Below are positions 1-64,000 of a DNA stretch of 64,000 nt, piece after piece. Both the position numbers and the translations under genes were made by a program. The DNA is from Candidatus Zipacnadum vermilionense (lineage in GTDB: Bacteria > Armatimonadota > Zipacnadia > Zipacnadales > Zipacnadaceae): assembly GCA_029821755.1 (NCBI GenBank), contig JALGSV010000004.1:186001-250000 (forward strand), given 5' to 3'. Each line of letters begins with the position of its first letter. The stretch's first letter is position 1. The notes under the pieces are model-generated. The model made no database searches, had not been told where the DNA came from, and saw only the letters and a list, made by a program, of their open reading frames with translations.

Positions 1-322
1 CGGGACCCGAGTTACGCTGGCTGTCGCCGGTAGACTCCTCCGCGGGCTCGGTGCCGGTAGCAGGGGCCGGGCCCGTGGGGGAGGCGCCTACGGGGGGCGG
101 GACGGTGGCAGTCTCCACGGGGGAGGCGGGGGTCGGCTCCGACTCCGGCTCAACCGAGGTCAGCCGCCCGAATTCGTCCGTGGCCTCCCGGGTGGCGCGC
201 TTGAACTCGCGCATTCCTGTGCCCAGACCGCGCATCATCTCCGGGATCTTCTTCGCTCCGAACAGGAGCAGGATCACCAGGATTATCAGGATTATCTCGC
301 CAGTACCCAGACTGCCAAACAT
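1..322 (-). CDS. tatA: Sec-independent translocase protein TatA (3' end off the window)
   Basis: Pore-forming component of the twin-arginine translocase, which exports folded proteins across the inner membrane. The protein starts [20 protein letters not shown], giving the short periplasmic end and single membrane helix of Tat[21 protein letters not shown] follows: the hinge FG plus the amphipathic helix with conserved K and P. A long Pro/Ala/Glu-rich cytoplasmic tail runs off the window edge, so the C-terminus is not seen (107 residues visible). An ATG two codons earlier (328) is possible, but 322 sits about 8 nt after a GGGA-type ribosome site. Codon 328 overlaps the stop of the upstream short reading frame as ATGA. 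No TatB or TatC gene is in view. Confidence 0.88.
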
Positions 323-324
323 GG

Positions 325-444
325 TCATCTTCCCTTCTTAGCCACTGGTAGAACGACGTAGATTGCCGCGGCGCCGGGGGTAAGCCAGACGAAGCTCATG
401 GCCATGATCATCAAGATCTCGCCAGTGCCCAGACTGTCGGATAT
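325..444 (-). pseudogene. Degenerate tatA-like duplicate, or a 39-residue membrane peptide
   Basis: The reading frame ISDSLGTGEILMIMAMSFVW copies the start of the adjacent tatA ([19 protein letters not shown]), and the DNA of the SLGTGEI segment is also nearly identical. The copy has no ATG at the expected place: the aligned codon is ATA, after AAGGTAACG. After one hydrophobic helix it ends in VAKKGR, without the amphipathic helix. Its TGA overlaps an ATG of tatA (ATGA), so it could still be translated and coupled. The frame is also open upstream into the 3' end of the sugar kinase gene. I read it as the remnant of a tandem tatA duplication, but a working microprotein is not excluded. Confidence 0.5.
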
Positions 445-529
445 CGTTACCTTGCCCTGTTGGCTTGGCCGACGCAGAGCGGTAATGTAGTCCCTGGTAG
501 TTAGACGGTCCCCAGCCTGGCTCCGTACC

Positions 530-1465
530 CTACTCCAGCGGCTCAACGGTGACCCGGGGGAGCAGTTCCTCGAGTCGCTCCCGGGTACAGCTGGCGGCCG
601 AGAGGGCTGCGCAGTTGGCGGCGCCGGCGGCCATGGCCCAGCGGGCGCGCTCGGCTAGCGGGTGGCCCTCCTGCCAGGCCGCCAGGAACCCCGCTAGGGA
701 GGCATCGCCGGCGCCCACGGAGTTAACCATCTCCATCTCCGGCGCCGTCACCAGCAGCGCCGGGCCCTCGCGGCCCACCAGGATGGCGCCTTGCTTGCCC
801 AGAGTGGCAAGCACCGTCCCCACGCCCTGACGGAGGAGCTCGCGGCTGAAGCTGACCACTCCGTCGGGTACGTCTAGAGGACGCTTGGCCAGCCAACTGA
901 GTTCTCGCAGGTTGGGCTTGAGCAGTTGGGGGTGGCCGACAAGGGATTCCTGCAGGAAATCCTCATGGGCGTCCAGGGCAGTGGGGACGTTCTCGCGAGC
1001 GGCGTATTGCAGGAAGTGAGCGTAGAGGCCACGGGGGACGCCGCGGGGGGGATTGCCGGAGATGACGGCGAGCTCGGCACCAGGGAGGGCGGCGATCCAC
1101 TGGCGGCGCAGCGTCTCGATCTCATTCGGACTGACGAGAGGGCCCGCCTCGTCCAGCCGAGTGATCCGGCGGTTGCGCGGATCGATGATGCTTATGGTGG
1201 TGCGGGGCTCCTCCCGGATCTGGGTGAGGGAAGTGCGGATCCCCGCGCTCCGCATATCGGCGGCCGCAAAGGATCCGGAACGCCCACCGGCAAAGCCGGC
1301 GACCGTCGCCGACTGGCCAAGGCTGACGAGCACGCGGGCGACATTGACCCCCTTGCCCCCGGCAGCCACCAGCACATGCTCAGGACGGTGGTAGTGTCCC
1401 GCCGAGAACTCAGGGACCGAGTAAGTCCGGTCCACCCCAGCATTTGCGCAGAGGATGAGGATCAT
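530..1465 (-). CDS. PfkB-family hexose kinase (1-phosphofructokinase / tagatose-6-phosphate kinase type)
   Basis: Cytoplasmic sugar kinase of the ribokinase/PfkB superfamily, 311 residues, the usual length for FruK/LacC. Seen in order: NAGVDRTY near the N-terminus (substrate region), GGKGVNVARVL at about residues 37-47 (PfkB signature 1), and NSVGAGDASLAGF near residue 255 (signature 2 with the catalytic Asp in GAGD). These fit the subfamily phosphorylating fructose-1-phosphate, tagatose-6-phosphate or fructose-6-phosphate. No PTS gene is nearby, so the substrate cannot be fixed. It lies downstream of an aminotransferase, separated by repeats, and its stop is followed by the tatA-like fragment. 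Confidence 0.85.
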   Translation of the reverse strand: MILILCANAGVDRTYSVPEFSAGHYHRPEHVLVAAGGKGVNVARVLVSLGQSATVAGFAGGRSGSFAAADMRSAGIRTSLTQIREEPRTTISIIDPRNRRITRLDEAGPLVSPNEIETLRRQWIAALPGAELAVISGNPPRGVPRGLYAHFLQYAARENVPTALDAHEDFLQESLVGHPQLLKPNLRELSWLAKRPLDVPDGVVSFSRELLRQGVGTVLATLGKQGAILVGREGPALLVTAPEMEMVNSVGAGDASLAGFLAAWQEGHPLAERARWAMAAGAANCAALSAASCTRERLEELLPRVTVEPLE

Positions 1466-1500
1466 GGGTGTGTTCTAGCCCACCCCTGCGCACGCTAACG

Positions 1501-1600
1501 CGTGCCCTGTCCCCTCCGCGACGGGAGGGGACGGGGGGAGGGGAGGGCGGGCTGGGAAGCCCGCCCCACGCGGACGCAGGCCGGGAGCCTGCGCTACCCG
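1501..1600. repeat. Cluster of family B and family A palindromes
   Basis: A GC-rich stretch between the kinase and aminotransferase genes. At 1505-1540 CCCCTCC...GGAGGGG forms a family B-like palindrome. At 1545-1574 GGGCGGGCT...AGCCCGCCC with tail CACGCGGA is a family A copy. At 1575-1600 a shorter A variant GCAGGC...GCCTGC is followed by GCTACCC. Read on the minus strand, this last unit begins GGGTAGCGC, and its TAG is the stop codon of the aminotransferase. Confidence 0.75.
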
Positions 1601-2754
1601 GTGAGCATTTCTCGCATTTGCTCGATGGCTTTCTCGATGTTCTCTACCGAATTGGCGTAGGACAACCGCAGGTAGCCCTCGCCGTACGCGCCGAAGGCGG
1701 TCCCCGCCAGGACAGCGACGCCGGCCTCTTCCATGCAGCACTCGGCCAGAGTGCGGCAGTCTATGCCGGTGTCGGTGATGTTCGGGAAGACGTAGAAAGC
1801 GCCGTGCGGCCTCAGGCAAGAGACGCCGGGCAGGGAGTTGAGGCCCGCCACGACGACGTCGCGGCGGCGCTTGAACTCGGCGACCATGGCCTGCGTGGGC
1901 TCCACCGGCCCTTTGAGCGCGGCGATGCCGGCGCGCTGGGTGAAGGAGGAGGTGCAGGAGGTGCAGTTGGTCTGCAGGCGGGCGACCATGGCTGCCAGGT
2001 CGGCGGGCATGACCCCGTAGCCCAGGCGCCAGCCGGTCATGGCGAAGGCCTTGGAGAAGCCGTCAATCAGGATGGTGCGCTCCTTCATGCCCGGAATCGC
2101 CGCGATGCTGTGATGGGTGCCCTCATAGAGGATGCTCTCGTAGGGCTCGTCGGTCATGACCACGATCTCGTTCGCGATGGCGACTTCGGCGATGGCCGCG
2201 AGATCCTCCATTGTCAAGACGCCGCCAGTGGGGTTATGCGGCGAGTTGATGATGATCATCCGCGTCTTAGGAGTGACTAGGGACTTGAGCTCCTCCGCGT
2301 CCAGCCGGAACTCGTTGGCTTCGCGCAGAGCGATGGGCACGGGTTTAGCGCCGACGAAGTTGATCATCGACTCGTAGATGGGGAAGCCGGGGTTGGGGTA
2401 GATGACTTCTTCGCCCTCGTTGACCACGGCGGTGATGCCCCAGTAGATGATGGGCTTGGCGCCGGGGACGACAACGACCTCGTCCGCGGCGACCTGCAGG
2501 CCGCGGGACTTGAGCATGTACTCGGCAATGGTCTCGCGCAGCTCGGGGTCGCCGGCGCTGGGGCCGTAGTGGGTAAAGCCCGAGTTGAGCGCCTCGCAGG
2601 CGGCCTCGATGATGTGGGCAGGGGTGTCGAAGTCGGGCTCGCCGATCTCCAGGTGAATGATAGTACGCCCCTCGCGCTCCAGTTCGCGGGCGCGGGCGAG
2701 CACCTCGAAGGCGGTTTCAGTGCCGAGTCGAGTCATGCGGTCGGCTAGTCGCAT
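1594..2754 (-). CDS. Class I/II PLP-dependent aminotransferase (aspartate aminotransferase-like)
   Basis: Fold-type I transaminase, 386 residues. It moves an amino group between an amino acid and a 2-oxo acid using pyridoxal phosphate. Visible landmarks are EIGEPDFDTP near residue 36, HYGPSAGDPELR near 65, NSPHNPTGG near 174-183, TDEPYE near 206, DGFSKAFAMTGWR with the PLP Schiff-base lysine at about K235, and RLSYANS near the C-terminus (carboxylate-binding Arg). An AAGGGAG ribosome site lies 9 nt before the ATG. It resembles the AspC/AspB/alanine aminotransferase group, and the sequence alone does not settle the substrate. The stop codon TAG lies inside the neighbouring palindromic repeat. 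Confidence 0.9.
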   Translation of the reverse strand: MRLADRMTRLGTETAFEVLARARELEREGRTIIHLEIGEPDFDTPAHIIEAACEALNSGFTHYGPSAGDPELRETIAEYMLKSRGLQVAADEVVVVPGAKPIIYWGITAVVNEGEEVIYPNPGFPIYESMINFVGAKPVPIALREANEFRLDAEELKSLVTPKTRMIIINSPHNPTGGVLTMEDLAAIAEVAIANEIVVMTDEPYESILYEGTHHSIAAIPGMKERTILIDGFSKAFAMTGWRLGYGVMPADLAAMVARLQTNCTSCTSSFTQRAGIAALKGPVEPTQAMVAEFKRRRDVVVAGLNSLPGVSCLRPHGAFYVFPNITDTGIDCRTLAECCMEEAGVAVLAGTAFGAYGEGYLRLSYANSVENIEKAIEQMREMLTG

Positions 2755-2837
2755 AGTAAGTTGCTCCCTTGTGGTTAGATGGTGGAATACAGGACTGAAG
2801 TATCGTGCCGCGGGAGGCAGGCAGCAGAGGTACCACT

Positions 2838-3881
2838 CTACCGCTTCCCGTAGCGTTGTGGCTGCGGGCCGAATTTCGTGGAGTGGCCGCGGAGGATCTC
2901 CGCCTGGTCCAGGACCCGGCCGGTGCCGATGGCTACCGAGGAGATAGGGTCGTCGGCCACGCGGGTCGGGATGCCGGTTTCCAGCTCGATCAGTCGGTCC
3001 ATGCCCATGAGCATGGCGCCGCCGCCGGTCAGGGTGATCCCGCGCTCGATGATGTCCGCGGCCAGCTCCGGCGGCGTGTGCTCGAGGATGCGCTTAACGG
3101 CATCCACTATATGCATAACATTCTCGGCCAGGGCTTCGCGGACCTCCGCGCCGATGACGCCCATCGTCTTGGGCAAACCAGTGAAGATATCGCGGCCGCG
3201 GACCTCGATATCGCGGTCGTCGCCGATGTCGAAGGCGGACCCTGTGGTAATCTTGACCTGCTCGGCGGTGCGCTCGCCGATCTCCAGGTTGTAGGTGCGG
3301 CGGATGTGCCGGATGATCGCCTCGTCGAGCAGGTTCCCCCCGACGCGCAGGGAGTCGCTGACGACGATGCCGCCCAGGGAAATGACGGCGATGTCGGTGG
3401 TGCCCCCGCCGATGTCCACGACCATGTTGCCGCCGGGCATAGCGATGGGCAGGCCGGCGCCGATGGCGGCGGCCATGGGTTCCTCAATGGGATAGACCTC
3501 GCGAGCGCCAGCGGAGCGGGCCGCGTCTAGGGCGGCGCGGCGCTCGACGCCGGTAGCGCCGGAGGGGATGCAGATCACTACCAGGGGCTTGAAGAGACGG
3601 CCGCGGGGCCCGCAGGCCTTGCGCAAGAGATAGGCCAGCATCTCCCGGGTCACGGAGTAGTCGGCGATGACCCCGTCGCGCATGGGACGGGAGGCGACGA
3701 TGCTGCCGGGGGTGCGGCCGAGCATGGCCTCGGCCTCGCGACCGATGGCCAGCACCCGCCGGGAGCGGTACTCGATGGCCACTACCGAGGGCTCGCGCAA
3801 GACAATGCCACGACCGCGTGCATAGACCACGACATTGGCAGTGCCCAGGTCAATGCCGAGACGATCGCCTATACCCAGCAT
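2838..3881 (-). CDS. mreB: Rod shape-determining actin homologue MreB/Mbl
   Basis: Bacterial actin that polymerises under the inner membrane and positions the lateral-wall synthesis machinery. Seen: LGIDLGTANVVVY (phosphate 1), GGNMVVDIGGGTTDIAV (phosphate 2), YPIEEPMAAAIGAGLPI, VKITTGSAF and LTGGGAMLMGMDRLI (adenosine motif). With the start at MLGIGDRLGIDLG (3881) it has 347 residues, normal for MreB. An upstream in-frame start at 3908 would lengthen the overlap with murA. It overlaps the murA end by 13 nt. The murA-mreB order after the atp genes recalls murA-mbl in Firmicutes, so Mbl is an equally fair name. Confidence 0.92.
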   Translation of the reverse strand: MLGIGDRLGIDLGTANVVVYARGRGIVLREPSVVAIEYRSRRVLAIGREAEAMLGRTPGSIVASRPMRDGVIADYSVTREMLAYLLRKACGPRGRLFKPLVVICIPSGATGVERRAALDAARSAGAREVYPIEEPMAAAIGAGLPIAMPGGNMVVDIGGGTTDIAVISLGGIVVSDSLRVGGNLLDEAIIRHIRRTYNLEIGERTAEQVKITTGSAFDIGDDRDIEVRGRDIFTGLPKTMGVIGAEVREALAENVMHIVDAVKRILEHTPPELAADIIERGITLTGGGAMLMGMDRLIELETGIPTRVADDPISSVAIGTGRVLDQAEILRGHSTKFGPQPQRYGKR

Positions 3882-5158
3882 TCGGCCCCTCTGTTTTCCA
3901 CCGCGCAACGGCTAATCTGAGCCCCCAGCGGCCGCAGCTTATCTACGAAGCGCTCGTACCCGCGGTCGATGAACTCGGTGCCGGTGATCTCGGTGACGCC
4001 CTCGGCGGCCAGACCAGCCAGGACCAGGGCGGCGCCGGCGCGAATATCGGTGGCCTCCACCGGGGCGCCGCTGAGCTGGGGCACACCCTTGATGATCGCC
4101 GCGCGCCCGACTACCTTGATGTTGGCGCCCATCCGGGCTAACTCATCCGTGTAGTTGAAGCGCGCGTCGAAGATGGTCTCTTCGATAATGCTGGTGCCGC
4201 GGGCGACAGCGGCCATCACGCCGTGGTTGGGCTGCAGGTCGGTAGGGTACCCGGGGTAGGGGGCGGTCATGGCGTCGACCGCCCCCGGGCGCTCCCCGCG
4301 AGTTACCTTGATCCAGTCGTCGCCATAGCCGACGGTGACGCCGGCGGCTTGGAGGGTGTCGATCACGGAGGTGAGCTGGTCCGGGCGGACGGCCTCCAGC
4401 ACCACGCTGCCGCCGGTGGCACCGACGGCGTACATGAAGGTACCGGCTTCCATGCGATCGGGAATGGAATGGAAGCGACAGCCGTGCAGACGTTCGACGC
4501 CGCGGATGACCAGGGTGGAGCTGCCGATGCCGCTGAGGTTGGCACCGCACTCGCGCAGATACTCGGCGCAACAGACCACCTCGGGCTCGCGGGAGGCCGA
4601 CTCGATGATGGTGGTACCCTCGGCCAGGGCGGCGGCGAGCATGATGTTGATGGTCGCGCCGACGCTGCGCAGGCGGGGGTCGAGGTAGATGCGCGCGCCG
4701 CGCAGGCGGCGCGCGCGGGCTTTCATGATCCCGGCTTCCTCGACAACCTCCGCGCCGAGGGCCTTGAAGCCCTGGATGTGGAAGTCAACGGGCCGGGAGC
4801 CGATGACGCAGCCACCGGGAAGGGGGACCTCGGCGTGACCGGTGCGGGCGAGCAGGGCGCCGGCGACGTAGAAAGAGCCCCGCATCTTCCGGACGAGCTG
4901 GTACGGGGCCTCCGTGGAGCGCAGGTGGGAGGCGTCGATGGCCAGGACGCCAGGGGCAATGAAGCGGCTGCGGACGCCAAGCGACTCCAGCATCTGCAGC
5001 ATAGTCCGGACATCGTCGATATCCGGGACGTTCTCGATGACGGATTCACCCTCGACCAGCATGGTCGCCGCCAGGAGCGGCAGAGTGCCGTTTTTCGAGC
5101 CGCTAATGGTGACGGCGCCCTGCAGACGCCGACCACCGGTGATGACAATCTGATCCAT
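3869..5158 (-). CDS. murA: UDP-N-acetylglucosamine 1-carboxyvinyltransferase MurA
   Basis: First committed step of peptidoglycan synthesis: transfers enolpyruvate from PEP to UDP-GlcNAc in the cytoplasm. 429 residues. SGSKNGTLPLLAATML at about 19-34 holds the conserved Lys-Asn. PLPGGCVIGSRPVDFHI near 112-128 carries the loop cysteine (C117) that forms the PEP adduct and is the fosfomycin target. MRGSFYVAGALLAR and GYPTDLQPNH follow the family pattern, although the usual Gln-Ala segment after TDLQ is changed to PNHGVMAA. It has its own promoter 110 nt upstream and overlaps mreB, suggesting a murA-mreB wall-growth unit. Confidence 0.95.
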   Translation of the reverse strand: MDQIVITGGRRLQGAVTISGSKNGTLPLLAATMLVEGESVIENVPDIDDVRTMLQMLESLGVRSRFIAPGVLAIDASHLRSTEAPYQLVRKMRGSFYVAGALLARTGHAEVPLPGGCVIGSRPVDFHIQGFKALGAEVVEEAGIMKARARRLRGARIYLDPRLRSVGATINIMLAAALAEGTTIIESASREPEVVCCAEYLRECGANLSGIGSSTLVIRGVERLHGCRFHSIPDRMEAGTFMYAVGATGGSVVLEAVRPDQLTSVIDTLQAAGVTVGYGDDWIKVTRGERPGAVDAMTAPYPGYPTDLQPNHGVMAAVARGTSIIEETIFDARFNYTDELARMGANIKVVGRAAIIKGVPQLSGAPVEATDIRAGAALVLAGLAAEGVTEITGTEFIDRGYERFVDKLRPLGAQISRCAVENRGAECWV

Positions 5159-5275
5159 GTCGGGGATACTGCCTTCCCTCGCCGGACTGTAAGTCGTGCG
5201 GTGACACGGCCGAGTGGACTGCTGCAGCCGAGAGCGCTGCAGCTTGGCTGCTCAGGAGTGGCACAATACATCAAG

Positions 5276-5304
5276 AGTATACTGCGCAAGAGGCGACATG
5301 ACAA
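5276..5304 (-). promoter_or_regulatory. Predicted sigma70 promoter of murA
   Basis: On the minus strand TTGTCA (5304-5299), a 17-nt spacer and TATACT (5281-5276). Transcription would begin near 5269, leaving a leader of about 110 nt before the murA ATG. Within the leader two GCTGCAGC octamers (5221-5228 and 5236-5243) can pair around a 7-nt loop. Confidence 0.6.
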
Positions 5305-5315
5305 GAGAACGGGGG

Positions 5316-5356
5316 CACTTCGCCCCCTCCCTCCCGGCAGGAGCGGGGGAGAGAAG
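5316..5356. repeat. Family B-like palindrome downstream of atpC
   Basis: CGCCCCCTCCCTCCC, a short GGCA loop and GGAGCGGGGGAGAG form an imperfect GC-rich hairpin between the atpC stop and the murA promoter. It may slow or end transcription from the atp operon. It lacks a clear T tract, so it is recorded as a repeat. Confidence 0.5.
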
Positions 5357-5380
5357 AAGGACCGCGCGTAAGGACGTGGG

Positions 5381-5815
5381 TTAGTCCGAGCCGCCCGGGC
5401 CGGGTAGCTCGCCCGCGGCGTGGAGGCGGGCGAGGGCGCGATGGAGGGCGGACTCGGCGCGGGTTACATCCACCTTGCGGGTGCGCGTCTTGGCCAGACG
5501 GGCGCGGGCTCTTCCCGCCGCCGCCTGGGCGCGGACCACGTCTATTTCGGTCGCCAGTTCGGCGGTTTCGAGGACCGCCGTGACCTCATTGTCGCGGACC
5601 TCGACTACCCCGGCCCCGGCGGCGAAGACCAGCCGGGTCTTCCCCGCACCCTCCGTCACTATCAGGTCGCCCGGCACCAGGATTGCGAGCAGCGGCGCAT
5701 GGTCGCCCATGACGCCGAAGTAGCCGTCCGGGGCGCACAGGCGAGCGAGAACGATCTGGCCGTCATACTCGGGCCCCTCGCGGGTTATGATGGCGAAATG
5801 AAAGGCGCGTGGCAC
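5381..5815 (-). CDS. atpC: ATP synthase F1 subunit epsilon
   Basis: Central-stalk subunit that couples rotor to F1 and restrains ATP hydrolysis. The start is GTG 5815 (PRAFHFAIITREGPEYDG), 9 nt after AGGA, giving 144 residues. The frame stays open upstream, but those codons look non-coding. The N-terminal beta sandwich includes APDGYFGVMGDHAPLLA, the typical GxxGILxxHAP-like region. The last 45 residues form the Ala/Arg-rich helical hairpin. It is the last gene of the atp operon, 73 nt after atpD. Confidence 0.9.
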   Translation of the reverse strand: MPRAFHFAIITREGPEYDGQIVLARLCAPDGYFGVMGDHAPLLAILVPGDLIVTEGAGKTRLVFAAGAGVVEVRDNEVTAVLETAELATEIDVVRAQAAAGRARARLAKTRTRKVDVTRAESALHRALARLHAAGELPGPGGSD

Positions 5816-5888
5816 GGGATTGCTTCCTGGGATCAGAGCGGGCCGGGTACTTCGCTCCGCTCGTGTTGGGCTCCTCTGGGCGCGGGTA

Positions 5889-7394
<1,506 letters not shown>

Positions 7395-8258
7395 TTATAC
7401 CACTCCGAGGGCGGAGGCGCCGCCAATTACGTCCATAATCTCACTGGTGATGCCGTACTGGCGAGCCCGATTCAGACGGCGGCTGAGGCCGGTGAGCATA
7501 TCCTGGGCCGAGTCGGTGGCCGCGCGCATGGCCGTCATCCGGGCTGCCTGCTCGGCAATGGAGGTGCCCAGTGCCATCTGGTAGAGTACGGCGTCCAGGG
7601 CCTGCGGCATCAGGATCGAGAGCAGTTCCGGCGCGGGCGGATCGTAGTCGTACTGACCCCAGTCCTCCGCTCCCGGCACGTCAATCGCCAGGATAGGCAG
7701 GAACTGCTCCACCTTCGGGCGATGGCGCAGGATCGACTGGAACTCCGCGTAGACTACCTGCACCTGATCCACCACCCCGCTGTCGTACCACGAGCGGACC
7801 TGCCGAGCCAGGGCTAGAGCCGGGCTGGAGCGGCCGAATTCGGTGACCGCTGGGTAGGAGGCAACAATCTCCAGGCCCTGGCGCTCGGCGAAGCGCGTAG
7901 CCTTGGTCCCCACCGTGATCACGCTCACCGAGCCCCGGGCGTGTTGGAGGAAGTCCTCCGCCGTGCGCATGATCTGCTGGTTGAAGGCGCCGGCCAGACC
8001 GCGGTCGCCGGCCATCAGTACCAGGCCGACGTGATTGATGTCGCGCGAGACCAGGTAGGGATGGGTTGTCTCCGGATGGGAGGCGGCGACACGGTGAAGC
8101 AACTCCTCTAGGCGGTCGGCGTAGTCCCGGCCGGCGGTCACGCGCTTCTGTAGCTTCGCCAACTTGGCGGCAGCAACAAACTGCATCGCGCGGGTGATGT
8201 GCTCGATGCTGCGAACGGTCTTGATCTTGCGGCGCAGGTTGCGCAGGTTCCCGGCCAT
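7395..8258 (-). CDS. atpG: ATP synthase F1 subunit gamma
   Basis: Rotating central shaft of F1, 287 residues. The N-terminal coiled coil MAGNLRNLRRKIKTVRSIEH followed by ITRAMQFVAAAK is characteristic. The central Rossmann-like part contains LVLMAGDRGLAGAFN, matching the conserved sDRGLcGgfN. The C-terminal helix includes MTAMRAATDSAQDML. The start lies 6 nt after the atpA stop, so the two are probably translated together. Confidence 0.94.
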   Translation of the reverse strand: MAGNLRNLRRKIKTVRSIEHITRAMQFVAAAKLAKLQKRVTAGRDYADRLEELLHRVAASHPETTHPYLVSRDINHVGLVLMAGDRGLAGAFNQQIMRTAEDFLQHARGSVSVITVGTKATRFAERQGLEIVASYPAVTEFGRSSPALALARQVRSWYDSGVVDQVQVVYAEFQSILRHRPKVEQFLPILAIDVPGAEDWGQYDYDPPAPELLSILMPQALDAVLYQMALGTSIAEQAARMTAMRAATDSAQDMLTGLSRRLNRARQYGITSEIMDVIGGASALGVV

Positions 8259-8264
8259 GTTCGC

Positions 8265-9818
8265 TTACTGTTCCCGCTTGGAATCCGTCTCGGGCCCGGG
8301 GATATTCCCCAGGACCCGCTCCTGGTCTTTGAAGGCGGAGATAGCTTCGGTGAGGGCCGTCGTAGTCGCGTCGCTCAGGGCGCGCTCTTGCTCCAGAGCT
8401 GCGATGGTCTCGGGGTGCTTGTCATGCATCCAGGCCAGCAGGTTCTGCTCCAGCGTGGCGACGGAGTCCACCGGGACGTCGTCCCAGTGATCACGAGTGC
8501 CGGCGAAGAGTACTATGACCTGCTCCACCACGGACATGGGCAGGTACTGTTTCTGCTTGAGCACCTCCACCATCCGCTGGCCGTGGGCGAGGATGCGGCG
8601 GGTATGTTCGTCCAGCTCCGAGGAGAACTGGCTGAAAGCCTCGTACTCACGATAGGCGGCCAGGTCGCTGCGGAGCTGACCGGCGACCTGGCGCATCATC
8701 TTATCCTGGGCCGAGCCGCCAACGCGGGAGACGGAGAGCCCCACGCTGATAGCGGGGCGCACCCCGGCATGGAAGAGGTCCGGCTCCAGGTAGATCTGGC
8801 CGTCGGTGATGGAGATGATATTGGTGGGAATGTAGGCCGAGTAGTCCCCCTCCTGGGTCTCGATGATCGGCAGGGCGGTCAGGGAGCCGCCGCCGAGTTC
8901 ATCGCTCAGCTTGGCCGCACGTTCCAGCAGACGGGCGTGAAGGTAGAAGATGTCGCCCGGGAAGGCCTCGCGGCCCGGAGGTCGGCGTAGGAGCAGGGAG
9001 ACCTCGCGGTAGGCGCGGGCGTGCTTGGAGAGGTCGTCGTAGATGATTAGAGCGTGGCGGCCGTTGTCGCGTTCGTGTTCGCCGATGGTGGCGCCGGCGT
9101 AGGGAGCGACGTAGAGCTGGGCGGGCGGGTCGGAGGCCGCGGCCGCGACGATGCAAGTGTGCTCCATCGCGCCATACTTTTCCAGTGTGGAGGCCAGGCG
9201 ACGCACCTCGGCCAGCTTCTGTCCCACCGCCACGTAGACGCAGCGGATGCCGGTGTGCTTCTGGTTGATGATGGTGTCGATGGCGAGGGCGGTCTTCCCG
9301 ATCTGGCGGTCGCCGATGATCAACTCGCGCTGGCCGCGGCCGATAGGGATCATGGCGTCAATGGCCTTTAGACCGGTGTAAAGCGGCTCGCGCACGGGTT
9401 GGCGGGCCATGACCCCGGGGGCCTTGACTTCCAGAGGCCGGGTCTCGGAGGCATCCAGGTCGCCTTTGCCGTCCAGAGGGACCCCCAGAGGGGTGATGAC
9501 GCGGCCGAAGACGGCCTCGCCGACGACGGTCTCGGCGATGCGGCCCGTGCGGCGGACCTCGTCACCCTCCTTGATCGCCTCGTCGGATCCCAGCAGGATG
9601 CACCCGACGTTGTCCTCCTCCAGGTTCAGGGCGATGCCCATGACCCCACCAGGGAATTGCACCAACTCCTGGGCCATGACCTTGTCGAGACCGTAGACGC
9701 GGGCGATGCCGTCGCCGACTTCGATAACCTGGCCGACGTCCTCCAGGGATAGCCGGTCCTCGTAGGAGGCCAGCTCGCGCTTGAGTACTTCTATAACTTC
9801 ATTGGCTTGGGGAGCCAA
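8265..9818 (-). CDS. atpA: ATP synthase F1 subunit alpha
   Basis: Non-catalytic nucleotide-binding subunit of F1, 517 residues. [15 protein letters not shown] is the P-loop, [17 protein letters not shown] the Walker B region, and [20 protein letters not shown] plus [14 protein letters not shown] near 355-370 (arginine finger region) are diagnostic. The start is TTG 9818, 7 nt after GAGGTG, the same ribosome-site and TTG arrangement as guaB. A family B palindrome lies between it and atpH. Confidence 0.95.
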
Positions 9819-9841
9819 AGTGGTTCACCTCGTAGGCGGAG

Positions 9842-9893
9842 CCTCACCCCCTGCGCCCTCTCCTTGCAGGAGAGGGGCGTGGAGAGGGGGGTT
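9842..9893. repeat. Family B palindrome inside the atp operon (atpH-atpA gap)
   Basis: CCTCACCCCC at 9842 leads into GCCCTCTCC TTGCA GGAGAGGGGC, followed by GGAGAGGGGGG. It occupies most of the 150-nt gap between atpH and atpA, the longest gap inside this otherwise tight operon. Confidence 0.75.
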
Positions 9894-9968
9894 CGGAGAT
9901 GGCAAGTAGGTTGTCTTTACCGCGGACGCATATTTCGCGGAGATACGGTCTCCGCAGAACATTCGCCC

Positions 9969-10535
9969 CTATGCTGACGGTCGTTCTCGCTCCTCGGCGA
10001 GCGGCCGAGAGAGATATTCCTCCAGGCGCTCCAGGCGGCCGATCAGGCTCTCGTCGAGAATCTCGCTGTTCACCTGCAGGCGCAGGCCGCCGAGTAGGTC
10101 GGGCACCACCTGGTGCGCCACGCGTACCGGCCGGCCCAGCAGGCCCCCGAGGGCCGCCTCCAGGCGCTGGACCTGGGCGTGACTCAATTCGGCCGCGCTC
10201 TCCACGAAGACCGGTTGCAGGCCCTCCCGCTTGTCCTTGACGTCCCGGAGCAACGCCGTCAACCGAGCCAGGTCCACGAAATGGTGCCGCTCCAGGAGCA
10301 GCGCCAGGAAGCGCCCGAGCAGCGGGGGCGCACCCTCGCCCAGGGGAGCCAGGAGTAGCCTCAGCTTCTCGTCCACAGGGACACCCGGGTGCTGCGCCAG
10401 GCGCATGACCTCGGGAGTGCGCTCCACCGCCCGCACCAGGGTCTCCAGGTCCGCTAGCACCGCCGGGAGCTGCTTTTCAGCTTCGGCCTCGTCGTACAGG
10501 GCGGCAGCGTAGTTGCGCAAGGCAGCGGTGTCCAT
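9969..10535 (-). CDS. atpH: ATP synthase F1 subunit delta
   Basis: Peripheral-stalk subunit linking b to the top of F1, 188 residues. The N-terminal six-helix domain begins MDTAALRNYAAALYDEAEA. The C-terminal half has VAHQVVPDLLGGLRLQVNSE and LDESLIGRLERLEEYL, matching the conserved delta/OSCP ending (dpsligGlrvrvgd...DgSvrgqLerL). It starts 3 nt after the atpF stop. The family is divergent, so position in the operon adds weight. Confidence 0.9.
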   Translation of the reverse strand: MDTAALRNYAAALYDEAEAEKQLPAVLADLETLVRAVERTPEVMRLAQHPGVPVDEKLRLLLAPLGEGAPPLLGRFLALLLERHHFVDLARLTALLRDVKDKREGLQPVFVESAAELSHAQVQRLEAALGGLLGRPVRVAHQVVPDLLGGLRLQVNSEILDESLIGRLERLEEYLSRPLAEERERPSA

Positions 10536-10538
10536 CGG

Positions 10539-11057
10539 CTAGTTCGATTCCTGCTGCGCCAGTTGCTCGATGTGGCGCACGGCGGCCTCGACGGAGGTCT
10601 GGCGCTCGTCGGGACCCAGGGCCCGAGCGAGGGCGCGGCGCGCGATATCGGTGGCCAAGTCGGCGGTGTGAGCCCGTAACTCCTGGCGGGCCACCGTGAC
10701 GTCGCGGTGGAGCTCGTCCTCGGCGTGGCGTTTGCGCTCACGGGCGAGGCGGTTGGCCTCGTCCATGATCTTCTGAGCCTCCTCGCGGGCGGCTTGGCGC
10801 TGGCGGTCGGCCTCCCGGGCCAGGTCTTCCTGGACCTGCTGGTGACGCGCGTCCATCTCCGCCAACTCCTGTTTGGCCTGCGCACGGGCTCTCTCCGCTT
10901 CGGACATCTGGTCCTGGAGGTGCCGAGCGCGGTCGCTCAGGAACCGTCCGAAGGGGCGGAAGAAAAAGCGGGTAAGCAGGATCAACACCACGACAAAAGC
11001 GCCGAGGTTGATGATGAGCACCCTGAAGTCAATGCCTAAGTCATGCAGCAGTTGCAT
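10539..11057 (-). CDS. atpF: ATP synthase F0 subunit b
   Basis: Peripheral stalk, 172 residues. One N-terminal membrane helix (about 12-32, VLIINLGAFVVVLILLTRFF) is followed by FRPFGRFLSDRARHLQDQM and a long charged right-handed coiled coil (about 40-150) rich in Ala, Glu, Arg and Gln. This is standard F0 b. An AAAGGA ribosome site lies 6 nt before the ATG. It lies between atpE and atpH. Confidence 0.92.
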   Translation of the reverse strand: MQLLHDLGIDFRVLIINLGAFVVVLILLTRFFFRPFGRFLSDRARHLQDQMSEAERARAQAKQELAEMDARHQQVQEDLAREADRQRQAAREEAQKIMDEANRLARERKRHAEDELHRDVTVARQELRAHTADLATDIARRALARALGPDERQTSVEAAVRHIEQLAQQESN

Positions 11058-11088
11058 GGCCGGTCCTTTCTGCGGAGCCGGGCGTCAG

Positions 11089-11355
11089 CTAGCCGCTCTG
11101 GACTTTGTCCAGCATCTTGGCCAGATTCGGCCAGAGCAGGAAGAAGGTGAGCAGGGCGTACAGGACCAGCGACTCGACGAAGGCCAAAGAGATGATCAGG
11201 AGTACCCGGATCTCCCCCGCGGCCTCGGGCTGGCGGGCGATACCATCTAGGGCGGCGGCGGCCGCCCGCCCCTGCGCGGCGGCCCCGCCCAGCACCGCAA
11301 TGGGTACTCCCAGGGCCAGACCGAAGAAAGCTATAGCTAAGCCTATCATCGTCAT
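11089..11355 (-). CDS. atpE: ATP synthase F0 subunit c, with Na+-type ligand residues
   Basis: Rotor-ring proteolipid, 88 residues with two membrane helices and the polar loop ARQPEAAGEI (40-49). The ion-binding carboxylate is E61 in LAFVESLVLY. Aligning on ARQPEA and E61 places Q28, S62 and Y66 at the positions of Gln32, Ser66 and Tyr70 that coordinate Na+ in Ilyobacter tartaricus c, where the carboxylate is Glu65. The residue after S62 is Leu rather than Thr. Na+ coupling is therefore possible but not shown. GGAGG lies 9 nt before ATG 11355. Confidence 0.93.
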   Translation of the reverse strand: MTMIGLAIAFFGLALGVPIAVLGGAAAQGRAAAAALDGIARQPEAAGEIRVLLIISLAFVESLVLYALLTFFLLWPNLAKMLDKVQSG

Positions 11356-11420
11356 ACTATACTACCTCCCGGCGCCGGGTCGGCGCCTTATCACCTGCGA
11401 ATGGAACGGCGCGGTCGCTG

Positions 11421-12215
11421 CTACTCCATCTCGATGGCCAGCAGCACGTATACACCAGTCAGAAGGGAAAACACGAAGGCCTGGATGAAGCCCATGAAGA
11501 TGGCAAAGCAGACCATTAAGGCGGTGAAGGCCATGCCCAGGACCGCCCCAGCGGCGCCACCGATCTGCACTAGCGCCGAGGCGCCCAAAGGGTTGAACAG
11601 CAGCCCGATCGCTCCGGCTCCCAACAGGGCAAACTGTGCGACGGCGGTATCATCCCCGAACACATTGCCGAAGAGACGGATGGCCAGCGAGAGCGGCTTG
11701 ATCAGCTCCTCAACTATGTGCAGGAGGAACATCAGCGGGAACAGGAACGGCACCAGGTAGAAAGGGATGCCCGCCATGCTGGGGAGCCAGCGTTTTATGT
11801 ACCCGGGGCCGTTGACGCGCCAGCCGATCACCTGCGCGCTGATAATGGAGGCCAGCCCCAGCGCCAGGGTGGTGCTCAGCCGCGAGGTGGGGCTGAGGAA
11901 ACCGGGGATCAGGCCGAACAGGTTGAGGAAGAGCACGAACAGAAAGAAGCTGCCGATAATGGGCGTGTAGCGCTCCCCATGGTGGGGGATGATGGAGCGG
12001 CTCAGGCCCTCCAGCGCCTCGTAGACCCATTCGCCGAAAAGCTGCAGCTTGCCCGTGGGCGCTACCTGCAATCGGCGGCTGGCCAGCCAGGCCACCACCC
12101 CCAGGAAAACGACCACCAGGAGGGTGTGGAGGACGAAGACGTCCAGATAGGGCCGCAGCCAGGCGGGCTCCAAGGCCACCACGGCGTTCAGCCAACTAGC
12201 GTGATGTTCTTCCAT
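11421..12215 (-). CDS. atpB: ATP synthase F0 subunit a
   Basis: Integral membrane stator that forms the ion half-channels against the c ring, 264 residues with 5-6 membrane helices. The signature helix IKPLSLAIRLFGNVFGDD (near 180-197) carries the essential Arg, and the C-terminal helix FIQAFVFSLLTGVYVLLAIE the conserved Gln. The N-terminus (HTLLVVVFLGVVAWLAS) is shorter than in E. coli, as in many non-proteobacterial a subunits. No strong ribosome site is visible at the chosen ATG. Confidence 0.93.
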   Translation of the reverse strand: MEEHHASWLNAVVALEPAWLRPYLDVFVLHTLLVVVFLGVVAWLASRRLQVAPTGKLQLFGEWVYEALEGLSRSIIPHHGERYTPIIGSFFLFVLFLNLFGLIPGFLSPTSRLSTTLALGLASIISAQVIGWRVNGPGYIKRWLPSMAGIPFYLVPFLFPLMFLLHIVEELIKPLSLAIRLFGNVFGDDTAVAQFALLGAGAIGLLFNPLGASALVQIGGAAGAVLGMAFTALMVCFAIFMGFIQAFVFSLLTGVYVLLAIEME

Positions 12216-12252
12216 CGCTACCAGCCGCTTTCGCGCGCCGCGCCACTGGATG

Positions 12253-12663
12253 TCACCGGCCGGTACCGGTAAGATGCCGGCGCACCCCGAGTCGGAGCGC
12301 GAGAACCGTGGCCAGGGCCACGGGGGTTAACAAGCCACAGAAAATGGCCCACTCGTTGAGTCTGAAGTGAGCCACCAAAAGGTACAGTCCGGCGATTAGG
12401 ACTGCGTACTTCAGAAGCTGCGCTAACAACGGAATCGCCGCGCCGCGCCGCGGCCGCCCCTCGCGGCCGCGGGGTGCAATGGCATGGTAGACCATCCAGG
12501 CCAGGCCGGTCAGGGAAACCAGACCCAGGGCCACGCCGCCGGTGTACCCCCAGGCTACCGAGGGCGCACCCCGCCACCAGGCCACCGGGGCAACTAGCAA
12601 CGAGAAGGCGGCGGAAAAACACGCCGTCCGCCTGACTAGTTCATACCCCAGTTCCTCAGTCAT
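12253..12663 (-). CDS. atpI: ATP synthase accessory membrane protein AtpI-like
   Basis: A 136-residue protein with four predicted membrane helices (about 15-30, 38-58, 78-98, 105-122), first or second in many atp operons. AtpI proteins assist c-ring assembly or ion supply to F0. The start MTEELGYEL overlaps the end of the preceding atpZ-like gene by 8 nt. The open frame extends to 12798, but that part is the shadow of atpZ. Assignment rests mainly on topology, length and position, because the family is poorly conserved. Confidence 0.75.
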   Translation of the reverse strand: MTEELGYELVRRTACFSAAFSLLVAPVAWWRGAPSVAWGYTGGVALGLVSLTGLAWMVYHAIAPRGREGRPRRGAAIPLLAQLLKYAVLIAGLYLLVAHFRLNEWAIFCGLLTPVALATVLALRLGVRRHLTGTGR

Positions 12664-12889
12664 CTCTCGGTAGGCGGCGCAGTTCCCGGAAGACACCGTA
12701 GAAGGCAGTCGCGACGCCCAGGAAGAAACCCACGATCGTCCAGACGACGCCTCCGCCCCACTTGCGGTCCGCAAGGAGGCCCAGGTAGCTACACGCACCT
12801 ACGCAGAGAAACATGTAGATGCCCAGGCTACTCCAGCGCGTAGCCTCAATCCACGCCAAACGCTCCTTCTCGTCGCGTGCCCATCGCAC
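12656..12889 (-). CDS. atpZ: AtpZ/AtpI-type small membrane protein, first gene of the atp operon
   Basis: About 77 residues with two membrane helices (SLGIYMFLCVGACSYLGLL and VVWTIVGFFLGVATAFYGVF) separated by ADRKWGGG. This matches the putative F0F1-ATPase subunit family, whose hallmark is a (D/G)xxxG hairpin. A frame beginning ATG 12919 would add ten residues, but that ATG overlaps the -35 box of a strong promoter whose predicted start falls exactly on GTG 12889. The GTG start, and hence a leaderless message, is preferred. It overlaps atpI and is probably co-translated with it. Confidence 0.75.
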   Translation of the reverse strand: MRWARDEKERLAWIEATRWSSLGIYMFLCVGACSYLGLLADRKWGGGVVWTIVGFFLGVATAFYGVFRELRRLPRDD

Positions 12890-12895
12890 AGAGAA

Positions 12896-12924
12896 AGAAT
12901 AGTCCTCCACAAGGAGCATGTCAA
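12896..12924 (-). promoter_or_regulatory. Near-consensus sigma70 promoter of the atp operon
   Basis: Minus strand: TTGACA (12924-12919), spacer of exactly 17 nt, TATTCT (12901-12896). The expected +1 is 12889, the G of the GTG start codon of the atpZ-like gene. No other candidate promoter was noticed in the 120 nt upstream of the operon. Confidence 0.7.
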
Positions 12925-13009
12925 GCCTGGGGGTCGGGGCGGACGGGTCCGGTAGCGCACGCAGGAAACGCGCGAGTTAGCCATACGCCCCCGCATCGCC
13001 CGGCCGAGG

Positions 13010-14029
13010 CTACTGGTACAGCCAAGCCGCGACGGTGTCGCCTACCTCACGGAGGGCGGAGGGCTGGCAGTACTCGGGGACGTCATCGGCGGTGTGCCAG
13101 ACGGGGGGCGGGAAGTCGATTATGTCCACCGTGGGGATACCGACGCGGTTGAAAGCCAGGTGGTCGTCGGTGACCGCGAATTGGGTGGTGCGCTTGAAGG
13201 CCGCGTGGCCGCGCTCCTCCGCCAGGGTCCAGAGCTGGTCCACCACCTCCGGGGCCTTCTGGAGGGAGTTGAGCTCGATGCGGAGGTCGAAAACATCGTT
13301 CCCGCCCAGGTCGGTGCGTACCGGTACGCGGTCGTTGTGCTTGGTGCCGCCGACCAGGTCCAGAATGGCGCCACGCGTCGGACGGGGCAGGTCCGCGGGC
13401 CAGTGTTGGGCGAGGTAGTTAGCGCCCAGGCAAAAGCCCTGGTCCAAGAGGCCAGAGCCGCTCTTGCCGGAGTCCTCGGCGTCCAGAAAGAGTAGGTAGA
13501 CGGGGTGGAGCGGGGGCGTGGCTTTGAGCAGGCGGGCCAGTTCGAGCAGGATGGCGACGCCCGAGGCCCCGTCGTTGGCGCCCATGACGGGCTGGGTGTG
13601 CTTGGCCGGGTCGGGGTCCTCATCGGCCTCCGGGCGGGTGTCCCAATGCGCGCCGACGAAGGTAGCCGCGCCGGGAGCAGCGCCCCCGAAGACGGCAATC
13701 AAGTTGACGAAATCATAGGGGCCGCCGAAGGCAGTGGCAGTATTGAAGGGCTGCTCGACAACGCGGTCGGCCAGGGGCTGGAGGGTGGCGCGCATCCACA
13801 CCAACTGGGCCTGATGCCCGGCCGAGCCGGGGGGGCGGGCGCCAAAGCTACATTGCTTCTCCAGATCAGCGAAGGCCCGGTCGGCCAGGAAGACGGGAAC
13901 GTCCACTACCGGGGGGGCCTGCTCGGAGCCGCCTCCGCAAGCGCCGGAACTGCCCACCAGGACCAGCGCGACAAGAATCGCTAGACGTGCCCAGGGAAGG
14001 TTGGCCGGTCCAGGTTTCGGCAAGATCAT
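13010..14029 (-). CDS. Lipoprotein M28-family peptidase, glutaminyl-peptide cyclotransferase-like
   Basis: Exported zinc enzyme of the M28 fold, 339 residues. The signal peptide LAILVALVLVGSSGAC ends in a lipobox cysteine, so it is probably membrane-anchored outside the cytoplasm. Zinc-site and acid motifs are GAHWDTRPEAD (His, Asp), GANDGASGVAILLEL (Asp), LLFLDAEDSG (Glu/Asp) and WHTADDVPEYC (His). TDDHLAFNRVGIPTVDIID closely follows glutaminyl cyclases, which turn N-terminal Gln into pyroglutamate. Aminopeptidase activity is the alternative. GGAG lies 4 nt before ATG 14029. It ends just upstream of the atp promoter. Confidence 0.82.
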   Translation of the reverse strand: MILPKPGPANLPWARLAILVALVLVGSSGACGGGSEQAPPVVDVPVFLADRAFADLEKQCSFGARPPGSAGHQAQLVWMRATLQPLADRVVEQPFNTATAFGGPYDFVNLIAVFGGAAPGAATFVGAHWDTRPEADEDPDPAKHTQPVMGANDGASGVAILLELARLLKATPPLHPVYLLFLDAEDSGKSGSGLLDQGFCLGANYLAQHWPADLPRPTRGAILDLVGGTKHNDRVPVRTDLGGNDVFDLRIELNSLQKAPEVVDQLWTLAEERGHAAFKRTTQFAVTDDHLAFNRVGIPTVDIIDFPPPVWHTADDVPEYCQPSALREVGDTVAAWLYQ

Positions 14030-14070
14030 CACTCTCCAACTTCAAAAGGGGGCCTAAAGAGCGCGAAGAC

Positions 14071-14114
14071 GCCCCCTGCCCCGGGCCCCGCCTCCTCGCA
14101 GGAGAGGGTCGGCG
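14071..14114. repeat. Family B palindrome upstream of the M28-like gene
   Basis: GCCCCCTGCCCCGGGCCCC is followed by the stem CCTCCTCGCAGGAGAGG. It lies in the 180-nt gap between the M28-like gene and the anti-sigma-like gene. Confidence 0.6.
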
Positions 14115-14140
14115 GAGTCGTCATGCGGTGACTCTACTGT

Positions 14141-14179
14141 TTAAACACCAAAACACCCCGGATCGGTTCCCGGCCGGGG
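14141..14179 (-). terminator. Rho-independent terminator of the anti-sigma-like gene
   Basis: On the minus strand the hairpin CCCCGG...CCGGGG (14179-14174 with 14161-14156, extended by CCGG) is followed by TGTTTTGGTGTTT. It lies 35 nt after the stop of the gene at 14213-15421. Confidence 0.65.
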
Positions 14180-14212
14180 CAAAGGAATCCTGCTTGGATG
14201 GTTCGGATAGGA

Positions 14213-15421
14213 TTAGCGCGCGACAACGAACTGCTTGGGCTGGCTGCGCTTAAGTTGGCGGCCGTATTCGCTGAGGGCGCGGCTGGCCCGAGCCAGAGCT
14301 GCATCGTGGTCGCCCGGCTGGCGGTGGATGACGACCACCGAGGCGGGTTGGGACGGCGTCCAGCGCAGAGGACGGGTGTCCTCCGGCGGGTTGGAGGTTG
14401 TCACCGGGCGCCGACCGCCGGAATCGCTGGCCGCAGGAGCAGGCAGTGGCGCCGTGGGGATGCGCGGGGCGGCCGCGATAGCCAGCGGCGCGGCAGGCGC
14501 GGGAGCTGGACGGGGAGGCAGCAGCGGCGGCCCAGCGGGCGTCGGCGCCGGTGTGGGAGACGGTGTATAGGCGGGCAGCGGCAAGACCGGCGCAGGAGCC
14601 GGCGTCAGGTCGTGAGTCGCCGTTCCCCTCGGAGGCGGTAGAGCCGGCAAGGGTGACGGCGAATAAGCCGCACCGGGGGACGGGGGAGGCACGACACTGC
14701 GGGACAACCCCCGCCGGGGCTCCAGGCGGGAGGCCGGTACGACGGTGGAGGCCGCGGGTGCGGTCCCCGGCGAGACGGCAGACGCCGCGGGTCCCGAGGG
14801 AACGGTACCGGGCAGAACTGCAGCTACACGCGGCTGCTCCGTCACCGACACGGAAGCGGGGCGGGGAGTGCGCAAGCCGAGGAAAGCCACCAGAACGAGA
14901 GCCGCGGCTCCGGCCAAAGCAAGCCCCACAGGCGCGGGGCGGCGGCGAGGGGCAGGCTGTAGCTGTGCCACAGCAGCGAAAATACGCTGAGGTAGATAGC
15001 TCGGAGCCAGCGCGGAAGGCGCACGGCGGGGCACGGCCACGACCGCCCCGGTCTCGCGGTAGAGGCGCAGACAGGGAGCACAGTGGAACAAGTGCGCCCA
15101 GAGGCGCTCTTCGTCGGAAAGGGTAGCCTCGCCGTCCAGGACGGCGCAAATCAGGGGGCGGGCCTGGCGGCAAGTAAGGTGGGGAATCTCCTCAGCAGAC
15201 GCCACAGCGGCGGCGATCCTCGCAGGGAGCTGGGGCGGCGCCCCGGGAGCCCGAGCGTGCGCCAGCAGACCACGAAGCGCCTCCTGGCCGGCCACTTCCG
15301 CGCGGCAGCGCGGGCAGTTCTGCAGGTGCCGGAGGCAGGCCCAGAGGCGGCGGCCTCGCAGCTCTCCCTCGCTCAGTTGGGTCAACGTGTCCTGGTCTGG
15401 ACAGCGCGTCAGACGACCCAT
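14213..15421 (-). CDS. Anti-sigma-factor-like membrane protein with two zinc-finger (zf-HC2) motifs
   Basis: 402 residues from ATG 15421, 6 nt after AAGGAG. Two cytoplasmic HxxxCxxC motifs are visible: HLQNCPRC at about 30-37 and HLFHCAPC at about 105-112. These are the zinc-binding anti-sigma arrangement, here in tandem. A single membrane helix (VGLALAGAAALVLVAFLGL, near 160) leads to a long Pro/Ala/Thr-rich extracytoplasmic linker of about 180 residues. A short conserved-looking end follows (SVVVIHRQPGDHDAALARAS). Such proteins hold an ECF sigma factor at the membrane. No sigma gene is beside it, so the partner is unknown. Confidence 0.75.
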   Translation of the reverse strand: MGRLTRCPDQDTLTQLSEGELRGRRLWACLRHLQNCPRCRAEVAGQEALRGLLAHARAPGAPPQLPARIAAAVASAEEIPHLTCRQARPLICAVLDGEATLSDEERLWAHLFHCAPCLRLYRETGAVVAVPRRAPSALAPSYLPQRIFAAVAQLQPAPRRRPAPVGLALAGAAALVLVAFLGLRTPRPASVSVTEQPRVAAVLPGTVPSGPAASAVSPGTAPAASTVVPASRLEPRRGLSRSVVPPPSPGAAYSPSPLPALPPPRGTATHDLTPAPAPVLPLPAYTPSPTPAPTPAGPPLLPPRPAPAPAAPLAIAAAPRIPTAPLPAPAASDSGGRRPVTTSNPPEDTRPLRWTPSQPASVVVIHRQPGDHDAALARASRALSEYGRQLKRSQPKQFVVAR

Positions 15422-15463
15422 ACGCCACTCCTTGTGGTCCGATATCATCCGTGCAATGGTTTG

Positions 15464-15488
15464 GACAGTCGGGGGCGCGGAAAGTTTC
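15464..15488 (-). promoter_or_regulatory. Possible ECF-type promoter of the anti-sigma-like gene
   Basis: Minus strand: GAAACTT (15488-15482), 15-nt spacer, GTC (15466-15464), then about 40 nt to the start codon. This resembles the GGAACTT-N15/16-GTC form of ECF sigma promoters. Self-control of the sigma/anti-sigma pair would be typical, but the match is short. Confidence 0.35.
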
Positions 15489-15502
15489 TGGTTGCGGTCG
15501 AA

Positions 15503-15575
15503 CCTCACCCTGCGCACGCACGCGTGCGCTTGGCCCCTCTCCCTCGCTCCGCTCAGGTGAGGGGGTTCCGAGGGG
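15503..15575. repeat. Family B-like repeat with nested palindrome
   Basis: CCTCACCCT is followed by the palindrome GCGCACGCACGCGTGCGC, then CCCCTCTCCCTCGCTCCGC, TCAGGTGAGGGGG and TTCCGAGG. It lies between the GH20 stop and the anti-sigma-like start, next to the possible ECF promoter. Confidence 0.55.
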
Positions 15576-15617
15576 ACCAGCCCAGTACGGGAGGACCCAG
15601 TGGGGAATGGCCGCATC

Positions 15618-17945
15618 TCAGTCCAGGGCCATTTCCGCCGTGATGGAGCCGTGCGGGACGCTGAAGATGCGGCTGCTGTCGCCCTCAGCGAGCAGGTCTT
15701 GGAACAGGGCCTGCGGGTGAGGGTGACCCAGGACCGCCAGGCCCCCGCTGAGTAGTTGCTCGGGTCCCTCCACGCGCCCCTCCGACTGCACGGAACGTAT
15801 GCCCCAGCGCCGGTCGCCCTGGTGGAGGGTGACATTCCGCAGGGAGAAGCGCCCATCGCCGATTGACTGGACCCGCACGTGGTGTGCTTGCTCCAGCGAG
15901 TCGAGGGGGAAGGTGTAGGTCAGCTCGTCGGCGGAGGTGGGCTGGGCGGCGTGACTGGCGAACTCGATGACACAGGCCCGGCCCCGGTTGGTGAACTCCT
16001 GGCCGTCGGCGGAGCTGGAGACGACCATGGTCGGGCAGGCGGGGTGGGTGTTGACTATGTGTACCGCCAGAATCGGGCGGAGGAGTTCCCCGGCGTAAGG
16101 CTCACCGGCTGCGGCCGCCTGCAGGGCTGCCACCTCGGCAGTTAGGAGGTTGGCCTCCTCGCGCATCTGGCCAGGCCGCGGCGCCTGGTCCTCGGGGTAG
16201 CGGTTGGCGTCCCAGCGCTCCTGCCAGGCGTCGGCCAAGTTCCGAGCTTGCTCCGCGAGCGAGGCCAGGACGCCCGCGACCTGCTCGTAATCACCCTGCG
16301 CGACGGCGGCGGGGGCCGCGCGCAAGTGCAAGCGCTTGCTGTACTGGTAGGCCAGCCAGCGCGCCGCGACCACGAAGGTCTGCAGCGTGTCACCATACCG
16401 GGCCTCGTTGGCCAGGAGGACCAGGTCACTGGCGATCTGGGAGAGGCGAATGCTGGTGCGCAGGTCCGCGCTCTCGTCCGCCTCATCCAGAGGGATCATC
16501 GCGGCGAGGGAACCGGCCCGCAGCCAGGCCAAGGCATGGCGGCCATGCATCCGCAGCTCGCCGAGTTCCTCCAGCAGGGGCGCCAGTTCGGGACGGTCGT
16601 AGAGACTGGCACAGGAGGAGCGCAACAGGTCCGCCGCGTCCGCCTCGGTATCGCCCCAGAGGAGGGCCGCAATAGCGCCCTCCACCGCCGGGCACAGGTC
16701 CAGGCTGGTGGAGGACAGCTCCCACTGGGTGACCATTTCGCCCTCCCCGCCGGTCTCGCGCAGATACCGGGCCCAACTGCGAGCGTTGCCGACGGCCTCC
16801 GAGGGCAGGTTGAAGGGCATAGAAACGGGGCAGATGGACATAGGACAGCCCCAGGACTCCAGGCCGTGCTGCGCCCACAGGGCACGGCTGTCCAGCTCGG
16901 CGAAGTTGTACAACTCTACGCGAGGGGAGCGCTCAAAGATGTAGTAGTACCAGTCGAAGATGAGCATGGCCTTGTCGAGCTTGGCCAAGCTGTCCGGGTA
17001 ATAGTAGAACATGTCTCCCCAGATGGCAGGGCGCTTGCCGGCGGCCTTGGTGAAGGCCGCGACCTGGTTGGCGTGGGCGACGAAGATGCCGCCCTCGCCG
17101 ATCTCGGCCTTCCGGGGAGCGCACTGGGGGCAGCGGCCAATGGAGAAGGACTCGTCCATACCCAGGTGCACGATCCCGGCAGTGGCCAGCGGCGCCACGT
17201 CATGGATCATTCCCTCGAGCATCTCCAGCGTCCGCGGGTGCGTGGGGCAGAGCACGCCGCAGGAGGAACCCTCAAAATGGTTCTCGTCCAGCTCGGCGTA
17301 GTCCGGGTGTCGGCTAACCCAGGCGCAATGGCCCAAGCATTGGAGGGCGGGAATCACGCTGATCCCGAAGCGCTCGGCCTCCTCCACCACGTCCAGAGCC
17401 TGCTCCAGCGTCCAGGCGCACTTGCGGCCCAGGGCGGGGTGGCTGGGGAACACGAAAGCGTCCTCCAGGTAGAGTTGTAGGAGGTTGTAGTTGAGCGAGG
17501 CGTACATCTCCAGGAAGCGCTTGACGGTGTCGGGGCGCTCGATGACGCGGCCGAGGTCGATCTGCACGCCCCGATGGCGTAAGGCGGGCCAGTCGGCGAT
17601 CCGGCAGCAGAGCAGCTCGGCGGCGGGCAGGAGGCGCTGGAGTGTGCGCAAACCGTATCGGGCGCCCGCGGCGGAGGCGGCCCGGAGGATGATACCGTTC
17701 CGGGAGATAGTTAGCTCGTAGGCCTCGTCGGAGGTCGAGAAGGTGAGGTCGGCTTCGATGACGTGAAGATGGGTATCGCCGCTGGCCGCACCGGTGAGGC
17801 GTCCAGCAAGGGAGGTGAGGTCCTGGGTAAGCCCCTTGCGCCAGGCGTCGGGGATCTCCGCACGGAGCATCCCGCCTAGGGGATAGACGCCGGGGAGGGG
17901 CTTAATAGTGCGAGCGGAGGGGTAGAGGTTTTCTAGTGCGCCCAC
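15618..17945 (-). CDS. Glycoside hydrolase family 20-like enzyme (beta-N-acetylhexosaminidase fold)
   Basis: 775 residues from GTG 17945, 8 nt after GGAG. The open frame extends to 18560, but that part shadows the aldo-keto reductase gene. Residues about 30-110 resemble the GH20 N-terminal domain (ISRNGIILRAASAAGARYGL then RTLQRLLP). The TIM barrel follows from RHRGVQIDLGR (125). VHLGMDESF (259-267) carries the Asp264-Glu265 pair used in substrate-assisted hydrolysis of N-acetylhexosaminides. No signal peptide is visible, so it probably acts on imported oligosaccharides. The last 170 residues look like a sandwich domain of unknown role. Confidence 0.8.
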   Translation of the reverse strand: MGALENLYPSARTIKPLPGVYPLGGMLRAEIPDAWRKGLTQDLTSLAGRLTGAASGDTHLHVIEADLTFSTSDEAYELTISRNGIILRAASAAGARYGLRTLQRLLPAAELLCCRIADWPALRHRGVQIDLGRVIERPDTVKRFLEMYASLNYNLLQLYLEDAFVFPSHPALGRKCAWTLEQALDVVEEAERFGISVIPALQCLGHCAWVSRHPDYAELDENHFEGSSCGVLCPTHPRTLEMLEGMIHDVAPLATAGIVHLGMDESFSIGRCPQCAPRKAEIGEGGIFVAHANQVAAFTKAAGKRPAIWGDMFYYYPDSLAKLDKAMLIFDWYYYIFERSPRVELYNFAELDSRALWAQHGLESWGCPMSICPVSMPFNLPSEAVGNARSWARYLRETGGEGEMVTQWELSSTSLDLCPAVEGAIAALLWGDTEADAADLLRSSCASLYDRPELAPLLEELGELRMHGRHALAWLRAGSLAAMIPLDEADESADLRTSIRLSQIASDLVLLANEARYGDTLQTFVVAARWLAYQYSKRLHLRAAPAAVAQGDYEQVAGVLASLAEQARNLADAWQERWDANRYPEDQAPRPGQMREEANLLTAEVAALQAAAAGEPYAGELLRPILAVHIVNTHPACPTMVVSSSADGQEFTNRGRACVIEFASHAAQPTSADELTYTFPLDSLEQAHHVRVQSIGDGRFSLRNVTLHQGDRRWGIRSVQSEGRVEGPEQLLSGGLAVLGHPHPQALFQDLLAEGDSSRIFSVPHGSITAEMALD

Positions 17946-18046
17946 AGTTGTATCTCCAGACAAGCGGGTCGGATAGGCCCGGTCAGGCAGCGGAGCGCGC
18001 TCTATCCGCGCCACCCCCGGCGCACGGAGCGCCAGGCGTCGGGGAG

Positions 18047-18955
18047 TTAGAACTCCAGCCGGAAGTCGCGGAACCAATCGATGAGCTGGGTTTCCACCGC
18101 CGGAGGCAGCGGCCCTTGGCTCAACGCCGCTGCATTGGCCTGCATATGCGCTGCGTTCGTCGACCCAGAAAGCACGACGTGCACGCCGGGGGTGTGCCCG
18201 ACAAAGCGATAGACCGCTTCGGGCAGATCGCGACAACCACAGTCGGCGAGCAAGGCATGCACCTGCTCGACGGTGGGGAGAGGGCCAACCCCCGCCGCGG
18301 CCCGCTCCGCGAGATTCTCGGCCAGCGCTGCGTAGCTGTGCAGGTATTTGCGCACGGCGAACATCGTCAGCACACCGATACCCGCCTCGCGGAGACGGGA
18401 CAGCAGGCCAAAACGCGCCTGTTGCGAGAACAGGCTGTAGGTGATTAACATCACATCCCATAGGCCGGCATCCTCCAGCGCGCGCCAAGCCACGGTGTGC
18501 TCTTGATCCGGACTCGGTTCGCTGAAGCCGAAGGCCCGGCAGCGTCCCTCCGCCTTCCACTCCTGCATCAACGGCACCAGCTCGGCTACCGCATAGTCAT
18601 AGGTGGCCAGCGTCAGGTCGTGAAAGAGCAGGATATCGACGCTGTCGCGCTGCAGGGCGGCCAACGATTCCGCAAACCCCACCGCCAGCTCAGTCGGAGA
18701 CAAACTGGCGAACGTCTTTGTCGATACTACGATCTCCGGTGCAGGCGGCAGCCACCGTCCGAGCAGGTCCTGGGAATCGCCGTAGCCCTGCGACGTATCG
18801 AAGAAGTTGAGGCCCAGTTCCAGCGCCTGCTGGATCACCGCGCTGCGCCGCGTCTCCTCCCAGTTGTACTTGGCGCCGAGCACGCTCGGCCCACCACAGC
18901 CTTGGCCCAGCACACTCACCTTCAAGCCGGTGCGCCCCAAGGTTCGGTATTCCAT
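18047..18955 (-). CDS. Aldo/keto reductase
   Basis: NAD(P)H-dependent oxidoreductase with a TIM barrel, 302 residues from MEYRTLGRTGLKVSVLGQGC. The tetrad is visible: Asp and Tyr in NFFDTSQGYGDSQDLLGRWL, Lys in VVSTKTF, His in ILLFHDL. TPGVHVVLSGSTNAAHMQAN near the C-terminus is the cofactor phosphate-binding segment. It is closest to the AKR group that reduces sugars or aldehydes of plant and microbial carbohydrates. The carbonyl substrate is unknown. It lies between the sugar isomerase-like gene and GH20, which hints at a shared role in sugar breakdown. Confidence 0.88.
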   Translation of the reverse strand: MEYRTLGRTGLKVSVLGQGCGGPSVLGAKYNWEETRRSAVIQQALELGLNFFDTSQGYGDSQDLLGRWLPPAPEIVVSTKTFASLSPTELAVGFAESLAALQRDSVDILLFHDLTLATYDYAVAELVPLMQEWKAEGRCRAFGFSEPSPDQEHTVAWRALEDAGLWDVMLITYSLFSQQARFGLLSRLREAGIGVLTMFAVRKYLHSYAALAENLAERAAAGVGPLPTVEQVHALLADCGCRDLPEAVYRFVGHTPGVHVVLSGSTNAAHMQANAAALSQGPLPPAVETQLIDWFRDFRLEF

Positions 18956-19022
18956 GGAATCACTGCCTTCGCTGAACACTCCTGCCGATGCGAACTCCAA
19001 CAGCACCGGTATGAGCGCCCTC

Positions 19023-19844
19023 CTAGAGTAGCGGGGTCAGCAGCTCGATGGCGGCCTTGATGTCGGCGACCTGCTGCGGGCCGCTGATCTCGCGCTCGAT
19101 GGTCAGGGCGCCGTGGAAGCCCTGGGCTTTGAGCTTGGGGACCAAGACCGGGAAGTTGACGCGGCCCTGGCCCAGCGGCTTCTCCTCCCCCAAGTTGTCG
19201 CCGTCGGTGGGGTACTCGCCGTCCTTGGCGTGCACGCCGCGCACCCACTCGCCGAAGACGTCCACGGCATCGCAGGCGTTGGACTTGCCGTAGAGCAAGA
19301 GGTTAGCCGGGTCCAGGTTGATGCCCAGGTTCTCGGTACCGATCATCTGAATGGTGCGCAGGAGGGTGATGGGGGTCTCCTGGCCGGTCTCGAACCAGAA
19401 CTCCACGCCGCAGCCCTGGCAGGTCGCGGCTACCTGGCGTAGACCCTCGAGCGCTCCCAGAAAGAGCGGGTCGTGGGGGTACTCGGGGAGGAAGCCGACG
19501 TGGGTGGTGATGGAGGGCACGCCGATCTCTGCGGCGACACGGGCGGCAGCCTCCAGGGCCTCGACGCGGATCTGGCGCCAGTCCGGGGGGACGAGGCCAA
19601 TGGTGATCGGCCCCTGGGCGAAGTTCCAGACAGCCCGGCCGGGCAGGCCGGCCCAGAGGGTGGTGATCTCCACCCCCGCGGTGTCGGCGGCAGCGCGGAC
19701 GCGTTGGCCGTGCTCGACGGTGCCAAAGGGCGGCCAGCCAATCTGGCAGGAGGGCACGCCCACCTCCCGCACGCGGTTGATTGGCTCAGCGGGATCCTGC
19801 GTTGCATATACCATTACGCCTAGTTTCAGTTTGTCGTTAGACAC
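19023..19844 (-). CDS. Sugar phosphate isomerase/epimerase (AP endonuclease 2-like TIM barrel)
   Basis: 273 residues from GTG 19844, placed 7 nt after GGAGG. Xylose-isomerase-like barrel: LKLGVMVYATQD begins strand 1. Metal-site acids and histidines appear in SITTHVGFLPE, EFWFETGQE, LGINLDPANLLLYG and GVHAKDGEY. The E...D...H...E pattern fits sugar isomerases/epimerases such as the IolE/IolI/Hyi group. The substrate cannot be named. The next gene downstream is the aldo-keto reductase, 67 nt away. Confidence 0.85.
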   Translation of the reverse strand: MSNDKLKLGVMVYATQDPAEPINRVREVGVPSCQIGWPPFGTVEHGQRVRAAADTAGVEITTLWAGLPGRAVWNFAQGPITIGLVPPDWRQIRVEALEAAARVAAEIGVPSITTHVGFLPEYPHDPLFLGALEGLRQVAATCQGCGVEFWFETGQETPITLLRTIQMIGTENLGINLDPANLLLYGKSNACDAVDVFGEWVRGVHAKDGEYPTDGDNLGEEKPLGQGRVNFPVLVPKLKAQGFHGALTIEREISGPQQVADIKAAIELLTPLL

Positions 19845-19960
19845 GATAGGGCCTCCATGTTCGGGATCGCGGAACGGATGGTTGTTCCTCTCGGGCGGGC
19901 AGGTCTCCTTCCCTGGACGGGGAAACATAGCTGCAAAGTGACAGAAGGGAGTGGTCTGGT

Positions 19961-20524
19961 ATGCGCGTGATCGGACTCAACGGCAGTCCCAATGAAGACG
20001 GCCTGACGGCGGCCATGCTCGCGGCGGCCCTGGAGGGCGCGGCGGAAGCGGGTGCAGAGACGGAGGCAGTGCATCTGAAGCGACTGACCATCTTCTCGTG
20101 CCTGCAGTGCGAAAATGGTTGGGGCCTGTGCCGGAAGGAGGGCGGGTGCGTCCAGGAGGATGACTTCGCCGACCTGAAGGCGCGGGTGGAGGCGGCGGAC
20201 GCCATCATCATCAGCACGCCGGTGTACTTCGGCGAGGTCAGCGAGGTAGCGAAGAACTTCCTAGACCGGCTGCGACGCGGCGCCTTCGCCGGGCCGCAGG
20301 CGAACGTGATGAAGGGCAAGGCGGTCATCGGCATCGCCGCGGCGGGAGGGTCGGGCGGGGGGATTGTGTCGTGCCAGTCCATCCTGGAGCGGTACTTCAA
20401 CCACCTGGGCCTGCGGCTGTTTGACATGATCCCGGTGACCCGGTTCACGCGGTCGTACAAGACCGAGACGGCGAAGGCGGCGGGGAAGGCGATGGTGGAG
20501 GAGGCAGGGCAAGGGCAAGAGTAG
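19961..20524 (+). CDS. NAD(P)H-dependent FMN reductase / flavodoxin-like oxidoreductase
   Basis: 187 residues with a flavodoxin fold: MRVIGLNGSPNEDGLTAAML is the FMN-phosphate loop, IIISTPVYFGEVS the second FMN contact. CLQCENGWGLCRKEGGC is a Cys-rich loop typical of the multimeric flavodoxin/iron-sulfur flavoprotein-related reductases, but here it lacks a compact cluster motif. GAAGGGAG precedes the ATG. It is the first plus-strand gene, divergent from the sugar isomerase-like gene, and is followed by palindromic repeats and an SDR gene. Confidence 0.85.
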   Translation: MRVIGLNGSPNEDGLTAAMLAAALEGAAEAGAETEAVHLKRLTIFSCLQCENGWGLCRKEGGCVQEDDFADLKARVEAADAIIISTPVYFGEVSEVAKNFLDRLRRGAFAGPQANVMKGKAVIGIAAAGGSGGGIVSCQSILERYFNHLGLRLFDMIPVTRFTRSYKTETAKAAGKAMVEEAGQGQE

Positions 20525-20535
20525 ACGATCCGTCT

Positions 20536-20640
20536 GGCTGGGGCGGGCTCTCTGGCCCGCCCCGGCAGCGTCAGCGCCCCGGCTAGCGCGGGCTAGAAAG
20601 CCCGCGCCACGCGGAGAGAGCAGGTCTCCCCTACCTGCAG
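20536..20640. repeat. Three consecutive family A palindromes
   Basis: 20541-20562 is GGGCGGGC TCTCTG GCCCGCCC. 20588-20615 is GCGGGCTAGAAAGCCCGC with tail GCCACGCGGA. 20619-20637 is the looser GCAGGTCTCCCCTACCTGC. They fill most of the 170-nt gap between the FMN reductase and the SDR gene. Confidence 0.8.
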
Positions 20641-20694
20641 CGCGAATTGTTCCCCGCGGTTTGACCCCTTGCATTACCCTTAGGAGGCTCCTTG

Positions 20695-21465
20695 ATGAAT
20701 CCTGTGGCTATCGTCACCGGTTCCTCGCAAGGAATCGGTCGTGGTATCGCCCTGGGTCTGGCGGACCTGGGCTACAATGTGGTGGTGAACTTCGTGCCGC
20801 CGCTGGAGCCGGCTGAGGAGACCCGGCAGATGCTGGAAGACAAGGGCGTCCAGTGCGTGCTGGCCCAGGCCAACATCGCCGAGGCGCCGGACCGCCAGCG
20901 TATCCTGGGGGCCGCGATGGACTCCTGGGGACGGATTGACCTGCTGGTCAACAACGCCGGGGTGGGCGTGAAGGTGCGTGGCGACATGCTGGACAGCGAC
21001 GAGAGCGACTATGAACGCGTGATGGCGATCAACTGTCGCGGGCCCTACTTTCTGGCGCTGGAAGCCGCCAAGATCATGATAGACTTGAAGGCGAAGGGCG
21101 TGGTGGAGACGCCGCGCATCGCCATGACCAGCAGCATCTCCGCCTGGATCGTCAGCACCAGCCGGGGGGGGTACTGCATCTCCAAGGCCGGGGCACACAT
21201 GGCCGCGCAACTGCTGGCGGCGCGCCTGGCGCCGGAGGGCATCCCGGTCATCGAGATTGCGCCCGGCGTGATCGACACGCCGATGATCGCCCCCGTGCGG
21301 GACAAGTATCTCAAGCTGGCCGAGGAAGGCGTCATCCCCCAGGGGCGCCTGGGCACTGCCGAGGACATTTCCCGCGTCATCCAGGCCTTCGCCAGGGGAG
21401 ACCTGGACTACTGCACCGGGCAGCAGATTGTGGTCGGCGGAGGGATGCAGATACAGCAGTTGTGA
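20695..21465 (+). CDS. Short-chain dehydrogenase/reductase (FabG-like)
   Basis: NAD(P)-dependent Rossmann-fold oxidoreductase, 256 residues. IVTGSSQGIGRGIA is the TGxxxGIG cofactor site. LLVNNAGVG is the NNAG motif. The Ser-Tyr-Lys triad lies in MTSSIS and GGYCISKAG. APGVIDTPM follows. YCTGQQIVVGGGMQI ends the protein as in FabG-type 3-ketoacyl reductases, although position and company suggest a sugar or polyol substrate. AGGAGG lies 7 nt before ATG 20695. A TTG directly before it is also in frame. Confidence 0.88.
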   Translation: MNPVAIVTGSSQGIGRGIALGLADLGYNVVVNFVPPLEPAEETRQMLEDKGVQCVLAQANIAEAPDRQRILGAAMDSWGRIDLLVNNAGVGVKVRGDMLDSDESDYERVMAINCRGPYFLALEAAKIMIDLKAKGVVETPRIAMTSSISAWIVSTSRGGYCISKAGAHMAAQLLAARLAPEGIPVIEIAPGVIDTPMIAPVRDKYLKLAEEGVIPQGRLGTAEDISRVIQAFARGDLDYCTGQQIVVGGGMQIQQL

Positions 21466-21603
21466 GGGGAAGTGGGACGTGGCAAACGACGGAAGCGTCC
21501 CGCACCGGCCAGGCGCAATCCTCGACCCGTGTTGCCTCCGACCACAATGCCGCCGGTGTCCTCGCGTTCCGCGTTCCACCTTCCACGAAAGAACGGTACA
21601 CCC

Positions 21604-23592
21604 ATGAGCACTCACGAACACCTAACGATCGACGGCGTATCCATCCCCCTCTTCCGCGTCCACACCGCCATTATCGGCTCCGGCGCGGCGGGGCTCAATT
21701 GCGCGGAGCATCTGCACGATCTGCTGGGGCCGGAGGCGGAGATTGCTGTCTTCACCTCCATCCTGGGCGGGGGGGCGTCGCATTGTAGCGGGTCGGATAA
21801 GCAGACCTACTGGCGGCTGGGGGCGGTGGACGGGGCGGCGGATAGTCCCCTGGACATGGCCAAGACCATCTCCGCCGGAGGGTGCATGCACGGCGACCAT
21901 GCGCTGGCCGAGGCGGAGGGGTCCGTACAGGAGTTCTTCCACCTGGTGCGCAACGGCGTGCCCTTCCCGCAGACCAAGCTCGGATCGTTTGTGGGCTACC
22001 AGACTGACCATGACCTCCTGCCGCGGGCGACCTCGGCGGGGCCGTGGACCAGCCGCTTCATGGTGCGCTGCGCGCTCCAGCGGCTGCGGGCGCTGGGCAT
22101 ACCGATCCACAACTCCTGCGAGACGGTGGGGCTGATAACCACCGGCGAGGGCGCCGAGAGGCGCTGCGCCGGGGTGGTGATCGTGGATCGCAACCGGCGG
22201 CATGAGGACAACTACGGCCTGGCGATAGTGGCGGCGACCAACGTGGTCATGGCCACCGGTGGGCCGGGGGAGCTGTACTTCGGGAGCGTCTACCCGCGCA
22301 GCCAGATGGGGGCGCACGGGGTGTGCTTTGAGGCGGGGATCGTTGCCAATAACCTCACCGAGAGCCAGTTTGGCTTGGCCTCGGTTAGCCCGCGCTGGAA
22401 CCTGTCGGGGACGTATCAGCAGGTGCTGCCGGCATACTACAGCACTGACCAGAGCGGCGGGGAGGAGCGGGACTTCCTGGCCGAGGTGCTGACCGACGAG
22501 TCCGAGCGACTGCTGGCGATCTTCCGCAAGGGGTATCAGTGGCCCTTCAACCCTCAGCTGGTGGCGCCGCCGGAGTCCTCGGCGGTGGATATGCTGGTGG
22601 AGCGAGAGACGCGAGCGGGGCGGCGGGTGTGGATGGACTTCCGGCGCAATCCGGTGGAGCCGCTGGACCTCAACGCCCTGCCGGCGGAGGCACGGGACTA
22701 CCTGCTCAAGTCGGGGGGAACCGGCGCGACGCCGTACGAACGGCTGCTGCAGATGAACCCGGCGGCGATTGACCTGTACAACCAGTGGCACCTGGACCTG
22801 TCGAAGCAGCCGCTGGAGATACGGGTCTGCGCGCAGCACAACAACGGAGGGTTCGCGGTGGACGCCTGGTGGGAGTCGTCTCTCCCCCACCTCTTCGTGA
22901 TCGGCGAGCAGGCGGGGACGCACGGGGTGACGCGGCCCGGCGGGTCGGCGCTCAACTCGGGGCAGGTGGGCGGCCTGCGAGCGGCGCAGCACATCGCGCG
23001 GCGCTACGCGGCGACTGAGGAGAGCGCAGGCTGGAAAGCCTGCGCCACGCGAGAGGCGGCGGAGCTGCTGGAGCGCCTGCAGCACTACGCCGAGCGGGCC
23101 GGGGAGGCGGTGGAGAGCGTGCGGGAAGCGCGAGCGTGGGTGCAGCAGCAGGTCACCAACAATGCCGGGGTGCTGCGGCGGCTCGACGCGCTGCCCGAGG
23201 CTTGTGCGGAGTTGCGGGAGAAGTGGCGGGCGATCCGCGAGCAGGGGCTGCGGCTGGACGGCCCGCAGGATGCCTACCGGGCGCTGTACCTGGAGCGGCT
23301 GGCGCTGGCGGGCTGGGGATACCTGGAGGCGGCGCGGGCCTACGGCGAGGCCGGCGGGGGCAGCCGCGGGAGCTATCTCATAGTAGACCCCGCCGAGGCG
23401 CCGGTGCATCCGGACTTCCCCGAGTTGACGGCGCGGGCGGACAACCCGGCGCTGCGGGAGCAGGTGATCGAAATCACTTTCGACGGCGACCACTGGCGGC
23501 ACACCTTGGCCCCGGTGCGGCCGCTGCCCGAGCAGAACACGTGGTTTGAGGCGGTGTGGCGGGAGTACCGGGAGGGGAAGGTGTGGGAGTAA
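21604..23592 (+). CDS. FAD-dependent oxidoreductase, succinate dehydrogenase/fumarate reductase flavoprotein-like
   Basis: 662 residues from MSTHEHLTIDG. HTAIIGSGAAGLNCAEHL is the FAD GxGxxG site. VVMATGGPGELY and HGVTRPGGSALNSGQVGG are the later FAD contacts of the SdhA/NadB/AprA family, and FAVDAWWESSLPHLFVIGE precedes the second. The last 190 residues form a helical domain. At about residues 474-484 the peptide SAGWKACAT is encoded by a complete family A palindrome lying in frame. The N-terminal extension to 21472 has no family match. The substrate is unknown; the SDR 139 nt upstream may act in the same pathway. Confidence 0.8.
   Translation: MSTHEHLTIDGVSIPLFRVHTAIIGSGAAGLNCAEHLHDLLGPEAEIAVFTSILGGGASHCSGSDKQTYWRLGAVDGAADSPLDMAKTISAGGCMHGDHALAEAEGSVQEFFHLVRNGVPFPQTKLGSFVGYQTDHDLLPRATSAGPWTSRFMVRCALQRLRALGIPIHNSCETVGLITTGEGAERRCAGVVIVDRNRRHEDNYGLAIVAATNVVMATGGPGELYFGSVYPRSQMGAHGVCFEAGIVANNLTESQFGLASVSPRWNLSGTYQQVLPAYYSTDQSGGEERDFLAEVLTDESERLLAIFRKGYQWPFNPQLVAPPESSAVDMLVERETRAGRRVWMDFRRNPVEPLDLNALPAEARDYLLKSGGTGATPYERLLQMNPAAIDLYNQWHLDLSKQPLEIRVCAQHNNGGFAVDAWWESSLPHLFVIGEQAGTHGVTRPGGSALNSGQVGGLRAAQHIARRYAATEESAGWKACATREAAELLERLQHYAERAGEAVESVREARAWVQQQVTNNAGVLRRLDALPEACAELREKWRAIREQGLRLDGPQDAYRALYLERLALAGWGYLEAARAYGEAGGGSRGSYLIVDPAEAPVHPDFPELTARADNPALREQVIEITFDGDHWRHTLAPVRPLPEQNTWFEAVWREYREGKVWE
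23024..23054. repeat. Family A palindrome inside the FAD-enzyme coding sequence
   Basis: GCGCAGGCT, loop GGAA, AGCCTGCGC, then tail CACGCGA: the same unit found between genes elsewhere in the window. Here it is read as Ser-Ala-Gly-Trp-Lys-Ala-Cys-Ala-Thr without disturbing the frame. It separates the last FAD-binding segment from a helical C-terminal domain. Confidence 0.85.
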
Positions 23593-23617
23593 GGGGCGGG
23601 GCGCACGTGCGGAGTCG

Positions 23618-23696
23618 GTAGGGCGCGGGCTCGTACCGCGCCTTCCCCGCGAGGTAGGTGCGACCGCGGAGGGCGCGGCACGAGTCCGCGCCCTAC
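23618..23696. terminator. Large inverted repeat between convergent genes
   Basis: Arms GTAGGGCGCGGGCTCGT (23618-23634) and its complement at 23680-23696 differ at one base. GCGCGGT/ACCGCGC-type pairs continue inside. It sits midway between the FAD-enzyme stop and the histidine-kinase stop, so it may act as a terminator for both strands. There is no T tract. It resembles the other GC-rich palindromes, but the stem sequence differs. Confidence 0.5.
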
Positions 23697-23717
23697 AAGG
23701 AGGCGTTGCGCCCTCGG

Positions 23718-26700
23718 TTAGGCGGCCTTCCTCCCCACTGCACGGGCCATGACCTCGCGGAGCTTGGCCAACTCCACCGGCTTGGTCAGGGTCTCCTCCA
23801 CGTAGCGGGTGGACTCGATGGTATCGCCCCAGCCGGTGAGGATCAGCACCTGGGTCTCGGGCGCGAGGCGCTTGATCTCTTCGGCCACCTGCCAGCCGGA
23901 CATGCCCGGCATGCCTAGATCGCTAATCACCACGTCGAAAGGCTGCTGCCGGGCCATGGCCACAGCGGTCGGCCCATCGGGGGCGCCGAGAGCGGGGTAG
24001 CCCACGACGTCCAGTGCCTCGCGCATGGCCGCCAGGACCATGGGGTCGTCATCCACCAGCAGCACTCGCAGGTCTCCCTCCGGCGGCGTCTCTTCCACGG
24101 GCGGCGGCGCCTTCAGAGAGGGCGTTCCGTTGGCCAGGGGCAGCGCGACGGTGATGAGGGTGCCGCGACCGGCCTCGCCGCAGACTGTCATGGTGCCGCC
24201 GTGGCGCTGGATGATGCCCTGACAGACGGGCAGCCCCAGGCCGGTGCTGGAGGTCCCCTTGGTGGTGAAGAACAGGTCGGTGGCGTGGGCCAGGGTCGCC
24301 TCGTCCATACCGACGCCGTTGTCGGCCACCTCGAGGCTGCCCCAGCCGCGGGCGGAAGCGCTACGCACGTTGATGCGGCCGCCGTGGGGCAGGGCCTCGC
24401 AGGCGTTAAGGAGCAGGTTGACCAGCACCTCCCGGATCTCCGCGGGGTTGACGCGCACCTGCGGCGCCGCTCCCAACTCCGTCTCGACGGTGATGGACCG
24501 CCCCTCCCGCTCGGCTTCGTCCTTCCAACGATAGGCCGTCATGCCGACGGCCTCTGCCACGATCTGGTCCAGATTGGCTACCACCATAGCCTCCTCGCTG
24601 TGCTTGCCGACGAACTGCTGGATGCGGCCTACGGTCTCGCGTCCGTCGCGGGCGACGGTCTCGATCATCCGCAGACTGGCGGCGGTGGCGTCGTCAAGCG
24701 GAGGCTGCAGCAGCACCTGGGTCCGGGCCAGGATGACGCCCAGCAAATTGTTGAAGTCGTGGGCAACGCCCCCGGCCATCTCGCCGATACCGCGCAGGCG
24801 CTCTCCGCGCATCATCTGCTCTTGCGCCCTCTCCAGGTCAGCGCGGGCGACGCGGAGCTGCTCGTAGGTGCGGGCGTTGTTGAGGGCGGCGGCAATATGG
24901 GGAGTGAGCGACTCGAGTAGCGTCTGTTCCTCCTCGCTGAAGGCGTCAAGTCCTCGCCGTCCGACGTTCAGTAACCCCAAAGCGAGGTGGTCATTGACTA
25001 TGGGCACCGACACACTGCTGAGTATGCCCATCTCGACCAGCCGCAAGAACACGGGGTGAGTGAGCGAGCGCATGTCGGGGCGATAGACCTGCCGGCCCTG
25101 GTACATAACCTCGCTCATCTGCAGGGAGGACAGGTTCACGTGCGCCCCCGGACCAAGCAGGGGATCGTCCGGGCTGGGGCCCTGGGCACTGACGATCCGG
25201 CCATGCTGCCCGTCCGGGTCGCACATGATGAGGGCGCAGCCATCGCCGGGGATTGCGCGATCCACCTCCTGCAGGACAATGTGCATCACGCGGTCCTGGT
25301 CCAGAGTAGAGGCCACGGCGCGGGCGATCTCGTTGACCGCGGTGAGCCGCGCTACTGTGTCGGCGAGGACCTCCTCGGAGCGCTTGAGCTCGGTGATGTC
25401 CACGGCGGTGGCGACGAATCCCGTGACCCGATTCTCGTCGCGGACGGGATTCAGCATCACTTGCCACGTCCTCGGCCTATCCGGTACCTTCAGACAGGTG
25501 ACCCCGAACTGCGCAGCGCGCCCCGCCCGCACCTCCGCGAGCGCTATCTGCGCCGCTGGTTGCGCCTGGGGACAGGAGAACACGGCGGCGAGAGGCATCT
25601 CGGGAGATACGCAGTGCGTACCCCCGTAGGTTTCCAGGCCATGGCGGTTGACGGCGAGCAGGCGCCCGGCGTCATCAACGAGCATGATGGCGTTGGGGGA
25701 GCTTTCCAGGAGGGTCCGGTAGCGCCGCTCCGAGTCGGCAAGCTGGGCCGCGAAATCGGCAAAGCGCTGAAAACTCAGGAAGAAGGTAAGGACGAGGATA
25801 CAGGCGCCGGCAGTGAGGACGATGCCCGACAAGCGAGCCCGGATCACGCCCGGGGCGAGCGCGGCCGCGTCCATGTTAATGCCAACTACGCCCAGCACCC
25901 GCTGTGTCTGGAGGTCATGGACGGGCGCGAGTCCCGATATCTCGAGGCCCCAGCGATTACGCAAGGGCCCTTCCACGAAGGCAGGAGCACCGGCGAACAG
26001 GGCGCGCAGTTCCTCACTGGCTTCCGGATAAGGCTGCCCATGAGGCGAGAGAACCGGCGAGTTTTCCGGTCCCGTATCAACGCAGAACGCCACCTGGCCT
26101 TCCAGCATCACCACTAGGTAGACGTTCCTACAGTTCGAGTTCGCCTCGCGGACCCGTTCCAGGTGGCCCCGGAGAACGTCGTGCGAAGGGTCGTGCCCCC
26201 CCTCCCTGGTTGCGTGGACGTCCGCCACCCGCTTTAGGTCCAGGGAGGCCGCAACCGAGAGCGTACGCGCCAGCAGGCTGTCCCGGGCCTCGGCGTTCTC
26301 CCACTCTCCGAGCTTCTGTGTGCCCAACCACCCCAGAAACAGGACGAGGAGCAGTGCCAGGCCAGTGCCGACAGACCAGCGGATCCGACTTCGGACGTGC
26401 CGAGGGTAGGGCGTATGCGACCAGGTGGCCGCCCAGTAGCCACTCAGGCCGGACACGCCGATGACTGCGATAGCGGATAGCAGCAGCGGTAGCACGCCCG
26501 GCGCCGGCGCCGACCAAGCGTTCACTTCGGGTAGGGCCCCCAGCGATAGAGCGCTGAGCCCCAGGCCGGCGGCGGAAGCCCCGACAATCCCTAGCCACCG
26601 GCCATGCTTGGACCGGTCCGCCCGAGCAGCCAGCCAGAAGACCCAGGCGGCCACCAGCGCTTCCAGTGGGAGCAAGAGGAGGCCGGACGTCGAGAGCAGG

Positions 26701-27062
26701 GCCTGCGGTCCCCGCCAACCCAGGCCCCCCAGCACCGCCAGTAGCGGCAGCAGGATCCAGCGTCCCGGGCCCCGTCCCCGCACGCTGATCGGACCCGCCC
26801 GGCAGAACTCCGCCAAGAAGAGACAAGAGGCAACCGCCAAGACGGGGAGCAGAACGCGGAACGCAGGCTGGGCCGGAACCTCTTCACCGGCGAGCCCCAG
26901 CCACTCGGCTATTCCCTGGGTGAGAGCGGACAGCCCCAGCCACAGCCAGGGCACGCGCCGCTCACGCCCGCACAGGGAGAAGCACAGGGCGGCGGTGGTG
27001 ACCAGCCCCAAGCCGAACAGAAAGGCCAGATAATCGGCTTGCTGCGCCAATAATCCCGCCAT
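23718..27062 (-). CDS. Hybrid sensor histidine kinase with 7TM-type input, PAS, GAF and receiver domains
   Basis: 1114 residues, AAGG ribosome site before ATG 27062. Order: about seven membrane helices (1-225), another helix (about 245), an extracytoplasmic sensor segment of about 150 residues, and a membrane helix near 440 (IVLTAGACILVLTFFLSF). A PAS domain (FRT-like ERRYRTLLESSPNAIMLVDD) and a GAF domain (AVASTLDQDRVMHIVLQEVD...) come next. The phosphoacceptor helix is GGVAHDFNNLLGVI with His. The HATPase has NLLLNACEAL (N box), VADNGVGMD (G1) and TGLGLPVCQGI (G2). A C-terminal receiver has VLLVDDDP, ISDLGMPG (phospho-Asp) and LTKP. It phosphorylates its own receiver; the output partner is not in view. 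Confidence 0.9.
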   Translation of the reverse strand: MAGLLAQQADYLAFLFGLGLVTTAALCFSLCGRERRVPWLWLGLSALTQGIAEWLGLAGEEVPAQPAFRVLLPVLAVASCLFLAEFCRAGPISVRGRGPGRWILLPLLAVLGGLGWRGPQALLSTSGLLLLPLEALVAAWVFWLAARADRSKHGRWLGIVGASAAGLGLSALSLGALPEVNAWSAPAPGVLPLLLSAIAVIGVSGLSGYWAATWSHTPYPRHVRSRIRWSVGTGLALLLVLFLGWLGTQKLGEWENAEARDSLLARTLSVAASLDLKRVADVHATREGGHDPSHDVLRGHLERVREANSNCRNVYLVVMLEGQVAFCVDTGPENSPVLSPHGQPYPEASEELRALFAGAPAFVEGPLRNRWGLEISGLAPVHDLQTQRVLGVVGINMDAAALAPGVIRARLSGIVLTAGACILVLTFFLSFQRFADFAAQLADSERRYRTLLESSPNAIMLVDDAGRLLAVNRHGLETYGGTHCVSPEMPLAAVFSCPQAQPAAQIALAEVRAGRAAQFGVTCLKVPDRPRTWQVMLNPVRDENRVTGFVATAVDITELKRSEEVLADTVARLTAVNEIARAVASTLDQDRVMHIVLQEVDRAIPGDGCALIMCDPDGQHGRIVSAQGPSPDDPLLGPGAHVNLSSLQMSEVMYQGRQVYRPDMRSLTHPVFLRLVEMGILSSVSVPIVNDHLALGLLNVGRRGLDAFSEEEQTLLESLTPHIAAALNNARTYEQLRVARADLERAQEQMMRGERLRGIGEMAGGVAHDFNNLLGVILARTQVLLQPPLDDATAASLRMIETVARDGRETVGRIQQFVGKHSEEAMVVANLDQIVAEAVGMTAYRWKDEAEREGRSITVETELGAAPQVRVNPAEIREVLVNLLLNACEALPHGGRINVRSASARGWGSLEVADNGVGMDEATLAHATDLFFTTKGTSSTGLGLPVCQGIIQRHGGTMTVCGEAGRGTLITVALPLANGTPSLKAPPPVEETPPEGDLRVLLVDDDPMVLAAMREALDVVGYPALGAPDGPTAVAMARQQPFDVVISDLGMPGMSGWQVAEEIKRLAPETQVLILTGWGDTIESTRYVEETLTKPVELAKLREVMARAVGRKAA

Positions 27063-27288
27063 ACGGCACCTTCCCACGCGGCGCTGCGCCGCACCCGGAG
27101 GGTGCGTGTGCAGGAATCCCCCCCGCGCGGAGGGCATCGTACCGCCGCCAGCGAGTCTTATATCGGCATTTCGCGCCTGACTCTGAAGTGTGATGCCGCA
27201 GGCAGAATAGGTGTGGTAAACTGAGGGTGCCGGACGCGGTGGCCATCAACGCCTCCGGACCGTCTGCAATGCACAGGGAGTGACGCCA

Positions 27289-27927
27289 ATGTCGGGTGCG
27301 AAGTACTACCGCCACCCTGGGGCCATCATCCGGGGAGCCAGCCGCCGCCGCTGGCCTGTCTGGCAGTGGGCGCTACTGGGCACAGGGGGGCTGCTACTGG
27401 CGCTGGTGACGCTGGCGCTGATCCCGCCAGAAGCGCTGACCTCTCGGGGCCAGCACAGGGAGGGCGGGCTGGAGAAGGGGCTGGAGGTGCTCCTTCTGGA
27501 CCTAGAGCGGGCGCGACTGGCCCCGGGACCGGCGCCACCAGCCGTGCGCATCGCCGTCTCCGACGCCGACCTGAACGCGTACCTGGCCGCAAACGGCGGA
27601 GGCTGGCGCTCGCCCCGTGCGTTGCGCAGTCCCCTAGTCGCCTTTGGTACGGGACAGATAACGGTGACGGTGCGAGCGCGGCTGGCCTTCCTCTCGGTGC
27701 CACTGACGGCGGAGGTCATGCCTATAGCCAACGATGGTCGGCTGCGAGTGCGGGTGAAACGACTAAGAGTAGGGCTGCTACCGGCGCCCGGTAAATATCG
27801 CCAGAGCCTGGCCGAGCGGGCGCAGAACGCGGTCAATAGTGGCCTACACGAGACCGATTTCCGGCTGGAGGAATTGGAGATCACGCCGGGGCAGATGGCA
27901 GTGACGCTGCGGCCGCCGCCGCGGTGA
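27289..27927 (+). CDS. Membrane-anchored protein of unknown function
   Basis: 212 residues. A basic N-terminus is followed by one membrane helix (WALLGTGGLLLALVTLALI, near 24-42). The remainder is predicted to lie outside the cytoplasm and is rich in beta strands (IAVSDADLNAYLA, GQITVTVRARLAFLSVPL, LRVRVKRLRVG, MAVTLRPP). The alternation of short strands with a single helix recalls LptC- or DUF2993/DUF2140-like lipid-contacting folds, but I cannot assign it. GGGAG lies 8 nt before ATG 27289; a GTG three codons earlier is possible. It is divergent from the histidine kinase. Confidence 0.65.
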   Translation: MSGAKYYRHPGAIIRGASRRRWPVWQWALLGTGGLLLALVTLALIPPEALTSRGQHREGGLEKGLEVLLLDLERARLAPGPAPPAVRIAVSDADLNAYLAANGGGWRSPRALRSPLVAFGTGQITVTVRARLAFLSVPLTAEVMPIANDGRLRVRVKRLRVGLLPAPGKYRQSLAERAQNAVNSGLHETDFRLEELEITPGQMAVTLRPPPR

Positions 27928-27975
27928 GGAGGCCTACTGACCTTCGCATATTTGCATGTATGCCGCTGGCCGCGG

Positions 27976-28022
27976 AGCCCCACCCCCCAACCCCCTCTCC
28001 TGGCAGGAGAGGGGGAGCAGAG
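27976..28022. repeat. Family B palindrome
   Basis: AGCCCCACCCCCCAACC leads into CCCTCTCC TGGCA GGAGAGGGGG. It lies between the convergent ends of the membrane-anchored unknown and mtaB. Confidence 0.75.
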
Positions 28023-28072
28023 CGGACAGGAAGTCGGGGCATGCTGCTGGGGCAGGTCTGCAGCGCACGGTG

Positions 28073-29404
28073 TCAGGGATCGGCGAGCCCACCGCACAGG
28101 CACGCCCCGGTCGCGCCGGTAATGTGTACCGTCAAGATGCCACCCGACGGCAGCGCTGCCGGCAGGTCCACGTGTAGATAGTTGTCGGTGAGGCCGTACC
28201 GGCGGCCGTTTGCCCCCGTCTCCAGCACAACCTCCAGCCTCTCCCCCACCTGCGCCGCGGCGAACTCAGCCCGCTTGTGGTCGGAGAGGGCGCGGAGCAC
28301 GTGATTGCGCTCCTTTCTCACTTGACCCGGAACCTGGTTCGGCATCTCCGCGGCCGGGGTGTCGGGCCGGGGCGAAAAGGTGAAAACGTGCAGGTAGGCC
28401 ACGGGCAAGGCCTCCAGGAAGCGTCGGGTCTCCTCAAACTCCTCCTCCGTCTCGCCCGGGAAGCCCACGATGACATCAGCGCCCACGGCCAGGCCCGGCT
28501 GCCGTCGACGCAGGTCGGTGACGAGTGCGGCGTAGTCCTCGGCGGCGTAGGGGCGGCGCATGCGGCGCAGGACGCTTTCCGATCCGCTCTGCAAGGGGAG
28601 GTGAAGGTGGCGGCAGACCTTGCCTTGGCTGGGGAGGTCATCGGAAGACAGGGCATGGCCCCCCGCTACTACCAGCTCGGACAGCGCAGGGGTCACCTCC
28701 AGTGGCTCCAGAGAGGACAGGCGCAGCCGGCCCACCTCGGGCAGGTCGCATAGTTGCTGCACCAGCCCGGCCAGGCCCGTCTCCCCCGCCAGGTCCCGCC
28801 CGTAGCGGCCCAGGTGGGTCCCGATGAGCACCATTTCCGGATGGCGCGCGGCGAGGAGCCGTACCTGCTCGACAACCTGCGCAGCGGGCACGCTCCGCTC
28901 GGGACCGCGGGCACGGGAGATGATGCAGTAGGTACAGCCACCCGCGCAGCCCTCTTGCACTTTGACGAAGGCCCGGGTGTGGCCGCGAAATTCGCGCAGG
29001 AGGGGATCGTCGTGGTCGCAGGAGGGGACGGGAGGGGGGCGGCCGAGGGCGGCGTCGATGAGGTCGGGGAGGGCGGACTTGTCGCGGTTGCCGATCAAGA
29101 GATCAGCCAACTTGCGCTCTGCCAGGTCCTCACGGCCCACCTCGACGTAGCAGCCGGTCAGGACGACGCAGGCCTGCGGGTTACGCGCTTTGGCGCCGCG
29201 GGCCAGGCGGCGGCACTCCCGGTCGGTACGGGAGGTAACGGTGCAGGAGTTGAGGATGTAGACGTCGGCTGGCTCGCCGAAGTCCACGATCCGGTAGCCC
29301 CGGTCCTCCAGTTCCTGGCGCAGCAATTCCGCCTCGAACTGATTCAGCTTGCAGCCGACGCTGTGCAGGGCGGCGCGGGGTTGAGGGTGCTTGTCCTCCG
29401 TCAT
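28073..29404 (-). CDS. mtaB: tRNA threonylcarbamoyladenosine methylthiotransferase MtaB
   Basis: Radical-SAM enzyme that adds a methylthio group to t6A37 of ANN-decoding tRNAs, 443 residues. The N-terminal UPF0004 domain has its three cluster cysteines in SVGCKLNQFEAE, LNSCTVTS and LTGCYVEV. The radical-SAM triad is CAGGCTYC. HLHLPLQSGS and VIVGFPGETEEEF are family motifs; a TRAM-like domain ends the protein. Compared with the usual spacing there is an extra stretch of about 15 residues (GGHALSSDDLPSQGK) just before the VCRHLHLPLQ motif. The upstream region carries two family A repeats. Confidence 0.92.
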   Translation of the reverse strand: MTEDKHPQPRAALHSVGCKLNQFEAELLRQELEDRGYRIVDFGEPADVYILNSCTVTSRTDRECRRLARGAKARNPQACVVLTGCYVEVGREDLAERKLADLLIGNRDKSALPDLIDAALGRPPPVPSCDHDDPLLREFRGHTRAFVKVQEGCAGGCTYCIISRARGPERSVPAAQVVEQVRLLAARHPEMVLIGTHLGRYGRDLAGETGLAGLVQQLCDLPEVGRLRLSSLEPLEVTPALSELVVAGGHALSSDDLPSQGKVCRHLHLPLQSGSESVLRRMRRPYAAEDYAALVTDLRRRQPGLAVGADVIVGFPGETEEEFEETRRFLEALPVAYLHVFTFSPRPDTPAAEMPNQVPGQVRKERNHVLRALSDHKRAEFAAAQVGERLEVVLETGANGRRYGLTDNYLHVDLPAALPSGGILTVHITGATGACLCGGLADP

Positions 29405-29425
29405 AGTTCAGCCGGGTGATCCGTT

Positions 29426-29505
29426 CCGCGTGGGGCGGGCTTTCCAGCCCGCCCTTTGCGACATGGTGGTCAGCCCTGGGCGGGCTAGAAAGCCCGCCCC
29501 ACGGG
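29426..29505. repeat. Two family A palindromes in opposite orientations
   Basis: 29426-29453 is CCGCGTGGGGCGGGCTTTCC followed by AGCCCGCCC. 29478-29505 is GGGCGGGCTAGAAAGCCCGC followed by CCCACGG. They form a divergent pair in the gap between the URO-D-family gene and mtaB. A partial third tail (CCGCCCCACGGG) lies at 29511-29522. Confidence 0.8.
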
Positions 29506-29551
29506 GAGATCCGCCCCACGGGAGCACTAGAAGTCTTCCACCGCCGCCCCT

Positions 29552-30586
29552 TCAGATGCCCTCCAGCGCCTCCTGGATGGCGGCGAAGTTGACAGCGGCG
29601 ACGTCGGGGGGGACGTCCTCAGAGATCTCGAAAGCCAGCCGTCGGGGCTCCGGGACCTCGGCCACCAGCTCGTGGACGCGCTGTTTGATCTGCTCAGGCT
29701 CGGCCAGATGGCCGGAGGGCGGATAGTTCACCCAGAGCACCTTAGGCGCCCAGGCCTGCCAGGCCTCGTGCAGCGAGATGTTGCCGTTAGGAGGTGGGGT
29801 GAAGCTCTCTATCACGTCAAGGGGCGTCTCGGCGATAAGCTCCGCCAGGGAGCCCAGGTGGCCGTCGAAGTGGGCGATGAGCAGCTTGTGATGCGGGTGC
29901 AGCGCGTCGGCCAAGGCCTCGTAGTACGGCTGGGCGTAGCGTCGGTACAGTTCCGGCCCCAGGATGTCGGCGGTCAGGTTGTCGGGGGCCCAGATGAACT
30001 CGGCGTCGCTACGGGCCACGATCTCCCAGTGCTCCGTCTGCTTGCGGGTCATGGCGCTGATCATGCGATCCAACCTATCCCGGTCGTCGGCGAGCAGATA
30101 GCAGAGCTGCTCGATGTCGCCGAACTCGATCCACAGGCGCTGGAAGGGCATGCGCTCCACCGGAGCCATGGTGAGGCCTTGCTCGCCTATCTGCCCGTCG
30201 GCGTCGTCGAAGGCTTCCAGCGTCGGCACGTAATGGGTGTCCTCGATGAGGTACTGCACCACCTGCCAGTCCTCGGGGCGCTTGACCAGGTGCTCCATCG
30301 TCCACATGCTGCCGTAGCCCGATTCGGTGCTACGGCGCTGGGCGAGGTCGCCTACGGGGGTGTGGTAGGTGGTCAGGTCGCCGCCGTCGGCGAGCGGCTC
30401 GGTCTTCACTTCGACCGAGGAGTACTCCACCCCCCAGGGCCGGGCCATGTTGATCGTGCCCATGCCCTCAATCTCCCGCAGCGCCTCCCCGGCCGGGCCG
30501 TTGAAGAAGCCGCCGTAGATGGCGAAGGGGATCTGCTCCACCGTCTCCCCGCGCAGGGCCGCCTCAAGGTTCTCGCGGATGGTCAT
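29552..30586 (-). CDS. Uroporphyrinogen decarboxylase (URO-D)-family protein, possible corrinoid/C1 methyltransferase
   Basis: 344 residues with the URO-D TIM-barrel pattern: MTIRENLEAALRGE at the N-terminus (nRexxalxgexpdrvP), then DAEFIWAPDNLTADILGPEL, HFDGHLGSLAELIAET, DVIESFTPPPNGNISLHEAW and ISEDVPPDV at the end. The Arg-rich N-terminal motifs needed by true heme enzyme HemE are not evident. It is therefore more likely one of the MtaA/CmuA-like methyltransferase relatives; the substrate is unknown. AAGGAG lies 8 nt before ATG 30586, and the start overlaps the stop of the focA-like gene as ATGA. Confidence 0.75.
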   Translation of the reverse strand: MTIRENLEAALRGETVEQIPFAIYGGFFNGPAGEALREIEGMGTINMARPWGVEYSSVEVKTEPLADGGDLTTYHTPVGDLAQRRSTESGYGSMWTMEHLVKRPEDWQVVQYLIEDTHYVPTLEAFDDADGQIGEQGLTMAPVERMPFQRLWIEFGDIEQLCYLLADDRDRLDRMISAMTRKQTEHWEIVARSDAEFIWAPDNLTADILGPELYRRYAQPYYEALADALHPHHKLLIAHFDGHLGSLAELIAETPLDVIESFTPPPNGNISLHEAWQAWAPKVLWVNYPPSGHLAEPEQIKQRVHELVAEVPEPRRLAFEISEDVPPDVAAVNFAAIQEALEGI

Positions 30587-31467
30587 TCGCAACGCTCCTT
30601 GGCGGCGAGACGCTCTCGCCGATGTTCGGGGAGGATATAGGCCGCCCAGTAGACGGCGCCTACCATCACGGCGCCGCCGATGATGTTGCCGATAGTCGCT
30701 GGGATCAGGTTGTTAAGGATGAACCGGTCCCAGGTCAGGCCCACCAAGGGCTTGCCCACGACCGCCATGACCCCCGGGTCAAGACTGGCGAAGATGCCGG
30801 CGGGGATCAGGTACATATTGGCGACACAGTGCTCAAAGCCGCAAGCGACGAAGGCGGTGATGGGGAAGATGATCGCCAGGATGCGATCGGTGGTGCTGCG
30901 GGCGGAGTAGCACAGCCAGACGGCTAAGCAGACCAGGGCGTTACACATTATGCCGCGGGCCAGGACCGCGGTCCAGGGGAGCGATAGTTTGCCCACGGCG
31001 ATGGCGGCGGCCTGCGCCCCGACGGCGCAGTCGCTCAGTGCATTCTGCTGGGTCATGAGCACAATCCCGGCTATGCCGAGGGAGCCGATGAAGTTGCCCA
31101 CGTAGACGATAGCCCAGTTGCGCAGCAGCTTGCCGAAAGTGACCCGGCCACTGAGCCAGGCCATGACAATGAGGTTGTTGCCGGTGAACAACTCGGCGCC
31201 GCCCACCACCACCAGGATCAGGCCGAGGCTGAAGGCCAGGCCTCCCACCAGTTTGGCCATGCCAAAACCCAGGCCGTTGGAGGTGGATACGATGGTGTAG
31301 AAATCCGAGCCCATCGCGATGTAGGCGCCGGCCAGAATGCCGAGAATCAAGGTGCCCAGGAAGGGAAGCTTGCTCTTGCTTTCGCCGGCGGCCAGCGCAC
31401 GCTTGGCGATCTCCGGACCGCAGTAGGCGTCTAGATGTACGATGGGCGTTTCCGAGGTGGTGCTCAT
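30583..31467 (-). CDS. Formate/nitrite transporter (FNT) family channel
   Basis: 294 residues with six membrane helices. Hallmarks are ILAGAYIAMGSDFYTIV (helix 1), GAELFTGNNLIVMAW (broken helix 2) and CGFEHCVANMYLIPAG, with the central pore His. These define FocA/NirC/HSC-type pentameric channels for formate, nitrite or hydrosulfide. Which anion is carried cannot be read. It is translationally coupled (ATGA) to a URO-D-family gene, which suggests one-carbon traffic. No clear minus-strand promoter was found. Confidence 0.9.
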   Translation of the reverse strand: MSTTSETPIVHLDAYCGPEIAKRALAAGESKSKLPFLGTLILGILAGAYIAMGSDFYTIVSTSNGLGFGMAKLVGGLAFSLGLILVVVGGAELFTGNNLIVMAWLSGRVTFGKLLRNWAIVYVGNFIGSLGIAGIVLMTQQNALSDCAVGAQAAAIAVGKLSLPWTAVLARGIMCNALVCLAVWLCYSARSTTDRILAIIFPITAFVACGFEHCVANMYLIPAGIFASLDPGVMAVVGKPLVGLTWDRFILNNLIPATIGNIIGGAVMVGAVYWAAYILPEHRRERLAAKERCE

Positions 31468-31491
31468 CAGGCAGGGCCTCCCGGTACGACC

Positions 31492-31520
31492 TTGTCCGGT
31501 CGCGGAAGAGGTGCTATACT
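31492..31520 (+). promoter_or_regulatory. Sigma70-like promoter pointing away from focA, with no plus-strand gene
   Basis: Plus strand TTGTCC (31492-31497), 17-nt spacer, TATACT (31515-31520), the same form as the murA promoter. A transcript from about 31527 would run at once into the strong hairpin at 31544-31569 and then antisense to rpmB. It may be chance, or the promoter of a very short RNA. Confidence 0.35.
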
Positions 31521-31529
31521 TCGTGCGGT

Positions 31530-31569
31530 CGCGTTAAAGAGAAGGGGCAGCCGCAGTGCCGGCTGCCCC
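31530..31569 (-). terminator. Terminator of rpmB
   Basis: Perfect 10-bp stem GGGGCAGCCG (31544-31553) with CGGCTGCCCC (31560-31569), 6-nt loop. On the minus strand it is followed by TTCTCTTTAACGC. It lies 33 nt after the rpmB stop. Confidence 0.75.
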
Positions 31570-31602
31570 TCGCGCTAATCCAGTCGGTACGGCCTCCGCT
31601 GC

Positions 31603-31794
31603 CTAGAGTGCGCGCTGGACCTTGCCCGCCTTCAGGCACGAGGTACACACGCGCATCCGGCGGGTCCCGTGGGGAGTCTGGGCGCGGACGGGCTGCAGAT
31701 TGGGCAACCAGCGTCGCTTGGTGTGCCGGTAGGAATTACTGACTTTGTAGCCGCTGGAGGGCTGCTTACCGCATACTTCGCAAACCTTTGCCAT
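31603..31794 (-). CDS. rpmB: 50S ribosomal protein L28, zinc-binding (C+) form
   Basis: 63 residues from [20 protein letters not shown], 9 nt after [26 protein letters not shown] and the C-terminal [12 protein letters not shown] are characteristic. Both CxxC pairs (CEVC and CTSC) are present, so this is the zinc-ribbon version. It is monocistronic: own promoter at 31864-31892 and terminator at 31530-31569. Confidence 0.95.
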
Positions 31795-31863
31795 TTTACC
31801 TGTCTCCTTCACCATAAAACGGCGCACACCGGCGCCGCCTGAGGGGTCACGTTAACTGGTCCG

Positions 31864-31892
31864 ATGATAGCACAAAGCTGCCAGTGAAGCAA
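31864..31892 (-). promoter_or_regulatory. Predicted promoter of rpmB
   Basis: Minus strand TTGCTT (31892-31887), 17-nt spacer, TATCAT (31869-31864). The start would be near 31857, giving a leader of about 63 nt. The leader contains the palindromic stretch GGCGCACACCGGCGCC (31821-31836 region). Confidence 0.5.
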
Positions 31893-31970
31893 GAGCCCGC
31901 GGGGACGCGCGTCGGCGCCACCCGGAGCCGATGTCGCCTCGCTGGTGATCCCAGGTCATACCCATTCCCT

Positions 31971-32813
31971 ATGGTCACGCCGCTGCAGCCTGAGTTCTCT
32001 CCTCCCCCGCCGGCTCGTCCTCCGGTCCCCAGGATCGGCGGCACGGCTATGCCCGGGGGCGTGCACTTCTCCAGCGGCAACTACGGTACCGGCCCCAACT
32101 ACCTGCTATTCCTCACCGGCGTGGTCATCATGGCCCTGGGCGCCCTCGCTATGGCTCTGGCCTATGTCCTCATCTGGCTAGCCGGGCACTTCAGCGGCCT
32201 GCCACTCTCGGATGCCTTCCAAGGCCTGGCGAATCCCGGCGACGTGCCCTATAGGGTTCTGGTGCAGATTGGGCTCAATCTGGTGGTCTTCCTGTCCTTC
32301 CTGGTGGTGCTACGCGTCTCGCCGCTGGCGGGCTACCACGGCGCGGAACACAAGGTGGTGCACTGCCTGGAGCTTTACGGTGTGCTGGACTACGACCTGG
32401 TCTGGACCTGCCCCCGGGCGCACAAGCGCTGCGGGACGACGCTACTGGCCGGCTTCCTGCCCATACCTTTCGTGGCCGTGCCGCTGTTGAGTGTGCCGGT
32501 CTATGGCGCACCCGCAGCGCTCGCGGTTGTTGCCGTGGGCTGGTTCACGCGCTTCCAGGTGGGGGCGCTGATCCAACAGATCTTCACCACCAAGGAACCG
32601 ACACCGCGCCAGATGGCCACCGCCCTGCGCGCGGCTGAGCGACTGCTGGAGCGTTGGCGCCGCGATCCCTCCCGGCGGGTGCCGCTGTGGCACGGCCTGT
32701 GGGCGCGGGGTTTCCCGCAGATGATTGCCGGAGTGATCGTCGCCGTCCAAGTGCTCAACTGGCTGCAACTGCAGTTGCCGTTCTGGATGGACTTCGGTCA
32801 CGTGCTGCGATAA
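31971..32813 (+). CDS. DUF1385 family membrane protein (YqhQ-like)
   Basis: 280 residues. After a Pro-rich N-terminus and SSGNYGTGPNY come several membrane helices (about 45-70, 95-115, 165-190, 255-275). The family blocks GYHGAEHKVVHCLE, TCPRAHKRCGTTLL and IFTTKEPTPRQMATALRA are clear. The His, Glu and Cys in these blocks look like a metal site. The biochemical role of DUF1385/YqhQ is unknown. The start (ATG 31971) has no good ribosome site; a second ATG lies at 32049. It lies 15 nt before argS. Confidence 0.82.
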   Translation: MVTPLQPEFSPPPPARPPVPRIGGTAMPGGVHFSSGNYGTGPNYLLFLTGVVIMALGALAMALAYVLIWLAGHFSGLPLSDAFQGLANPGDVPYRVLVQIGLNLVVFLSFLVVLRVSPLAGYHGAEHKVVHCLELYGVLDYDLVWTCPRAHKRCGTTLLAGFLPIPFVAVPLLSVPVYGAPAALAVVAVGWFTRFQVGALIQQIFTTKEPTPRQMATALRAAERLLERWRRDPSRRVPLWHGLWARGFPQMIAGVIVAVQVLNWLQLQLPFWMDFGHVLR

Positions 32814-32828
32814 GAGGATATTATTGAT

Positions 32829-34538
32829 ATGCCGATGCGCCGCTTTCAAGAGGCCCTGCTGGGCCAGGTGCGACAGACCTTTCCCGAACTAGCAGAGATC
32901 CCCGAGCAGATACTCACCGTGCCGCCGGACCCGGCGATGGGGGACCTGTGCCTGCAGGCCTTTCCCCTGGCCAAGGCCCTGCGTCGGCCGCCCCAGCAGA
33001 TCGCCGAGGAAATTGCCACCGGGGCCGCTGGCCTGCCTGGCTTTAGCAAGGTGGACCAGCAGGGGCCGTATGTGAACTTCTTCCTCGACCCTGTGGCGCT
33101 GGCGAAAGCGGTGCTGGGCGAGGCAGCCGAGCGGGGGGAGGCCTACGGCAACCCGGAGCTCGGTGCGGGGCAGACCGTGGTGGTTGACTACTCCTCCCCC
33201 AACATCGCCAAGCCCTTCGGCATCGGCCACCTGCGCTCAACCGTGATCGGCGCCGCCCTGTACCGACTCTACCGGGCCACGGGGTACCGGGTGGTCGGCA
33301 TCAACCACCTGGGGGATTGGGGGACGCAGTTCGGGCTGCTGCTCGCGGCTTGCGAGGATGAGGGCGATGAGGCGGCGCTGGAAGCCGATCCAGTGGAGTA
33401 CTGCTATCGGCTGTACGTGGATTACTCCAAGCGCCGGGACCACGACGTCACCATCGCTGACAGGGCGCGGCAGTGGTTCAAGCGCCTGGAGGCGGGCGAC
33501 CAGGCGGCGGTGGTTCTCTGGACGCGCATTCGGGAGCTAAGCCTGCGCGAGTTTGACCAGGTTTACGGCCGGCTGGGGGTCAGCTTTGACTACGTTCGGG
33601 GCGAAAGCTACTACAATCAGCGCCTAGAGGCGACGCTGGAGGTGGTCCGGGAGGCCGGACTGCTCCAGGAGGACGCGGGCGCGCTGATCGTGGACTTGTC
33701 AGACCTGGACATGCCGCCGGGCTTGCTGGCCAAGTCGGATGGGGCGAGCACCTACCTGTTGCGGGACCTGGCCGCCGCCATGTCCCGGGCGGAGGACTTC
33801 AGCTTCGACCGCTGTCTGTACGTCATCGGCTCGCCTCAGGCTCTGCACATGCAGCAGTTGCGGGCGGTGCTGGCCAAGCTTGGCTGCCCCTGGGCCGAGG
33901 GAATGGTGCATGTCAACTTTGGGCACATTCTGGGCATGAAAACGCGCGAAGGCAACCTGATCTTCCTCAACCAGGTGCTGGATGAGGCTGCACAACGTTC
34001 GCGGGCCAAAGTTGAGGAAAACCAACAGCGGGGCTGGACGGAGGGAGACATAGATGTCCTGGCGATTGCTGAGGCTGTCGGCCTGGGCGCTATCATCTTC
34101 AACGATCTCAAGCAGAACCGCGTCCACGACATTACCTTCGACTGGGACCGGATGCTCAACTTTGACGGAGATAGCGGCCCATACCTGCAGTACGCCTATT
34201 CGCGTACCGGCGGGATCTTGCGTAAGGGCGAGTGCGAGGTCGTGGCGGAGTACGACGCCGGGGCATTCGCCCAGGCCTCGGAGCACGATCGGGCGCTACT
34301 GGTGGCCCTGGCGAACATGTCGCTAGCCGTCGAGCGGTCGGTGGTGGACAACGCGCCGCATCACCTGTGCCAGTATCTGCTGGAACTGGCGACGATGTTC
34401 AGCCGCTGGTATACCAATCACCAGGTGCTGGGGAGCGGGGAGTGGGAGGCGCCGCGACTAGCCGTGGTGCACGCAGTGCGGCAGGCGCTGGGGAACGGCC
34501 TGCGCCTGCTGGGGATCACGCCCTTGGAGCGAATGTAG
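32829..34538 (+). CDS. argS: Arginyl-tRNA synthetase
   Basis: Class I synthetase charging tRNA-Arg, 569 residues. An N-terminal Add-1 domain (1-95) ends at KVDQQGPYVNFFL. SSPNIAKPFGIGHLRSTVIG contains the HIGH-type motif (GIGHLR), INHLGDWGTQFG follows, and GMKTREGNLIFL stands in the KMSKS-loop position, as is usual for the relaxed ArgRS loop. The C-terminal anticodon-binding domain has QYAYSRTGGIL, and NHLCQYLLELATMFSRWYTN-like residues near 515. Its last 23 nt overlap, tail to tail, a small minus-strand gene. Two tRNA-Arg genes lie about 10 kb away. Confidence 0.95.
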   Translation: MPMRRFQEALLGQVRQTFPELAEIPEQILTVPPDPAMGDLCLQAFPLAKALRRPPQQIAEEIATGAAGLPGFSKVDQQGPYVNFFLDPVALAKAVLGEAAERGEAYGNPELGAGQTVVVDYSSPNIAKPFGIGHLRSTVIGAALYRLYRATGYRVVGINHLGDWGTQFGLLLAACEDEGDEAALEADPVEYCYRLYVDYSKRRDHDVTIADRARQWFKRLEAGDQAAVVLWTRIRELSLREFDQVYGRLGVSFDYVRGESYYNQRLEATLEVVREAGLLQEDAGALIVDLSDLDMPPGLLAKSDGASTYLLRDLAAAMSRAEDFSFDRCLYVIGSPQALHMQQLRAVLAKLGCPWAEGMVHVNFGHILGMKTREGNLIFLNQVLDEAAQRSRAKVEENQQRGWTEGDIDVLAIAEAVGLGAIIFNDLKQNRVHDITFDWDRMLNFDGDSGPYLQYAYSRTGGILRKGECEVVAEYDAGAFAQASEHDRALLVALANMSLAVERSVVDNAPHHLCQYLLELATMFSRWYTNHQVLGSGEWEAPRLAVVHAVRQALGNGLRLLGITPLERM

Positions 34539-34779
34539 GCGGCGGCTTCCGGTCCTCCGTGGTCCGGGTCATAAACCGGCGTGATTCGTCCCGGATCATT
34601 TGCAGACCAAGCAGAAGCACAAGAATGGACAACCCCAGGCAACCGAGGGCGACGGCGAACATGACCAAGCTGTAGCCGCGCTGGATGCCGCCGACAATCT
34701 GCACCGCCCCCACCAGCGCGCTCATGGTGGCCACTCCTCCGCCAATGATGGTCAACCCGTAACCCCAGACTCTGCGCAT
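34516..34779 (-). CDS. Small two-helix membrane protein of unknown function
   Basis: 87 residues. Helix 1 is YGLTIIGGGVATMSALVGAV, helix 2 SLVMFAVALGCLGLSILVLL, and the rest is a charged tail. It has an excellent ribosome site (GGAGG 8 nt before ATG 34779), which supports a real gene although no family is recognised. Its 3' end overlaps that of argS by 23 nt on the opposite strand. No terminator fits between them. Confidence 0.65.
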   Translation of the reverse strand: MRRVWGYGLTIIGGGVATMSALVGAVQIVGGIQRGYSLVMFAVALGCLGLSILVLLLGLQMIRDESRRFMTRTTEDRKPPPTFAPRA

Positions 34780-34859
34780 GGTCAGGACCTCCTACACGGG
34801 GGAAAGTGCTTGCCCGTGTACATGCACTGCGCCACTGTCCCGGCAGCAAGGGACTCTCA

Positions 34860-35336
34860 TTAGCGCCTCGCCGCACGGCCCCGAGGGTAGAGCCACAGGG
34901 CCACGACGATCATACCCGTTGATACGGCCACCGGTAGCCACACCGGCGCGAACCAGGGCTGGGGGATCAGGAAGAGCACGTCGGTGGTGGTCAGGCGCGG
35001 TGGCCAGTCCAGCAGCGCCTTGAGGCCCACGTAGTAGATGATATCCCACACCCCAAAGGCCAGGAGGAAGACGCAGACCTTCTCTCGGCTACTGCGCCCG
35101 ACGGCCAGCGCCAGCGCCACCAGCATGACTATAGTCGCCGCCTCGCGGGTCTGTTCGGTGGCGATGACGAAGGAAGGAAGCTGGGCAAGTAACTGGCGGT
35201 AGTCGAGCGCCTCCGACGGCATGGGGACCATGTTCCCCAAGTGGCGGATGTACACGACGATCACGGCCTCCATGTATCCCATGGCGACCGCAAAGGCGGT
35301 GAGGGCGAGAATGCGGTTCCAGGGAAGGCGGCGCAT
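34860..35336 (-). CDS. Integral membrane protein of unknown function
   Basis: 158 residues from MRRLPWNRILALTAFAVAMG, with four predicted helices (about 8-30, 66-84, 88-108 and 125-150). YMEAVIVVYIRHLG and FGVWDIIYYVGLKALLDWP look like conserved motifs, but I cannot name the family. The GGAG 6 nt before the ATG belongs to the CACGCGGAG tail of an adjoining family A repeat. The frame reads on through the repeat to 35459, but that part is not protein-like. Confidence 0.65.
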   Translation of the reverse strand: MRRLPWNRILALTAFAVAMGYMEAVIVVYIRHLGNMVPMPSEALDYRQLLAQLPSFVIATEQTREAATIVMLVALALAVGRSSREKVCVFLLAFGVWDIIYYVGLKALLDWPPRLTTTDVLFLIPQPWFAPVWLPVAVSTGMIVVALWLYPRGRAARR

Positions 35337-35344
35337 AGTTTGCT

Positions 35345-35460
35345 CCGCGTGGGGCGGGCTTTCTAGCCCGCCAGTACGCCGACAGGAGACAACATGGGCA
35401 CGGGAACGCGGGCAGGGAAGCCCGCGCCACGCGCAGCACCGGCAAGACGCCGGTACCACC
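35345..35460. repeat. Family A pair plus a third palindrome type
   Basis: 35345-35372 is CCGCGTGGGGCGGGCTTTCT then AGCCCGCC. 35408-35434 is GCGGGCAGGGAAGCCCGC with tail GCCACGCGC. 35437-35459 holds ACCGGCAAGACGCCGGTACC, a different short palindrome that on the minus strand begins 5 nt after the valS stop TAG. The three fill the gap from valS to the downstream membrane protein. Confidence 0.75.
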
Positions 35461-35464
35461 GGGT

Positions 35465-38146
35465 CTACTTGACAGCTTCCAGGGCCTCCCGCTGCTCGTG
35501 GAGTTTCGCCAGAGTACCCTTGGCTTCCTCCAGGCGTGCGCGCTCGGCGACAACAACCTCTGGCTTAGCTTTCTCCACGAAGTGCGGATTGGCCAGCTTC
35601 TTTTGGCTACCAGCGATCTTGGCTTCCATCTCGCCCAGTCGCTTGCCCAGGCGCTGCAACTCGGCGCCGACGTTAATCATCCCGCCCACGTGCAGCAGCA
35701 CCCGCGTCCCGGCGGCCACACGGCCGAGAGTGCCGGGAGGGGGGGCTGCGTCCGTGGCCAGCACATGCAGGGCCGTCACGCCCGCCAGCATCTGTATTAC
35801 CGGCTCTTGGGCAGCCACCAGCTCCCGCTGCTCGTTGGTGGAGGATAGCAGGCTTACCTCCACCTTCTGCTGCGGCGGCAGGCCAAAGTCAGCGCGCAGC
35901 CCGCGGATGGCGCTTACTATCGACTGTACCTGCGTCATCGCGCCCTCGGCCTCCGCATTCACCAGGCTCTCGTCGGCCTGCGGGTAGGGCTGCACCGCCA
36001 AGCTGCCATTATCCGGCTCCAACTTCTGCCAGATGGCCTCGGTAATGAAGGGCATCAGTGGATGCAGCGCGGCCAGAATCTCGGCCAGCAGGCGGCGCAG
36101 GAGGGCTTGGACGGTCTGCTTGCGCTCAGGATCCTCGCCGTACAGGTCCGCCTTAGCGATCTCCACGTACCAGTCGCAGAACTCGCCCCAGACATACTTG
36201 TAAAGCGCGTCGGCAGCCTGGGCCAGGTTGTAGCGGCCCAACTCCTCATTGACAGTCTGCAGCACGCGCTGCTGGCGGGAGAGAATCCAGCGGTCGGCCA
36301 GGCTGGGAGCCTCACCCCCCTGTCCCCCTCTCCTGGCAAGAGAGGGGGGGAGAGTTGCCTCCCCGATGCCCTCCAGGTTCATGATGACAAAGCGTGAGGC
36401 GTTCCAGAGCTTGTTACAGAAATTGCGCGCGCCGACGATGCGATCGCGGGAGTAGGTAAGATCCTGGCCGTGGGTGATGAGCTGCAGGAGAGTGAAGCGC
36501 AAAGCGTCGGCGCCATACTCGTCGATCAGCAGCAACGGGTCCACCGCGTTGCCCAGGCTCTTGGACATCTTGCGGCCGGTCTCGTCGCGCACCAGGCCGT
36601 GGATGAAGACGTCCTGGAAGGGCTGTTTGCCCCGTAGGTGCATGCCCAGCATGATCATCCGGGCGACCCAGAAGTAGATGATGTCGTAGCCGGTGACCAA
36701 GCAAGAGGTGGGGTAGAAGTAGCCCAACTCCGGAGTCTCCTCTGGCCAACCCAGCGTGGAGAAGGGCCACAGACCGCTGGAGAACCAGGTGTCGAGCACA
36801 TCCGGATCGGGCTCCAGGTTGGCACTGCCGCAACCGGAGCAAACGGTGGGGTCCTCCCGGCTGCAGTTCTCGGCGCCGCAGTCCTGGCAGTACCAGACAG
36901 GGATCGGGTGCCCCCACCAAAGCTGGCGGGAGATGCACCAATCCTGGATATTCTCCAGCCAATCCCGGTAGACCTTAGTCCAACGGTCCGGTACGAAATC
37001 AACTAGGCCCTCGTCCACCGCCCGCAGGCCCTCGCGGGCCAGAGGCTTCATCCGCACGAACCACTGCGTGGAGACCAGCGGCTCCACCACCGTGCCGCAA
37101 CGCTGGCACTGCCCCACGGCGTGCTCGTGCGGTTCAACCCGGTCCAGCAGTCCGCGTTCCTCCAGGTCGGCCACCACGCGACGCCGAGCCTCGTAGCGAT
37201 CGAGACCGGCGTAAGCCGCTCCCGCCTCCTCAGTCATGGTCCCGTCGCGACCTATCACCACCAGCGCCGGGAGACGGTGCCTCTCCCCTATCGCGGCGTC
37301 GTTGGGGTCGTGAGCCGGCGTGACCTTGACCGCACCGGTGCCGAATTCGAGGTCCACATAGTCATCGCCCACCACCGGGATCTCCCGATCCTGCAGCGGC
37401 AACAGGACGGACTTCCCGATCAGGTCGCCGTAGCGCTTGTCGTTGGGGTGCACGGCCACGGCAGTATCGCCCAGCATGGTCTCGGGACGAGTGGTGGCCA
37501 CCACCACGCCCGGGCCACCGTCCGGCGCAGGGTAGCGGAGGTACCACAGGTGCCCTGAGGTGGTCTCGTGGTCCACCTCCAGGTCCGACAGGCCGGTGTG
37601 ACAGCGGGGGCACCAGTTGATCATGCGCGCCCCGCGGTAGATAAGGCCCTGCTCGTACAGCGTCACAAAGGCCTCACGCACGGCCCGGCTGAGGCCCTCG
37701 TCGAGGGTGAAGCGCTCGCGCCGCCAGTCCAGGCCGCAGCCCAGGCGCTGCAGCTGGCCGGTGATGATGCCGTGGTGCTCTTCCTTGAATTGCCAGACAC
37801 GCTTGACGAACTCCTCGCGGCCGAGGTCTTGGCGAGTCAGGCCCTGCTCGGCGAGGCGTTCCTCCACCTTGTTCTGGGTAGCGATGCCGGCGTGGTCGGT
37901 ACCGGGCAGCCAGAGGGTCTCGAAACCTCGCATCCGATGCCAGCGGGTGAGCAAGTCCTGGACGGTCTCGTCCAGGGCATGGCCCATGTGCAGGACGCCG
38001 GTGACATTCGGCGGGGGGATGACGATGCAGTAGGGCGGGCGGGCAGGGTTGACCTCAGCGTTGAAAACGCCCTGGTCGATCCAGTAGCGATATGTCGGCT
38101 CCTCAATCTGTTGAGGCTCATAGGCTTTGTCCATGGGCTCCGACAT
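35465..38146 (-). CDS. valS: Valyl-tRNA synthetase
   Basis: Class I synthetase with editing domain, 893 residues from MSEPMDKAYEPQQIEEPTYR, AGGAG 8 nt upstream. HIGH motif: PPPNVTGVLHMGHAL. Zinc-type cysteines: NWCPRCHTGLSD, GQCQRCGTVVEPLVSTQWF and YCQDCGAENC with CSGCG. KMSKSLGNAVDP is the KMSKS loop. The anticodon domain follows, and a C-terminal coiled-coil arm ends the protein. Near 598-613 a family B palindrome is read in frame as ATLPPSLARRGGQGGEAP, just before SLADRWILSRQ, in a loop of variable length in this family. Confidence 0.96.
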   Translation of the reverse strand: MSEPMDKAYEPQQIEEPTYRYWIDQGVFNAEVNPARPPYCIVIPPPNVTGVLHMGHALDETVQDLLTRWHRMRGFETLWLPGTDHAGIATQNKVEERLAEQGLTRQDLGREEFVKRVWQFKEEHHGIITGQLQRLGCGLDWRRERFTLDEGLSRAVREAFVTLYEQGLIYRGARMINWCPRCHTGLSDLEVDHETTSGHLWYLRYPAPDGGPGVVVATTRPETMLGDTAVAVHPNDKRYGDLIGKSVLLPLQDREIPVVGDDYVDLEFGTGAVKVTPAHDPNDAAIGERHRLPALVVIGRDGTMTEEAGAAYAGLDRYEARRRVVADLEERGLLDRVEPHEHAVGQCQRCGTVVEPLVSTQWFVRMKPLAREGLRAVDEGLVDFVPDRWTKVYRDWLENIQDWCISRQLWWGHPIPVWYCQDCGAENCSREDPTVCSGCGSANLEPDPDVLDTWFSSGLWPFSTLGWPEETPELGYFYPTSCLVTGYDIIYFWVARMIMLGMHLRGKQPFQDVFIHGLVRDETGRKMSKSLGNAVDPLLLIDEYGADALRFTLLQLITHGQDLTYSRDRIVGARNFCNKLWNASRFVIMNLEGIGEATLPPSLARRGGQGGEAPSLADRWILSRQQRVLQTVNEELGRYNLAQAADALYKYVWGEFCDWYVEIAKADLYGEDPERKQTVQALLRRLLAEILAALHPLMPFITEAIWQKLEPDNGSLAVQPYPQADESLVNAEAEGAMTQVQSIVSAIRGLRADFGLPPQQKVEVSLLSSTNEQRELVAAQEPVIQMLAGVTALHVLATDAAPPPGTLGRVAAGTRVLLHVGGMINVGAELQRLGKRLGEMEAKIAGSQKKLANPHFVEKAKPEVVVAERARLEEAKGTLAKLHEQREALEAVK
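36309..36355. repeat. Family B palindrome inside valS
   Basis: GCCTCACCCCCCTGTCC leads into CCCTCTCC TGGCA AGAGAGGGGGGG then AGAG: the same order of parts as the intergenic copies at 9842 and 27976. It is fully within the valS frame and adds no stop. Confidence 0.85.
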
Positions 38147-38186
38147 GAATGCGGCTCCTGAGTGCGGGTGGCGGTGCTGACGGGGC

Positions 38187-38215
38187 ATTATACAACGGCG
38201 AGGACGGAGGGGAAA
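38187..38215 (-). promoter_or_regulatory. Predicted promoter of valS
   Basis: Minus strand TATAAT (38192-38187) is a perfect -10 box. Seventeen nt upstream lies only TTTCCC (38215-38210), a weak -35. The expected start is about 38180, 34 nt before the ATG. No T-box-like leader can fit there. Confidence 0.5.
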
Positions 38216-38337
38216 GGGAGGGAATAGCGAGGGCGCGGTCTCACTTTGTAGGCAGCGGTGGGGCCCCCGGCGATTCGCGGGCCGGATTGCCGGCGCGGAC
38301 GCCGCTCACCCGGCCCCTCCTGGGTACGCAAGGAGGT

Positions 38338-39639
38338 TTAGGCCGACTTGGCCTGCGGGAGAGCGTCGGGCGGCTCTTCGCGCTGGGGCAGCTCTAGGGG
38401 TGGCTCGCTGATCAGGCGCGGCATGAGACGCTCCCGGACCGTCTCCTCATCTATCTCGCAGCGAGTGACGTCGCTGCGAGAGGGGACCTCGAACATCACG
38501 TCGAGCATGAGTTCCTCGATGATGCTGCGCAGGGCGCGGGCACCGGTGCGCCGCTTGAGCGCCTCCTCGGCGATGGCATCCAGCGCTCCGTCGGTGACTA
38601 CCAGGTCCACGTTGTCAAGCAGCCGCATGGTCTTCTGGTACTGCTTGAGCAGCGAGTTCTTGGGCTCGACCAGGATGCGCCGGAGGGTGGCGGCGTCCAG
38701 GGACTGCAGGGGCGCCACGTGGGGAAGACGGCCAATAAACTCCGGGATCATACCGTAGCTAATCAGGTCGTCGGGCAGGACCTGGATGATGAGCTCGTCA
38801 TCCGTGATGTCCGCCGTGTGCTCGGCGACGGCGCCGAAGCCCACCGTGCGCTGCTGGGTGCGCTGGCGGATGGTGCTCGCCAGGCCGTCAAAGACTCCAC
38901 CACAGATGAACAGCACGTTGCGGGTGTTGAGGCTGATGTATTCCTGCTGCGGGTGCTTGCGACCGCCTTGGGGCGGCACATTGGCGGTGGTCCCCTCGAT
39001 GATCTTCAACAGAGCCTGCTGGACGCCTTCGCCCGACACATCGCGAGTGATGGAGGGGTTGTCGGCCTTGCGGGCAATCTTGTCGATTTCGTCGATGTAG
39101 ATGATTCCCTGCTCGGCCCGCTCCACGTCACCGTCGGAGGCGATGAAGAGCTGCAGCAGGATGTTTTCCACATCCTCGCCGACATAGCCGGCCTCGGTGA
39201 GGGAGGTAGCGTCGCTGATGCTGAAGGGGACCTCCAGCAGCCGCGCCAGGGTCTGGGCCAGGAGGGTCTTGCCCGAGCCGGTGGGGCCGATGAGCAGAAT
39301 GTTGGTCTTCTCCAGCTCCACCTCATCATCCAGTTTGCCCAGGCGAACACGCTTGTAGTGATTGTACACGGCGACGGAGAGGACCTTCTTGGCCCGCTCC
39401 TGGCCGACGATGAACTGATCGAGGTAGCCCTTGATGTCGCCGGGGGTGGGGACCTTGGCGGTCTCCTCGGCCGTGCGCTGGGTGGCTCGAGTGCGGATGA
39501 TCTCGTTGCACAGCCCCACGCAGTCCGGGCAGATGTACACGCCCGGACCGGCGATCAGCTCCTTGACCTGAGTGGGTTTCTCGCGACCGCAGAAACTACA
39601 GCGCAGATTGTGGCCGGTATCGCCTCTACTGGGTTCCAT
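38338..39639 (-). CDS. clpX: ATP-dependent Clp protease ATP-binding subunit ClpX
   Basis: AAA+ unfoldase that feeds substrates to ClpP, 433 residues. The N-terminal zinc domain has CSFCGREK and [26 protein letters not shown] is Walker [14 protein letters not shown] Walker [15 protein letters not shown] the following helix, [11 protein letters not shown] is sensor-2 region upstream, and [12 protein letters not shown] carries the sensor-2 Arg. VFDGL-type pore and IGF-like loops are in place ([10 protein letters not shown]). It follows clpP by 70 nt in the order tig-clpP-clpX. Confidence 0.96.
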
Positions 39640-39709
39640 GGGTGGCTATTGTTCCTCGTCTCTGATCTGATAGGAGCGCGTTGCGTGCGTCCCCGTGTGA
39701 AAGCCGCGC

Positions 39710-40306
39710 CTAGGCCGGCGACTCCTCGGTCGGGTGCTCGGCGACCTGGTCCACGACGCCGTAGACGACGGCCTCCTGGGCCGTCATATAGTAGTCGCGC
39801 TCGGTGTCCTCCGCCAGCTTCTCGATGTCCTGGCCGGTGTGCTTGGCGAGAATCTGGTTGATCCAGTCCCGCATGCGCAGGATCTCCCGGGCCTGGATAC
39901 TGATGTCGGTGGCTTGGCCCTGCATCCCGCCCCAGGGCTGGTGAATCAGCACGCGGGAGTAGGGCAGCGCGTAGCGGTAGCCCTTCTGGCCCGCAGCCAG
40001 CAGTACGGCGGCCATGCTCGCGCATTGCCCGATGCACCAGGTGTGCACCTCGGGCTTGATGTACTGCATGGTGTCATAGATGGCCAAGCCGGAGGTGATG
40101 GAGCCGCCGGGACTGTTGAGGTACAGCGAGATGGGCTCGATGGGGTCCTCGCCCTGGAGGAACAGGAGTTGGGCGACCACCAGATCGGCCATAACATCGT
40201 CGATGGGCAGACCGATGAAGATGATGCGTTCCTTGAGCATGCGCGAGTAGATATCGTAGGAGCGCTCGCCCCGCGGGGTCTGCTCGATAACCATCGGGAT
40301 TAGCAT
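39710..40306 (-). CDS. clpP: ATP-dependent Clp protease proteolytic subunit ClpP
   Basis: Serine protease of the Clp complex, 198 residues from [20 protein letters not shown]. The catalytic triad is visible: Ser in [14 protein letters not shown], His in [10 protein letters not shown], Asp in [10 protein letters not shown]. The residue before ASM is Cys where most have Ala. GGAG 10 nt upstream supports ATG 40306, which begins 4 nt after the tig stop. Confidence 0.95.
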
Positions 40307-40310
40307 ATCG

Positions 40311-41828
40311 TTAGCTCTCCTCCTCGGCCGCCGAGGACTCATCGGCTGCCGTAGTCGGCTCATTCGCCTCTTCCCTTTGCTCTTCCTCTAACGCTTCCAC
40401 GGCCTCCGGCAGTTCCTCGACTTCGGCCTCCTCGGCCGCGAAGGGCCGGTGGGTTTCGGCCGCTTCCTCCACCAACCGCCGGGCCCGCAGCGGGAAGGCC
40501 TCCCACGGCACTTCCTCGATCTCGGCGTTCGCCACCAGTAGGTCCAGGATCTTTATCCGCCGCGCGCGTTGCGCGAACTGGTGCTCGGCCTCCTCCTGCA
40601 TCTCCACCATCTGGCGGAGGCTGGCGACGTCAATGCCGTGCTGGGCGGCGTACTCGGCTAGGGCTCGCTCAGTATCCTCCTCTTCCACCTCGATATCCTG
40701 CTCCCGGGCGATGGCCTCCTCGATGTACATGGTGCGCAGGTCCGAGACGGTCTCCCGCAGGACGGCTTCGGCAACCCCCGACTCGCGGTCGGAGACGATC
40801 TCGCGTACCTTCTCGGGGGTCATCCCTCCCGAGAGCATGTCCTGAGCGTGGCGCTGCATCTCCCCGCTGGCGGCCTGGTTGACCACCTCCGGCGCCAGGT
40901 CCATGCGCGTCTGGGCGTCCACCATGGTGAACGCCAAGTTACGTACGAGCTGCTCCGCGGACTCCTGCCGCTGGGTGGCCAGGCGCTCGCGAATATAGTC
41001 GCGCAGGGCTTCCACGCTGTCCAGGCTCTCGTCCACCGTCTTGGCAAAGTCCGCGTCCAACTCGGGCAGGGCCCGCTCGGCTATCTCGTCTACACGGATT
41101 CTGGCGCGTGAAGCCTCAGCCTGCTCTTCCTCTTCCCCGGGGGCCCGAAGTGTAGTCTCAAACTCCTGGCCCTTGACCGCGCCCACAATGGTGCTTTTCA
41201 GCGGGTCCTCCGCCGCGGGGTCGGCGATCAGTTCTACGTCTTGTTCCTCTATCACCTCGTCCGAATCTGGTTCATCGTCTGAATCCGGCTTGAGGACCGC
41301 CACGTGTGCCGTCACGGCATCCCCGGCCTCGACGGTATCGCGGTCAGTGGATTCCTGCTTGGCATGGGATTCGCGCAGAGCCTCCAACTGCTCGTCGATG
41401 TCTTCCCCGGATACCTCGGCAGAAGGCTTGACCAGCTTGAGATCCAGATAGTCGGGCAATTCCGGACGGGGATGGACCGTCCAGGTGAGGGTCAGGTCCA
41501 GGGCCTGGCCGCGCTGAAAGCCGTCCCAGTCGTCCAGGTTCGGCATCTCCGGCTCGCCGAAAGGCTGAATGCTGAGCTCTTCTATAGCGGGCGCATAGGA
41601 CTTCTCGAGGAACTCCTGCCAGGCCAATTGGCGTAGGGTATCAGCATCGAAGCGACGCTCCAGCAGGGCGCGGGGGGCTTTACCGGGCCGGAAACCGGGG
41701 ATGCGAGCCTCCTCCTGTAGGTGCGAAAAGACGCGGTCGTACGCCTTCTCAACCTCCTGTTCGTCGGCTTCAACGCGAATCTCCAGCTTGCTGCCGGGCA
41801 GAGGGGTAGTATCGATCTTCAGTGCCAT
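40311..41828 (-). CDS. tig: Trigger factor, with degenerate PPIase domain and acidic tail
   Basis: Ribosome-bound chaperone, 505 residues against about 430 in E. coli. The N-terminal ribosome-binding domain is clear: [20 protein letters not shown] then [14 protein letters not shown]. Residues about 165-245, where the FKBP-type PPIase domain belongs, are an acidic stretch ([20 protein letters not shown]) with only a faint trace of the fold ([20 protein letters not shown]). The helical C-domain is intact, followed by an acidic low-complexity tail of about 60 residues. GGAG 8 nt before the ATG. It heads the tig-clpP-clpX unit. Confidence 0.9.
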
Positions 41829-41880
41829 GATATTCTCTCCAGCGTAAGATACTTCGTAGGGCGCTCCCTAAACACAGACT

Positions 41881-41906
41881 GCGTCGTCCCGAGGTAAGGA
41901 CGACGC
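41881..41906 (-). terminator. Hairpin between tRNA-Leu and tig
   Basis: Perfect 9-bp stem GCGTCGTCC (41881-41889) with GGACGACGC (41898-41906). On the minus strand it is followed by AGTCTGTGTTTAGG, a poor T tract. It probably ends the tRNA-Lys-Leu transcript before tig begins. Confidence 0.5.
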
Positions 41907-41972
41907 GAGGGGGAGCGGCGAGGCCTATTGTTACCCGTCTCTCGCGAAACCAGCGCGGGACGGAGGGAAACC

Positions 41973-42059
41973 TGGTGGGCGCGGGGAGACTCGAACTCCC
42001 ACGGGGATTAGCCCACATGGTCCTAAGCCATGCATGTCTGCCAATTCCATCACGCGCCC
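41973..42059 (-). tRNA. tRNA-Leu (anticodon TAG)
   Basis: Acceptor GGGCGCG pairs with CGCGCCC, then discriminator A and encoded CCA. The anticodon loop is CTTAGGA, and the variable arm is long as in type II Leu tRNAs. It lies 22 nt downstream of tRNA-Lys and is probably on the same transcript. Confidence 0.93.
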
Positions 42060-42081
42060 GCAGATGGACTGGGAAAGGAAG

Positions 42082-42157
42082 TGGTGGGCCGTACAGGGAT
42101 CGAACCTGTGACCTGAGGATTAAGAATCCCCTGCTCTACCAGCTGAGCTAACGACCC
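42082..42157 (-). tRNA. tRNA-Lys (anticodon CTT)
   Basis: Acceptor GGGTCGT with ACGGCCC (one G-U pair), D arm TAGCTCAGCTGGTAGAGC, anticodon loop TTCTTAA, T arm ACAGGTTCGATCCCTGT, discriminator A, and CCA encoded. A promoter lies 71-99 nt upstream. Confidence 0.94.
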
Positions 42158-42227
42158 ACCTAGGAACGACAGGTACAACGACGGCCTAGGCACAGGCCCA
42201 ACCACAGCCGAACGCAGCACCACCCTT

Positions 42228-42256
42228 AGAATACCGAAGATGGCGAATGGCGTCAA
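42228..42256 (-). promoter_or_regulatory. Promoter of the tRNA-Lys - tRNA-Leu transcript
   Basis: Minus strand TTGACG (42256-42251), 17-nt spacer, TATTCT (42233-42228). The start is expected near 42221, 64 nt before tRNA-Lys. The -10 box equals that of the atp operon. Confidence 0.65.
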
Positions 42257-42266
42257 GGGGTCTCCG

Positions 42267-44084
42267 CTATGGCCAGACACCCTCGGTAGCCTGGGGCCCC
42301 CAGCCGCCGCTGTGTCCGGCCAGGGGTTGTACCAGAAGGTGCTTGTCGCCAGGAATCGCGTTGTAGGCGCAGAACACGCCCATGGCCGGCGTTACGTCGT
42401 CCCGCAGGCCCATCGAGACCCAGATGGGGCAGGTGACGCGGCGGGCGAACTGCGCGGCGTCGAAGTACTTGAGCGTGGTCGAGACCATCGGCTTCGTCTC
42501 GGCGCTGGCGGCGATGGGAAAATACGGCGGGTTGAGAATCTCGAAGTTCCAGTCCAGCCGGCACAGACCGGGGACATTGGCCACCGCCGCCCGGTAGTGC
42601 GGGTACAGGCCCGCGGCCACCAACGTCAGTCCCCCGCCCTGGCTGCTACCGGTGACCAGGATGTTGTCCGCCTGCACCTCCGGTCGCGCCGCCAACACCT
42701 CCGTGGCCCGAACCATTCCTGCGTAAGAGAAGCGCAGACTGTAGTACTCCTTCTCCAGAATGCCGGTGACCAAGTAGGGCGCCGGCCAGGTGCGCCAGTC
42801 GTAGTCCTCGGGCGGTAGGTCCACGTCCATGTCGGTGATGTTGATCGCCATCCCTACGCGGTCATCCTCAGGGAAGACGGGCATGGCGATTGCATGTAGG
42901 CCGGAGGAGGGCAGGATCAGCTCCGCCGGATACTGCTTCGACTTGTCCAGCGGCACGGTCAGGTAGCCGTAGATGCGATACCCCAACAGACCGGCGAAGT
43001 TGAACTTGTAGACCTCGCTCTTCCCCTGCTCCTTCACCTTCGTCATCTTTAGATCCAGGGGAATCTCCGCCTGCTCCTGCAGCGTGGCCTTCCAGAAGGC
43101 GTCGAAATCATCCGGAAGGGGCGGGGGGGCAATAGCTCCGGCGTTGTAGACCAGGCGCGTGGTGGCGACCAGTCGTCGCTCCGCGCCACTGACCACCCAG
43201 ACCTCCACGAGGTACACGGCCGGGTCCAGGCCGTCGAGCGTCCAAGACAGCGTCTTGCTGCCGCCCTGGTCCAACTCCAGTGGCTGGCGCAGTTCTCTAG
43301 CTTGCTTGGTCAGGTAGTGGCGCACTTGCAGGACGATGCCGCCACGGAAGGGCCCGCCGGAGAGGTTGGTGACGGTGGTGGTGAAGGGCTGCGGGCCGCC
43401 GGACCAGTAGGTGCAGTCCTCCGTCGCAGCCTTGCCCTCGATCTTCAGTGCGTCGTCGAGCAGCGGCCGCGGCGCAATCTGCAGGGCCCAAGTCACCGGA
43501 GGGGCGCCGGCGCGCAGCCACGGCAGCTTGACCAGATAGCCCTCGCCCTGAGGGTACAGATAGGTTCCCGGCAGCGTCAGGCTGGCCCCGCTGGGCGCAA
43601 TCAGGCGCATCTTCTCCGAGACGAGCGGGGGCGGCAGGGCGTATTCCACTCCCGTATCCGGGCTCTTGATCCGAGCGACGGCCTTCGACAACTCCAGCCG
43701 ACCGAGCATGCCGTCGTCCATCCCCAGATTCTCCGCGGCGATCTCGAGTCGGTCGGGCAGGCAGCGCACGGTCAGCCGGGCCTGGTCGGTGCCCACCACC
43801 AGGGCGTCGCCCACCAGCTCGGCGCTGGTGAAGGGGAGGCGTGTCTCGCCGGTGGCGAAGTAGAGGCCGTGGGCGGGGTTGTGGGAGGGAGCCAAGAACT
43901 CAAAACCGCCCACCTGGAGCGAATCCAGGTATCCCGAGGCAGAGAAGTGGGCATTGTAGGGCAGGCCGACGGTTCGCCAACCCCCAGCGGGGTCCGCGAC
44001 AAGGGTCGGGGCCACGACGGCCGCTCCGCCGGCCAGGCAGTGGAGGGACAGGAGCATGGGGAAAACAAACACGGACCAGCGCAT
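42267..44084 (-). CDS. Secreted acetyl xylan esterase / cephalosporin-C deacetylase-like hydrolase (AXE1 family)
   Basis: 605 residues from MRWSVFVFPMLLSLHCLAGG, a clear signal peptide. Residues about 25-330 are beta-rich domains without a named match. From PPPLPDDFDAFWKATLQEQ onward it is an AXE1-like alpha/beta hydrolase. Nucleophile Ser lies in NILVTGSSQGGGLTLVAAGL, Asp in MGLRDDVTPAMGV, His in LVQPLAGHSGGWG. DFDAFWK is the family entry motif. It likely deacetylates plant polysaccharides outside the cytoplasm. The gene sits between two tRNA groups; GGGGG lies 8 nt before the ATG. Confidence 0.82.
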   Translation of the reverse strand: MRWSVFVFPMLLSLHCLAGGAAVVAPTLVADPAGGWRTVGLPYNAHFSASGYLDSLQVGGFEFLAPSHNPAHGLYFATGETRLPFTSAELVGDALVVGTDQARLTVRCLPDRLEIAAENLGMDDGMLGRLELSKAVARIKSPDTGVEYALPPPLVSEKMRLIAPSGASLTLPGTYLYPQGEGYLVKLPWLRAGAPPVTWALQIAPRPLLDDALKIEGKAATEDCTYWSGGPQPFTTTVTNLSGGPFRGGIVLQVRHYLTKQARELRQPLELDQGGSKTLSWTLDGLDPAVYLVEVWVVSGAERRLVATTRLVYNAGAIAPPPLPDDFDAFWKATLQEQAEIPLDLKMTKVKEQGKSEVYKFNFAGLLGYRIYGYLTVPLDKSKQYPAELILPSSGLHAIAMPVFPEDDRVGMAINITDMDVDLPPEDYDWRTWPAPYLVTGILEKEYYSLRFSYAGMVRATEVLAARPEVQADNILVTGSSQGGGLTLVAAGLYPHYRAAVANVPGLCRLDWNFEILNPPYFPIAASAETKPMVSTTLKYFDAAQFARRVTCPIWVSMGLRDDVTPAMGVFCAYNAIPGDKHLLVQPLAGHSGGWGPQATEGVWP

Positions 44085-44180
44085 AGGAATCGCCCCCAAT
44101 GGGCGGGCGCGCCGCCCGGCTAATGGTACGACGGCGGCATCCCTGCGAACGCCGCCGTCATGGTGATCCCCGACAGAAAC

Positions 44181-44257
44181 TGGCGCGCCTGGAGGGACTC
44201 GAACCCCCGACACTCGGATCCGAAGTCCGATGCTCTAATCCACTGAGCTACAGGCGC
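44181..44257 (-). tRNA. tRNA-Arg (anticodon TCG)
   Basis: Acceptor GCGCCTG with CAGGCGC, anticodon stem CGGA/TCCG with loop CTTCGGA, discriminator G, CCA encoded. A 7-bp hairpin CTGAACG/CGTTCAG lies in the 43-nt gap to tRNA-His. Confidence 0.94.
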
Positions 44258-44300
44258 ACTCACAAGCAACTGAACGATTAACGTTCAGCCGGTCACAGAA

Positions 44301-44377
44301 TGGGGTGGATGATGGGACTTGAACCCACAACCACCGGAGCCACAGTCCGGTGCTCTGCCGATTGAGCTACATCCACC
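44301..44377 (-). tRNA. tRNA-His (anticodon GTG)
   Basis: Encoded extra G(-1) opposite discriminator C73, acceptor GTGGATG with CATCCAC, anticodon stem CCGGA/TCCGG with loop CTGTGGC, CCA encoded. The G(-1):C73 pair is the His identity mark. Confidence 0.94.
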
Positions 44378-44466
44378 ATGCCAACGAATAGGGGGCCCCC
44401 CCAGCCCTTCCGGTCGGTCCCTGCCTCGCCCCGGCCGTCGTTCTACCCCTGGGCCTGCCGTATCCT

Positions 44467-44542
<76 letters not shown>

Positions 44543-44566
44543 GTCAGGTAGCTGAACGGAAGCTCA

Positions 44567-44604
44567 GAAGAGGCACAACGGAAGCAGCCAGACCGTGCCT
44601 CTTC
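44567..44604 (-). terminator. Hairpin between tRNA-Gly and tRNA-Arg(TCT)
   Basis: Perfect 10-bp stem GAAGAGGCAC (44567-44576) with GTGCCTCTTC (44595-44604), 18-nt loop. No T tract follows, so it may be a processing signal rather than a terminator. Confidence 0.4.
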
Positions 44605-44650
44605 CGCGCCCCTGTCGAGCTGCCGTTGGGCTGCCGTTCTACTGCCGTCT

Positions 44651-44726
44651 TGGAGCGGGAGACGAGACTCGAACTCGCGACAATCAGCTTGGAAGGCTGA
44701 GGCTCTACCAGCTGAGCTACTCCCGC
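44651..44726 (-). tRNA. tRNA-Gly (anticodon TCC)
   Basis: Acceptor GCGGGAG with CTCCCGC, anticodon stem TCAGC/GCTGA with loop CTTCCAA, discriminator T, CCA encoded. It starts 12 nt after the end of tRNA-Pro, so the two are co-transcribed. Confidence 0.94.
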
Positions 44727-44738
44727 TCGCCGGAGGCA

Positions 44739-44816
44739 TGGTCGGGGCGGCCGGATTCGAACCGGCGACCTTCGGCTCCCAAAGCCGACGCGCTAACCGG
44801 ACTGCGCTACGCCCCG
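44739..44816 (-). tRNA. tRNA-Pro (anticodon TGG)
   Basis: Acceptor CGGGGCG with CGCCCCG, D arm TAGCGCAGTCCGGTTAGCGC, anticodon stem TCGGC/GCCGA with loop TTTGGGA, discriminator A, CCA encoded. Confidence 0.94.
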
Positions 44817-44834
44817 AACCGTCCCACTATAGGA

Positions 44835-44863
44835 ATTCTACAGGGCCACCCCGATGCCGTCAA
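44835..44863 (-). promoter_or_regulatory. Promoter of the tRNA-Pro - tRNA-Gly transcript
   Basis: Minus strand TTGACG (44863-44858), 17-nt spacer, TAGAAT (44840-44835). The start is expected near 44828, 12 nt before tRNA-Pro. Confidence 0.65.
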
Positions 44864-45002
44864 GCCCTCGCGTCGGAGCGCCTCCGCCAGGTCATCCGCC
44901 CACGTGAGCAGAACCGCCCCCTCGTGCCAGCGCCCCCATTTGGAGGAGGCCTCCTTCGCTAGCTACACCTGGCGCCCCTATTGGGAGGGCTAGCCCCGGT
45001 CC

Positions 45003-45286
45003 CTGGACTATGGCTAGGCCAACAGCGGCGCCACCACCATGTGGGACATGGCCCCCCGCTGGATCACCGAAGTGCGCATTAAGGCGATATTGCAGGTCTT
45101 CCTCGCCGGCGGGGGATGATCTTCCAGGGGAACACGACCAGCGTGGAGGAGTTGAAGGAGGCGTTAGCCGATCCGGACCGCTACCCTCATCTCTTCGTCC
45201 GCGTAGGCGGCTTCTCAGCGCGCTTCACTACGCTGAGCCGGGAGTTGCAAGAGGAGATCGTCTCGCGGCATCGGCATGGCGGGTGA
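45003..45286 (+). pseudogene. C-terminal remnant of a pyruvate formate-lyase-like glycyl radical enzyme
   Basis: Plus-strand frame from 45116 to the stop at 45284 reads MIFQGNTTSVEELKEALADP and then YPHLFVRVGGFSARF and TLSRELQEEIVSR. RVGGFSA matches the RVxGYxA glycyl-radical motif, and the segments around it match the PFL C-terminus in order. The preceding piece (TEVRIKAILQVFLAGGG, 45063-45113) belongs to it but is in another frame, shifted at a run of five Gs (45111-45115), and TAG interrupts that frame at 45015. Upstream to 44866 nothing more of the enzyme is recognisable. It has no start or promoter and is read as a decayed gene end. Confidence 0.75.
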
Positions 45287-45302
45287 AACGCGGCCTCCCC
45301 CC

Positions 45303-46412
45303 CTACTCGTCCAACTGCCCTTTCCGCAACCCCTCCGGGAGCGGCGCCGGCCGCTCCACCGTACTCTCCAGCAGGATATGCTGCCCCTGGTCCGAGGCGT
45401 CGTGGAAGCTGTGCATCAGGTCCAGCACGTGGTAGGCCAATCTCCCGCTGGCCCGATGCGGACGGCCAGTGCGGATCGCGTAGGCCATGTCGGCCACCCC
45501 GATGCTGCGGCTGGTAGCGGCGTACCCGTGAGTAAGTGGCACGTCCTGCCACTGCCCCGTATCCCGACGCCAGAGCTGCGGCCTCCCGCCGGGGCCGTTG
45601 GGGTCGGGAAGGCTTAGGCTCCCCTCGGTGCCGTGGACCTCCAGCAACGGCAGGTGGTGCGACCACACGTCAAAGCTGGTGATCATGGTCCCCACCGCGC
45701 CGCACGCAAAGTCCATCAGGCCCGCCACGTGGGTCGCCACCTCCACGTCCACCACCTTCCCAGCGTAGGGCTCGCTGGTGATCAGCCGCTGCTCGAAGCT
45801 CCGGCTGGTGGAGGCCGTCACCCGACGCACCGGCCCGAGCATATTGACCAGAGCAGTCAGGTAATACGGCCCCATGTCGAACATCGGACCGCCGCCCGGC
45901 TTGTAGTAGAACTCCGGGTTCGAGTGCCAGGTCTCGTGGCCGTGGCCGACCATGAAGGCGGTGCAGGCCACCGGCGCGCCAATAGCCCCCTCGTCAATCA
46001 GCTTCACACACGTCTGGTGCCCGCCGCCCAGGAAGGTATCCGGCGCGCAGCCCACCAGCACGCCTTGCTCCTCCGCTGCGGCCAGCAGGCTCCGCCCCTC
46101 CTCCCGCGTCAACGTCAACGGCTTCTCGTTCCATACGCTCTTACCGGCCTGCACCGCCGCCAGCGCCACCTCGTAGTGCGCTTGCGGGACGGTCAGGTTG
46201 ACCACGATCTCAATCTCCGGATCCGCCAGCAACTCCTCCGGGCTTACCGCCTGGGGCACACCGAACTCCTCGGCCCGTGCCTGCGCCCGCTCTGGGAGCA
46301 GATCGGCACAGGCGGCTAGCCGCAGGATCTTGAACTCGGGACACTGCCGCAGATAGGCGGCGCTGATCGCACCGCAACCGATGACACCGACTTTGGCAGG
46401 CGCTAGGGCCAT
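45303..46412 (-). CDS. Gfo/Idh/MocA-family oxidoreductase
   Basis: NAD(P)-dependent sugar/polyol dehydrogenase, 369 residues. The Rossmann domain opens [39 protein letters not shown] and [16 protein letters not shown] hold the EKP motif with the active Lys. The C-terminal beta domain has [20 protein letters not shown] (the D...H/Y catalytic segment; the usual His position is Tyr) and [14 protein letters not shown]. The substrate is not inferable. The start at 46412 lacks a close ribosome site; the frame is open to 46460. Confidence 0.87.
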
Positions 46413-46553
46413 ACTGTAGTTCAGCTCTTTCTGTAGGTATGTGCTGCGGCTACCGCCCACGCACCCGAACAGCCGCTTTGCCTTGGAAGGGGGTGAGACG
46501 TGGGGTGTTTCTCGTAGGGACGCCGGGTATCTGACTAGTCCTCGACAGCCGCG

Positions 46554-46589
46554 GGCGGGTATTGCCGCTGCGCGGCAACGTCCGCCCCT
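46554..46589. repeat. GC-rich palindrome
   Basis: GGGCGG GTA TTGCCGC TGC GCGGCAA CGT CCGCCC is a two-step hairpin with a 3-nt bulge opposite a 3-nt bulge. It lies at the queH stop (46588) and downstream into the Gfo/Idh promoter region. Confidence 0.6.
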
Positions 46590-47142
46590 ACAACTTCGGC
46601 TGGCTATACCGGCACCCGCAGTAATCCTGCCGGTACAGCCCCAACTCCTTGCTTAACTCAATACTCCGCTGAAAGCCGCCTTGCTTGCGGAAGTTGATGG
46701 CCTCGGTCTGCGCCGGGGGATTCTCGCCCGCCGTGGCCCACAGCATCCGCTGAATGAAATCGGCGTCCTTGTGCGGACTGACACTCAGCGAAGTGTTGAA
46801 GTAATCAAATCCCCGCTGCGCCGCCTCCAGAGCCGTTCGCGTGATCCGCAGTGTCAGGCACAACTTGCACCGCGAGCCCCCCTCCGGCTGCCGCTGCCAG
46901 TCCTCTACGATGCTGACCGCATCGCGCCAATTGGCCGGGTCCGGCGCTACCTCGAGCATCTCCACCCCAAAGTGTTCCGCCACCACCCGAGTCGCCTCCA
47001 GCCGTCGCTGGTGCTCCTCCGAGGGATACAGGTTCGAGTTGTACCAAAGCAGCGTCACGTCGTACTCCGGCAGCAACCGTTCGACGCAGACCGTAGCGCA
47101 AGGACCACAGCAAGCGTGAAGAAGGAGGCGAGACTTGTCCAT
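46588..47142 (-). CDS. queH: Epoxyqueuosine reductase QueH
   Basis: Last step of queuosine synthesis in the non-QueG branch: reduces epoxyqueuosine in tRNA to queuosine. 184 residues from [20 protein letters not shown]. The paired cysteines of the family are present: HACCGPC near the start, [13 protein letters not shown] in the middle, and DYCGCRYS at the C-terminus. These are thought to hold an iron-sulfur cluster and a second metal. GAAGG lies 6 nt before the ATG. No other que gene is in the window. Confidence 0.92.
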
Positions 47143-47158
47143 CGTGCACCTTCGCGCC

Positions 47159-47240
47159 GGGGTAGCGCAGGCTTCCAAGCCTCCGTCGGACGAGAGAACC
47201 CAACCAGGGACCGCGCAGGCTTGGAAGCCTGCGCTACCCC
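47159..47240. repeat. Perfect 24-nt inverted repeat made of two A-type units
   Basis: GGGGTAGCGCAGGCTTCC followed by AAGCCT (47159-47182) is the exact reverse complement of 47217-47240. The 34 nt between them are not repeated elsewhere here. The unit at 47213-47240 is itself a GCAGGCTTGGAAGCCTGC palindrome. It lies between the ATPase stop and the queH start. Confidence 0.85.
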
Positions 47241-47245
47241 GAGCT

Positions 47246-48352
47246 TCACGCCACCCGGCTCTCCGTATCCGGGTCGAAGAAATGCAGGCGGTTCAGGTCC
47301 ACCACCACCGGCATCTCCTCCTCCGGCTCTACCCGTGCGGCGCCGTCCACCTTGACCAGCAGCTCATCCTGCCCCACCCGCAGGTGAATGATCGACTCGG
47401 CGCCCAGTTGCTCGACTATTTCCACCTTCCCCTCCAGGGCGTTGCCCGGCTCCGGCTCCACCGGCGACGACTGGCGCGGATCGAACAAGTCGGTCGGCCG
47501 CAGGCCCAGGATAATGGGCCTGCCAGCATAGCTTTGCAGCGCTCCTCGCTTTTGCGGGGGGACCTTCAAGGTGAAACTCCCCACGTCCACGCGCATATCC
47601 CCGTTGCCCCCCAGGATCTCCGCCTCCACTAAGTTCATCGCCGGGCTGCCGATGAAGCCGGCCACGAACTTGCTGGCGGGGTGGTTGTACAGCCCCAGCG
47701 GGGTGTCCACCTGCTGTACCTGTCCGTCGCGCATCACGGCGATCCGGTTCCCCATAGTCATGGCCTCGACCTGGTCATGGGTGACGTACAGCGTGGTGAT
47801 CCCCAGCCGCCGGTGCAGCTTCACCAGCTCCGCCCGGGTCTGCAGGCGCAACTTGGCGTCCAGGTTGGACAGGGGCTCGTCCATCAGGAAGGCCGCCGGC
47901 TCCCGCACAATCGCCCGCGCCAGGGCCACCCGCTGTCGCTGTCCGCCGGACAACTCGGAGGGACGCCGGCTGAGTAGGCTGCCGATGCCCAACATCTCTC
48001 CCGCCTCCCGGACCCGCCGGGCAATCTCCGGCGGCGCCATCTTCCGTAACCGCATCCCGAAGGCAATGTTGTCCTCCACCGTCATGTGCGGGTACAGGGC
48101 GTAGTTCTGGAAGACCATGGCAATGTCGCGATCCTTGGGCTCCAGATTGTTGACCAGCCGGTCCCCGATCCAGATCTCGCCCTCGCCGGGCTCCTCCAGT
48201 CCGGCGATCAGCCGTAGAATGGTAGTCTTCCCGCACCCGGATGGCCCCACCAGCACCATGAACTCGCGGTCCTCGACCTCCAGAGTCACGTCTTTGGCCG
48301 CGGTGGTGTCATCGAAGCGTTTGGTTAGGTGAACCAGACGGATTTCTGACAT
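47246..48352 (-). CDS. ABC transporter ATP-binding protein, MsmX/UgpC/MalK type
   Basis: Cytoplasmic ATPase that energises carbohydrate importers, 368 residues. Order: GPSGCGKTTILRLIAGLEEP (Walker A), VFQNYALYPHMTVEDNIAFG (Q loop), LSGGQRQRVALARAIV (signature), FLMDEPLSNLDAKLRLQTR (Walker B), VTHDQVEAMTMG (H loop). A C-terminal OB-type regulatory domain of about 130 residues is typical of the MsmX/UgpC group. No permease or binding-protein gene is adjacent, so it is probably a shared ATPase serving several sugar transporters. The start at 48352 is chosen by family; GGAGG is 14 nt away. Confidence 0.92.
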   Translation of the reverse strand: MSEIRLVHLTKRFDDTTAAKDVTLEVEDREFMVLVGPSGCGKTTILRLIAGLEEPGEGEIWIGDRLVNNLEPKDRDIAMVFQNYALYPHMTVEDNIAFGMRLRKMAPPEIARRVREAGEMLGIGSLLSRRPSELSGGQRQRVALARAIVREPAAFLMDEPLSNLDAKLRLQTRAELVKLHRRLGITTLYVTHDQVEAMTMGNRIAVMRDGQVQQVDTPLGLYNHPASKFVAGFIGSPAMNLVEAEILGGNGDMRVDVGSFTLKVPPQKRGALQSYAGRPIILGLRPTDLFDPRQSSPVEPEPGNALEGKVEIVEQLGAESIIHLRVGQDELLVKVDGAARVEPEEEMPVVVDLNRLHFFDPDTESRVA

Positions 48353-48442
48353 GGTTGTCGCGCGGGCCTCCGCCCGCTTCTGCTGCCTCTTCCCGCGTAG
48401 CGCGGCCTTTCCCGCCCGCGCCGGTTCGGAATCGCCGTGCCT

Positions 48443-48471
48443 GGCGGGCTCGCAAGCCCGCCCCACGCGGA
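48443..48471. repeat. Family A palindrome abutting the guaB stop
   Basis: GGCGGGCTCGCAAGCCCGCC with tail CCACGCGGA, ending at 48471. The guaB TAG occupies 48472-48474, so the element starts exactly where the gene ends. Confidence 0.85.
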
Positions 48472-49950
48472 CTACTCCGGCATCTGGTAGTTCGGCGCTT
48501 CCTCCGTGATGATCACATCGTGCGGGTGGCTCTCACGCAGACCGGCCGGGGTGATGCGGTAGAACTTGGGATCGGGCCGGTTGCGCAGTTCCTGAATATC
48601 CGCCGTCCCGCAGTAGCCCATCCCCGCCCGCAGACCGCCGATGAGTTGATTCACCACCACGTGCAGCGGGCCCTTGTATGGCACGCGCCCCTCGATCCCC
48701 TCCGGGACCAGCTTCTCGGTCTCCACTTCTTGCTGCCCGTAGCGATCGCGGGTGGAGCGATTGCCCCCCATGACCGCCAGCGAGCCCATCCCCCGGTACT
48801 CCTTGTAGGTACGCCCGCGATACAGGACCGTCTCGCCGGGGCTCTCCTCCGTTCCGGCCAGTAGATTCCCAACCATCACCGAATCGGCTCCCGCGGCGAT
48901 GGCCTTCGTCACATCTCCCGAGTACTTGATCCCGCCGTCGGCGATGAGTGGAATGCTGCTCTCCACGCAAGCCTCGGCGCAATCCATAATGGCGGTGATC
49001 TGCGGCACCCCGGCCCCGGCTACCACCCGGGTGGTGCAGATGGAGCCCGGCCCCATGCCCACCTTTATCGCGTCAGCCCCGGCTGCGATGAGCGCCGCTG
49101 CGCCCTCCCGCGTACCTACGTTCCCCGCTACAATATCCACCTCCGAGAACCTATCCCGTAGCAGTTCGACCATCCCCAGCACCCCCGCGGAGTGTCCGTG
49201 GGCGGTATCCACCACCAGCGCGTCCACGCCGCGTTCGGCCAGGGCCTCCGCGCGGGGCAGGGCATCCGGCCCGACTCCCACCGCGGCCGCTACCCGCAGG
49301 CGGCCCAGACTGTCCTTGCAGGCTTGCGGATAGGTGGCGACCTTCTCGATGTCCTTGATGGTGATCAGGCCGCGCAGGAACATGGCCTCGTCCACGACGG
49401 GGAGCTTCTCAATGCGGTGCTCGTGTAGGATGCGCTTGGCTTCCTCCAGGGTGGTGCCCTCGCCGGTGGTGACGAGGTGGCGGGAGGTCATGGCCTCGGA
49501 GACCAGCTTGTCCAGGTTGGTCTCGAAGCGCAGGTCGCGGTTGGTGAGGATGCCCACCAGCTTGTTTTCGTCGGTGGTGATGGGCAGGCCGGAGATGTGG
49601 TAGCGGCTCATCAGGGCCAGCGCCTCGCGCACCGGGGCCTCGGGGCGGAGGGTCACGGGCTCCACGATCATCCCACTCTCGGAGCGCTTGACCTTGTCCA
49701 CCTCCAAGGCCTGCTGGTCGGGGGTCATGTTCTTGTGGATGACGCCGATGCCGCCCTCGCGAGCCAACGCGATGGCCAGGCGGCCCTCCGAGACCATATC
49801 CATGGCCGCGCTGACGATGGGGACGTTCAGGGCGATGGTACGGCTGAAGCGCGAGCCGACGTCGACCTGGGTGGCCAGCAAGTCGGACCGCACCGGAATC
49901 AGCAGCACGTCGTCAAACGACAATCCCTCGCGCAAGGCGGGATTAGACAA
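48472..49950 (-). CDS. guaB: Inosine-5'-monophosphate dehydrogenase
   Basis: Oxidises IMP to XMP, the branch step to GTP. 492 residues. Two CBS domains lie at about 95-210 inside the barrel. [17 protein letters not shown] has the catalytic Cys, [20 protein letters not shown] the phosphate site, [10 protein letters not shown] the flap, and YGQ-type residues follow. The start is TTG 49950, 7 nt after AGAGGTG, the same start type as atpA. Its stop touches a family A repeat. Confidence 0.95.
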
Positions 49951-49977
49951 AGGCGTTCACCTCTCTCGAGGGGAGGG

Positions 49978-50045
49978 GAGCACAGGCTCCCTATCCTGTG
50001 CATTCTCTACCCCAGACTGGACAGGGCGGGAAGCCTGTCCTACCG
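49978..50045. repeat. Two palindromes of the looser A type
   Basis: 49981-50000 is CACAGG CTCCCTAT CCTGTG. 50019-50044 is GGACAGG GCGGGAAG CCTGTCC followed by TACC. The second covers the stop codon of the phosphoglucose isomerase gene (TAG at 50040-50042 on the minus strand). Confidence 0.65.
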
Positions 50046-50855
50046 TACCTCCAGCCCCTTCCACATCTGCTCCTCATAGTCCTGCGGCCGCAGCAGGAAA
50101 GCGAACCACTCGGGATGCTCCCGGCAGACCTGGTACATCGGCACACCGTTCTCCAAGCCGAACTCCGGAATCGGCCGGGGATCGGCGAAGCGCAGCTCGG
50201 GCAGCGGCTGGGCGTAGTTCGGGTTGCGTACCCAGCTGCTCACTCCGTCCTCCTCCACCAGCCAATACGCAAACCCTCGGCACTCCTCCGTCGAGCCGTA
50301 GAAGGACTTGAAGTCGGCGCAGACCCAGTTGCACATGACCAGGGGCTCGTCGAGCGTGTTGATGGTCACGTGCCCGTAGCCCGGCGGCATCATGGCTTTC
50401 TCGCCCGCCTTCACCCGCATGGCGATGACGTCCTCCACCTGCACCTCCTGCGGGCCGGCTTCCATGTCGGCTACCTTCTGCAGGACGTACAGGGCCTCCC
50501 CGTACAGGACCTCGTAGACCTCCGGATACGCCACCGCCCCCTGGTAGGGAGAGGGGTGGTAGTGGCCGGAGGTCTTCATCGGCTCCCGGCCCAATTTGCA
50601 GGGCACGAAAACGCTGATGTCGTAGCGCAGGCGGTAGGTGGACAGTAGGGCCTCATCGCCCTGCAGCCCGAGGTTGCGATACATCCAGTAGATGATCTCC
50701 GGCCCGGCGCAGTCCGGGTCGGCCAGAAGGGGGCGCAGCGCGTCCAGCTCACGGGTGGCGTACAGTGGGTCGCGCACACCCGCGCCGTAGCTGATGGCGC
50801 AGGTGGCGGGGTCAAACTTGAGGGGCAACCCGGCGATGTCGGACAGGTCAACCAT
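50040..50855 (-). CDS. Cupin-type (archaeal-like) glucose-6-phosphate isomerase
   Basis: Interconverts glucose-6-phosphate and fructose-6-phosphate using a metal-bound cupin barrel, unrelated to the common Pgi fold. 271 residues. TSGHYHPSPYQGAVAYPEVY followed by EVLYGEALYVLQ is the cPGI metal and sugar-phosphate motif (two His, a Glu). PPGYGHVTINTLDEPLVMCN supplies the third His. A C-terminal extension of about 90 residues ends at WKGLEVR. AGGAG lies 7 nt before the ATG. It is the gene following a ROK sugar kinase, consistent with a short glucose-entry unit. Confidence 0.85.
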   Translation of the reverse strand: MVDLSDIAGLPLKFDPATCAISYGAGVRDPLYATRELDALRPLLADPDCAGPEIIYWMYRNLGLQGDEALLSTYRLRYDISVFVPCKLGREPMKTSGHYHPSPYQGAVAYPEVYEVLYGEALYVLQKVADMEAGPQEVQVEDVIAMRVKAGEKAMMPPGYGHVTINTLDEPLVMCNWVCADFKSFYGSTEECRGFAYWLVEEDGVSSWVRNPNYAQPLPELRFADPRPIPEFGLENGVPMYQVCREHPEWFAFLLRPQDYEEQMWKGLEVR

Positions 50856-50884
50856 GCGAGCACTCCTAAGAGGAAATACTAAGT

Positions 50885-50912
50885 AGCAGGGGTATGCTCT
50901 GTTACCCCTGCT
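50885..50912 (-). terminator. Hairpin after the ROK kinase
   Basis: Perfect 10-bp stem AGCAGGGGTA (50885-50894) with TACCCCTGCT (50903-50912), 8-nt loop, 4 nt after the ROK stop. Only a weak T-rich stretch follows on the minus strand, so termination may be partial and the isomerase may still be read. Confidence 0.55.
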
Positions 50913-50916
50913 GCGT

Positions 50917-51891
50917 CTATTCTACTCCTCCGAGCGCCTGCAACGCAACAGCCGCGGCCCCGACGACCCCGGCCTCGTAGCCCAGTTCCGCCGCTGCCAA
51001 CCGCGTGTTCTCCGCCACCGGCGGTGTGCCGTAGGTACGCAAAGCCCGGTCCACCGCCTGCAGATAGGCCGGGTTATCCTCCGACACCCCGCCGCCGATG
51101 ACCACCAGTTCCGGGTCGAGCACATTGCACGCCGCCGCAATCGCCACGCCCAGATACCAGCCGGTTTGGTCCAGGACCTCCAGGGCCAACACGTCGCCCT
51201 TGGCCGCTGTTTCGGACACGGCTCGCCCGGTCACCTGTCCCGCCGACAACTCCCGCAGCGCACTCTCCCGCTTCGGATCAGCGGCCAGAGCCTCCCACGC
51301 CGCCGTGCCCAAGGCATCGCCACTGGCCCAGGCCTCCACACACCCGCGCTTGCCGCAGGTACACACCGGTCCGTGCTCCGGGGTGAGCACCACGTGGCCG
51401 ATCTCTCCGGCGTTGCTGTGCGCACCGTGGTGGATCCGCCCGCCGATGATCACCGCCCCTCCAATCCCCGTGCCAACGTTGACGTACAGCAGGCTGGGCG
51501 CGCCCCGCCCCGCTCCGAAGCACGCCTCCCCCAGCCCGCCCGCGTTGGCGTCGTTATCTACATACGCCGGCAGTCCCAGCCTCTCTCCCACCCACTCCCC
51601 CAGCCGCAACCCCTCCCAGCCCTCCGTATGGTGCGACCGCCGAATTTCTCCCGTCGCTACGTCCACGGGCCCGCCGAAGCCAAGGCCCACGGCGGCCACT
51701 TGCGGAAACTCCTCTGCGGTCCGCCGCAGCATCTGTTCCACAACGCGCAGACTGGCCTGTGCCCCTTCCGACCGAGGATTATCCTCCCGCCAGCGACTCA
51801 CAACCTTTCCCGTAGCCGTCACCACGGCCGCGGAGAGGTTGGTATTGCCCAGATCAAAACCGATGACAGTAAGGGGATCGCGCGTAGTCAT
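50917..51891 (-). CDS. ROK-family sugar kinase (glucokinase-like)
   Basis: 324 residues from MTTRDPLTVIGFDLGNTNLS. GFDLGNTN is phosphate loop 1. GLGFGGPVDVATGEI, AYVDNDANAGGLGE (catalytic Asp region) and the ROK zinc motif HVVLTPEHGPVCTCGKRGCV with EAWASG follow. GGGVSEDNPAY is near the end. These fit ATP-dependent glucokinase or N-acylhexosamine kinase. The gene between SIS isomerase and cupin phosphoglucose isomerase suggests hexose phosphorylation. The frame is open 65 codons further up, but that part is a family B repeat. No good ribosome site is seen. Confidence 0.87.
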   Translation of the reverse strand: MTTRDPLTVIGFDLGNTNLSAAVVTATGKVVSRWREDNPRSEGAQASLRVVEQMLRRTAEEFPQVAAVGLGFGGPVDVATGEIRRSHHTEGWEGLRLGEWVGERLGLPAYVDNDANAGGLGEACFGAGRGAPSLLYVNVGTGIGGAVIIGGRIHHGAHSNAGEIGHVVLTPEHGPVCTCGKRGCVEAWASGDALGTAAWEALAADPKRESALRELSAGQVTGRAVSETAAKGDVLALEVLDQTGWYLGVAIAAACNVLDPELVVIGGGVSEDNPAYLQAVDRALRTYGTPPVAENTRLAAAELGYEAGVVGAAAVALQALGGVE

Positions 51892-51920
51892 GAAAGCGCA
51901 CTTTGGCTTGGGGGTTGCAG

Positions 51921-51980
51921 TTCCCCCTCCTCTGCCAGGCAGTCGCGCAGCGCGCGCAGGGACGGGGTTGGGGTGAGGCT
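51921..51980. repeat. Family B element between gmhA and the ROK kinase
   Basis: TTCCCCCTCCTCTGCCAGGC, a GCGCAGCGCGCGC core, then GGGACGGGGTTGGGGTGAGG. It is a longer, interrupted version of family B. On the minus strand it begins directly after the gmhA stop TGA. Confidence 0.65.
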
Positions 51981-52553
51981 TCAGTCCTCCGCCATCCCCG
52001 CCTCCACCAACTCGCACAGCAGATGCCCGATGGCTAGGTGCGCCTCCTGCACCGTGGAGGTTTGGGTATGGGGCACGCACAGACATAGACCGGCGGTCTC
52101 GGCCAGCCGCCCGCCGCCCTGGCCGGTGAGGCCCACAGTGACCACGCCGCGCTGCTTAGCCTCGACTACGGCCTGTATGATGTTCTCGGCGTTGCCGCTG
52201 GTGCTCAGAGCGATCAGCATGTCCCCCGGCTTCAACAGGCCCTCCACCTGCCGACGGAAGACCTCCTCGTAGCCGTAGTCGTTACCGATGGCGGTGAGGA
52301 TGGCGGTGTCGGTGTTCAGCGCCAGCGCAGCATAGGCGGGGCGCTCGCGGCGGAAGCGTCCCACCAATTCGCCCGCCAAATGCTGCGCCTGGGAGGCGCT
52401 GCCCCCATTGCCGCACAGGGCGATCTTCCCCCCATCGCGCAGGCAGGCCAGCATGCGCTCGGCCACCGAGACAATCTGGGGCGCCATCTCCGCGGCGACT
52501 CGCTGCAAGAGGGAGGCGGTGTTGTTGAGGCCGGATTGGATGGTACTAGTCAC
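51981..52553 (-). CDS. gmhA: SIS-domain sugar isomerase, phosphoheptose isomerase GmhA-like
   Basis: 190 residues from GTG 52553, 7 nt after GGAG. KIALCGNGGSASQAQHLAGE then LVGRFRRERPAY is the GmhA signature (GNGGSAxDAqHxaaEl). NDYGYEEVFRRQVEGL, ALSTSGNAENIIQA and LCVPHTQTSTVQEAH then LAIGHLLC complete the active site. GmhA turns sedoheptulose-7-phosphate into heptose-7-phosphate for LPS or S-layer glycans. No other heptose genes are here, so a different ketose-phosphate substrate is possible. Confidence 0.88.
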   Translation of the reverse strand: MTSTIQSGLNNTASLLQRVAAEMAPQIVSVAERMLACLRDGGKIALCGNGGSASQAQHLAGELVGRFRRERPAYAALALNTDTAILTAIGNDYGYEEVFRRQVEGLLKPGDMLIALSTSGNAENIIQAVVEAKQRGVVTVGLTGQGGGRLAETAGLCLCVPHTQTSTVQEAHLAIGHLLCELVEAGMAED

Positions 52554-52578
52554 TAGGCATCTCCACATCTACGCGGAA

Positions 52579-52606
52579 GGCGGGCTAGGAAGCCCGCCCT
52601 GCGCGG
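52579..52606. repeat. Family A palindrome upstream of gmhA
   Basis: GGCGGGCTAGGAAGCCCGCC followed by CTGCGCGG, 26 nt before the gmhA start. The tail differs from the usual CCACGCGG by two bases. Confidence 0.8.
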
Positions 52607-52627
52607 TCTCGTGCACTTGCCGACGTG

Positions 52628-53419
52628 TCAGCCTTGCCCGCCGTACTTGGCGAGTTCCTCGCTAAGCCAGTAGTCGCCCTTCGCGTTGATCGCTATCCCC
52701 ACGCCGACGGAGGTTATCTCGGTCAGCATGAGGTTCTCGCGATGCGCGGGGCTATTGAGAAAGTCCTGGTGGGTCTGGCTTACCTTTTCTAGGGTAAAGC
52801 AGGGGGTATCGCCGCCCCAGCGGCGAGCGATGTTCTCGGCAATGCAGCGAGGCAAGAAGTTGAAGACCGCCCGGAAGCGGTCCATGGGGGTGCGGAGGTT
52901 CTCGGTCGGCGAGGTATGCTCAAAATACCCCAGGTCCCGCATCTCCAGGCTGTGCTCCCGGGCCGCCACAGCCAGCCGCGGATCGGGCCGCAGCAGCGTC
53001 AACTTGTTCTCCTGGCGGCTCTGGTTGATGAGCCACAGCGTGGTCGCCTCGGCCCGGAGGACCGCGTCCTTGCTCTCCACGGGGTTGCTGCGGCCCGAGG
53101 GCACGGGCTCGTAGTTCTGATTCTGCACCAGCACGTACTCGGCCACGGCCTTCTCCTGCTCCGCCTGCTTCTGGTAGGCCAGCGCCAGGTACTGGTGAGG
53201 CACTACCCACTGCGGCTGCAGGTCTCGCGCCCCCTGGAGCAGTGCCACCGCCTTGGCCAGGTTGTCGCAGCCCATCTCCAGCCGCGCGGCCTGCACGTCA
53301 GACTCAGCCTGCTGGGTGGGCGTCAGTTCCTCCGCCCCGGTGGCTCCCACCACGAACGCCAGCAGCAGCGCCGGCAGCCAGACCAAGAGTCGGGAGTCCC
53401 CCCGGTGAGTGATTCTCAT
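52628..53419 (-). CDS. Exported CAP/SCP-domain protein with TPR-like N-terminus (copy 1)
   Basis: 263 residues. A signal peptide (LLVWLPALLLAFVVGATGA, to about 30) is followed by a TPR-like helical segment (about 35-95: AVALLQGARDLQPQWVVPHQ then YLALAYQKQAEQEK). A CAP domain (130-263) follows with LINQSRQENKLTLLRPDPRL, AAREHSLEMRDLGYFEHTSP (CAP His-Glu region), SPAHRENLM and VGVGIAI. Bacterial CAP proteins are secreted and mostly of unknown activity. It lies 7 nt after a paralogue of the same architecture. Confidence 0.83.
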   Translation of the reverse strand: MRITHRGDSRLLVWLPALLLAFVVGATGAEELTPTQQAESDVQAARLEMGCDNLAKAVALLQGARDLQPQWVVPHQYLALAYQKQAEQEKAVAEYVLVQNQNYEPVPSGRSNPVESKDAVLRAEATTLWLINQSRQENKLTLLRPDPRLAVAAREHSLEMRDLGYFEHTSPTENLRTPMDRFRAVFNFLPRCIAENIARRWGGDTPCFTLEKVSQTHQDFLNSPAHRENLMLTEITSVGVGIAINAKGDYWLSEELAKYGGQG

Positions 53420-53426
53420 AGCGCCT

Positions 53427-54284
53427 CTAATCCTCCGACGCGCTCGCCGCCATCGTGTCGCCCGCGGCGCCTGTCCCCGGCGCCGCAGGGCTATCCCCGG
53501 CGGCAAGGGCGAGCAACTCGGTAATCCAGAAAGTCCCATCCGGGGCCAGGGCCATCCCCACCCCGACCTGCGCGGCTTCCGGCAGCAGCGTATTCCGCCG
53601 ATGGCCGGAGCTGGCCATGAACTTGCGGCGGATCTCCGTGACCCGCTCCACCATCCCCTTCTCCCCGCGTCCCCACTGGCTCCGAGCGATATTCTCGGCG
53701 ACGAACGCCGGTAGATAGCCGAACAGCAGGCGGAAGCGGTCAAAGGCCGCCCGGCAGCCCGGGGTGGGCGAGAAGTGCCCGCAAAAGTCCTCGTCCCGCA
53801 TCTGCAGGCTGTGCTCGCGGGCACAGATAGCCAGCAGCGGATCCGGCCGCAGCAGGCTCAGCTTCTGCGCCTGCCGCGACTGATTGATCAGGAAGATGGC
53901 CTCCGCCTCGGCCTGCAGCACCTCATCCCGGCGGTCGGACGCGTTGCAGCGCCCCGCCAGCGTCCAGTCTCCGGTTATCCGTTGCAGGGCCAGGTATTCC
54001 GCCCGCGCCTCGTCAGTCCGGCCGGCCACCTGGTAGGCAACCGCCAGGTACTCATGCGGCACGAGCCAGTGCGGCTCCTGGCCGCAGGCGGTCTTCAGCA
54101 GCTCAATCGCCCGCTCGCAGTTGGACTTGGCCAGCTCCTGCCGGGCGGCGGCCAAGCTATCCTGCGCCGGCGACGTCGCCCACGGAAGCAGACTCGTCTC
54201 CGACCCCGGTCGCGCCCCGGCCGGCAGGACCGTAATCATCGTCAGCGCCGCCGCCCCCAGCAGCCGGCGCAGCCAACCACGCAT
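53427..54284 (-). CDS. Exported CAP/SCP-domain protein with TPR-like N-terminus (copy 2)
   Basis: 285 residues from MRGWLRRLLGAAALTMITVL, GGAGG 9 nt upstream. Same layout as the next gene: signal peptide, TPR-like segment (CERAIELLKTACGQEPHWLV), then the CAP domain with FLINQSRQAQKLSLLRPDPL, CAREHSLQMRDEDFCGHFSP, SSGHRRNTLL and VGVGMALAPDG. It has an Ala/Gly/Pro-rich C-terminal tail not found in copy 1. The two clearly arose by tandem duplication. Similarity is moderate, so the duplication is not recent. Confidence 0.83.
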   Translation of the reverse strand: MRGWLRRLLGAAALTMITVLPAGARPGSETSLLPWATSPAQDSLAAARQELAKSNCERAIELLKTACGQEPHWLVPHEYLAVAYQVAGRTDEARAEYLALQRITGDWTLAGRCNASDRRDEVLQAEAEAIFLINQSRQAQKLSLLRPDPLLAICAREHSLQMRDEDFCGHFSPTPGCRAAFDRFRLLFGYLPAFVAENIARSQWGRGEKGMVERVTEIRRKFMASSGHRRNTLLPEAAQVGVGMALAPDGTFWITELLALAAGDSPAAPGTGAAGDTMAASASED

Positions 54285-54319
54285 TCTTCCTGGCCTCCCT
54301 GTAATAGCTGCTCTTCTCC

Positions 54320-55180
54320 CTACGCGCTGCCAACGCTTGGCTTCGGCCTCACGCCTGTCCGGGCCGCTCTGCGACTTCCCTCCCCTGCAAGGGGTGGAAG
54401 CAGGGGGTGAGGCTCCCCCGCGAGCAAGGCCGCCCCTCGCGCTACCACCAGGTGCGGTCGCTCCGGCACCAGTACCGTCTCTCCCAACGCCCTCGCCAAC
54501 GCCGCCACCACTCCCGGATTGCGCGCCACGCCGCCCACCAGGGCCACCGGACTCTCGTGCGGCACCCCCGCGGCCAGGTGCAGAAGCTGCTGGGCCACCC
54601 CGTCGCACAGTCCCCGCGCGAGACGCTCCCGCTCCGTTCCCTGCGCCAGCAGGCCCACAATCTCGCTCTCGACGAAGACCGCGCACAGACTCGACAGACG
54701 CACACTGCGCGTGGTCTCCAGGGCCAGTGCGCCCAGCTCGGCCACGCTCAAGCCCAGCCGCTGCCCGGCCATCTCCAGGAAACGCCCCGTACCCGCGGCG
54801 CAGCGGTCGTTGACGGCAAAACTGTCCACCTGCCCCTGCCGGTCCAGGCGCAGCACCTTACTGTCCTGACCGCCCACGTCGAATACGGTGCGCGCCTCCG
54901 GCAGTAACTCCCGCGCGCCCCGGGCCAGGCAGGTGATCTCGGTCACCGTGCGCCCTTCCCCCTGCCACAGGTTCCGCCCGTAGCCGGTCACCACCAGACC
55001 GCCCAGGTCCTTCTCACCCGCACCGGCCTGGGCCAGCGCCTCCGTCAGGCACTTACGCCCCGCGCGCTCCGGCTCCCATCCGGTCGGCTCCTGGACGGCG
55101 GACACCACCTCGGCCGCTTCCATGTCCCACAGGACCGCCTTAGCGGCCACGCTGCCTATGTCCAACCCCGCAACGATCAT
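54320..55180 (-). CDS. BadF/BadG/HgdC-type acyl-CoA dehydratase activase
   Basis: 286 residues, ASKHA-fold ATPase that delivers low-potential electrons to 2-hydroxyacyl-CoA dehydratases or benzoyl-CoA reductase-type partners. MIVAGLDIGSVAAKAVLWD is phosphate 1, TVFDVGGQDSKVLRLD phosphate 2, VNDRCAAGTGRFLE and LSSLCAVFVESEIVGL hold the two Cys that bridge a [4Fe-4S] cluster in the dimer, and ALVGGVARNPGVV is the adenosine motif. Residues about 257-268 are encoded by a family B palindrome, and the final 18 have no family match. No dehydratase subunits are nearby. Confidence 0.85.
   Translation of the reverse strand: MIVAGLDIGSVAAKAVLWDMEAAEVVSAVQEPTGWEPERAGRKCLTEALAQAGAGEKDLGGLVVTGYGRNLWQGEGRTVTEITCLARGARELLPEARTVFDVGGQDSKVLRLDRQGQVDSFAVNDRCAAGTGRFLEMAGQRLGLSVAELGALALETTRSVRLSSLCAVFVESEIVGLLAQGTERERLARGLCDGVAQQLLHLAAGVPHESPVALVGGVARNPGVVAALARALGETVLVPERPHLVVARGAALLAGEPHPLLPPLAGEGSRRAARTGVRPKPSVGSA
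54376..54413. repeat. Family B palindrome within the activase 3' end
   Basis: TCCCTCCCCTGCAAGGGGTG then GAAGCAGGGGGTGAGG: stem CCCCTGCAAGGGG and the usual GGGGGTGAGG end. It is translated in frame (PHPLLPPLAGEGS) just after the conserved activase domain. Confidence 0.75.
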
Positions 55181-55248
55181 CCCGTTATCTCATTCTCCCC
55201 ACAAAGCCGTCTTGGCAAACGGTCTCGGCCTACCTCCACCTGCAACCG

Positions 55249-56547
55249 CTACCTCAAGAATACCAACCACAGGTATAGACTCGCCAGCGTCAGGTTCGCG
55301 ATGGTCACCGGTATGCCGTACTTAAGGAAGCGCCGGAAGGTGATGCGGTATCCGGCCCGCTCGCTCAGGCCCGCCACCACCAGGTTGCTCGCGGCGGCAA
55401 TCACCGTCAGATTCGCTCCCAGGTTGGCCCCCAGCGACAGCGCCCACCACAGCACGTTGTCATGTCCCGGCGGCAGCCCGGCCGTCATGTCCCTGACCAA
55501 GGGAATCATGGCCGCGGTGTAGGGAATGTGATCAATGATACCACAAACGGCCCCCGACACCCACACCACCCCGAAGGTCAGCGCGGGTACACTCCCGCCG
55601 GAGGCCTGCAGGATGCCCTTGCCCAGCAGTTCCAGCACGCCCGTCTGCACCAGCCCACCGACCATGATGAACAGGCCGATGAAAAAGAAGATGGTGGACC
55701 ATTCCACCTGCTCTAGCGCGTGGTGGGCGCTCTCGCGGTCGAGCAGCAAGAGCAGAGCGGCTCCCGCCAAGGCGATAGTAGCCGGCTCCAGACCCAGCCA
55801 CCCGTGTGCGATGAAGCCGATCAGGGTCAACCCGATGACCACTAGGCAACGCCATAGCAGGGGCCGATCGGTCAGTGCGCGATCCTCCTCAAACTCCATG
55901 ACTCGCGCCCGCGCCTCCGGCGACACCTGCAGCTTCCCCCTCATCACCAGCCCGACAGCTCCCAGAAAGAGCACCAGTATGATGCCCGCAATCGGGCCGT
56001 CCACGCGCAGAAAGTCCAGGAAGGTGAACCCGGTGGCTGACCCGATCATGATATTGGGGGGATGTCCCACCAGCGTCGCCGCGCCCCCGATATTGGACGC
56101 CATCACAATCACGATGAGGAAGGATACTACATCGAGAGCCAAGGTCTCGCAGATAAGGATAGCAACCGGGACGATGGTCACCACCGTAGTGACGTTGTCG
56201 AGCAACGCCGAGAGCACCGCCGTCACCGCCGACAACACCAGCAGCACCCCGATCGGTTGCCCGCGGACCAGCTTGGACACCTTGATAGCCAGCCACTCGA
56301 ACATCCCCGTCCGCCGGCTGATATTGACGATGATCATCGCGCCGATCAGGAGCAAGATCGTGTTCCAGTCGATGCCTCCCGATCCGTGCTCATCACCATG
56401 AAAGGCGAAGTGTTGATCGACGATGCCCACCAGCAACGCCAGGGCGCCCCCGGCCAAGGCGGCTTTGGTCCGATCTACCCGCTCAGTGGCAATGAGCGCG
56501 AACACCGCGACAAAGATACCGATGCAAGCAACTGCGGCTAGGGTCAT
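55249..56547 (-). CDS. ArsB/NhaD ion transporter-superfamily permease
   Basis: 432 residues, about 11-12 membrane helices. Hallmarks are IDWNTILLLIGAMIIVNISR, LSALLDNVTTVVTIVPVAIL, MASNIGGAATLVGHPPNIMI, EWSTIFFFIGLFIMVGGL and CGIIDHIPYTAAMIPLV. The repeated DN/DH-x-P re-entrant loops are those of the IT superfamily, including ArsB (arsenite), NhaD (Na+/H+) and YbiR-like permeases. The substrate is not inferable. Start ATG 56547 overlaps the CBS gene stop as ATGA, so the CBS protein probably regulates it. Confidence 0.85.
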   Translation of the reverse strand: MTLAAVACIGIFVAVFALIATERVDRTKAALAGGALALLVGIVDQHFAFHGDEHGSGGIDWNTILLLIGAMIIVNISRRTGMFEWLAIKVSKLVRGQPIGVLLVLSAVTAVLSALLDNVTTVVTIVPVAILICETLALDVVSFLIVIVMASNIGGAATLVGHPPNIMIGSATGFTFLDFLRVDGPIAGIILVLFLGAVGLVMRGKLQVSPEARARVMEFEEDRALTDRPLLWRCLVVIGLTLIGFIAHGWLGLEPATIALAGAALLLLLDRESAHHALEQVEWSTIFFFIGLFIMVGGLVQTGVLELLGKGILQASGGSVPALTFGVVWVSGAVCGIIDHIPYTAAMIPLVRDMTAGLPPGHDNVLWWALSLGANLGANLTVIAAASNLVVAGLSERAGYRITFRRFLKYGIPVTIANLTLASLYLWLVFLR

Positions 56548-57011
56548 TCCTGCGTCCCGCTCTCGAATTCCGCCGCGCCGATCTGTGCTACCAGGCGCGT
56601 GCGTGTCACTAGCCCCACCAGGAGGCCGTCGCGCACCACCGGTACGGCCGCCACGTCGTTCTCCAGCATGATGTGGGCAACTTCGGCCACTCGCTCCTCG
56701 GGCTCGACGAACACGGGCTCCCGGGAGCACACTAACGCGCGCACAGTCGTCGCCTGCAACCGGTCCCGGGCATAACCGTGAAAGCGGTACGAGCGCGGGA
56801 GGAACCCCAGATCGCCTATCGAATCGGCGAACACCGGCAGGGCTGCCCGCAAGAAGTCGTCCTCACTGACGATACCCACCAGTCGCTTCCCCTCTTCCAC
56901 CACCGGCAGGGCCTGCCGGTCCGCCTCCCGCATGATCCGGAAGGCCTCCGCCAGTGGCGTGTCGGGGTCTAGTGTGGGAAACTCCCTCTCCATTATTTCA
57001 CTCGCGATCAT
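56544..57011 (-). CDS. CBS-domain pair protein
   Basis: 155 residues, two CBS modules: about 5-60 (EREFPTLDPDTPLAEAFRIM through LVGIVSEDDFLRA) and about 95-145 (EPVFVEPEERVAEVAHIMLE through LVGLVTRTRLV). CBS pairs bind adenosine ligands and act as sensors. Start 57011 is 9 nt after GAGGAG; an ATG at 57017 is too close. It overlaps the GT-C gene upstream by 14 nt and the permease gene downstream by 4 nt, a tight chain that argues for joint expression. Confidence 0.85.
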   Translation of the reverse strand: MIASEIMEREFPTLDPDTPLAEAFRIMREADRQALPVVEEGKRLVGIVSEDDFLRAALPVFADSIGDLGFLPRSYRFHGYARDRLQATTVRALVCSREPVFVEPEERVAEVAHIMLENDVAAVPVVRDGLLVGLVTRTRLVAQIGAAEFESGTQE

Positions 57012-58599
57012 GATCATCGCTCCTCTCGGAGACGTCCGATGTGCCCTGCCCCAGGCACCCCCGCAGGGCTACCCCTGCCCCAGCGGTCAACAGCAGCAGC
57101 ACCACCACGCCCAAGCCGATAGCCGCCCTCGGCACCCCCAGCCGCCAGGCGTAGAACCACCAGAAGTCCAGGCTGCGGCGCAAGTGGTCCTTGAACTGCG
57201 CCGACGCCGCGCCCCCGCTTATTCCGCTCCCGGCGAGGCCCAGGCGGGAGCTCTCGACCTCCCGCAACGTGTCAATCTGCCCCGCCAATGGCCAATACCG
57301 CAGCGAGAAGATGACCGAGTCGGAGGTCCCGGTCTGCGCGTGGACCTTGTGCATCCACGTGCCATACGGCACCACAATCGAGAGCAACTGCACGGCTACC
57401 CCTAAGCCCACCAGGCCCCACGCCAGCCCCCGCCCGGCCCGGCTTGGCGCCAGCACCCGCCAGCCCCACGGCGCCAACAGCATCACCGCCCCTATCGTCG
57501 GCACCAGGTACCGCGGCCCCCAGGCCCACGAGTCCGGCGCCACCCGCGCCGCATGGAACAGCAGGTAGGCCAGGAAGATCAGCAGGCTGCATCCGGCAAC
57601 CGCTGCCCGCTCCCGCCAGGCCGCTCGCCAGCCAATCACGGCCAACAGCACCGGCAGCGACAACACCAGCAGTCCCCGTCCCGGCGAGACGGTATACGCC
57701 GCCAGCAGTCGCGTGAAATGCCCCCAGGTCAACGTCGCCTCCCAGTTCCACGAGGCGTAGCCGGGATTCAGCACCTCCCCGGTGCGGGCCCAATTGTACC
57801 ACAGCACGACCCCCACCCACGGCGCCAGGCCCAGCGCAAACACCCACGCGTCCCGCCACCGAAATCCTCTTTCCGCGCCGTGGGCGCTCGGACAGCGGCT
57901 CAGCCACCAGATGAAGAACACCAACCCCGGCACCGTTAGTGCGAAGGTGGGCTTAGTCGCGAACCCCCAACCCCACGCCAACCCCGCCGCCACCAGCCAC
58001 CCCCAGCTCCGCTGCCGATATGCATACACCCCCAGACAGTACCAGGAGGCCAGCAAGCACGCTCCCAGCAGAGGCTCGTAGAAGCCGATCTTCGAGTACG
58101 GCCAGGCCACGGTACAAAAGGCAAACAACAGCGCCGTTCCTACCGCCGCCCGTACGCTCCCTCCAAACAACGCCACCAGCCCCGCCAGCAGGAGCGCCTC
58201 TAGGGCCGTAACCACCGCCAGGCCAATGTTGATCGCCACCCGGGGCAGCATTCTCGCCATCTCTGGTGAGGTGCCCCCTAGCGCCTTGCCCAGCAGATAC
58301 CAGGGCACCTGCCAGAGCGGGTAGCCCAGCCAGTATTGGCTGTAAGTTCGCCCCTCCGGGCCCCGAAAGGTGGACCGTTCATCGAGCGCCCCAGTAGTCA
58401 AGCCGCCCTCCGCCGGCAGATCCACCCAGTGTCGCTCCACCAGGCTCTGTGTCAGCAGGAACTGTGCCTCGGCGTCCACCAGATCCGTGAAACCCTTGCT
58501 GGTGAGCAATAATACACCGAGGAGCAACCCCAGCAGAGGCACTGCCACCCGGCGCACATCGATGGGGCGAGACTGATTGTCGAAGTTCTGTGTCGCCAT
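56998..58599 (-). CDS. GT-C-fold membrane glycosyltransferase-like protein
   Basis: 533 residues with about 11-12 membrane helices. After helix 1, FTDLVDAEAQFLLTQSLVER places an acidic pair in the first outer loop, as in GT39/GT83 dolichyl- or polyprenyl-phosphate sugar transferases. YSQYWLGYPLWQVPWYLLGK, FGFATKPT-like GWGFATKPTFALTVPGLVFF and RYLVPTIGAVMLLAPWGW support the fold. It probably moves a sugar from a lipid carrier outside the membrane; donor and acceptor are unknown. It is first in the overlapping GT-C - CBS - permease chain. Confidence 0.72.
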   Translation of the reverse strand: MATQNFDNQSRPIDVRRVAVPLLGLLLGVLLLTSKGFTDLVDAEAQFLLTQSLVERHWVDLPAEGGLTTGALDERSTFRGPEGRTYSQYWLGYPLWQVPWYLLGKALGGTSPEMARMLPRVAINIGLAVVTALEALLLAGLVALFGGSVRAAVGTALLFAFCTVAWPYSKIGFYEPLLGACLLASWYCLGVYAYRQRSWGWLVAAGLAWGWGFATKPTFALTVPGLVFFIWWLSRCPSAHGAERGFRWRDAWVFALGLAPWVGVVLWYNWARTGEVLNPGYASWNWEATLTWGHFTRLLAAYTVSPGRGLLVLSLPVLLAVIGWRAAWRERAAVAGCSLLIFLAYLLFHAARVAPDSWAWGPRYLVPTIGAVMLLAPWGWRVLAPSRAGRGLAWGLVGLGVAVQLLSIVVPYGTWMHKVHAQTGTSDSVIFSLRYWPLAGQIDTLREVESSRLGLAGSGISGGAASAQFKDHLRRSLDFWWFYAWRLGVPRAAIGLGVVVLLLLTAGAGVALRGCLGQGTSDVSERSDDHDRE

Positions 58600-58644
58600 T
58601 TTCTCCGGTAGGGAGTGCCCCTACGATGGCCCTCTCTTCCCTGC

Positions 58645-58690
58645 CTCACCGTCGTACCCCTTCTCCTTCCGCAAGGGAAAAGGCAGTGCC
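58645..58690. repeat. Degenerate family B palindrome
   Basis: CCTCACCGTCGTACC then CCTTCTCCTTCCGCAAGGGA with AAAGG. It lies in the 180-nt divergent gap between the GT-C gene and the secreted-protein gene. No convincing promoter was seen in that gap. Confidence 0.5.
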
Positions 58691-58780
58691 ATAGGGAACT
58701 TCCGAGGCCGGCGGATTGTCTGTGCAGAGAGACTTGCACCCCTCTGCGTCGCAACATCGAGGGACACATCGGAGGCATAC

Positions 58781-59620
58781 ATGCGCATCTGTCTCTTGCA
58801 GATGGTTCTGATCGTCGCGGCGATGTCTGCCGCCCTGCTCCCTCTGGCCGCGGAGCCGACTCCCGGCGTCGAGCCGGAGCCGGTGACGCTAGTGTACGCC
58901 CCTACAGCTGACCAGGTGGACGCCCGCTCCCTGCGTGTAGAGATCACTCAGCTCCTGCTCGCCGACGCCCCCACCGGCATGACCGGCTCCGCCACCGCCG
59001 ACAGCAAACTCACGGCCACCGCGGTGACTGTGGACGGCTCCACCTTGCGGATGGAGATCGCCAATCTTCGACAGCAGATGGCGGGCCACGCCCTGCCCAG
59101 CACCTCCCCCGAGCCGGCGATCCTCTCCGTCGACCGCCGCGCCCGTCTGACCGAGCCCCCTGTCCAGGAGACCCAGGCCGCCGGTGAGATACTCTCCCAG
59201 GGCGGCCTACCCGTGCAGGCGCTGGTGGTCATCTGTGGCCTACCGCAGCTTCCGGATAAGCCGGTCTTGCCCGGCGACACCTGGCAGCGCACCGACACCT
59301 ATGACCTGCCCGGCCTGGGGCAGGCGAAGCTGGAGATCTCAACTACCTTCGAGGGCCTCAAGGACGGAGTCGCAACCCTGCGCTCTACCATTCGCATTCG
59401 CGTGCCGGATTTCGAGGCCGACAATCCCCTCCTACCCGGGCAGAAGGTGAAGGTACACAATCTGATAGTGGACGCGACCGATTTGGTGCAGCAGTATGAG
59501 GTGGCACGCTCCACAGTCCAGGAGGCGCGCGGCATCCTTCGGGCCAGCCTGGAGGCCACTGCGCCGGACCTGACGCTGCCGCTCAAGCTGGTGGCCACCG
59601 TCACTTATCAAGCTCCCTAG
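58781..59620 (+). CDS. Secreted protein of unknown function
   Basis: 279 residues. Start ATG 58781 is 5 nt after GGAGG. The signal peptide MRICLLQMVLIVAAMSAALL is cleaved near LAAEPT. The rest is beta-rich and repetitive in feel: TLVYAPTADQVDARSLRVEI, LPDKPVLPGDTWQRTDTYD, GLKDGVATLRSTIRIRVPDF. LPGDTW plus later strands recall DUF6263-like or YceI/lipoprotein beta barrels, but I cannot name a family. It faces a small minus-strand membrane-protein gene across a strong hairpin. Confidence 0.65.
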   Translation: MRICLLQMVLIVAAMSAALLPLAAEPTPGVEPEPVTLVYAPTADQVDARSLRVEITQLLLADAPTGMTGSATADSKLTATAVTVDGSTLRMEIANLRQQMAGHALPSTSPEPAILSVDRRARLTEPPVQETQAAGEILSQGGLPVQALVVICGLPQLPDKPVLPGDTWQRTDTYDLPGLGQAKLEISTTFEGLKDGVATLRSTIRIRVPDFEADNPLLPGQKVKVHNLIVDATDLVQQYEVARSTVQEARGILRASLEATAPDLTLPLKLVATVTYQAP

Positions 59621-59655
59621 CCCGTGCGCAAGGCGCACGGGACGGCAGTAGCGAT

Positions 59656-59690
59656 GACGCGGACACCTCTTTGCGAGAGATGTCCGCGTC
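59656..59690. terminator. Bidirectional terminator-like hairpin
   Basis: Perfect 10-bp stem GACGCGGACA (59656-59665) with TGTCCGCGTC (59681-59690), extended inside by CTCT/AGAG. It lies between convergent genes. On the plus strand GTGGTTTCTA follows. Confidence 0.65.
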
Positions 59691-59728
59691 GTGGTTTCTA
59701 CAGGTTGGAGGGCATGTGGGCCAGGACG

Positions 59729-60025
59729 TTAGCCGCCGGCAGCAGCCCCGGCCGGGGCCGGCTGGGCCGTCTCCGTAACCGGCGCTTCCCTTTCCTCGGC
59801 ACCCGCCGCGGGGGCCGTGCTACCTGTTTCCGCAGTCGCCTCCACCGCGTTCGTGGCCGTCTCTTCGCCGGTCGGGGTGCCCAGGCGACTCGGTGCTGGC
59901 ATTTCCGCGGCCGCGCTATCGTCATTCGGTGTCGCGGTCTTCACCAGAAAATACAGCGCCACCATGACCGCAATCAGCAATATCAGCACTATTACAACAA
60001 CGGCTGGGCTCACTTCTTGGGTCAT
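59729..60025 (-). CDS. Small membrane protein with Ala/Glu/Thr-rich tail
   Basis: 98 residues from ATG 60025, 7 nt after GGAGG. One membrane helix (VVVIVLILLIAVMVALYFLV, about 8-28) is followed by a 68-residue low-complexity tail (EMPAPSRLGTPTGEE and similar) that looks disordered. No family is recognised. It lies upstream of the hairpin at 59656-59690 and downstream of the YhaN-like gene, 121 nt away, on the same strand. Confidence 0.6.
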   Translation of the reverse strand: MTQEVSPAVVVIVLILLIAVMVALYFLVKTATPNDDSAAAEMPAPSRLGTPTGEETATNAVEATAETGSTAPAAGAEEREAPVTETAQPAPAGAAAGG

Positions 60026-60146
60026 GAACAAACCTCCGGCATGCGTTGATCGCAGTCGCCGCCCCGCCGCACGGTGTTATCCTTCGCTGTATCCCACAGC
60101 AAGTCCTTCTTCGGGCGTACTATTATCCAGACGAACTCGGTTCCGC

Positions 60147-62627
60147 TCACCCCGCCCCGGGCACGCTATCCTCTTGCAGCTTCGTCAAGTCGACCACACA
60201 GTCGGCGAACTCCGCCCACGGTTCGCTGCAAGTAAACAGCAGCACCTGCCGCTCGCGCGCGAATTCGGCCAGCAGCCGACACGCCTGCTCATGGCGTGCC
60301 TCGTCAAAGTTGACTAGCGGGTCATCCAGAAGCAGGGGCGGCCCTTCCTTCGGCCACAGCAGCTTCACCAGCGCCAAGCGCGAGGCCAGATACACTTGCT
60401 CTCGCGTGGCCAGACTGAGATCAGTCTGCTGATCCGCCCGTGCGCCCTTGGCGGGTGAGAACACCAAGGGCTCCAGCGTCTCCCGGTTGACGCTGATCTG
60501 CCCGTAGCGCCCGAGAGTCAGCCGGCCGAGCAGCTCGCCGATCACGGGCTCCAGCACGTCGGTCGCGGCTAGGAGCGTTTCCTGGCGCGCCTGCCGCAAG
60601 GTCTCCAGCACGATAGTGAGCACACGCTCGCGCCGCCGCAGTCGATCCCGGCGCTGGGCGGCCTGGGCCACCTGCTCCCGCAGGGCTGCCAGGTCCTCCG
60701 CATCGTACGCCGCGCTGCGCAGGAGCATCTCGGCCTCCGTCAGGCTGTGCACCAACGCCTCCCGCCGGGCCTGCTTGCGCTCCAGGTCCCCGGTGAGGCG
60801 CGCCAGGCGCTCCGGCCCCATGCGCGCCGCTGCCATTTCCTCAGTCTCCAGCCGTTGGTCGAGCGTCCCCCGGTCAAGGGCCAGCGCCCGTAGCCGCTCC
60901 TCCAGCTGGCTCTCACTCTCCAGCAGGATGCCTTCCATTTCGCTGCGGGTGCTCTCGATATCTCGCTCTAGGCGCTCGCGCCGCTGGGCGATCTCCTGCA
61001 TCTGCACGGGCGAGGTGAACAGCTCCCCGAGCAAGTCCCGCAGCCGCGCCTCGCCCTGCTCTCGCTCCCGCCGCCCGCCCTCCAACTGCTCCTCCGCGGT
61101 CTGCCGTCGCGCCTCCACCTGCGATAGCCCCTTCTCCAACGTCAAGGCCTCGCGGCTACCTTCCCCGGCGCGGGAGGACAACTCCGCCAGGGAGGTGACG
61201 CCCCCTCGCTCCAGCGTATCCCGCAGTTGAACTACCGCTTTCCCCAGATCGGTCTCCCTTTGCCCCACCACGCTGGTCGCGGCCTCCAAGGCGGCCAGCA
61301 ACTCCACCCAGCGCGCCCGCGGCCGCAGAGCCAGGCCCCACACCGTTAGCCCCAGACCCGGCGCGGTGGCCGCGAAGCACGTCGGGTTCACCAGCATCCC
61401 GGCCGCCACTCCCGTGACCAGAAACAGCAGGCCCACGATCAGCAGAACCACGCGCAAGCTACGCCGGTCCCGCTCCTTGTGAGCGGCATGGTCGGCCGCA
61501 GTCGCTTCCGCTCGCCGCTGCTCCACCTCCCCGCCCAGGCGGCTGAGCTCTTCCTGGAGGGCCACCGCCTCGGTGAGCAGTTGTTGATACGGCGTGTGCG
61601 GGCCGGCCTGTTCGGCGCGCGCTTGTACCTGCGCGCGCTCCTCCTCCAGGCCCGGCAGCAACCGCGCCGCCTCTTGCTCCTGCCGCGTCGCCTGCTCGAC
61701 GATCTGCTGTAGGCGCCAGACTTCCAGCGCCTGCTCGGGCGTGACCTCGGGCAACTCGCCTAGCTCCTGCTCAGCCCGCTCTATCTGCGCCTTGACGATC
61801 CGGGCGCGGTCGGCGCGGCGCTGCAGCTCCAGCGCCTGGTCCCGCAAGACCTCCCGGCGTTCCTCCAGGCTCCGCCGTTCCTGCGCCTGGGCGACCAGTC
61901 GCTGCAGGTCCGCCAGTTCTTCCTCCAGTTGCTCGAGTTCCACCCGGGCGCGGGCCGCCTGCTCCCGCGCCTCGGTGGTGCGCTGGACGACGCCCTGCAC
62001 CTCCCGCTCCCGCCCCTGTAACTCCGCCAGATGCGCCTCGGCGGAGGCGATCTCGCCCAGGTTTCGCGTGGGCGCCCCCTTGGTGCCCCGCTGCAGGTCG
62101 CTCAGCACCTTCTCCAACCGCCCCAGCACCTGCTCGACGCTCACCTCATCCGCCGCCCCGGAGACTGTCTCCTGCAGCAACTCCCCCAGCCTTCGCCCCT
62201 CCTGCAAGCTCAGTATATCTTGCTGGCGTAGCCCCGCAGTGGACTGGTAGATGGCCGACGAGTCGGTACCGACCAAAGCGGCGAGGACCCGCTGCGCCTC
62301 ACTGTGGTCCTCCCAGGTTTCCCTGCTGTCCAGATCCCGCAGCAGGCTACGCTGTCCCTCGAAATCCTTGACTAGCTCCCAGTGCCGTCGCTGGGCTCGG
62401 AAGGTCATGGCCAGTTCGTAGTTGCGTGACGCACCCCAGCGCCGCCACCGGGTGGCGGTGGTCTTGGTGGTGGTCGGCTTGTCGAACAGCAGCATGAAGA
62501 TGGCCGCCAGGAGGGTGGACTTCCCGGCTTCGTTGGGCCCCCAGAGCACGTTGAGACCCGGCCGCAGGCTAACCCGCGCCTCGTCCCACCGTCCGAAGTC
62601 CCTCATCCGGACCTCCTCGATGACCAT
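60147..62627 (-). CDS. SbcC/YhaN-like ATPase with a membrane hairpin in its coiled coil
   Basis: 826 residues. The N-terminal half ATPase has LNVLWGPNEAGKSTLLAAIF (Walker A) and STAGLRQQDIL (Q loop). Long coiled coils span about 170-380 and 460-720. Between them lie two membrane helices (RSLRVVLLIVGLLFLVTGVA and CFAATAPGLGLTVWGLAL) instead of a CxxC zinc hook. The C-terminal half has DLSLATREQVYLASRLALVK (signature) and LLLDDPLVNFDEARHEQ (Walker B and D loop). This is the layout of Bacillus YhaN. It overlaps the nuclease gene by 1 nt, as expected for an SbcD/SbcC-type complex in DNA repair. Confidence 0.85.
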   Translation of the reverse strand: MVIEEVRMRDFGRWDEARVSLRPGLNVLWGPNEAGKSTLLAAIFMLLFDKPTTTKTTATRWRRWGASRNYELAMTFRAQRRHWELVKDFEGQRSLLRDLDSRETWEDHSEAQRVLAALVGTDSSAIYQSTAGLRQQDILSLQEGRRLGELLQETVSGAADEVSVEQVLGRLEKVLSDLQRGTKGAPTRNLGEIASAEAHLAELQGREREVQGVVQRTTEAREQAARARVELEQLEEELADLQRLVAQAQERRSLEERREVLRDQALELQRRADRARIVKAQIERAEQELGELPEVTPEQALEVWRLQQIVEQATRQEQEAARLLPGLEEERAQVQARAEQAGPHTPYQQLLTEAVALQEELSRLGGEVEQRRAEATAADHAAHKERDRRSLRVVLLIVGLLFLVTGVAAGMLVNPTCFAATAPGLGLTVWGLALRPRARWVELLAALEAATSVVGQRETDLGKAVVQLRDTLERGGVTSLAELSSRAGEGSREALTLEKGLSQVEARRQTAEEQLEGGRREREQGEARLRDLLGELFTSPVQMQEIAQRRERLERDIESTRSEMEGILLESESQLEERLRALALDRGTLDQRLETEEMAAARMGPERLARLTGDLERKQARREALVHSLTEAEMLLRSAAYDAEDLAALREQVAQAAQRRDRLRRRERVLTIVLETLRQARQETLLAATDVLEPVIGELLGRLTLGRYGQISVNRETLEPLVFSPAKGARADQQTDLSLATREQVYLASRLALVKLLWPKEGPPLLLDDPLVNFDEARHEQACRLLAEFARERQVLLFTCSEPWAEFADCVVDLTKLQEDSVPGAG

Positions 62628-63751
62628 CAAGCCGATTCCTTCCTCTCCAATAGGGCCAGCCCCCACTGCAGCGCCTGCGTCTCGGTCCGCACTTGCTTTT
62701 CGTCGCCGGCCTCCCGCGCAGTCTCGATCCGCCCCCGCATGAGCCGTACAAAGCGGCCCACGATCAGCTCCGGGGGATAGCGGCTCTCGGTGATCTCCTC
62801 CTGGGCCAAGAGCGCCTTGTCGCGCACCCGCACCCGGAAGAAGTCCGGCCCCAGGGCCTCCTCCAACTCGGCCGCGTCGTAGTGGAAACTGGGGTCGGCC
62901 AGGCCGGTCAGGACCACCTCCAGCACCAGGTCCTGGTCGCCTTGCCGCCGCAGGGCCTCGACCAACTGGTGGGCGTTGTCGTAGTCGGCGAGGTTGGCCT
63001 CGGTCTCCTCGCGCCGGAGCTGCCCCACAGGCAGGCGCTCATGGCGGGTCAGGCCGCCCCGGCTCAGCTCGACCCGCACCGCTTGGCCGCGCTCCGCCTG
63101 GTCAATCGCCGTGATCTCCGGCGAGCCGCTATACAGGGCGGTGACGCCGCCGGTGGAGTAGTCTCCGAAGCGGTGCCAGTGCCCCAGCGCCAGATAGTTC
63201 ATCCGGGTGTCGGCCACATTCCGCGGAGTCAGGGCCGGCTCCCCGCCTCCGAGTAAGTTCCCCAGCTGCAAGGAAGCGTGGATGACGCCGATGTTGAAGG
63301 GGGCGCTATCCTCCGCGGCCAGGTGCAGGCAGCCCGGCCCGCCGTGAACCAGTACCTCGCGCCCGGCCAGGGCCACAGGCCGGCCCTTGGGGTCGGTCAG
63401 CAGGTGGATGTGCTCCGGCAGGCCCTGCCGTAACCATTCCTCATACACTGAGCCGCGCGTGAGCGGGTCGTGCGTGCCCGGTAGGATGACGACCTCCGTG
63501 CCCGGCCCCGCCTGCCCCAACCTGCCCAGTTGCGCCCGCACGAACTCTACGGTCTTACGCGAGGGCTGGGCGCCGTCAAACAGGTCCCCGGCGATGACCA
63601 GGAGGTTGGTCGGTTGCGCCAGGCACTGATCCACCACCCGGGTGAAGGCCTCCCGCAACAACTGCCTGTGCTCCGCCGCCCGCGCGCCGAAGGCCTCCCC
63701 GGACATGCCCAGGTGTACGTCGCCGGTGTGTATGAGTGTGAAGCGATCCAT
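62627..63751 (-). CDS. SbcD/YhaO-like metallophosphoesterase (Mre11-type nuclease)
   Basis: 374 residues from MDRFTLIHTGDVHLGMSGEA. Motifs: GDVHLG (I), VIAGDLFDGAQPS (II), VVILPGTHDPLTRG (III), IHASLQLGNL (IV), and LALGHWHRF (V). Motif III reads GTHD where Mre11/SbcD normally has GNH(D/E), so one metal-ligand Asn is replaced by Thr. The C-terminal capping part (about 250-374) is divergent. It is the partner of the following SbcC/YhaN-like gene (stop and start share one base). The frame extends to 63874 without family support. Confidence 0.87.
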   Translation of the reverse strand: MDRFTLIHTGDVHLGMSGEAFGARAAEHRQLLREAFTRVVDQCLAQPTNLLVIAGDLFDGAQPSRKTVEFVRAQLGRLGQAGPGTEVVILPGTHDPLTRGSVYEEWLRQGLPEHIHLLTDPKGRPVALAGREVLVHGGPGCLHLAAEDSAPFNIGVIHASLQLGNLLGGGEPALTPRNVADTRMNYLALGHWHRFGDYSTGGVTALYSGSPEITAIDQAERGQAVRVELSRGGLTRHERLPVGQLRREETEANLADYDNAHQLVEALRRQGDQDLVLEVVLTGLADPSFHYDAAELEEALGPDFFRVRVRDKALLAQEEITESRYPPELIVGRFVRLMRGRIETAREAGDEKQVRTETQALQWGLALLERKESA

Positions 63752-63918
63752 AAGGTCGGCTCTCCGTCCCGGCCGCGCCCGGGTGGCTGACACCCCTCCT
63801 CGGCACCCCTCTCCCGAGCGGAGTACGCTCTCTGTATTCCACTTCTCGGCCCTGGCAACCTTCCTCCTCGCCATCTTTGGTCCCAGTGTCTCGGCAATTC
63901 AGAAAAAACCTTTCTACT

Positions 63919-63955
63919 AGCGAGGACTTTCCCTCGCTCAGAACGTATATATACG
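63919..63955. promoter_or_regulatory. Inverted repeat and A/T dyad in a divergent intergenic region
   Basis: AGCGAGG (63919-63925) pairs with CCTCGCT (63932-63938), 6-nt loop. Six nt later comes the perfect 12-bp palindrome CGTATATATACG (63944-63955). Together they occupy the gap between the nuclease gene (minus) and a gene starting at 63992 (plus), and could be an operator or a -10 region for the latter. Confidence 0.45.
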
Positions 63956-63991
63956 GGAGTCGCACAACGAGTTGTGAAGGAGGAATGTCTC

Positions 63992-64000
63992 ATGAGCGTC
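63992..64000 (+). CDS. Start of a plus-strand gene cut by the window end
   Basis: AAGGAGG at 63977-63983 is followed 8 nt later by ATG AGC GTC (63992-64000). Another ATG at 63985 is too close to the ribosome site. Only three codons are visible, so nothing can be said of the product. Confidence 0.6.

Follow-up and report, generated by a model that had tools for sequence, protein, structure and literature searches.

Between positions 23024 and 23052 of the window, the 64,000-nucleotide stretch of Candidatus Zipacnadum vermilionense DNA analysed here, a short palindrome of a type that mostly lies between genes is found within a gene for a flavoprotein, where it is read in frame. What kind of element is this palindrome, and how did it come to be part of a protein? 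The first-pass annotation took it for a mobile palindrome, possibly of a new class that inserts into proteins. The observations presented below point to a different kind of element: it is very probably a copy of a lineage-specific family of REPs that was moved by a REP-associated tyrosine transposase (RAYT) and is tolerated in frame as an extra peptide.

The repeat and its family

RAYT-linked REPs are defined by a GT(A/G)G head directly before a complementary GC-rich palindrome (Nunvar et al. 2010, PMC2817692). The element at 23024-23052, GCGCAGGCTGGAAAGCCTGCGCCACGCGA, reads 5'-TCGC-GTGG-CGCAGGCT-TTCC-AGCCTGCG-C on the minus strand, and it is a perfect palindrome of the REP type, with 0 mismatches to the stem-loop pattern. 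Its hairpin (23025-23044) consists of a perfect 8-bp stem (23025-23032 with 23037-23044) around the loop GGAA (23033-23036). The GTGG head (minus strand, 23045-23048; CCAC on the plus strand) directly abuts the hairpin, which fits the published definition, and an outer G-C pair, 23024/23045, overlaps it. Allowing for up to 3 mismatches, the window contains 6 matches to the stem-loop, where 0.27 are expected and 0 of 100 shuffles reach 6. The unit is thus in place as first described, except that the combination of a GCAGGCT stem with the family-A tail CCACGCG is a minor form and not the consensus.

The nine other sites that were initially listed are real copies or pairs as well. Single intergenic family-A copies on the plus strand are located at 1546-1572 and 52579-52605, and intergenic pairs at 20535-20613 (REPIN-like, with a diverged minus copy at 20535-20561 and a plus copy at 20587-20613) and at 29427-29505 (an inverted family-A pair, or REPIN). 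Three further inverted pairs overlap or adjoin predicted open reading frames: one of family A at 35346-35433, in the over-extended 5' end of ORF 34860-35459, one of the family-A type at 48394-48469, at the 5' end of ORF 47246-48466, and one of family B, with GTAG heads, at 47159-47240, near the upstream end of ORF 46588-47178. Because the coding score is negative at 35346-35433, this pair probably lies upstream of the true start. Separately, repeats of a different family, CCCCTCTCC...GGAGAGGGG, are present in the window at 9846-9878, 27983-28015 and 36316-36348.

Of this genome, a draft MAG in 115 contigs, I analysed 1.58 Mb (36%), that is the window and further stretches, 17 contigs in all. 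This fraction contains 180 loose matches to the family, 151 of them with at most 2 mismatches, and 124 of the 180 are intergenic, so that high copy number and a mostly extragenic location, both typical of REPs, are observed. The consensus of family A is AG[G/C]GCGGGCTAGAAAGCCCGC[C/G]CCACGCGGA and that of its sister family B GCAGGCTTGGAAGCCTGCGCTACCCG; read on the opposite strand, the GTGG (A) or GTAG (B) head is immediately followed by a hairpin with an 8-bp stem and a 4-nt loop, in agreement with the GC-rich palindromes with 2-4 unpaired middle bases of REPs. Neighbouring copies are in inverted -/+ order in 35 of 40 pairs, mostly with a gap of 18-25 nt, which makes REPINs of the family as a whole. 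The window copy is a singlet, with no second copy within the flavoprotein gene, and may be a remnant, whereas the mobile unit is thought to be a doublet. When the flanks of family-A copies were searched for target-site duplications, the sole signal, and a weak one, was an AG preceding the unit and a GA following it; both seem to belong to the unit itself.

I counted 108 copies of strict family A here and none in two genus mates; across 290 other genomes of the phylum there is a single copy. Family B has 32 copies here and one to two in the genus mates. Overall, the repeat is a classical REP that belongs to a lineage-specific family.

The stem pairs covary across copies, with the outer pair being C-G in 58, G-C in 54, and mismatched or wobble in 13. 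Together with the perfect stem, this could indicate that selection maintains the hairpin for a role in RNA or DNA, for instance in mRNA stability, termination or protein binding, with the peptide as an incidental product, and transcribed REPs are indeed thought to act as RNA elements (PMC3733652). However, the need of a transposase for a hairpin explains the covariation, and the ten unrelated genes do not carry their copies at a common position. I consider such a selected hairpin very improbable.

The transposases

Five PF01797 matches are present in the genome among the matches listed. One RAYT gene (G000:C71:182680-183183) scores 93.1 bits with NF047646, for which the cut-off is 80, and lies between two inverted pairs of family A whose spacers are nearly alike. 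Another (C22:1992-2537) falls slightly short of this cut-off, with 74 bits, and has inverted family-B REPs with GTAG heads on either side. Families A and B are thus each associated with a RAYT gene that has inverted copies of that family on both sides, and from this arrangement it appears that these two RAYTs moved these repeats. TnpA-REP enzymes recognise the head and hairpin in single-stranded DNA, and at least one system still cuts a GTGG variant, with a changed cleavage dinucleotide (PMC8266576).

A third RAYT gene (G000:C22:120-656, locus L244; NF047646, 81.7 bits) lies between hairpin copies at 33 and 818 which differ from the above, GGTGGGGCAGG-CTGCG-CCTGCCCCACC, and is apparently another REPtron, which has a repeat of its own. 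A RAYT-like match to the family-A RAYT (91.5 bits) is found at G000:C63:39069-39554, and a Y1_Tnp match with two internal stops at G000:C1:40305-40523 (L246) is probably a decayed transposase.

The host gene

The palindrome is located in ORF 21472-23592 (plus strand, 706 codons), encoding a FAD-dependent flavoprotein that resembles fumarate reductase and L-aspartate oxidase. This is a real gene, as it matches PF00890 (3.3e-15), has dozens of full-length homologues, and shows positive coding statistics on both sides of the repeat. Homology begins near 21601, which makes a start downstream of 21472 probable; the residue numbers 474-484 initially given for the insert fit a start at that place. 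Counted from 21601, the REP encodes residues 475-484, in the context ...AATEE-SAGWKACATR-EAAELL..., so that SAGWKACATR, flanked by E on both sides, is read in frame within an intact gene, as the first-pass annotation had proposed. The protein with the REP peptide is presumably made and functional.

These residues belong to a linker and the first helix turns behind the FAD domain, a region that is variable among homologues. A clean gap at residues 474-484, which had been predicted, is absent: the nearest homologues (80% and 69% identity) carry unrelated residues at the site and are only 2 residues shorter than the window protein. None of the aligned homologues has the SAGWKACATR residues, and neither genus mate contains the strict repeat; homologues from repeat-free genomes that share the residues, which would have spoken against an insertion, were accordingly not found. 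Probably about eight resident codons were removed by the insertion and replaced by the REP, with a shorter ancestral linker as the alternative.

A variable linker with a length difference of 2 residues might also be taken to mean that these are ordinary host codons with a chance likeness to the repeat. Such a likeness is practically negligible as an explanation, as the copy matches the degenerate 27-nt family pattern with 0 mismatches, a length of match that excludes chance, in addition to the shuffling result and to the fact that no homologue shares the residues.

AlphaFold was used to model the flavoprotein and ObgE, a second carrier (mean pLDDT of 87.4 and 78.8, respectively). In the flavoprotein model, the window copy comes after the FAD domain, where a loop ends and a helix begins. 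The ObgE insert is placed in a loop that connects a helix and a strand of the G domain and is predicted with low confidence, with residues 308-322 below 50. As modelled, both sites fit tolerated positions.

Copies inside genes

Other in-frame copies had been suggested as worth a search, and they do exist: in the 1.58 Mb, 11 copies are located deep inside ten coding sequences, namely those of the window flavoprotein, ObgE, Mfd (two copies), HolB, GlmM, a GH2 enzyme, a GH20 enzyme, a beta-helix protein, a membrane protein and one further protein. This number leaves out copies at the 5' end of open reading frames, such as window 35346-35433, because the true start is probably downstream of these, coding scores upstream being negative or near zero. 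Three intragenic matches with 3-4 mismatches (C38:112212, C71:199280 and C53:26949) were set aside as chance likenesses.

For five carriers, the window gene, ObgE, Mfd, HolB and GlmM, the site was compared with relatives, and clean empty sites were found for the latter four. The insert in ObgE, 22 residues, is missing in every relative whose sequence covers the site, and its DNA is a whole inverted doublet (REPIN), the second half of which is degenerate. Mfd has about 33 extra residues, comprising several repeat units, HolB about 44 and GlmM 13. The inserts in HolB (L148:3168-4640) and Mfd (L162:2753-6502) are composite, with a further short palindrome, CACCGGCGAGACGCCGGTGCCACC or ACCGCTCTGGAGAGCGGTGCCAC, beside the REPs; sequence like the CCCCTCTCC...GGAGAGGGG repeat also occurs in frame beside REP copies in composite inserts, in HolB (L148) and in the membrane protein (L143).

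The repeats are near-identical and the assembly is a draft of 115 contigs, so that repeat reads could have been wrongly joined into a gene. I regard such an artefact as highly improbable, as the frame is kept through inserts in ten independent genes, the units of about 30 nt are shorter than sequencing reads, and the variants differ between copies.

Copies in any predicted open reading frame number 46 of 180, compared with 157 expected, and most of these 46 are in doubtful 5' extensions; deep-intragenic copies are about 14-fold rarer than under random placement. This depletion within coding DNA is as expected if most insertions into genes have been removed.

The unit is read in plus orientation in 10 of the 11 deep-intragenic copies (two-sided P 0.012, in a small and unplanned test). 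Five of the peptides in this orientation are GGLESPPHAE or HRLGSLCYP, four are SAGWKACATR or DAGLEACATR, and one is TQAGKPALP, whereas the single copy in minus orientation encodes SPWRGLSSPR. A single preferred reading frame, which had been proposed as a test, was not found among the eleven copies, several frames being used even though the plus orientation dominates. In consensus units, between four and six of the six frames are open, and stops therefore explain part of the pattern of orientation and frame.

Eleven internal in-frame copies in ten genes within 36% of the genome, some encoding inserts of 13-44 amino acids in essential proteins, and the bias in orientation could be read as signs of a new class of palindrome specialised for insertion into proteins, comparable to the Rickettsia palindromic elements (RPEs). 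This is very improbable in view of the rarity of deep-intragenic copies, the use of several frames, the small basis of the orientation bias, and the ordinary REP anatomy with its own RAYTs. Moreover, RPE-4 and RPE-6 have a terminal CGTC tag that is absent here, where the tail is CCACGCG (CGCGTGG in reverse).

Discussion

REPs within open reading frames have been known since 2013 for the GTAG and CGTC families, the latter including RPE-4 and RPE-6 from Rickettsia; they occur in frame as singles, dimers or clusters, encode 20-82 amino acids, and are often found in replication and repair genes (PMC3733652). The copies in this genome are likewise in-frame singles, dimers and clusters, and Mfd and HolB represent replication and repair, but ObgE, GlmM and the FAD reductase are also affected, and empty sites are seen in comparison with genus and family mates, from which the strict family is missing. 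The observations fit this known phenomenon and do not amount to a new class as first put forward. What this genome adds is two new families with their RAYTs, a lineage that the retrieved papers do not treat, and empty sites in close relatives. A literature search for REPs in WS1 or Armatimonadetes returned nothing relevant.

With REPtrons (PMC2817692) the two systems share the GT(A/G)G head, the perfect, GC-rich hairpin closed by a short loop, the many copies, and a RAYT with inverted REPs on its flanks; they differ in that the GTGG-headed A and GTAG-headed B are new sequence families. As in REPINs (Bertels and Rainey 2011, PMC3116915), doublets are inverted and fairly constantly spaced, the ObgE insert being a complete one, although here the gap is mostly 18-25 nt and the window copy is a singlet. 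In-frame insertion of palindromes within proteins is common to these repeats and the RPEs, from which they are distinguished by the presence of RAYTs with matching REPs, and RPE-1 is longer than the present repeat.

In the mechanism that I propose, the RAYT, a HuH transposase with a single tyrosine, would recognise the single-stranded hairpin through the GT(A/G)G head and the stem-loop, and REPs would be copied round the genome mainly as inverted doublets. Surviving copies would be mostly intergenic, because insertions usually kill a gene. A minority may have inserted where a protein has a surface loop or a linker, and a stop-free frame and a net length divisible by three would let them be tolerated there as extra peptides. 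The window copy, in the variable linker behind the FAD domain, would probably have replaced some eight resident codons instead of being a clean addition. A more far-reaching proposal is that RAYT-driven REPs are a recurring source of new peptides in ObgE, GlmM, Mfd, HolB and other essential proteins, that their insertion may favour tolerated linkers beyond later filtering, and that host codons may be both supplemented and replaced by it. Two features could suggest a linker bias, namely that four to six of the six frames of the units are stop-free and that reading is mostly in plus orientation, yet I consider this proposal unlikely.

For those who annotate these proteins, the observations imply that GGLESPPHAE, DAGLEACATR and SAGWKACATR are repeat-derived and not conserved features. 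The in-frame protein insertions are tied to two identifiable pairs of RAYT and REP, of which none has been described for this lineage in the literature searched, and the empty sites of housekeeping genes in genus and family mates make it possible to measure how fast REPs insert into proteins and how well such insertions are tolerated.
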